From a virus: a stretch of DNA of 25,019 nt. Both the position numbers and the translations under genes were made by a program. The notes beneath the pieces are model-generated. The model searched no databases and had not been told where the DNA came from. It saw only the letters and a list, made by a program, of their open reading frames with translations. The stretch covers positions 1-25,019 of the IMG/VR virus record IMGVR_UViG_3300032088_000076, one strand, 5' to 3'. Of this stretch, positions 1 through 25,019 are shown piece by piece (the stretch's first letter is position 1; each line of letters begins with the position of its first letter).

Positions 1-191
1 CAAAGGCCGCTTTTTAATACATCTAAGCTATCAAATACTATATTTTCTTTTTCACAGTCGCCAGTATGTTCATTAACTGTTATGCATGTAAGCCATATTT
101 CACCACTGTAAAAGCCCACACTTTCTATTTCCTTTACCCATTTATGGCTTGTAGGCTCGCCATAATGTTCAGTCAAAAATTTACTTTCCAT
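1..191 (-). CDS. Small protein of unknown function, 3' end outside window
   Basis: An ATG at 191-189 opens a frame that runs uninterrupted to the window edge (63 complete codons seen, beginning MESKFLTEHYGEPTSHKWVK). It contains a WVKEIESVGFYSGEIWL segment, suggesting a small beta-rich domain. I do not recognise the family. Its start overlaps the stop of the preceding gene by 11 bases, the tight packing seen throughout this cluster, so translational coupling is likely. No signal peptide, membrane segment or known catalytic motif is visible in the part present. Confidence 0.7.
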   Translation of the reverse strand, partial: MESKFLTEHYGEPTSHKWVKEIESVGFYSGEIWLTCITVNEHTGDCEKENIVFDSLDVLKSGL

Positions 192-681
192 AGTTTTGTG
201 CTGTTTTAATTATGTTATCTATTAATTCCTTTGTAATAGGCTGGTCTGCTGCATTTAAAAAGCCTTTCTTAGTAAATAGCTTACTCTTACCCAAAACCCC
301 ATAAGCTGTTAAATAAGCCACCTTGTAGCTTAATTTTTCTATAGCTATCTTTTCTTGGTTTTCCTTTGGTATTTGTATTCGCCCATATAGCTTTTCAAAA
401 TCATTCACCATTTCCTTAGCTTCATTTTGGCTACAAGTATCATTAAGCCATATTTTACAATTATGTTCGCCATTAATCCACCAAGCCCCTAATATTAGTT
501 TTAAGGCTTCTTTTTGCTTATAGCTGTAAGTGCTTAACCGCATACCCAAAAGCTTAGCATAGGTGCCTATAAAGCTGCTAACAGGCATTTCATGCACTGC
601 TATTCTATCGGTAAGCTTTAGGCTAACATGCCTGTCACCAAACATGTCGCCCATTTGCTTATTAAATTCATCTATATTCAT
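181..681 (-). CDS. Unknown protein, 166 aa, early-type cluster
   Basis: The frame encodes a soluble, mixed-charge 166-aa protein starting MNIDEFNKQMGDMFGD. It has a Trp-rich stretch (LGAWWINGEHNCKIWLND, about residues 64-81) and looks largely helical. I do not recognise it. Its ATG overlaps the stop of the 678-959 gene in an ATGA arrangement, and its own stop overlaps the next start, so it sits inside a co-translated string of small genes. Placement downstream of the 2158-2188 promoter suggests an early or middle accessory protein; that is inference from context only. Confidence 0.8.
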   Translation of the reverse strand: MNIDEFNKQMGDMFGDRHVSLKLTDRIAVHEMPVSSFIGTYAKLLGMRLSTYSYKQKEALKLILGAWWINGEHNCKIWLNDTCSQNEAKEMVNDFEKLYGRIQIPKENQEKIAIEKLSYKVAYLTAYGVLGKSKLFTKKGFLNAADQPITKELIDNIIKTAQNYGK

Positions 682-959
682 TGCATTTCCTGTATAAAGT
701 TATGCATCATATTTTTCCAATCATCAGCAGCTGCAGGTATGTTATCAGTAGCAAAGGCACTGCTTAAAGTTACATATCTTAATTCTATGCCATCATTAGT
801 TTTTTGCAGTAAATCAGCCACAGTTCGGCCATTTTTAATTCTTACCCTGTACAGCCATATTGTATGGTCTACATCCCACTTAAAGTAAAGCGGCAAATCT
901 GTTCCATTAAAGGTTTTAATAGTAGTAGTAGTAATAGGTACTTCAATAATTTTATCCAT
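678..959 (-). CDS. Unknown protein, 93 aa
   Basis: A 93-aa protein starting MDKIIEVPITTTTIKTFNG, apparently a beta-rich N-terminal half (LYFKWDVDHTIWLYRVRIKN) followed by a helical C-terminus. No family is recognised. It ends in an ATGA overlap with the next gene and begins 4 bases after the previous gene's stop, which supports it being a real translated gene of the cluster. It has no membrane segment or cysteine motif. Confidence 0.75.
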   Translation of the reverse strand: MDKIIEVPITTTTIKTFNGTDLPLYFKWDVDHTIWLYRVRIKNGRTVADLLQKTNDGIELRYVTLSSAFATDNIPAAADDWKNMMHNFIQEMQ

Positions 960-963
960 GTTT

Positions 964-1356
964 TTAGTATAGTTTAGTTAAGTTAATATTTAGTTCTTTA
1001 GCGTATTTAAGCAAGTGGAAAGCGATATGCCTATGGTAGTTATTGCACATAGTTACCTGCATACTACCGCTCATAGTTTTTACTTTATGCAGCCATGCAC
1101 AGTCAGCGATAATATCTTTATAATATACAGGCAAATTAATTATATAGGGTGCACAGTTTAGCCACCCTTGCAATCTATCCTGCAAATTAGGCGTTCTTTT
1201 CTTAGCGTTTTCATTATTATATTCTACATCAAAAGCATTAAGCACTAAAAATAGCTTTTGCTTATTACTGCTAACTTCTGATTGTATCCTAGTTAGTAGG
1301 TAATTCCTAAGCCTTGCCTTATAAAAGTTTGTATTTGTGTTAAGTAATTTTTCCAT
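964..1356 (-). CDS. Unknown protein, 130 aa
   Basis: A 130-aa protein starting MEKLLNTNTNFYKARLRNYL. The central part reads KKRTPNLQDRLQGWLNCAP, then YIINLPVYYKDIIADCAWLH. A segment of the form 'TPNLQDRLxxWL...INLPxYYxDI' is, from memory, a recurring small-protein motif in Bacteroidetes phages and mobile elements, without an assigned function. The C-terminal MCNNYHRHIAFHLLKYAKEL contains several His and Cys residues, but no clear metal-binding spacing can be claimed. It starts 5 bases after the stop of the preceding gene. Confidence 0.75.
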   Translation of the reverse strand: MEKLLNTNTNFYKARLRNYLLTRIQSEVSSNKQKLFLVLNAFDVEYNNENAKKRTPNLQDRLQGWLNCAPYIINLPVYYKDIIADCAWLHKVKTMSGSMQVTMCNNYHRHIAFHLLKYAKELNINLTKLY

Positions 1357-1361
1357 GTCTA

Positions 1362-1649
1362 TTATATAAAGTAATTAATATCTGCATCATATTTCTTTTG
1401 GCAAGCAGTAATAGCCTGTTCCATAGTTTTGTAGTAATCAGTTCTTGGCAAGTTATTACGCTTGCAAAGCCATGTTACTAAATATAAAGGCTCTAAGGAT
1501 AACCAGCCATGATGGCTAGATTTCCCTTTCCTTGCACTTACTACAAAGCCTGTATCTTCATTAACAAAGTCCAAAGGCTGTTCTTCTAGGGTTTCTTCAT
1601 AAATACTGATGCCATATTTTTCAGTAAAAGTTTGCATTTTTTGTGTCAT
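1362..1649 (-). CDS. Unknown protein, 95 aa
   Basis: A 95-aa protein starting MTQKMQTFTEKYGISIYEE; a second ATG five codons in (MQTF) is also possible. It has a basic stretch (SARKGKSSHHGWLSLEP) and ends DADINYFI. No family recognised. Unlike its neighbours it is preceded by an untranslated stretch of 86 bases holding a terminator-like hairpin and a second small hairpin, so its expression may be uncoupled from, or attenuated relative to, the gene upstream. Its leader CTAAAAACTAAAAAA just before ATG is typical of the A-rich leaders in this genome. Confidence 0.75.
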   Translation of the reverse strand: MTQKMQTFTEKYGISIYEETLEEQPLDFVNEDTGFVVSARKGKSSHHGWLSLEPLYLVTWLCKRNNLPRTDYYKTMEQAITACQKKYDADINYFI

Positions 1650-1667
1650 TTTTTTAGTTTTTAGTAT

Positions 1668-1683
1668 AGGGCAAAATCGCCCC
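1668..1683 (-). other. Small GC hairpin in the leader of the 1362-1649 gene
   Basis: The minus-strand RNA can pair GGGC with GCCC around the six-base loop GATTTT, plus an outer G·U pair. It lies about 20 bases upstream of the start codon, just after a terminator-like hairpin. It could act as a 5'-stabilising stem or hold the initiation region; this is inference from position only. Confidence 0.4.
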
Positions 1684-1690
1684 TTACCAC

Positions 1691-1717
1691 AAAAACCCCA
1701 GCACTTTCGTACTAGGG
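1691..1717 (-). terminator. Intrinsic terminator after the 1736-2020 gene
   Basis: On the minus-strand RNA, CCCUAGUAC (1717-1709) pairs over nine positions (two G·U) with GUGCUGGGG (1704-1696) around a GAAA tetraloop, followed directly by five U (1695-1691). Stem, GNRA loop and U-run in this order are the classical rho-independent layout. It lies 19 bases past the stop of the upstream gene. Because genes continue on the same strand beyond it and no promoter is obvious after it, partial termination is likely. Confidence 0.7.
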
Positions 1718-1735
1718 CATTTAATTTAGCTTTTA

Positions 1736-2020
1736 TTAGCTTGTAAGGGCTTTAAGCATTTGCTTATCTACTTTATAATTACACATGAAAGCCATGTCTT
1801 TTATATCAGCTTTATCAGTAGCACTTAGGCCATCTGCATTCCAATCAGTATCCTCTAAATCACTTATTAATAAATTAGCTAATTTGTCATAATCCCAGTG
1901 GCTTAAAGGTTTACCAATCATCCAGCTTATACACCTACCATAAACCATAATCTGGGTTTCCATGTATCTAGCTATTAATAATTTCCTGTAGTGGGTTTTG
2001 CTGTTAGTTTTTTTCATCAT
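1736..2020 (-). CDS. Unknown protein, 94 aa, first gene after the control region
   Basis: A 94-aa protein starting MMKKTNSKTHYRKLLIARYM (the second Met is an equally good start). It has a basic N-terminus followed by a helical region and an acidic middle (ISDLEDTDWNADGL), ending VDKQMLKALTS. I do not recognise it. It is the first gene downstream of the predicted minus-strand promoter at 2158-2188 and is followed by a strong hairpin terminator, so it may be the most highly transcribed gene of the early-type cluster. Small size, basic N-terminus and position would suit a regulator or host-takeover protein, but nothing in the sequence proves that. Confidence 0.75.
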   Translation of the reverse strand: MMKKTNSKTHYRKLLIARYMETQIMVYGRCISWMIGKPLSHWDYDKLANLLISDLEDTDWNADGLSATDKADIKDMAFMCNYKVDKQMLKALTS

Positions 2021-2157
2021 TCTTAGTTTTTAGTTAATTACTATAATTTAAGTTTAAGCCACTCGCCAAGTAATTTTTAAGCTGGCTGCTATTATTCTTA
2101 TAGCTAAGGTTTTCGGGTTTATAGTTTATAGTTTTAACTTACCTACTAACAACGGCA

Positions 2158-2188
2158 CAAAGATATAAAAAAATTAGTAATTAACAGT
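2158..2188 (-). promoter_or_regulatory. Bacteroidetes-type promoter for the small-gene cluster
   Basis: The minus strand carries TATCTTTG (2165-2158), a full match to the Bacteroidetes -7 consensus TAnnTTTG. ACTG lies 19 bases upstream (2188-2185) at the position of the -33 TTTG element but matches only two of its four bases. Transcription would start near 2150 and read the small-gene cluster that begins at 2020. The imperfect upstream box and the nearby dyad and repeats suggest an activated or repressed promoter. Confidence 0.55.
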
Positions 2189-2203
2189 TATATGGTAGTA
2201 AGT

Positions 2204-2226
2204 TATTAACAATTTAAGAGTTAATA
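2204..2226. promoter_or_regulatory. Operator-like dyad upstream of the promoter
   Basis: TATTAAC and GTTAATA form a perfect 7-bp inverted repeat separated by nine bases (AATTTAAGA), just upstream of the -33 region of the 2158-2188 promoter. Spacing of about 16 bp between half-site centres would put both halves on one face of the helix, as for a dimeric regulator. Base composition is AT-rich, so a chance dyad cannot be excluded. Confidence 0.4.
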
Positions 2227-2240
2227 AGGATATAACCTGT

Positions 2241-2280
2241 AAGCCATTTTAAGGCGTTTTAAGCCATTTTAAGGCCTGTG
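2241..2280. repeat. Four tandem 10-bp repeats (AAGSCRTTTT type)
   Basis: Reading the plus strand in blocks of ten from 2241 gives AAGCCATTTT, AAGGCGTTTT, AAGCCATTTT, AAGGCCTGTG. The first and third blocks are identical and the others are close variants. A 10-bp period is about one helical turn and is not a multiple of three, so it points to repeated protein binding rather than coding. The array lies upstream of the promoter at 2158. Related blocks occur at 4051-4080 and 20059-20088 inside genes. Confidence 0.7.
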
Positions 2281-2380
2281 TAGAGTGTTAGTATTGAATT
2301 ATACTGCTATTAGCAGCACTATAAGGATAAGCACCATGTAAAATATAAACAAGGTGAAAGCTGGGTTTCTTTCTATAAAA

Positions 2381-3115
2381 TTATTCACCTAGCTTCATTA
2401 ATAGGTTAATAGGCAGCTTGCCATCATTTAGCACTACAGCACAGCCTATAGCTGGTTTCTTGCCACGCTTGGCGTATGCAAATGAATAGCTATCAAAATT
2501 TATTCCACATCCCACCTGCATACCAAAAACCCTAAATTTCTGGCCGACATAATGTTCACAGTAGGCCTGTGTATGTAGATGGCCTTGCACTGTGTTCTGC
2601 ATATCTGCCCTACATTTTGTTCTAGCTGTTCCACCCTCGCCATGTAAATACTGCACCCCATCTAATTCGTATCTATCAGTAAAGTGCCAGTTAGGAACTT
2701 CCAGCACTTCCTTATAGCTTTTTATCCATTTGCTTGGTATAGCACTGGTTTGGGCTTTCCGCATAACTAATCTATCATGGTTTCCTAGAATTACTACAGC
2801 TTTGGGAAAAGCAGCATACCACCTGCTAATCCTACTAATAGCTAGTTCCAATTCTTGGCCACCCCCTAGACCATCAGCATCCGTTTCATGGTAAGAAGAA
2901 TAATGATTGTCAATAATATCTCCTATAAAAATTACATGGGTGCAGCCAAACTCAATATATTTTTCTTTGCAAAATAATAGATATTTATCCAAGCAGAATG
3001 GCTCATGTAAATCACCGATAACTAAAACAGCGTTTTTTTTGTTTAGCCTATGCTTTTCTATTAAATCTATTTCATCTGGCTTTAGCCTGTATCTATTATT
3101 ACTTCTTTCTAGCAT
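2381..3115 (-). CDS. Calcineurin-like metallophosphoesterase
   Basis: A 244-aa phosphoesterase with the full metal-binding motif series of the calcineurin-like fold: GDLHEP (D35, H37), GDIIDNH (D66), GNHD (N112, H113), HGE (H158) and GHLH (H179, H181). Such enzymes hydrolyse phosphomono- or diesters, including nucleic acid ends and cyclic nucleotides; the substrate is not evident. I chose the ATG at 3115-3113; a TTG two codons upstream is possible but less likely. The start overlaps the end of the holin-like gene by 17 bases. It is the last gene before the control region. Phage relatives are often encoded near replication or lysis genes, but a lysis role is not implied. Confidence 0.88.
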   Translation of the reverse strand: MLERSNNRYRLKPDEIDLIEKHRLNKKNAVLVIGDLHEPFCLDKYLLFCKEKYIEFGCTHVIFIGDIIDNHYSSYHETDADGLGGGQELELAISRISRWYAAFPKAVVILGNHDRLVMRKAQTSAIPSKWIKSYKEVLEVPNWHFTDRYELDGVQYLHGEGGTARTKCRADMQNTVQGHLHTQAYCEHYVGQKFRVFGMQVGCGINFDSYSFAYAKRGKKPAIGCAVVLNDGKLPINLLMKLGE

Positions 3116-3296
3116 CTGCAATTCCTTGTCCTAAAACAAGTGCAATTACTGAATATAGTAAGCTTTGTGAAGTTTCTGGGTCTATCCCCCAAGTATCGCT
3201 TAAAAGCTGCACTATAATACCTGCTACAGTATATAGAAATTTTCTACTACCTAAAGCTTTCTTAATAGTTTGTGTTAAAATCCATTTCTTAAACAT
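3099..3296 (-). CDS. Holin-like small membrane protein
   Basis: A 65-aa protein with a basic N-terminus (MFKKWILTQTIKKALGSRKF), a hydrophobic segment at about residues 21-34, a short polar turn (TWGIDPETSQS) and a second hydrophobic segment at about 46-57, ending in basic residues (ADARKK). Two membrane-spanning helices with charged ends fit a phage holin or a small accessory membrane protein. It lies two genes after the M15 peptidase, which supports a lysis role. Family assignment is by pattern only. Confidence 0.6.
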   Translation of the reverse strand: MFKKWILTQTIKKALGSRKFLYTVAGIIVQLLSDTWGIDPETSQSLLYSVIALVLGQGIADARKK

Positions 3297-3307
3297 AATT
3301 CTAATTT

Positions 3308-3664
3308 TTAATTAATAATTTTTATTTCTGCTAAACCTGTTATTTCCTTATCATTACTTGTATTACTTATTATAAGCTTAGTATCTGTAATATCTAAACT
3401 GCAGCTAGGCACATGGTGCCAGCTAGTGCTTACCTCGTTTGGTATAGTTCTGGTTTGCTTATAATCATTTGCTACTAAATCTATACTCCAAGTGGAATTA
3501 GTTGTTTCGCTTTTTAATTTAATATAAACTGCAAAGCTTTTTCCTTTTAAAGCTGGTGCCCCTAAATCTATTACATGCTTGCCCTTAACTAATTTAAAGC
3601 TTATATAATTTTCAGCACTAAAATAAGTAAGCGGCTGCTTTTTTGTTTTCTTTTTCTTTGCCAT
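3308..3664 (-). CDS. Unknown beta-rich protein, 118 aa, in lysis-like cassette
   Basis: A 118-aa protein with an extremely basic start (MAKKKKTKKQPLTYF) followed by alternating hydrophobic/polar stretches typical of beta strands (HVIDLGAPALKGKSFAVYIK, LIISNTSNDKEITGLAEIKI). There is no membrane segment or catalytic motif. It sits between the M15 endolysin and a holin-like gene with 3- and 11-base gaps. It might be a minor virion or fibre-associated domain, or an endolysin partner; I cannot tell which. Confidence 0.7.
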   Translation of the reverse strand: MAKKKKTKKQPLTYFSAENYISFKLVKGKHVIDLGAPALKGKSFAVYIKLKSETTNSTWSIDLVANDYKQTRTIPNEVSTSWHHVPSCSLDITDTKLIISNTSNDKEITGLAEIKIIN

Positions 3665-3667
3665 TTT

Positions 3668-4141
3668 TTAATATTTATAAGTCCATATTACATTATTATC
3701 CTTTTTCAAATCTAAGTCAGCATGTATGAAAGTGCGGCCAATTCCTATTCTATTTATGCCGACTTGCATTAAAGCATTAAGTATTAAATACCTTTCCCTG
3801 CTGCCCTTAAAAGCAATATCAGCAGCTAGCCCAAGCTTATGGCTGCTTCCAAATCTGCCCCCTACTTTTAAATTCCATTTTTGAGTTCTATAGCCAGAAT
3901 TAATAGAAAATTTACAGCCTGCTATTTCCCTTGCTTGATCTAATTTTTGCAAAAATATTGCATCCATTTTCTTGCCGCTTCCTTTTAAATCTGGGCTATC
4001 AAATTCACCTAATTTAAAGTGTTTCAACGATAAGTCAGAAGTAACTGTTTTAGCCATTGTCAGGCGTTTTAAGGCACTTTCTACTATGGCTAGTATATTG
4101 GTATGAGAAAAGAAAGTTCTTAGTTTTACTAGGTTTGTCAT
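3668..4141 (-). CDS. Peptidase M15 endolysin with a repeated N-terminal module
   Basis: A 157-aa protein. Residues 40-157 match a D-Ala-D-Ala carboxypeptidase-like M15 domain: HFKLGEFDSPDLKGSG entry segment, SGYRT (82-86), zinc ligands in SSHKLGLAADI (H101, D108) and FIHADLD (H140). It should cut peptidoglycan cross-links as the phage endolysin. Related proteins usually begin just before HFKL, so an internal start at M29 is conceivable. However, the ATG at 4141 forms an ATGA overlap with the preceding small gene, which favours the longer form. The first 28 residues then match the free 40-aa protein at 20039-20161 (about 14 of 24 aligned residues identical), an in-frame fused module. No signal peptide, so export would depend on a holin. 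Confidence 0.88.
   Translation of the reverse strand: MTNLVKLRTFFSHTNILAIVESALKRLTMAKTVTSDLSLKHFKLGEFDSPDLKGSGKKMDAIFLQKLDQAREIAGCKFSINSGYRTQKWNLKVGGRFGSSHKLGLAADIAFKGSRERYLILNALMQVGINRIGIGRTFIHADLDLKKDNNVIWTYKY
4051..4080. repeat. 10-bp repeat blocks inside the endolysin gene
   Basis: Plus-strand blocks TAGCCATTGT, CAGGCGTTTT, AAGGCACTTT share the 10-bp register of the array at 2241-2280; the 30 minus-strand bases covering them match that array at about 25 of 30 positions. They encode part of the N-terminal module of the endolysin. Shared ancestry or a shared DNA-binding site are both possible. Confidence 0.5.
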
Positions 4142-4263
4142 CTGCCTTGTCCTTTATATTGTTTTTTGTAAGCGTTCTGCCCTTTTGATGCATTTTTTGA
4201 GTGTATTCCACGCCTTTTTTTCTTACCATTTTTGCTATATGTAGCTGTATTATTTTTTGCCAT
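4138..4263 (-). CDS. Small basic protein, 41 aa
   Basis: ATG at 4263 opens a 41-codon frame, MAKNNTATYSKNGKKKRRGI... ending KKQYKGQGR. It is strongly basic (Lys/Arg-rich) with no hydrophobic segment. From memory, short proteins with 'KRKGVHxK...YKKxYRGQGR' character recur next to lysis or connector genes in Bacteroidetes phages, with no known function. The frame overlaps the preceding membrane protein gene by 14 bases and ends in an ATGA overlap with the endolysin start. Such coupling on both sides makes a real gene likely. It could bind nucleic acid or a membrane surface. Confidence 0.65.
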   Translation of the reverse strand: MAKNNTATYSKNGKKKRRGIHSKNASKGQNAYKKQYKGQGR

Positions 4264-4432
4264 TTTTGCTATTATAATGGTGCGATAATTTAGAGATAGT
4301 ATAAATTATAGATACTAATAAAAGTATAATTTTTAGTGCCAATTCTATGTTTGTAAAAGTTGTTACGCTTAGCGTTATGCTATTTAGGCCTATTACTTCT
4401 GGCAGGCCTGCAAGGCTGTTTTTTATCGGCAT
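4250..4432 (-). CDS. Single-span membrane protein, holin candidate
   Basis: A 60-aa protein with one strong hydrophobic helix (IELALKIILLLVSIIYTISK, about residues 29-48) and a basic C-terminal tail (HHYNSKNGKK). Size and topology fit a class III-type holin or a spanin-like/inner-membrane partner. It lies two genes ahead of the M15 endolysin. Its first 53 bases overlap another possible small frame (4380-4502). No alternative Met exists downstream, so the ATG at 4432 is the only normal start. Confidence 0.6.
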   Translation of the reverse strand: MPIKNSLAGLPEVIGLNSITLSVTTFTNIELALKIILLLVSIIYTISKLSHHYNSKNGKK

Positions 4433-4502
4433 TTTTAATATATTTTTTTAAAGCCAGCTCATTTTTAGCTTTTGGCTTGTAATTAGTTTTATTAGTTGAC
4501 AT
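4380..4502 (-). CDS. Possible small basic protein, 40 aa, overlapping the membrane gene
   Basis: ATG at 4502 begins a 40-codon frame, MSTNKTNYKPKAKNELALKK... ending PARSNRPK with a TAG stop. It is Lys/Asn-rich and basic, similar in character to the 41-aa protein at 4138-4263. The start overlaps the end of the connector gene by 11 bases, a packing typical here, and it fills an otherwise empty 59-base gap. The 53-base overlap with the membrane gene is unusually long, so one of the two starts may be wrong. Confidence 0.45.
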   Translation of the reverse strand: MSTNKTNYKPKAKNELALKKYIKNADKKQPCRPARSNRPK

Positions 4503-5058
4503 TAAATTTATAAGGGTTTGATTGTTTAGGTAAAGTAGTTTCTAAATTCATGCCATTGTAAAAGCTGTTCGTATCTGGGCATATTTCATCACAGCCAGTA
4601 TTTTGTGAGTATTCTGGGAAATGGCTATTTTTAGCACATAGGTAATCTATTAATCTATTAGTATAAAATTCTGCAGTATTCCTAACTTCTTCCCTTAAAT
4701 CTTGGGCTTCTTCCCTGCTTAGCTTTTCACCAGTTTCGCTAGTTTTTTGGTAAATATTTCCGTTCTGCACCTTGTAGCGTAAAAAGGGAATACATTCAAA
4801 AAAACCCCACTGCACCAAGCTATCCGAAATATAATCATTTAATAAAGTTTTATAGTATTCGTTCCCTGCATCGTCCACTTCGCCATCAGTAATAAGTTCC
4901 TGCAGCTTAATAAACAGCTTAGTTCCTAGCTTAGTTTCTATATATTTTTTTTGTGCGATTTTTATATATGGGAGTAAATAATCTACATCTACATTTCCAT
5001 TAATTGCAGTACTTTCCTTTATCCTATTTTCACTGATGAATAACACATATCCAGCCAT
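4492..5058 (-). CDS. Head-tail connector (DUF6712-like)
   Basis: A 188-aa protein starting MAGYVLFISENRIKESTAIN. The pattern 'FISENRIKESTAINGNVDVDYL' then 'KIAQKKYIETKLGTKLF', 'LLNDYISDSLVQWG' and a later 'AEFYTNRLIDYLCAKNSHFP' is the arrangement I associate with DUF6712-type proteins of Bacteroidetes phages: helical bundles resembling head-completion or adaptor proteins. It would form the ring between portal and tail. It follows the portal gene by 13 bases, the usual place for an adaptor. Assignment is by remembered family pattern, without a search. Confidence 0.7.
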   Translation of the reverse strand: MAGYVLFISENRIKESTAINGNVDVDYLLPYIKIAQKKYIETKLGTKLFIKLQELITDGEVDDAGNEYYKTLLNDYISDSLVQWGFFECIPFLRYKVQNGNIYQKTSETGEKLSREEAQDLREEVRNTAEFYTNRLIDYLCAKNSHFPEYSQNTGCDEICPDTNSFYNGMNLETTLPKQSNPYKFNVN

Positions 5059-5071
5059 AATCTATTATTTT

Positions 5072-7024
5072 TTATCCGTATTTTTTAATCATATCTGGGC
5101 TTACAAAACCCTTATTTTTCATTTGTGCTGGTGCTACTGGCACTTCTTGGGGATTAGCTACAGGCTTAAAACCTTGACTTCTAGCTTCTGTAGTACTAAT
5201 AATTTGTGCATCATCTAAGCCCATTTTCATACCTATTTTAGTTTTGTATATCTTTCTATAAAACCTGTGAAAGCAATTACCACCGCCTTTATATTTGAAT
5301 ATATTATAATTAGTAGTACTGCCTTTTCTACCCCAGCCTTTATTAGCACCTATTTCGCTTAGGCTGGTAGCAATACCCCCATCAGCTTTAGGTGCTAGTT
5401 CTTCCATTCTATACACCTTGCCCCTATCTGCAGCTGCCATCATAGCCCTGCAAAAAAGCCTACTGCTGCTGCCTGTTTTATAGGTAAGGCTTTTATCCCT
5501 GTTATAATAATACCTTACCCTATATAGTGCATCAAAATTATCGCTTTGCTTACTGCCCCCATCTTGCACACTTTTACTATCTACCCTGCCATTAGGTGCA
5601 GTAGTTCTAACTAATTCTGTCTTTTGCTTTTTGTTAAGCTGTTCATAAGCTACTGCATTAAGTGCTGCTTCAAAGCCATCTTCTTCTTCCCCTACATTTG
5701 TATCGCTTATTAATTCCAGTTCGCTATCTTCACCAATTATTTCACCATTATTTTCAAGCCATTTTTCTAATATGGTTTGCTGTGTAAGCTTTTGGCTATT
5801 ATAATCTATTTCTTCATCTACCACTTCTTCCTGCACTAAAGGGGCTAGCCCTAATTCCTCTCTAATTTCTTCCTGTGTCATAACTGCACGCATATCATCT
5901 ATAGTAAACCTTGTAGTCACTGGCTTACTTTGTACAAAGCTAATATCAGCATCTAAGCCATTAACCATTAAAATTTTGTGCAGGCTGTTTAGTATAGTAG
6001 TTTGGTAAGGCTTTATCACAGTATTTAGATAAACTTCAAAGGCAGAATTTAATTCATCTGCATTACTACCAAGTCCAGTATCATTTTTTATCCCCATAAG
6101 CATAGGGCTAGTCACACGATGGGAAACTAGAATATTTTGTGTCATTAATTCCTGCAGTGCCAAGTATTGCTTATCAGCGTTTGTCATAGCTATAGGCGTT
6201 ATTTGGGGCACCCTGCTTGCATCTTCTGAAAAAGTTAATACAAAGCGGCCACTTGCATTAGTGCCAGTGAATTTCTTTTGTAAGCTTTTTTCTATTTCAA
6301 ATCTTTCTTCCTGTGTAGGAATTCCATTCACAAATGAAATAAAGTAACTGCCAGCAAAGCCATTCTGTATATTATTTAGATGAAATTCAGCGATATGCTG
6401 GTCTATTAAAGCCCAGTTACATCCACCGACATAATCAGGCACATAATACACATCCATTTCTGGGCTGTAGCGGCCAGTGTAAAGTATTTGGCTTGGGCTT
6501 GTTCTATCATTAGGATTAAAGGCAGGCACAGCTTGCGGCTCATTACGCCTAGTATCCGCCCAGTCGGCACAAATAAAGTATTCGGTAACTACCCCCATCG
6601 CATTAGGCTTAGCGGCTCTAAGGCGTTCTACTGGGATATGATAGATTTCAGCTATCTGTGTTCTATCTTGGGTATAAACTACATTTAAGGCAAAACCACC
6701 CTGCAGCTTAAAATCAAAAGCTACTTTTTTTAATAGTTCATGCATTGTTTCCTTGCCATTAACATTAGCAAAAAATTGCTTTACTTTTAAATAGCTTTCG
6801 GTATTTTCTTCATCTTCACAAATTATATCTTCACCGCTTATCATGGCACTGGTTGCATTAACTATGGCAGCATGGGTGCTGGAGTTATAAAATAAATCTA
6901 TAAGGAACTGGGGATATAAATTCACATTATCAGCAGTGCCATATTCTATCCAATCTTTTGCCACAGTTTCCCTTACTTGGGGTGCTGTTTGTGTTTCTAA
7001 GCTGACATTTAAAATTTTATCCAT
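5072..7024 (-). CDS. Portal protein with an extra C-terminal Cys/His-bearing domain
   Basis: A 650-aa protein. The N-terminal ~400 residues look like a phage portal: an early 'NLYPQFLIDLFYNSSTHAAI' followed by 'KVAFDFKLQGGFAL', a YHIPVERLRA segment, and the long helix region 'VSHRVTSPMLMGIKNDTGLG...FEVYLNTVIKPYQ'. The portal is the dodecameric DNA channel at the capsid vertex and the docking site of terminase. After an acidic linker (about 400-480) comes a distinct domain with LYRVRYYYNRDKSLTYKTGS, ANKGWGRKGSTTNYNIFKYK and GGGNCFHRFYRKIYKTKIG. I recognise this as a recurring add-on in Bacteroidetes phage head proteins but not its function. The gene lies about 15 kb downstream of terL, unusually far. 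Confidence 0.85.
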   Translation of the reverse strand: MDKILNVSLETQTAPQVRETVAKDWIEYGTADNVNLYPQFLIDLFYNSSTHAAIVNATSAMISGEDIICEDEENTESYLKVKQFFANVNGKETMHELLKKVAFDFKLQGGFALNVVYTQDRTQIAEIYHIPVERLRAAKPNAMGVVTEYFICADWADTRRNEPQAVPAFNPNDRTSPSQILYTGRYSPEMDVYYVPDYVGGCNWALIDQHIAEFHLNNIQNGFAGSYFISFVNGIPTQEERFEIEKSLQKKFTGTNASGRFVLTFSEDASRVPQITPIAMTNADKQYLALQELMTQNILVSHRVTSPMLMGIKNDTGLGSNADELNSAFEVYLNTVIKPYQTTILNSLHKILMVNGLDADISFVQSKPVTTRFTIDDMRAVMTQEEIREELGLAPLVQEEVVDEEIDYNSQKLTQQTILEKWLENNGEIIGEDSELELISDTNVGEEEDGFEAALNAVAYEQLNKKQKTELVRTTAPNGRVDSKSVQDGGSKQSDNFDALYRVRYYYNRDKSLTYKTGSSSRLFCRAMMAAADRGKVYRMEELAPKADGGIATSLSEIGANKGWGRKGSTTNYNIFKYKGGGNCFHRFYRKIYKTKIGMKMGLDDAQIISTTEARSQGFKPVANPQEVPVAPAQMKNKGFVSPDMIKKYG

Positions 7025-7581
7025 TATTGAGTATAAATATAGTTATCATTATTTTGGTTATGCTGTTCGTAAGTTATGTTATCACCGCCCTGCACTAATA
7101 ACTTTCCTTGTTCTACAGCTAAGCCTAATACACCCCTATTACTTAAATCTGGGCTTGGCTCTGGGATACTATCATAATATCCTTGATTATTAATAGGTGC
7201 AAAGCCACTGCTTACTAAATTAAAAGGAAAGCCTAAAAAGTCAATAGTATGGCCATTAGGGAAATTAACTTCATAAATAATATAACTCCAGCTGCCAGCA
7301 GGCTCAAAGCATACTGTAGATAAGTAAACATTTTGCTGATTTACTGCATTTACTTGGCTTATATCAATATCACTATACTGGTAATTGCTTCTTTTATCCC
7401 CATAATCTGCTATGTCTTTACTGTAAGCATAGGCTTCCCTGCCTGTTATATCACACTTAAATAAAATTAAATATAATTGCTTTTCCCTATTTATCTTATC
7501 TTTTGCTACTTGGTTTGTACGCTGTACAGGCCTGCAGTTTAAGATAGTTGGGTCTGCTTGGTTTTGTGTTATTATTATCAT
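7024..7581 (-). CDS. Unknown protein between tail tube-like and portal genes, 185 aa
   Basis: I place the start at ATG 7581 (MIIITQNQADPTILNCRPVQ), preceded by TTAAGGACT with a good AAGGA ribosome site. A longer frame from 7641 would run through the terminator hairpin and a hydrophobic nonsense-like stretch. The 185-aa product is soluble and beta-rich with no recognised motif; one part reads AGSWSYIIYEVNFPNGHTID. Its stop shares bases with the portal start (TAATG-like overlap). Position in the head module suggests a minor capsid, decoration or head-completion protein. Confidence 0.7.
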   Translation of the reverse strand: MIIITQNQADPTILNCRPVQRTNQVAKDKINREKQLYLILFKCDITGREAYAYSKDIADYGDKRSNYQYSDIDISQVNAVNQQNVYLSTVCFEPAGSWSYIIYEVNFPNGHTIDFLGFPFNLVSSGFAPINNQGYYDSIPEPSPDLSNRGVLGLAVEQGKLLVQGGDNITYEQHNQNNDNYIYTQ

Positions 7582-7625
7582 AGTCCTTAATAAGTAATAG
7601 AAAAAATTAGTATTTATTTTATAAT

Positions 7626-7650
7626 AAAAAAGGGCAGCCATAAGCTACCC
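7626..7650 (-). terminator. Intrinsic terminator after the tube-like gene
   Basis: Minus-strand RNA GGGUAGC (7650-7644) pairs with GCUGCCC (7638-7632) over seven positions (one U·G) around UUAUG, followed by six U (7631-7626). It lies 30 bases past the stop of the 7680-8249 gene. It would end most transcripts from the capsid/tube genes, leaving reduced read-through to the portal. Confidence 0.8.
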
Positions 7651-7679
7651 CCTTTAAAAGAACATATATATAAAACCTA

Positions 7680-8249
7680 CTATCCTATTACAGTTACACC
7701 AGCACCACTATTGAAACCTGTATTGTCAAATGGGTCTGCAGTGTAGTCTTCTAATACCCATGCTGGGTAAGATTGATTACTATCAAAAGTCCATTCATAA
7801 CCATTGAAATCACCCATCGCTGCTCCTGCAGTATTAGTTCCACCACTTAAATTAGCACCAGTATCAGTACCGATACACATTATAACATTATGCCCTGCAG
7901 CATTTTGTTCGTTTAATTCTACAAATACTAATAATGTATTTTGTGCTATAAGCTTTAATTCGTTTTGGTCTTCTTTGGTTAATTTTGCTAATTTTAATGT
8001 AGTTGATGGCGTATAAAATACAGTTCCATTATCTGCACTTGCATTAATAGTTTCCGTATAAGTACCAGCACCACGCCTCATAGCATATTTGTACACATTT
8101 GCTACACCATCAAAAGTATCCATTTCAGATGAAGTTGCTTTTGTAGTAGCAGTAGCAAAATCGGCAAAGTAAACATTTTTTACTCCGCCTTGAGTAGTTA
8201 GGCAGCCGCCAAGCCCCCTACCTCTAGTTAAATCACAAGGTGTCGACAT
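7680..8249 (-). CDS. Abundant structural protein, probable major tail tube
   Basis: A 189-aa protein starting MSTPCDLTRGRGLGGCLTTQ. It has strand-rich segments (KNVYFADFATATTKATSSEM, YKYAMRRGAGTYTETINASA, TLKLAKLTKEDQNELKLIAQ), a GADLSGG/GAAMGD-like region near 135-150 and an acidic end. In my memory this layout matches a Bacteroidetes phage structural family often taken as tail tube or major tail protein, but I cannot confirm it. It directly follows the major capsid gene and is closed by a strong terminator, so it should be made in large amounts. A head decoration protein is the main alternative. Confidence 0.55.
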   Translation of the reverse strand: MSTPCDLTRGRGLGGCLTTQGGVKNVYFADFATATTKATSSEMDTFDGVANVYKYAMRRGAGTYTETINASADNGTVFYTPSTTLKLAKLTKEDQNELKLIAQNTLLVFVELNEQNAAGHNVIMCIGTDTGANLSGGTNTAGAAMGDFNGYEWTFDSNQSYPAWVLEDYTADPFDNTGFNSGAGVTVIG

Positions 8250-8277
8250 ATTATTTTATTTTTATTTGTTAAGTATT

Positions 8278-8297
8278 GCAGGGGTTTTCGCCCCTGC
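8278..8297. other. Perfect GC hairpin between capsid and tube-like genes
   Basis: GCAGGGG and CCCCTGC form a perfect 7-bp stem around a six-base loop, 23 bases after the capsid stop codon. On the minus strand no U-run follows (AATACTT), so it is more likely a 3'-end stabiliser or processing stem than a complete terminator, with the tube-like gene still transcribed beyond it. Confidence 0.7.
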
Positions 8298-8320
8298 TTT
8301 ACTATATTATTAATTCCCTA

Positions 8321-9262
8321 CTACTTTTGCCAAGTAATATCCTTAGCATAGCCAGTTTGTACTCCTGCAGAATACTTAGCTACAATTCTGATATTATCGC
8401 TTCCATCAATATTAGCCATATCTAAAACACGAATTTCTGTCTCATCACTTAAAAGGTCAGTACCGAAAAACAGGTTAGATTTTTGTGCTACCACTGCATT
8501 ATCATCTGGCATTCCAGCACATACTGCAATTTTCACACCCTCGAAAAATGGTGTATAATCAGCGTTCATTGAATAAGCATTTACATATCCTAATTTAGAA
8601 ATAGCATTAATGTATAATCTATAAGCCTTAACGCCCATATACATATATAAATCTTCATTAATTTTAGAATATACTGCTGATGGCACTGCAGCTAATAAAG
8701 CAGCTAATTCATCTACAATATTTGCAGCTGTATAAGCACCACCTGTAATAGCTGGGGCTAGTGTTACTGCATCAGTTACAAAAGCACCAGTTCCAGCTGT
8801 TAAAAAGCCTTCAAACTGCCCACCTGTAGCACCTGCACCACTCCACATATTAATTTCTGTACTTTCACCAATTATCCCAGCAATATGGCTTAATAAGAAA
8901 GCTGAAAAATCAGCACCCATATTAGTATTCCACTGCCCAGATTTCATTTGTAAAGCTTGCCAGTCTTTTATCAAGTCCTTTTTACAAATTTCATAATTAA
9001 CTTGTAACCTTTTTGGCTCTAATACCTTATCAGTTAAATCTAATTTCCCTGCTGAAGTCCAATCACATGTTCTGTCGCCTATTAAGTGCCCACTTTCTAC
9101 ACCATGTTTTCCACCAGTAACCTGTGTTATATTTCTTTTGTATTTAATGTTTTCCATTAATTCTACAAATTCCAAACTTACTGCACCTTTTAAAGCTGCT
9201 GCTATATAACGCCCAGCATGGTCTCCAGTAAAATTCGATGTTACATCTAATTCGCTTGCCAT
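8321..9262 (-). CDS. Major capsid protein
   Basis: A 313-aa protein starting MASELDVTSNFTGDHAGRYI. Order of features: N-terminal 'HAGRYIAAALKGAVSLEFVE' with IKYKRNITQVTGG (often seen in small HK97-fold capsids of Bacteroidetes phages), 'CDWTSAGKLDLTDKVLEPKR', a central ADFSAFLLSHIAGIIGESTE helix, and a C-terminal half with VKIAVCAGMPDDNAVVAQKS and a closing GYAKDITWQ. It directly follows protease, coiled-coil and scaffold-like genes in the order expected for a head operon, has a well-spaced A-rich leader, and is followed by stabilising hairpins. No N-terminal scaffold-like delta domain is obvious; the separate acidic protein may serve that role. Confidence 0.85.
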   Translation of the reverse strand: MASELDVTSNFTGDHAGRYIAAALKGAVSLEFVELMENIKYKRNITQVTGGKHGVESGHLIGDRTCDWTSAGKLDLTDKVLEPKRLQVNYEICKKDLIKDWQALQMKSGQWNTNMGADFSAFLLSHIAGIIGESTEINMWSGAGATGGQFEGFLTAGTGAFVTDAVTLAPAITGGAYTAANIVDELAALLAAVPSAVYSKINEDLYMYMGVKAYRLYINAISKLGYVNAYSMNADYTPFFEGVKIAVCAGMPDDNAVVAQKSNLFFGTDLLSDETEIRVLDMANIDGSDNIRIVAKYSAGVQTGYAKDITWQK

Positions 9263-9287
9263 AATTTTTCTTTTTTATTATTTATTA

Positions 9288-9983
9288 TTAGTTATTTAAA
9301 TTGTATGCAAATTTTTCTTTTGCAGTTAGTTTCTTATATTTAGCTGCACTTATTGCTTCTTTAGGTTTTGCTGTGCTAAATTTATTCAAATTCAATTTAT
9401 CAGCTGCTGCAGTTTTGCCTAATTCATCAAGCTTAGCTTTTAAAGCTTCATTTTCTTTTATTAAATCTTGCTTAGAAAATTCTGTTACTTCTGTCTTTTT
9501 AATGGTTTTAGGCGTACCTGCTGGCTTTTCTTCCTTTGCCTCTACTTCTTCCACCACTTCTTCTTCTTCCTTGCTGTCATCGCCTGTTTCAGCTTTTAAA
9601 TCAGCCACCGCATCTTCAAGGTTTTTAATTCTTTTTTCCATGCCAGCCCAATCAGCTACATCCGCTTCTTCGGCAGCTTCTACTACTTCTTCTTCAGCTG
9701 GTGCTTCGCTTGGTGCTATTTCTTCTTCGGTTAGCAATTCTGCTACTATTCCATCTTCTTCTACTGTAAAGCCTACCCCATCAGCAGTTTCATAAGCACC
9801 TACAGGAAGTGGCATGGTGCTTCCATCTTCTGTTAAAATTGCTATATCTACACCTGCTTCCAATTCTGGTGCTGTGCTTACTACAATAGTTCCATCAGTT
9901 AATTTAGCTTGCCATTCTAGGTTAGTTTTTTCTAATCCTAAAGCTGTAAGTATTTGCTTTTTAATATCCATAGTTTTTTCCAT
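9288..9983 (-). CDS. Acidic scaffold-like protein
   Basis: A 231-aa, very acidic protein: a beta-rich N-terminal domain (about 1-85, TDGTIVVSTAPELEAGVDIA...), a Glu/Ala-rich stretch (about 85-110), a predicted coiled coil (MEKRIKNLEDAVADLKAETG), a second Glu-rich block, then a C-terminal helix (LIKENEALKAKLDELGK) and a basic Lys-rich tail (AAKYKKLTAKEKFAYNLNN). An acidic body with coiled coil and basic C-terminus immediately before the capsid gene is the usual profile of a head scaffolding protein. ATG at 9971 (MDIKKQ) is an alternative start; both have A-rich leaders. Confidence 0.7.
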   Translation of the reverse strand: MEKTMDIKKQILTALGLEKTNLEWQAKLTDGTIVVSTAPELEAGVDIAILTEDGSTMPLPVGAYETADGVGFTVEEDGIVAELLTEEEIAPSEAPAEEEVVEAAEEADVADWAGMEKRIKNLEDAVADLKAETGDDSKEEEEVVEEVEAKEEKPAGTPKTIKKTEVTEFSKQDLIKENEALKAKLDELGKTAAADKLNLNKFSTAKPKEAISAAKYKKLTAKEKFAYNLNN

Positions 9984-10036
9984 TTTATAGTGTCCGTTAA
10001 TTAATAAAGTAATAATTTATTTTTTATTTGATTTTG

Positions 10037-10618
10037 CTATATATCCCTATTTGTAAAGTTTTTTGCATTGTATTGAAATATACTTTGTGCAGCTGCTTGG
10101 TATTTACCCACTTCACTTTTAACATCTAAGCCTAAAGCTTTTGCTGCAGCTAAAAAGTTTTTAATACTTTGATCTAATCTATCAGCTATATTTTCTGCCG
10201 CTTTCATATCTTGCCCCCAAGCATTGTTAGCAGTTTTATAATCAGCAAATATTTTATTTTGCTTTTTACGCATATTTTCAAAATCTTCCTTTGCATTCAT
10301 TAAATCTAAAAAGGCATCATCCTTAATTTTTTCCGCTGCTGCAATACGCTTAGCTGCTTCCTTTTTTGCTTTATCTAAGTTTTTTTCTTCATCCTTAATT
10401 CTAGTAGTAGCTAAATCTACCTTATTTGCAGCTTCATATTCCTTATCTTCTAAAACTGTATTTTTCTTGCCGCTTTTTTTCATTTGGTTTTCTGCAGCTT
10501 TAGCATCTTTAAGTAACCTATCCAAAGTTTTTAAATCATTTAAAGCTACATGCCCTAAGTTAATATTAGCCCTTTCATTTACCTTGCCTAATTCGATTGT
10601 AAATTTATTCAAATTCAT
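10037..10618 (-). CDS. Coiled-coil protein of the head module, 193 aa
   Basis: A 193-aa Lys/Ala/Glu-rich protein predicted to be almost wholly helical with a long coiled coil between about residues 25 and 135 (KDEEKNLDKAKKEAAKRIAA, LMNAKEDFENMRKKQNKIFA). No catalytic motif or membrane segment. It lies one base after the protease gene and before the scaffold-like gene. A scaffold partner, internal head protein or spacer is plausible. I do not recognise a named family. Confidence 0.7.
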   Translation of the reverse strand: MNLNKFTIELGKVNERANINLGHVALNDLKTLDRLLKDAKAAENQMKKSGKKNTVLEDKEYEAANKVDLATTRIKDEEKNLDKAKKEAAKRIAAAEKIKDDAFLDLMNAKEDFENMRKKQNKIFADYKTANNAWGQDMKAAENIADRLDQSIKNFLAAAKALGLDVKSEVGKYQAAAQSIFQYNAKNFTNRDI

Positions 10619-10619
10619 G

Positions 10620-11330
10620 TTAATTTTCTTTTATTATATTAAGTAATTCTTTTAGTAATTCTTCATTAGTTGGCTTAGCAGGTGCACTAAGTTTTTCAAG
10701 CTTATCTACAAAATAGCCTTCGATACTTAATCCTTTAAGTTCCCCACCTTTAATCCTATTCCATATTTCGTCATTTTCAATTTTCATTTTTACGAACCAA
10801 GTGCCCACAGGCAAATCATAGCCATATAAATTACTTTTATCTTGTTCCCCCTCTTTTATCCAGCTTTCCACTGTAAGCACACCTGCTACCCTTTCTTCAT
10901 GCTGTGCAGTTGCTTTGTGATGGTTGTTATATTTGAGATACATCATGCTGGCCTGTTCCACAGTTTTTTTAGAAAAATATACATAGTATTCCTTATTTGT
11001 AGCAGCATCAAATCTGAATATATTTTTATTTGGGATAAGGGCAGGAGAAATTAACATCCTTTTTTCTTCATCTGCTTTTGCTAAAGTTAAATTATTTAGG
11101 CTTTTATTAAAAAACACAAAATTTTCTTCTATCGCTGGCTGGCTAACAAGGCTTATAGCATCAATACTTAAAGCTTGATTATCATCACTTATTACAAGTT
11201 CAGTTATTTTAGTTACTTTTTTACTGTAGTTTTTTGGGTTTGCTTCTTCGCATTGTTCCTTAGTAGCATATTTGCAGCTACCAGTTTCCCCATATTTATA
11301 CTTTTCGTCTTTACATTTTTTACATGGCAT
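10620..11330 (-). CDS. Prohead protease, XkdF-like
   Basis: A 236-aa protein. An N-terminal Cys-rich segment (C3, C6, C19, C27) precedes a protease-like domain with HHKATAQHEERVAGVL (H137-H144), TVESWIKEG, YDLPVGTWFVKMKI and GGELKGLSIEGYF. The GLSIEGYF segment resembles the serine-bearing 'LSI(G)' motif of HK97-type head maturation proteases, and the ESWIKEG...LPVGTWF series is typical of XkdF-like members. It would process scaffold and capsid during head maturation. S202 and one of the histidines are the likely catalytic residues; this is inference from motif position. Confidence 0.8.
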   Translation of the reverse strand: MPCKKCKDEKYKYGETGSCKYATKEQCEEANPKNYSKKVTKITELVISDDNQALSIDAISLVSQPAIEENFVFFNKSLNNLTLAKADEEKRMLISPALIPNKNIFRFDAATNKEYYVYFSKKTVEQASMMYLKYNNHHKATAQHEERVAGVLTVESWIKEGEQDKSNLYGYDLPVGTWFVKMKIENDEIWNRIKGGELKGLSIEGYFVDKLEKLSAPAKPTNEELLKELLNIIKEN

Positions 11331-11366
11331 AATTAGTAATGTATTTAATTAGTTTTTATTTCATTT

Positions 11367-13460
11367 TTACACGCTGGCTCTTCGCCTAATACCAGCGAGC
11401 TGTTCTTGGCTATCTGTCATATCATCGGTAACGACATAAGCCCTAGCTGCATCTGGCTCATCACCCCCACCTAGTTCAAAAGCACCGCCTACCATTTGGG
11501 GTGCTAATTCACCAATATCCCCATCAGCTGCACTAGCTGCTGCTTCTTGTATATCTGGTGCACCACCAGCTGGCGGAGCCGAACTACCGCCACCACCACC
11601 ACCACCACCGCCCCCACCCTCTGGGGTTTTAGTAGCATAAATAGCCTTTACATTTGCAAACCCACTTACTAAAGCTGCAGCGGCTGCTATACCCCCTAAA
11701 ACAGGTCCGACAAAAGGTATAGGGGCTAAACTGGCGAAAGCACTTGTAGCACCTTGTAAGGCGGCCACAGTGGCACCTGCAGCAGCAGCTGCTTTCCCTG
11801 CCTTACTTTCTTCACCTAATATACTTGCTAAATTATCAAAGGTGCCTTTTGCTAAGTCCAGCTTGTTTTTCATTTCAAGCTTATCCATTTTTTGCTTAGC
11901 TACACTGGCCTTTTTCTCTATATCAGCTTTTTTCTTATCGTATTTTTTTTCTATTTGGGCTATTATTTTTTCTTTGTTTTCAAAGCCCTGCACCAAAGCA
12001 ATATCCTTAGCTTTTTGTATTTCAATTTCCTTTAAAGCTTTTTCTTGTATGTTTGTTATACTAGCTAATAAATTTTCTTGTTCTAAATTAAGTAAAAAGT
12101 CAGCTTCTTCTACTTGTTTATCAAATTTTTCTTGGTCTAAAGCTGCCTGTTCTTCTTCTAGTGCTGCAAGGTTTACCAGCTGCTCAGATTTAAAGCCAGT
12201 AATTTGTGCTTCTATTGCTGCCCTTTCATTTATAGCTTCTTTTAAAGCTACCTGCATATCGATATTAGATTGGTTTTGTGCTAATTCTTGCTGGGCAGCT
12301 TGTATTCTTATATCAGCTTGGGCTAACATGGCTACTGATTGTTCGTCTAAAATACGCCCTAATTCTTCATTAGCTGCTATTCTTTCATCCATGCTAAGCC
12401 TTACATCATCCCTTATTTGCCTTTGCAATTCTGCTTCCCTATCGTATTTTTCTATTAACCCTTGTATTTCTGCAGCTGCAAGCTTTGCACTATTTGCTGC
12501 AGCCACACTACTTTCAGCCATAGCATAATTAGCCGCTATACTTATTTCGCTTAATCCATTAACTGCTACTTCACCTATAGCACCTATTTCGCTAATAGCA
12601 TCGCCAAAGTTATTAATCACATCACTACCAGCCTGCACAGCAGCAGTAGCTACTTCATCTATATTGGCCTTTGTATCTTTTATGGCTGCACTTAGTTCCT
12701 TTATCCGTTTTGGGTCGCCATCACCTAAAAAACTTTTTTCCCATGCTAACATAGCTTGTTCTACACCTAACTTAACCCCATAAAAAGCTAATTTAAGTGG
12801 GGTAAGGGATAAGGTTACTAAGCCCATTAATACCTTGCCTAAGCCATCAAATCTATCACTGCTTGCAGTAACCCATTCTACTGTTTCAATTAACACATCT
12901 ACTACTTGATTAAAAGTAGTGCTTACTGTAGTTACTACCTTATTAATAGTATCCATAGCTTTCTGATTTCTTTCTACAGCTGCTTTTAAAGCTGCAAAAA
13001 TTGCCACCAGTGCACCAATACCTAACGCTTTAAAGGCTGTGCCTACTGCTTTTACACCAGTGCCTAGTAAGCTAAAACCTTTTTTTCCATCAGCTGCAGC
13101 CTTACCTGCATCAGCAGCGGCCTTTTCCAGTTCCTTTAATTCAGCCACAGCTTCCTTTCGGTCTTGGTTAAGTTCCTTTTGGGCTATTTTTTCTAATTTT
13201 AATTCATCAGTAGTTTCTGCTATGGCTTTTTCCAGTTCATAATAACCAGCTGCACCAGTTTTAGGCGTTTCCCTAAGTTGGGCTTCCATTTTTACTAAAT
13301 CTTTTTCTAAATCTGTTATAACATTTCCCTGTATGCTTAGCTGTTCATTAAGGTTATCTACATCGGTACTAGCCTGCTGTATTGTTTTAGCAAATTCTTT
13401 ACTATCTGCTGTAGCCTTACTTATGTTACTTTTTACTTCAAAATCTATTACTTCTGCCAT
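11367..13460 (-). CDS. Tail tape measure protein
   Basis: A 697-aa helical protein. Coiled coils at about residues 35-130, hydrophobic segments near 145-165 and 210-230 (LGIGALVAIFAALKAAV; LSLTPLKLAFYGVKLG), a second long coiled-coil block at about 320-550, a hydrophobic stretch near 575-610, then a run of about eleven glycines and the C-terminal SQEQLAGIRRRASV, which recurs in Bacteroidetes phage tape measures. Tape measures set tail length and travel with DNA during injection. At about 0.15 nm per residue the tail would be near 100 nm if siphovirus-like. It sits after the tail-tip genes rather than after the chaperones, which is unusual. Confidence 0.85.
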   Translation of the reverse strand: MAEVIDFEVKSNISKATADSKEFAKTIQQASTDVDNLNEQLSIQGNVITDLEKDLVKMEAQLRETPKTGAAGYYELEKAIAETTDELKLEKIAQKELNQDRKEAVAELKELEKAAADAGKAAADGKKGFSLLGTGVKAVGTAFKALGIGALVAIFAALKAAVERNQKAMDTINKVVTTVSTTFNQVVDVLIETVEWVTASSDRFDGLGKVLMGLVTLSLTPLKLAFYGVKLGVEQAMLAWEKSFLGDGDPKRIKELSAAIKDTKANIDEVATAAVQAGSDVINNFGDAISEIGAIGEVAVNGLSEISIAANYAMAESSVAAANSAKLAAAEIQGLIEKYDREAELQRQIRDDVRLSMDERIAANEELGRILDEQSVAMLAQADIRIQAAQQELAQNQSNIDMQVALKEAINERAAIEAQITGFKSEQLVNLAALEEEQAALDQEKFDKQVEEADFLLNLEQENLLASITNIQEKALKEIEIQKAKDIALVQGFENKEKIIAQIEKKYDKKKADIEKKASVAKQKMDKLEMKNKLDLAKGTFDNLASILGEESKAGKAAAAAGATVAALQGATSAFASLAPIPFVGPVLGGIAAAAALVSGFANVKAIYATKTPEGGGGGGGGGGGSSAPPAGGAPDIQEAAASAADGDIGELAPQMVGGAFELGGGDEPDAARAYVVTDDMTDSQEQLAGIRRRASV

Positions 13461-13462
13461 TT

Positions 13463-14323
13463 CTAATAATTTGTTAAATTCCTAGTTTCTAATAATTCCA
13501 GCTTTATGTTATACATTAAATCTACTTCTGGTAAGCCAGTAACCATTAGCCTTAATCCACCCCAGCCAGTTTCTGCATCGCCAGTTTGGGAAAAGTAGGG
13601 ATATAACCATTCTTCAGGCATTACTGTAGGGCATAATAAGCCCACTGTGCCTAAGCAAATAGTAGCTTGACTATCATTAGCCATTTGTACTGATATATTT
13701 TGTTCAAAAGCATAATAAGCACCGCCTGCTTCCTTAACAGCTATGCCAGTTATCTTAAATACTATTACTGAATGGCTTTGTACATCTATTAACCCACCTA
13801 CTACACCTGCTACTGGTGCTTCTACAGCACCTGCACCTGCTGTTCTAGCTATACAGTGTATAGTGCTGCTTTGGGCATAGCCATTAAAATTATCTAGCTG
13901 CCCATAATTACCACCACCTAAAGCTATTTCGCTTTGTCGCTGCACCTTAGCAAAGCTTCCACTTACACTGGCATTATCCTTATCATTTTCTATTTCATTG
14001 CCCCTGCCGCTTACTGTGCTATTTTGCACCCCCTCGCCTATAGTGTTTTCAGTACCATTTACAGTATTATAAAAGCTGCCCCTTTTTACTTCATTATTAA
14101 CTCCCTCTGTTCTATTGCCTACTGTTAAGGTAGTTTTCATTACAGTACCTAATTCATCTGGCCTATAAGCCCTGCATGTATTGCTTATTTTATCCCAAGT
14201 ATAGCCATAAGCTACACAGCTTGGCTCGTTTGGTAAACATTCATCTGTTCCATTTGTATAAATTACTTGGCCAGTAAGTGTAGTTCTGGCAGGTTTTGTA
14301 ATATGTCCTTTTATAAATTGCAT
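13463..14323 (-). CDS. Beta-helical tail fibre / receptor-binding candidate
   Basis: A 286-aa protein. The N-terminus has several Cys (CLPNEPSCVAYGY, then CRAYRP). Residues about 78-135 form short repeats of the type 'N-x-V-x-G-x-x-N-x-I' (SFYNTVNGTENTIG, NSTVSGRGNEIEND, NASVSGSFAKV) ending EIALGGG, as in YadA-head or trimeric beta-helix domains. The C-terminal ~120 residues look like a compact beta domain. This suggests a trimeric tail fibre or tip that touches the host surface. Its start overlaps the preceding tail-tip gene in TAATG. Receptor unknown. Confidence 0.6.
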   Translation of the reverse strand: MQFIKGHITKPARTTLTGQVIYTNGTDECLPNEPSCVAYGYTWDKISNTCRAYRPDELGTVMKTTLTVGNRTEGVNNEVKRGSFYNTVNGTENTIGEGVQNSTVSGRGNEIENDKDNASVSGSFAKVQRQSEIALGGGNYGQLDNFNGYAQSSTIHCIARTAGAGAVEAPVAGVVGGLIDVQSHSVIVFKITGIAVKEAGGAYYAFEQNISVQMANDSQATICLGTVGLLCPTVMPEEWLYPYFSQTGDAETGWGGLRLMVTGLPEVDLMYNIKLELLETRNLTNY

Positions 14324-17300
14324 TATGGTATCAGTATTAATTCCACACTAGCCAGCAGGCCACTATTATACTTAATTTTATTTACACGATAAACCCTGTT
14401 TTTAATTAATATAGTATCCCAAAAATTCCATTCGTTAATATCTGCTGGGCTTAATTTCATTTTAATATTTACGCTTCTACAATCTGGGTTATATAAAGCA
14501 TCATAATAAGGCAGCCAATAAGTATTAAATAAATTATCAGTTGGGCTATTTCCTACAGGCTGCACTAAAGGGCATTCCCCAAAGTTCAAGTCTTGGGTAT
14601 TAGCACCAGTGCTATTTTGCTGTGTAAGGTGCGACATTCTACCATAAGAAGTATATAACTGCCCAGCAAAACCAAAAAGCCAAGACACGCCATATTCTAA
14701 CTGCTGGCCATTTGGTGCCATTGGTGTAAAATGTAACCCCTCATCAAATAAAATTCTAGGCTTATTTGCAAAAGGTTTATAAGCCCCATCAGCTGATGAA
14801 TAAATATGGCTACATATAAAATCTGGGAAAAGCATTGTTAAGGGTGCTGTCATAGTAGGGGCAAAAGGCTTAGCTACTATTTTCTTTTCGCCTGCTAAAA
14901 GGCTGAAAAATTGATTACCTGCTTCATAGGTTTTAGTTCCATATAAATATCCGCCTAAAGCATTTTTATACTGTGTAACCCTATAATCTGCATTATCTTC
15001 TACATAAGTAAACTTAGTAATTTTAGGTAATTTATTTAAAGGCTGTATTTTTACATTAGACATATCCACTTTTTCAGTCCAATCTATTTGCTTGCTATCT
15101 GGGTTATTTAAAAACACATCAGCATAGGGCTCGATTATTAACCTATTAGGGTTATTTTTATCAGCCATAGTAACCAAATTAAACATATTTTTTATCCCAC
15201 TCCAAAAATCATACTGCTTTAGCTGTGCCCTAATACCTTGCTGCAAAAAGTTAATAGTAGCTTCCCCACCCAAAATAGTAAAAGACATCATATTTCTATC
15301 TTTGTTATTATAGCTATCTTTTAGGAAATCATGCTGCCATGTATTTACTTGTTCATTAGTTGATTGCCATATTGTACCGCCACCTGCTGACTTTCTGAAT
15401 TGAAATTGTAAGGTTTCATTTTGCTGTAGTGTAAAAATTTGCCACATACCATTAGCCCTACCTGCCCCACACTGGGCTTCACTGGCATTTACAATAGGTG
15501 CTGCAGTGCCATCTAAGGCCGAGCAATCAGTACTTCCACTGCTACTAGGCCAAGCACCATCATTAAAATTAATCACACCACTTGCTGCAGTAGTTACTAC
15601 ACCCCCTAAATCTGTTTTTTGTGCACGCCATTCTCCCTCGCCATTAAACCAATCCCTATAAAATCTTGGCTGGCCTGTAGTCATTAATTGCCCATTAGCA
15701 TTCATAGTAAAAAGGCCTGTAGCATTAGCATAAGTAGCAAAGGCTGTTCCTACTGGGTTTTCAGCCTGTGTAATTGGCAGTGTTAAGTTAGTCCATGCAC
15801 CAGTGCTACTAGCTGCCCATTCTTGCTGGTCGTTTTGTACATAAGTGCTAGCTAACAAAGCTTGGTCACCACTAAAATTATAATCCATGAAACACTTCTT
15901 AAAAATACTGCCATTTAAAAAGTTACTGGTATAGCTAAAAGGGGTAAGTTCAAACATTTTATCCAGCAAATATTTGCACTGTATTACTGGCCTAAAAACA
16001 TTTTCTGGCATGCCTACCATAATTTTATTAGCTGTTTGTAAAGTAAACTGCCCACTCCAATTAATAAAAGGATATTTTATTACATTGGTATTATTTACAC
16101 CAAGTGCAGGGTCATAAGCTAAGCTAGTTACTGGTAAAGGGTTAGTAAGTGGCAAGCCAATACTATCATCCCAGCTATCTGGTATGCCTGTTCCTAATAG
16201 ATATTCATGGGCTAATTCGTTCATATCTAAATCGCCCAAAGTACCAGCTTTTAAATAATCACAAAAAGTAGTCGGCTCGCTGTATAGGTTTATATTATAA
16301 CTTATTTGCCCATTTTTTATTTGTACATTAATTAGCTTCATCCAGCCTTCAAAAATAAGCACTGTATCATCTTTAATTTTAGCCTGTGTTTTCGCAAAAG
16401 GATTAAAGAAAAATACATCATGGGCTTGACTTCTAGTTACATCAAAATAAAAGCTAAATATCTTATTATTATGCTTAGTGGCTGGCACCATAAAGCTTTT
16501 AGAATAGCTTGCTATTTTTTCATCTACCTTAGTAAAATCATCAGCACTTAGGCTAAGGGGTATAGTTTCATCTTTGTATAAATCTAAAATAACTTGCCCA
16601 TCATTTAAAAAGGTTTGAGCATTACCTGCAGCTGCATTAGTTTGGGCTGTTAATCCGCCATTATTTATATTAGGATTATTAGGGAAATTAGTTGGGCTTG
16701 TTACTATACTTACTGTGCTTATTACTGCTGGCTGGGTGCTATTACCTTGAAAGCTTATCTGCAATACTTCCCTAGTATCCCTAGCTATAAAATTTTGGTA
16801 AAATCTTGTCTGGGTGCTTATGCTAGCCCTTAAAGGGTTTCCTATATTAGCACCTGTGCTGGCGTTTATCATATCCGCCCTAGCTTCTAACATGCCTTGC
16901 CTGCCCCCTAACTGGCTAATCCTTGCTAGGTTATTCATTTTAGTAGGTTGTTCCCATTCTGTAGCACCTGTAGCCCCTATTTCTAAGCGGCCTGCTGGTG
17001 CACTTTCTATAGTTATTAAAACCCTGTAGCTATTACCTGCTTGCAAGCCATCGACTGTAGTATAAGCTATTGCTGTACTGCCACCACCACCTGCAGTAGT
17101 TAGCCTTAAATTACCCCCCTCTAATCTTGGTAAGGCTGCACCTGTAATATCATTGGTGTAGCTTAACCGCCACTGCCCTATAGGTGCTGCATTTGTTCTT
17201 AAAGCTGGCAAGTTACTTACTATCCCCCCACTATTAGGGGTGCCAATATTAGTAGCAGTGCCAAAACTATTACCAGCAAAGCCAGCATTTCCTACTAACT

Positions 17301-17436
17301 GGGGTGTAAGTACTGGAGTTAATATTGGTGTAGTACCCCCATTATTACTATTAGCACCTGTGCTGCTTGTATTGCCATTAGTATAAGAATAATAGCCATC
17401 ATATTTTTGCGGATATAAGATTAATTGTACTGCCAT
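14323..17436 (-). CDS. Large tail-tip / hub protein with carbohydrate-binding-like domain
   Basis: A 1037-aa structural protein, the largest in the window. The low-complexity Asn/Thr/Gly N-terminus is followed (about 85-160) by a jelly-roll-like segment (TNDITGAALPRLEGGNLRLT, GLQAGNSYRVLITIESAPAG) reminiscent of carbohydrate-binding modules. Next comes a hub-like region (DETIPLSLSADDFTKVDEKI, FFNPFAKTQAKIKDDTVLIF, INLYSEPTTFCDYLKAGTL). The C-terminal third has RLIIEPYADVFLNNPDSKQI and ends NRVYRVNKIKYNSGLLASVE. These are recurring features of Bacteroidetes phage tail-tip proteins. Role as baseplate hub and glycan binder is inferred. Confidence 0.65.
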   Translation of the reverse strand: MAVQLILYPQKYDGYYSYTNGNTSSTGANSNNGGTTPILTPVLTPQLVGNAGFAGNSFGTATNIGTPNSGGIVSNLPALRTNAAPIGQWRLSYTNDITGAALPRLEGGNLRLTTAGGGGSTAIAYTTVDGLQAGNSYRVLITIESAPAGRLEIGATGATEWEQPTKMNNLARISQLGGRQGMLEARADMINASTGANIGNPLRASISTQTRFYQNFIARDTREVLQISFQGNSTQPAVISTVSIVTSPTNFPNNPNINNGGLTAQTNAAAGNAQTFLNDGQVILDLYKDETIPLSLSADDFTKVDEKIASYSKSFMVPATKHNNKIFSFYFDVTRSQAHDVFFFNPFAKTQAKIKDDTVLIFEGWMKLINVQIKNGQISYNINLYSEPTTFCDYLKAGTLGDLDMNELAHEYLLGTGIPDSWDDSIGLPLTNPLPVTSLAYDPALGVNNTNVIKYPFINWSGQFTLQTANKIMVGMPENVFRPVIQCKYLLDKMFELTPFSYTSNFLNGSIFKKCFMDYNFSGDQALLASTYVQNDQQEWAASSTGAWTNLTLPITQAENPVGTAFATYANATGLFTMNANGQLMTTGQPRFYRDWFNGEGEWRAQKTDLGGVVTTAASGVINFNDGAWPSSSGSTDCSALDGTAAPIVNASEAQCGAGRANGMWQIFTLQQNETLQFQFRKSAGGGTIWQSTNEQVNTWQHDFLKDSYNNKDRNMMSFTILGGEATINFLQQGIRAQLKQYDFWSGIKNMFNLVTMADKNNPNRLIIEPYADVFLNNPDSKQIDWTEKVDMSNVKIQPLNKLPKITKFTYVEDNADYRVTQYKNALGGYLYGTKTYEAGNQFFSLLAGEKKIVAKPFAPTMTAPLTMLFPDFICSHIYSSADGAYKPFANKPRILFDEGLHFTPMAPNGQQLEYGVSWLFGFAGQLYTSYGRMSHLTQQNSTGANTQDLNFGECPLVQPVGNSPTDNLFNTYWLPYYDALYNPDCRSVNIKMKLSPADINEWNFWDTILIKNRVYRVNKIKYNSGLLASVELILIP

Positions 17437-17439
17437 ATT

Positions 17440-18936
17440 TTATGCTCTTTGAATATTTAAGGCCTTGCTTTTATCAATTTTTAAGCTGTATTGTATTAAG
17501 CCATCATTTGCTATAGTTTTTTTGCTGTATTTAGTTTCAGCTATTACTACTGGCTCTATGTATTTGTGTATATATTTAACATCTGTAAAAGCCTGTGTAG
17601 GGTTCCAGTCACTAAATTTATTAACTATATAAACTTGGCTGCTTGTAAATAGTTCTTCAAACCATGCAGCTGTAGCTTCATCTACATAATCTGTATTTAA
17701 TTGCAGGCTTTCTTTAGCTACATTATCAAAAACTTTCATACCCCCTAAGTGGTCTTTAGGTCGCCAATACTTTTCATTCCAAGTGCCTGCCAGCTGCTGG
17801 TAATTTTTACGCTTAGATTTAATAGTTTTTTTACTTTTCTTTCTAAAGGTATAATAATCCCAAGCACCTAGCCTATTTTGCCAGCATAACCTTACTGGCT
17901 CATATCCCCTGCAATCATCGTAAACTATTTCAAAATCATACACCCTACCGATTTCCCTTTTTTCATTACCACTAGCATAAAGCTTATATCCTACTGCACT
18001 TGATGGCCATGTTTCACCCCTACCTTTCATATTAGCTAAGCCATGCCCAAAATAAACCCAGTAAGAACTTGTATCTAAATCTGGTGTTAAGCTATTTTTA
18101 CCGCCATTTATAGGCACATTCCAATAAGTATTCTGCTGCACTACAGCACCAGCTGCATTATAAAAGTCCATAGTAATAAATTCTATGGCATTATTAGCTT
18201 GGGCTGGGTTTGTTCTTTCATTTCCACTATTTATGCAATTTAAAAAAGCTACTGTTCCATAGTCATTTTCGCCCATCTGCTGCTTAGTTGGCATATTAGT
18301 AAGAAACTTGCCACCAATAGCACTCCCAAAAGTGCCCCTAATATAATAATCACCGCTTCCATCATCATAATTAATATCCTGCATATCATACCAGTATCTA
18401 TTATTTTTGTCATAGCTTATAGGGTTAGTGTTAAATAATACGCCATTATAGGCCAGCTTAATAAAAGTAGTTCTTTCATTTCCTGCATCTATAGTAGCTA
18501 AGCCTGTTACTGGGTCTGCAAATTCTACCTTAAATCTTAACTGGTACCATGTTAAGTTTTTATTAGAAGTGCAAAATTTATCTATAAGGTGTAAGGCATG
18601 GGGTGTAGTATCACTATAGGGCACAGTTTTAAAGGTGCTATTTTGGTTAGGGTTTTGGGTGCTTATTCCTTTTCTACCTTCATGCTGCACATTTGTATAA
18701 GCTTCTATTACAGGGCTTACATCAAATATTCCACTCCCTGCAGCATTAGGGCTAGTCTTTAAAGTAGCTACAGGGAAATTAGTACTTATAGGATTAAATT
18801 GCTTGCCTACATAAATTTCGCAAATAAATTTAACATTGGTTTGATTTAAAACTACATTATCATCAATAACTGTATAGACAGTTGGCTGGCTTGCTGGCTG
18901 CAGCATTACTGCTGGCTCTTGTATAAGTGATATCAT
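17440..18936 (-). CDS. Tail protein, distal-tail-like
   Basis: A 498-aa, aromatic-rich beta protein. The N-terminus (SLIQEPAVMLQPASQPTVYT) and the block around residue 355-375 (VRLCWQNRLGAWDYYTFRKK) are typical of a structural family I recall next to tail-tip genes in Bacteroidetes phages ('N-R-x-G-x-W-D-Y-Y-T-F'). It lies between the neck/completion gene and the large tail-tip gene, the usual place for a distal tail protein. The start overlaps the previous gene as TAATG; the stop is 3 bases before the next start. Function inferred from order and pattern. Confidence 0.6.
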   Translation of the reverse strand: MISLIQEPAVMLQPASQPTVYTVIDDNVVLNQTNVKFICEIYVGKQFNPISTNFPVATLKTSPNAAGSGIFDVSPVIEAYTNVQHEGRKGISTQNPNQNSTFKTVPYSDTTPHALHLIDKFCTSNKNLTWYQLRFKVEFADPVTGLATIDAGNERTTFIKLAYNGVLFNTNPISYDKNNRYWYDMQDINYDDGSGDYYIRGTFGSAIGGKFLTNMPTKQQMGENDYGTVAFLNCINSGNERTNPAQANNAIEFITMDFYNAAGAVVQQNTYWNVPINGGKNSLTPDLDTSSYWVYFGHGLANMKGRGETWPSSAVGYKLYASGNEKREIGRVYDFEIVYDDCRGYEPVRLCWQNRLGAWDYYTFRKKSKKTIKSKRKNYQQLAGTWNEKYWRPKDHLGGMKVFDNVAKESLQLNTDYVDEATAAWFEELFTSSQVYIVNKFSDWNPTQAFTDVKYIHKYIEPVVIAETKYSKKTIANDGLIQYSLKIDKSKALNIQRA

Positions 18937-19508
18937 TATTTTTTTCTTTTAATACCTGCAAAAGCTGTTTCAGTGAAATCATCTTTAAAAGCTATTGCAT
19001 AATCTTGCTTTAAGTTTTTTAAGTTATCCTCTAAGGCATTTTGCAAAAAGCTTATGCCATGTATTCCCTTAATATATATGTTCCTGCTAATTAGCATTGT
19101 AAGCGATTTAGTGGTATAGCCTGCATAGCTTATGCCCTTTTTCTTAATCCATTTCCCTATCGCTTTTGTTAAGCCACCGCCTTTACTTTTACCAAAGGCA
19201 AAAGGGCTATCTTTACGCTTGCCCTGCCATGTAGTATAGTATCTTCTACCACCCCACTTGCCTGCATGGCGGCCAGTTAATATTTCACCACCGCTACCCT
19301 TTACACCTTTATCCACAAAAGTACCATAGTCAGCCATTTTAAAGCTTACTACAAAGCCATTAGCCTTTAGCTCTAAATTATAGCCTATAGTATTACTTAA
19401 AGCTGTAGCACCTTTTTTAGCACTAAGGTTACTTTTAGCAGCTTTTACTACATCTTTGGCAAAGCTTGCTAATACCCTTTGCTGGCTTGCAGTGTTTACA
19501 TCAGCCAT
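18936..19508 (-). CDS. HK97 gp10-like head-tail / tail completion protein
   Basis: A 190-aa basic protein. The segment FKMADYGTFVDKGVKGSGGE followed by a 'SPFAFGKSKGGGLTKAIGKW' block and a basic C-terminus is the pattern of gp10-like proteins that join tail and neck in siphoviruses ('Y..FV..G......F'). The position among tail genes, after two small tail proteins and before the distal-tail-like gene, agrees. It carries several Lys/Arg-rich stretches, including KIRKK-type C-terminal residues (GIKRKK). Confidence 0.65.
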   Translation of the reverse strand: MADVNTASQQRVLASFAKDVVKAAKSNLSAKKGATALSNTIGYNLELKANGFVVSFKMADYGTFVDKGVKGSGGEILTGRHAGKWGGRRYYTTWQGKRKDSPFAFGKSKGGGLTKAIGKWIKKKGISYAGYTTKSLTMLISRNIYIKGIHGISFLQNALEDNLKNLKQDYAIAFKDDFTETAFAGIKRKK

Positions 19509-19509
19509 A

Positions 19510-20031
19510 TTAAGCAGCTTTTTTCTTACCTGCTACAAATAATTCTATATTTACACTTTCTGCACTTTCCCCAAAAGTAGGATTACTAATCACTATATAG
19601 GATAAGTCAGTTGGTGCATTATTAAAATTAGGCACAGTAGCTTCACCTAGCTTGCCCCTTTCACTATCCCACATTATAGCAGTTTGGGCTGGCTGTAGTG
19701 TAAACCTGCAGCTATCTGCACTTTTTGCTGCTGTACATTGATTATCTTGCCCATTACTTACAAAGGCTACTTCTATTGTAACTGTTTCTGATAGGTTTGT
19801 AACTCTTATATATTTACTATCGTTATAATCATAACTTTGGTATTGGGCTGCATTAGTAACGCTTGCCCAGTTTCCTATAACTGTTTGTGCTGCCCTTGCT
19901 GTTCCTGCTGGGCATTCCATTATCTTTTCTGCTACATAATCTATATCAGCTATAGCTACTGTGTTTGTGCTGCCCCTTACCGCCCCATTAAGGGTAACGC
20001 TTTCAGTAATTGTACTTGTAAAAGTTGTCAT
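19510..20031 (-). CDS. Unknown tail-module protein, 173 aa
   Basis: A 173-aa protein starting MTTFTSTITESVTLNGAVRG, beta-rich with strands such as SKYIRVTNLSETVTIEVAFV and YIVISNPTFGESAESVNIEL and a basic tail (GKKKAA). No catalytic motif. It could be a small tail or virion surface protein; an Ig-like or jelly-roll fold is plausible from the strand pattern. Starts 7 bases after the 40-aa gene at 20039-20161. I cannot name a family. Confidence 0.65.
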   Translation of the reverse strand: MTTFTSTITESVTLNGAVRGSTNTVAIADIDYVAEKIMECPAGTARAAQTVIGNWASVTNAAQYQSYDYNDSKYIRVTNLSETVTIEVAFVSNGQDNQCTAAKSADSCRFTLQPAQTAIMWDSERGKLGEATVPNFNNAPTDLSYIVISNPTFGESAESVNIELFVAGKKKAA

Positions 20032-20038
20032 TTTTTCT

Positions 20039-20161
20039 TTATTTGGTTATTATTGTATTAGTTATTTTAAGCCTGTTTAAGCCACTTTCCCAGTGCTCTA
20101 GTATATCACTATGAAAATAATTAGTTCTTAATTTTACTAGGTATAAGCTTGCTTTATTCAT
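20039..20161 (-). CDS. Small protein, 40 aa, related to the endolysin N-terminus
   Basis: ATG at 20161 opens a 40-codon frame, MNKASLYLVKLRTNYFHSDI... ending LKITNTIITK, stop TAA. The frame fills a gap between two tail genes exactly (5 bases after one stop, 7 before the next start). Residues LVKLRT...H..IL...ES.L.RL match the first 28 residues of the M15 endolysin at 4141 (about 14 of 24 identical without gaps), and codons are also similar, so the two share ancestry. No known family. A small regulatory, membrane-independent or structural peptide is possible. The matching gene context is the evidence that this is more than a random short frame. Confidence 0.65.
   Translation of the reverse strand: MNKASLYLVKLRTNYFHSDILEHWESGLNRLKITNTIITK
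20059..20088. repeat. 10-bp repeat blocks inside the 40-aa gene
   Basis: Plus-strand blocks TAGTTATTTT, AAGCCTGTTT, AAGCCACTTT follow the same 10-bp register as 2241-2280 and 4051-4080. The array lies within the coding sequence for the LNRL/KRL segment of the shared module. Confidence 0.45.
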
Positions 20162-20166
20162 GTATA

Positions 20167-20727
20167 TTAATCTATACAGTTATTATTATCTTTCAGCGGC
20201 ACATTACACGCTGGGAAAGGGTTATCCACCATCACAGTAAAGTCCACCATCCACCCAGTTACTGCATTGTCAAATCTTTCAGTGAATGGCTGTAAAGTAT
20301 ATTGCCCCTCTGAATAATATACTGGCCTTTCTGCTTCATCTACTTTGGTTATATTGCCATTTCTAAAAAGGCTAATAATATCTAAAAGTATTTGTAGGGT
20401 ATCACTTTGCACCTGCTGCTCGTTACTTTCATCTGGCTCTACTAAGTCCATAATAATTAGCTGAAAGTTATATTGTAAATTTGTAACATCTGTGCTAACT
20501 GTAGTAGGCACCACATGGAAATAAGGATATAACACATTCTTTTCAATATCTATTTCCCATATATCCCCATATCCTACTTGGTTTACAAAAGCATGCTTAA
20601 AACCTATGCAGCATAATGTATCAATAACATTGTTAAAAGTTTTGTACCTAATACTATCATAAGGAAATTGGTCAGTAACACTTTTGCTGCTACTATTTCG
20701 CCACATGGCGTATCTACTTTCTGGCAT
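20167..20727 (-). CDS. Tail terminator / completion-like protein
   Basis: A 186-aa protein. Pattern 'NFQLIIMDLVEPDESNEQQV', 'SDTLQILLDIISLFRNG' and 'LQPFTERFDNAVTGWMVDFT' is, from memory, a Bacteroidetes phage tail-module family with a terminator-like profile: a soluble alpha/beta protein with an acidic loop and a conserved F-E-R-F-D-N-x-V-T-G-W end. It follows the tail chaperone pair (14-base overlap), where siphoviruses often encode tail completion factors. Named by order and pattern, no search done. Confidence 0.55.
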   Translation of the reverse strand: MPESRYAMWRNSSSKSVTDQFPYDSIRYKTFNNVIDTLCCIGFKHAFVNQVGYGDIWEIDIEKNVLYPYFHVVPTTVSTDVTNLQYNFQLIIMDLVEPDESNEQQVQSDTLQILLDIISLFRNGNITKVDEAERPVYYSEGQYTLQPFTERFDNAVTGWMVDFTVMVDNPFPACNVPLKDNNNCID

Positions 20728-20926
20728 GTCTTTGTACTTTGTTAGTTAATTCTAAATCTGTTTCATAGCATAACCAAGTAAGGCAGGTGTATAATTCCAG
20801 CCCTGCTATTTGTGCTAAGTGTATTATATTTCCATTTGTCAATCTATACATCACCCCAAACCAGCCCCACCTACTGGCGAAAGCTTCATCATTATTCCTA
20901 CCTATTTCAGTTAAATCATTATCCAT
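20714..20926 (-). CDS. Second tail assembly chaperone component (gpT-like)
   Basis: From ATG 20926 this gives 70 residues (MDNDLTEIGRNNDEAFASRW...). The segment ASRWGWFGVMYRLTNGNIIH and ECLTWL-like CLTWLCYETDL is a pattern I know from small proteins after tail chaperone genes in Bacteroidetes phages. The ATG shares one base with the upstream stop (TAATG), as for two other genes in this operon, so reinitiation is one route. The same frame is open back to 21001, where a T9 run would allow a -1 shift to make a chaperone fusion, as for lambda gpG/gpGT. Either or both products may exist. Confidence 0.65.
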   Translation of the reverse strand: MDNDLTEIGRNNDEAFASRWGWFGVMYRLTNGNIIHLAQIAGLELYTCLTWLCYETDLELTNKVQRHARK

Positions 20927-21531
20927 TATGCTGTCGCTTCCCTCAATTTCATTGTTAAAAACAGTGGCAAAATTTTTGATAGTTTTCTTACGAAAGTCCA
21001 AAAAAAAACAAGGGCACTTTGCACCTGTTCTGCTGCCATATCTTTAAATTCTTGTTCCCTAATACGCTTACTATCTACATCATACTTTTCAATAGTGTAA
21101 AAATTTCCTTTAGTTTCTACAATAGGCCTGTATAGCACTGCCATAATCCTATGCATGTTAGCCTGCAGGCCATCTTGTATGCAGCTTTCTATATCTGCCC
21201 ATTCCCCTAAAGTTATTTCTTCAAGGTTTGGGTGAAAGCCATATTCTATTTCATTTACAGTTATTTTGTTCTGCAGGTTACTGTTAGCCCTTGCCTGTAT
21301 ATCAGCTAGCAATTTCATTAGCTTAGATACATCTTCTATATTTAATTCCTTAACCAGTTTTTCTGGCATATCGCTTAGGGCTGTTATGCTTGCTATAGCT
21401 TCTTCTGCCTTGTTTTTAGCACCAGCTGCATTAGCAATTAATGTAGCCCAGCTTTCTAAGCTTACATCTTCCCAGCTATTTATAATATTATAGCTTTCCT
21501 TTTTTCCGTCTTTGGTAATATTTACTTTCAT
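20926..21531 (-). CDS. Tail assembly chaperone (gpG-like)
   Basis: A 201-aa soluble helical protein starting MKVNITKDGKKESYNIINSW. A WEDVSLESWATLI segment near the start and EITLGEWADIESCIQDGLQA in the middle, then a C-terminal VFFWTFVRKLSKILPLF region, follow the pattern of tail chaperone-like genes in Bacteroidetes phages. It precedes the short gpT-like frame and the tail genes. The TTTTTTTTT run near codons 175-178 lies just before the out-of-frame overlap. Start supported by leader TTAATTAAGGACTATG with an AAGGA ribosome site. The tape measure partner is encoded about 7.5 kb later. Confidence 0.65.
   Translation of the reverse strand: MKVNITKDGKKESYNIINSWEDVSLESWATLIANAAGAKNKAEEAIASITALSDMPEKLVKELNIEDVSKLMKLLADIQARANSNLQNKITVNEIEYGFHPNLEEITLGEWADIESCIQDGLQANMHRIMAVLYRPIVETKGNFYTIEKYDVDSKRIREQEFKDMAAEQVQSALVFFWTFVRKLSKILPLFLTMKLREATA
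21000..21009 (-). promoter_or_regulatory. Candidate -1 ribosomal frameshift site (G-T9)
   Basis: Minus-strand codons GTT TTT TTT TGG (21009-20998) contain nine T. Slipping one base back on T-TTT-TTT moves reading into the frame that encodes the gpT-like protein, open from 21001 to its stop at 20714. Position and direction match programmed shifts in tail chaperone genes. The downstream stem is weak (TTTC-GTAA-GAAA), so efficiency is unknown. Confidence 0.5.
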
Positions 21532-21555
21532 AGTCCTTAATTAATAATAGATTAT

Positions 21556-21585
21556 TTTGTTATTTAGTTTAAAATCGTATATTTG
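21556..21585 (+). promoter_or_regulatory. Plus-strand Bacteroidetes-type promoter
   Basis: Plus strand has TTTG (21556-21559), 18 bases, then TATATTTG (21578-21585): full matches to the -33 TTTG and -7 TAnnTTTG elements at an allowed spacing. Predicted start is near 21590. It points away from the chaperone gene and into the terminal part of terL on the opposite strand. No plus-strand protein frame with a start follows it, so an RNA product is suggested. Confidence 0.6.
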
Positions 21586-21589
21586 TCTT

Positions 21590-21690
21590 AGTTTTTAGTA
21601 GTACTTTGTATAGTAATAAGTTGGGCAGCTACTTGTAACCTACTTGGCAGGCTGGCGTAAAAGGCCTTATTATTGTACAAAGTATTTTCC
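21590..21690 (+). ncRNA. Candidate structured antisense RNA, terL-chaperone spacer
   Basis: From the promoter at 21556-21585 a transcript of about 100 bases would fold into one long hairpin: bases 21600-21620 pair with 21666-21686 over 21 uninterrupted positions around a 45-base loop, followed by a short U-run (21685-21688). Three pairs are G·U on the plus strand (21601/21685, 21611/21675, 21613/21673); on the minus strand each becomes an A·C mismatch, so the fold favours a plus-strand RNA. The loop can form a small CAGC/GCTG inner stem (21626-21629 with 21651-21654). The 3' arm covers the last five codons and stop of terL in antisense. Could also be a processing stem in the minus mRNA. Confidence 0.5.
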
Positions 21691-22980
21691 AAAATTAGGC
21701 TGCAGGTTATAATACATTCTCATCATAATAGCATCTGCATAATCTGGGCTTCTGCCTATGTTTAATTTCACATCTTCCTTAGGTATTATTTGCAGCTTAT
21801 TATCCTTATCCATATCCTTAGCCCTTACCTGTTCCAGTTCTTCTATTATATGCTTTTTAATATTTACATCATTTACACTTACACCTAGCTGGCCTTTGTT
21901 TATTATATCTGCCAGCTTATAATAGCACTGGGTTTTTAGGTTTTGGTAATTTTCTGCATTAATAGGCCTGCTGTTATTTACAAAGCCCTTACACCTTAAA
22001 TAATCTTTAGCCCCACCACCTACCCCATCTTCATCTATAATTATATTAGTAAGCTTAACTTGGTGCTGCTGCTGCATATCCCTTACTGTTTCCACTATTA
22101 ATGGTATTTCGCTTTTAAGGTATGTAACCACCTTTTCTATATGTAGCCCCTGCCAAAGCATAATAACAGTTTTATCAGCCCCAAACCTTGCGACATCGCA
22201 TGTTATGTATTTATCCCCTGCCTTACCTTTTGTACTGAATATATTAAGTATTGCATCATATTGTATTAGGCTATCATTACTAATATCATATTCCCAGTTT
22301 CCATATAGTAGCCTTTGCTTACTTAATTCATCTAACTGGCTTAGCTGCTTTTCATAGTGCTGGCTTATAAACTTATTATCCACTACTAAGCTTTGGATAA
22401 ATTTTTTGTAAGGCTTTAATTTGTTTTCCTTAAAAGGCCTGTAATATTCTGTGTAAACCCAGTTTTTAGCAGGGTTACAAGTCATAAGCAGCTTGGGTAT
22501 TATATTAAATTTATCAAGCTTATACCTTAGCCTGCTGGCTACTACATTTTTCGCCTTTTCGCTTACTTGGTTTGCTTCATCTATAAAGGCTGCTGTAATT
22601 TCCAAACTACCTAAACTATCAAAATTCCTATCACTTGGGTATAAAAATAAGTCCTTTAGTATTATTTCGCTTTTATTAAAAAAGGTTATTATATTACTGC
22701 TGCCATTAAATTTATAGTGCTTATTAGCTATAAGCCCCCACTGCTGGCACACTTCAAAAAATGTATTTAAAGTGGTTTTCTTTAAAGCATCGAGCTTGCT
22801 TCTTCCCATTAAGTACCTAGTGCTTGGATATTTAACTGCCATAAGTATAAGCCAAGCACAGCCTACATAGCTTTTCCCACCACCTGCAGCACCGCCAAAA
22901 AGTATTTCCCTAGTAGTATTATCAAACAGGTATTCTATTGCTTGTTCTTGGGTGCCTGTAAATTCGGTATTAATAATCAA
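21670..22980 (-). CDS. terL: Terminase large subunit
   Basis: A 436-aa packaging motor. ATPase: Walker A GGAAGGGKS (29-37), Walker B AAFIDEANQ (D134, E135), coupling motif LLMTCNP (164-170). Nuclease: CDVARFG (D262), IIIDEDGVGGG (D316, D318) and SPDYADA (D413, D416), the three acidic clusters of the RNase H-like fold. It cuts concatemeric DNA and drives it through the portal. The start is TTG at 22980 because the next Met lies beyond Walker A and the upstream frame is closed; it overlaps terS by 11 bases, so coupled translation can compensate for the weak start. Its last codons form one arm of the plus-strand hairpin. Confidence 0.95.
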   Translation of the reverse strand: MIINTEFTGTQEQAIEYLFDNTTREILFGGAAGGGKSYVGCAWLILMAVKYPSTRYLMGRSKLDALKKTTLNTFFEVCQQWGLIANKHYKFNGSSNIITFFNKSEIILKDLFLYPSDRNFDSLGSLEITAAFIDEANQVSEKAKNVVASRLRYKLDKFNIIPKLLMTCNPAKNWVYTEYYRPFKENKLKPYKKFIQSLVVDNKFISQHYEKQLSQLDELSKQRLLYGNWEYDISNDSLIQYDAILNIFSTKGKAGDKYITCDVARFGADKTVIMLWQGLHIEKVVTYLKSEIPLIVETVRDMQQQHQVKLTNIIIDEDGVGGGAKDYLRCKGFVNNSRPINAENYQNLKTQCYYKLADIINKGQLGVSVNDVNIKKHIIEELEQVRAKDMDKDNKLQIIPKEDVKLNIGRSPDYADAIMMRMYYNLQPNFGKYFVQ

Positions 22981-23323
22981 CGCCCTTTATATTTACATTA
23001 ATTTGTATTGGCTCATCGCCACTGGTTAAATCTAATTCGTTCCTTTCTATGTAGCCCCTTTGCTTGCCTTTGGTTTTTAGATAAAATATAGTAGCACTTG
23101 TATTGCCATCACCTATTTGCTTATGTAACTGGCTTTCTGCATAATCTAAAGCTATATTAGTTATATCCTTTACTTGCTTAGCAAATTCCCTATCTTCCTT
23201 TAGCCATTTATAGTAAGTGCTTCTTGGTGTATTAGTTTGCTTGCAGGCTACAGTTACTACACCTAAGCTATTTTCTAAGGCCTGCAATAAAGCTTCCTTT
23301 TTTATATGTCTACTTTTGTCCAT
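22970..23323 (-). CDS. terS: Terminase small subunit
   Basis: A 117-aa DNA-binding protein. Residues 8-50 form a helix-turn-helix (ALENSLGVVTVACKQTNTPR, STYYKWLKEDREFAKQV); a helical middle is followed by GNTSATIFYLKTKGKQRGY, a typical ending of HTH-type small terminases, and a short beta-rich tail for oligomerisation or motor docking. It recognises the packaging site and loads TerL. It overlaps the next gene (terL) by 11 bases and the previous SpeD-like gene by 14. Confidence 0.9.
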   Translation of the reverse strand: MDKSRHIKKEALLQALENSLGVVTVACKQTNTPRSTYYKWLKEDREFAKQVKDITNIALDYAESQLHKQIGDGNTSATIFYLKTKGKQRGYIERNELDLTSGDEPIQINVNIKGVDY

Positions 23324-23594
23324 TATTTGTATATTTAATTAAGTTATAAAATGGCTGCTGTACACAGCTGCTAAGTTCAATATATGTAGTTTCTTCTTCT
23401 GGGAAAGTATGTACTGCAAAATGGCTTTCCCCTAATAAGAATAGTGCAGTATATCCATAAGGCTTAAAGTGTTTTTCTACTACATCTAAAACCTTAAAAC
23501 CGCTATCCGTTAATAGCTTAGTATAATAGGCCTTTAATTTGCTGGGGTTTGTTTCCCTTACCCAGTCGCTATAATTATGCATTTTAGCTTTCAT
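23310..23594 (-). CDS. speD: SpeD-like S-adenosylmethionine decarboxylase, compact
   Basis: A 94-aa protein. The segment GESHFAVHTFPEEETTYIEL followed by SSCV matches the bacterial/archaeal AdoMet decarboxylase proenzyme signature (ESHLTIHTWPE...C). S57 (self-cleaving, pyruvoyl-forming), H62 and C77 have the same +5 and +20 spacing as S63, H68, C83 of the Thermotoga enzyme. Family members are usually about 115-135 aa; this one lacks most of the region after the Cys and the usual first strand. SAM decarboxylation feeds spermidine synthesis; some SpeD homologues are ornithine/arginine decarboxylases instead. It lies between a SAM-dependent methyltransferase (11-base overlap) and terS (14-base overlap). 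Confidence 0.8.
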   Translation of the reverse strand: MKAKMHNYSDWVRETNPSKLKAYYTKLLTDSGFKVLDVVEKHFKPYGYTALFLLGESHFAVHTFPEEETTYIELSSCVQQPFYNLIKYTNNGQK

Positions 23595-24816
23595 CTACTA
23601 CTAAATCTAGTTTAGGGTATATGTTTTTTATCTGCTTGCTATCCCCTTTATAAAATACTAATATATTTTGATGGCACTTACCTACTTTTCTATTATGCAT
23701 ATACCGCCTAACCCTTTGGGGTAAGGTGCCCAGTGGCTCTACTAATATCATTTCATTATACAATAGCATGCCATTTTTAATAAATATATTTTTTACATCA
23801 TTAGGGAAATTATAATAACCGCCCTGCTTATTCCTTAAATCGCCCACCACTATAAAAGCAAACCTGTTATCCTTTAGGCACTTTATGCTATCCGTAAAAG
23901 CCTTTTCCAATATACCTAAAAAGCTTTTATATTCCTTTTGGTTACTGGCATCATTTTCTAGTTCGCTATACACTTCTAAATCAAAATAAGGCGGACAGCT
24001 AAATAATAAGTCCTGTGTATTAGGCTTAATATGCTTTAATACATTTTGCCCATCATCACAAATGTACTTACTTGCACTGCCTTTTAATCTTTGGTTATTT
24101 AAGTCCGCTTGTTCCTGCCTAAGTTCTATGCCAGTAAACTTATTACCCAAGTAATCGCTAACATACCCAAAAACACTATCCCCTGCAAAGCAATCAAATG
24201 TATTGCAGTTATCTAAGCCAAACCATCTATTCGCTATTTCTGCAAGCACTGGGTCAAGTATGCTTACACCATTATTAATATCGCCCATAAGTTCGCTTTC
24301 ACTTAACTTACCTTCCCTGCTTTCCCCTTTGTCATTTATTAATTCATGCCACCCTTTTTTCCTATCTTTCCAATAGCCTTGCCTTGTATCTAATATGCTA
24401 AAAGGCGGCACCACAAAGCTATCCTCTAGCTTATTATGCTGCTGCACTTTTTCATCTTCATTAACCCAAACATCTAGCCCCCATTCTTCAAGCTTGACAC
24501 TATCCCATTCATTAGCTAATATATCCCATTCCCACTGCCCAAAACCTACATTATCTTTTACTATAAATTCCTGCTTTTGTTCCTCTGTTAATCCTACTGC
24601 TTTTTTTATATGCACTTTAGTTAGCCCTGCATCTATGCAAGCTTTGTATCGCATATTGCCGCCCAGTATTACCATATTTTCATCTACTACTATTGGCCTT
24701 AGTTCTAACATTTCTGGGAAATCTTTAACACTTTGCACTAGCTGCTTAAATTTATTATCCTTAATGTTTCTTGGGTTACTGCCATTAGGCACTATTTTTT
24801 TAATATCTATTTCCAT
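23584..24816 (-). CDS. ParB-domain / DNA methyltransferase fusion
   Basis: A 410-aa protein. Residues 1-100 resemble a ParB/Sulfiredoxin-type domain (IVPNGSNPRNIKDNKFKQLV, RPIVVDENMVILGGNMRYKA). The C-terminal part is an N-6/N-4 DNA methyltransferase: LDPVLAEIANRWFG, SAM-binding motif I as FDCFAGDS (207-214), FTGIELRQEQADLN, catalytic motif IV as SCPPYFDLEVYS (273-284), then KCHQNILVFYKGD near the end. Order motif I before IV is seen. Cys in place of Asp/Asn/Ser at the start of CPPY is a variant found in phage members I recall. Such enzymes probably modify phage DNA against restriction. Recognition site unknown. Confidence 0.88.
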   Translation of the reverse strand: MEIDIKKIVPNGSNPRNIKDNKFKQLVQSVKDFPEMLELRPIVVDENMVILGGNMRYKACIDAGLTKVHIKKAVGLTEEQKQEFIVKDNVGFGQWEWDILANEWDSVKLEEWGLDVWVNEDEKVQQHNKLEDSFVVPPFSILDTRQGYWKDRKKGWHELINDKGESREGKLSESELMGDINNGVSILDPVLAEIANRWFGLDNCNTFDCFAGDSVFGYVSDYLGNKFTGIELRQEQADLNNQRLKGSASKYICDDGQNVLKHIKPNTQDLLFSCPPYFDLEVYSELENDASNQKEYKSFLGILEKAFTDSIKCLKDNRFAFIVVGDLRNKQGGYYNFPNDVKNIFIKNGMLLYNEMILVEPLGTLPQRVRRYMHNRKVGKCHQNILVFYKGDSKQIKNIYPKLDLVVDES

Positions 24817-24848
24817 TTTGTATTTTTGTTAGTAAGTAATGTAATTTG

Positions 24849-25019
24849 TTAGCATTCATTTGGCATGGGTATCTTAACCCCCAGCTCTTGTATAGCCCAG
24901 CAGCGTATAGTTTCACAGTAATTATCAAATTCTTGTATATTAAGTTCCCTGCTTTTTGCTGGTGCAAATTTATTCTTCAATATTTCATGCATTTCGTATT
25001 TGTGATATCCAAGTTCATT
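24849..25019 (-). CDS. C-terminal part of an unrecognised gene
   Basis: The 3' end of a minus-strand gene enters from the window edge: 56 codons, with YHKYEMHEILKNKF, LNIQEFDNYCETIRCWAIQE and an end IPMPNEC before TAA. The pattern 'MHEILKxKF...ELxxxEFxxYxExIRxWAxxELGxxIPxPNE' is one I have seen at the end of phage proteins annotated as recombination/NinB-type or hypothetical in Bacteroidetes phages; the evidence is too short to name it. It stands 32 bases before the methyltransferase. Confidence 0.7.
   Translation of the reverse strand, partial: NELGYHKYEMHEILKNKFAPAKSRELNIQEFDNYCETIRCWAIQELGVKIPMPNEC

Follow-up and report, generated by a model that had tools for sequence, protein, structure and literature searches.

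The window, meaning the whole 25,019-nucleotide stretch of the viral record IMGVR_UViG_3300032088_000076 (IMG/VR), carries all of its substantial open reading frames on the minus strand, including the large terminase gene, terL. In the spacer between terL and the next gene downstream, a predicted promoter faces the opposite way: on the plus strand, TTTG (21556-21559) is followed after an 18-base gap by TATATTTG (21578-21585), and an uninterrupted stem of 21 pairs (21600-21620 with 21666-21686, with 45 bases between the arms) lies shortly beyond it (Table 1). These elements had been named in a preliminary description made from the sequence alone, as had three pairs that are G·U only on the plus strand (21601/21685, 21611/21675 and 21613/21673) and the absence of an open reading frame starting downstream (none of at least 50 amino acids on the plus strand starts inside the RNA); all were recovered at the same positions. 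The same description called the gene downstream of terL a chaperone, a name not upheld by its family match, phrog_32199, which is of unknown function. The nearest named relatives of the phage are phages of Bacteroidota (Cellulophaga phi10:1, Flavobacterium 11b and Bacteroides Versailles). Elsewhere on the minus strand, a ParB-like N-terminal domain is fused to an N6/N4 DNA methylase domain (23584-24816), and a small phage S-adenosylmethionine decarboxylase homologue (PF02675, phrog_27309; 23310-23594) adjoins this methylase gene.

Table 1. Features of the terL spacer and of the early region in the window.
Feature	Position	Strand	Basis or remark
terL, large terminase	21670..22980	-	PF04466, E 2.5e-16; PHROG terminase families; ATG candidate at 22842, homology to ~22974
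Gene downstream of terL	20926..21531	-	phrog_32199, unknown function
Predicted promoter, Bacteroidota primary-sigma type	21556..21585	+	TTTG, 18 bp, TATATTTG; box conserved in relatives
Putative small RNA, ~100 nt	21590..21692	+	start at A21590, 5 nt past the box, inferred; 3' end approximate
Presumed seed, unpaired 5' tail AGUUUUUAGU	21590..21599	+	predicted fold; early-gene matches; swap test
5' arm of 21-pair stem	21600..21620	+	fold, inverted-repeat search, covariation
Small hairpin within loop	21625..21658	+	predicted fold; loop sequence kept in closest relatives
3' arm of stem	21666..21686	+	faces last terL codons and stop (21670-21672)
Weak U-run after stem	21685..21688	+	longer in most relatives, degraded in the window's own clade
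First early gene, predicted primary target	1736..2020	-	94 aa, no family match; pairing site 2021-2034, just before ATG
Second early gene, predicted second target	1362..1649	-	95 aa, no family match; pairing site 1654-1666
Early promoter box TATCTTTG	2158..2165	-	same class as small-RNA promoter

Although the promoter is present as described, its pattern alone occurs in the window at chance level (2 found, 2.0 expected), and its significance comes from its conservation in relatives and not from a count within the window. Flavobacterium promoters have TAnnTTTG at -12 to -5 (PMC9723704), and this spacing places the start of the predicted RNA at A21590; of 38 loci, 27 have a purine at the corresponding position. 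Among inverted repeats within 150 nt, no other in the whole window is as long as this hairpin, and the plus-strand fold reaches -36.9 kcal/mol (z -3.1; none of 200 shuffles folded as well), with -25.4 kcal/mol (z -2.0) for the minus strand. In the predicted folds of the window and of a relative (G003), the 5' tail is unpaired and the stem follows directly, a modelled layout that is the anatomy of a seed-type small RNA. The U-run reported after the stem (TTTT, 21685-21688, plus strand) does exist, but it is weak, and among the closest relatives sharing this stem it is weaker or missing. Whereas most relatives show the form of an intrinsic terminator, a G+C-rich stem followed by a U-run, the window has an A+U-rich stem and then UUUU only; the 3' end of the RNA is uncertain in the window's clade because its U-runs are weak. 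Rfam searches at gathering scores and at E values up to 10 gave only sub-threshold microRNA-like and other chance matches at the locus, and a tRNA search gave none there. A suggested pRNA-like packaging role found no backing, as no phi29-type pRNA match appeared in Rfam even at E up to 10.

The terL searches in IMG/VR led to a comparison of 160 distinct terL loci, with the spacers after terL classed as bare (<60 nt, 90 loci), middle (60-260 nt, 40 loci) or longer (22 loci). The bare spacer, lacking the unit, is the commonest state, and on the plus strand none of the 90 has a TANNTTTG box and none has a terminator. Among the 40 middle-class spacers, the TANNTTTG box lies opposite the terL strand in 34 and on the terL strand in 2, a full TTG-N17-20-TANNTTTG promoter is present in 23 (shuffled mean 0.95, maximum 3), and an intrinsic terminator 55-100 nt past the box is found on the plus strand in 29 vs. 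1 on the other. With box and terminator gathered on one strand, the sequence delimits a discrete, short predicted transcription unit with its own promoter. The two free positions of the box vary (TATATTTG, TATGTTTG, TACGTTTG), relatives differ in the sequence that separates promoter from terminator, and in most relatives the U-run sits against the terL stop codon. Twelve of the longer spacers retain the promoter together with a T-run spaced as a terminator would be, and several of these twelve have a complete plus-strand small protein gene with its own early-type promoter after the unit; since the unit is kept with a protein gene in between, it is independent of terL. The earlier proposal of a structured plus-strand RNA with its own promoter is thus strongly supported by the strand bias of box and terminator, by covariation in the stem and by the unit being kept apart from terL. 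As judged by comparison of sequences, about fifty relatives and the window carry a short predicted RNA gene between two virion genes, antisense to its neighbours.

Several other observations concern these spacers. Plus-strand protein genes of 74-103 aa lie between terL and the next gene in L328, L020, L021, L140, L329 and L240, with similar inserted genes in L310 and L322; such genes have early-type promoters (TAACTTTG, TATCTTTG) and often their own terminator at the terL stop. The motif TTGTCGT recurs in the hairpin part of otherwise unlike RNAs (L002, L013, L034, L039, L046, L104 and L207; 7 of 38 small RNAs, 0.5 expected); TACGACAA was considered as its common target and rejected, as recurrent sites were lacking outside the RNA. 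Also discarded was a leader peptide read on the sense strand (AACTAAAATGAA in some spacers), as the frame is not kept and other spacers, including that of the window, have no ATG. No prophage relatives were found in genome contigs, and the isolated relatives Flavobacterium phage 11b and Cellulophaga phage phi10:1 were set aside, having the portal gene close after terL and another gene order.

The 21-pair stem is common only to the window and three relatives (L001, L002 and L046); a further locus (L047) has the same spacer. When the proposed covariation check was carried out across the four aligned sequences, six of the 21 pairs proved compensatory and 97.6% of cells pair; as many both-side changes arose in 1 of 500 shuffles, and pairing drops to 37-55% when the stem alignments are slid. 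Synonymous-site changes in terL, and a change of its stop from TAA to TGA, are matched on the non-coding stem arm. One relative with 90% terL identity (L104) has a short conventional terminator only and another at 92% (L116) has a bare spacer, so that the long stem is a local version of the variable 3' part. The full loop pattern occurs in viral contigs at the window locus and in its closest relatives only, and in no genome contigs; the loop was therefore rejected as a mobile element, the short motif matches elsewhere lying in unrelated sequence.

This evidence bears on three readings that keep the function at the locus itself. A processing or terminator stem of the minus-strand mRNA after terL, previously held to be the main alternative, would account for the stem folding on that strand too (-25.4 kcal/mol); it is now disfavoured and exceedingly improbable, as all wobbles in the four stem sequences are G·U on the plus strand only, terminators stand on the plus strand (29/40 vs. 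1/40), and the plus-strand promoter is conserved. Also very improbable is a transcription roadblock, in which promoter and terminator interfere with minus-strand late transcription and the RNA is a by-product. The promoter does face the late operon, and the variable sequence between promoter and terminator would suit such a role, but a short unit just past terL would hardly affect late transcription, and interference does not explain why the leader tracks the first early gene, as set out below. The 3' stem arm of the window lies, as had been described, opposite the last terL codons and the stop, where the RNA could pair in cis with the 3' end of terL and separate packaging from tail expression. 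Silencing of terL is nevertheless unlikely because the overlap is small and is absent in twelve relatives: it comprises the last codons in the window, in most relatives no more than the U-run facing the stop codon, and nothing in the twelve whose units end well short of terL, while 90 loci have a bare spacer with no unit. The conserved overlap with the controlled mRNA that marks cis-antisense (OOP-like) RNAs shrinks here to the stop codon or is lost, and pairing in cis as the function is accordingly very doubtful.

The other place to which the 5' end of the RNA can be matched is the early region. The early genes follow the promoter at 2158-2165, just past a metallophosphoesterase gene, and have the same place in relatives. 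The leader of the first early gene holds a 14-nt exact complement to 21586-21599 (10 nt counting from A21590), and that of the second a 13-nt exact complement to 21588-21600 (11 nt counting from A21590). Of 30 start regions, that of the first early gene is the best match to the window's own small-RNA leader, with a modest duplex of -11.4 kcal/mol from the inferred start; one A is missing from this target in the near-identical G019. The small-RNA leaders of G003 and G004 cover early-gene AUGs by 13 nt. The evidence points to predicted target sites about 20 kb from the locus, at early-gene start regions.

Two features of the early region itself were observed. The region starts with tandem TANNTTTG boxes in a conserved arrangement in G003, G004, G006, G007 and G012-G014 (TTGTTAA-TAACTTTG, then TATCTTTG or similar ~32-42 nt on). 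The 5' leader of the first early transcript (window 2022-2157, minus strand) is conserved and structured-looking in G000, G001, G002, G018 and G019, with the motif AAGTAGG...CCGAAAACCTTAGCTAT...ATAGCAGCCAGC...TGGCTTAAACTT; it has no Rfam match at E up to 2, both-side changes occur in only 2 of its 20 predicted pairs, and G018 has this leader without the small RNA.

The phage specificity of the complementarity was assessed by swapping leaders between phages. Run without restriction across whole genomes, the swap test was significant on exact run length (p 0.008) but not on energy (p 0.12), and a whole-genome shuffle test reached significance in just 7 of 19 phages, not all of which are complete. 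Given this moderate signal, the test was narrowed to the first early gene and run on ten phages whose leaders are distinct, for which own leaders gave -136.7 kcal/mol vs. -93.2 (sd 8.6) for swapped leaders and none of 20,000 permutations did as well. Removing the four untranscribed bases left the outcome the same (own -128.7 vs. swapped -88.5 kcal/mol, sd 8.2; 0/20,000), and this result from the inferred start was stable to dropping any single phage. The first-early-gene hypothesis was formed partly on phages later in the restricted test. The sole clean held-out case is G011, which was kept out on account of its rearranged early region; its leader pairs with its first two early genes at -15.2 and -19.2 and beats 9 of 10 other leaders. 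The same swap test on random non-early genes showed no effect (z +0.3, sd 1.0), and genome-wide composition is therefore excluded as the cause. When starts were ranked for each phage's own leader, the first early gene came 1st-4th of 25-47 in eight of the nine phages ranked; the exception is G002, and for G001 no first early gene was ranked. G001, G002 and G014 show weak pairing with the first early gene or none at all, and the fit of G024 is less clear, its best duplex involving the G-run of the terminator. Two loci whose plus-strand units are protein genes (L310 and L290), taken as negative examples, gave no notable pairing. The window combines an unpaired seed in its predicted fold with complementarity to a distant mRNA, and across the ten phages none of the 20,000 permutations matched the own pairings.

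A plus-strand small RNA could still be made but have another role, whether by acting on host mRNAs, by serving as a sponge or by way of its hairpin loop, with the early-gene match reflecting shared AACTAAAATG-type start contexts. The leaders are U-rich and the start regions A-rich, and short motifs recur among the 38 RNAs (TTTTAGT in 18, TCATTTT in 15, and TTGTCGT at the excess given above), all of which would agree with such a reading. It is nonetheless unlikely, if deserving of some weight, as the first early gene pairs far less well with swapped leaders of similar composition, and non-early genes in these genomes do not share the effect.

The preferred reading, to which we assign a probability of roughly two in three, is that the locus is an autonomous gene for a trans-acting antisense small RNA that represses early-gene translation. 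Since the 5' end matches the start of each phage's own first early gene, the RNA is probably a brake on early genes. With slightly less assurance, the balance favours a wider statement, namely that an uncultured family of Bacteroidota phages keeps at a fixed locus a small RNA whose fast-changing seed tracks the phage's own first early gene, as an early-gene brake. At the level of sequence, comparison establishes the strand, the promoter, the terminator, selection on the stem and the phage-specific complementarity to the first early gene; from the same material we infer transcription, repression by pairing and the timing of action. Under this proposal, host RNA polymerase would start at the TTTG/TANNTTTG promoter, on the strand opposite to the phage genes, and yield an RNA of ~60-100 nt (more in the closest relatives), whose 5' tail is unpaired and whose 3' hairpin would in most relatives serve as an intrinsic terminator at the terL stop codon. 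In the phage's own first early gene, and in many cases also in the second, the seed in the tail would pair with the start codon and with a leader that is rich in A and has no Shine-Dalgarno sequence. Repression is suggested by the position of this pairing over leader and AUG, which most likely bars ribosome entry and would lower early-gene translation. The RNA may be made from early on, since its promoter is of the same class as the early promoter, and its dose would climb with genome copy number, which would let it restrain the early programme by feedback.

If true, this would provide a phage RNA regulator whose target is named, in a group of phages that has many relatives, and would add naturally occurring variants that have or lack the RNA or differ in its seed; the co-changing pairs of seed and target are a ready test of base-pairing. 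These phages read early and late genes from one strand, and how they turn early genes down would become a question that can be tested directly. The literature searches brought up no small RNA of Bacteroidota phages that was recognised as such, the phage RNA regulators in the papers found being mainly from temperate phages of Gammaproteobacteria.

Several known systems share parts of this design. The phi29 pRNA is likewise a structured phage RNA, and the RNA here adjoins the terminase gene; unlike pRNA, it has no Rfam match, is variable in sequence and is absent from most relatives. The lambda OOP RNA ends at a terminator and overlaps the 3' end of cII. It is a short antisense phage RNA with its own promoter (PMC12197685). 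OOP acts on the mRNA that it overlaps, cII, whereas the overlapped terL is an unlikely target here. The c4 RNA of P1/P7 and the sar RNA of P22 are phage antisense RNAs that block translation initiation of phage mRNA (PMC12197685), and the present RNA resembles them as a phage-encoded antisense RNA predicted, from sequence, to pair with phage mRNA. They control antirepressor synthesis in temperate phages, whereas here no repressor or antirepressor was identified and the predicted target is the first early gene, ~20 kb away. A precedent among Bacteroidota is GibS of Bacteroides thetaiotaomicron, whose single-stranded 5' seed pairs with translation initiation regions and represses (PMC7366714), as is proposed for the 5' seed here. 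GibS is chromosomal, with metabolic targets and a conserved seed, whereas in these phages the seed differs from phage to phage together with its predicted target.
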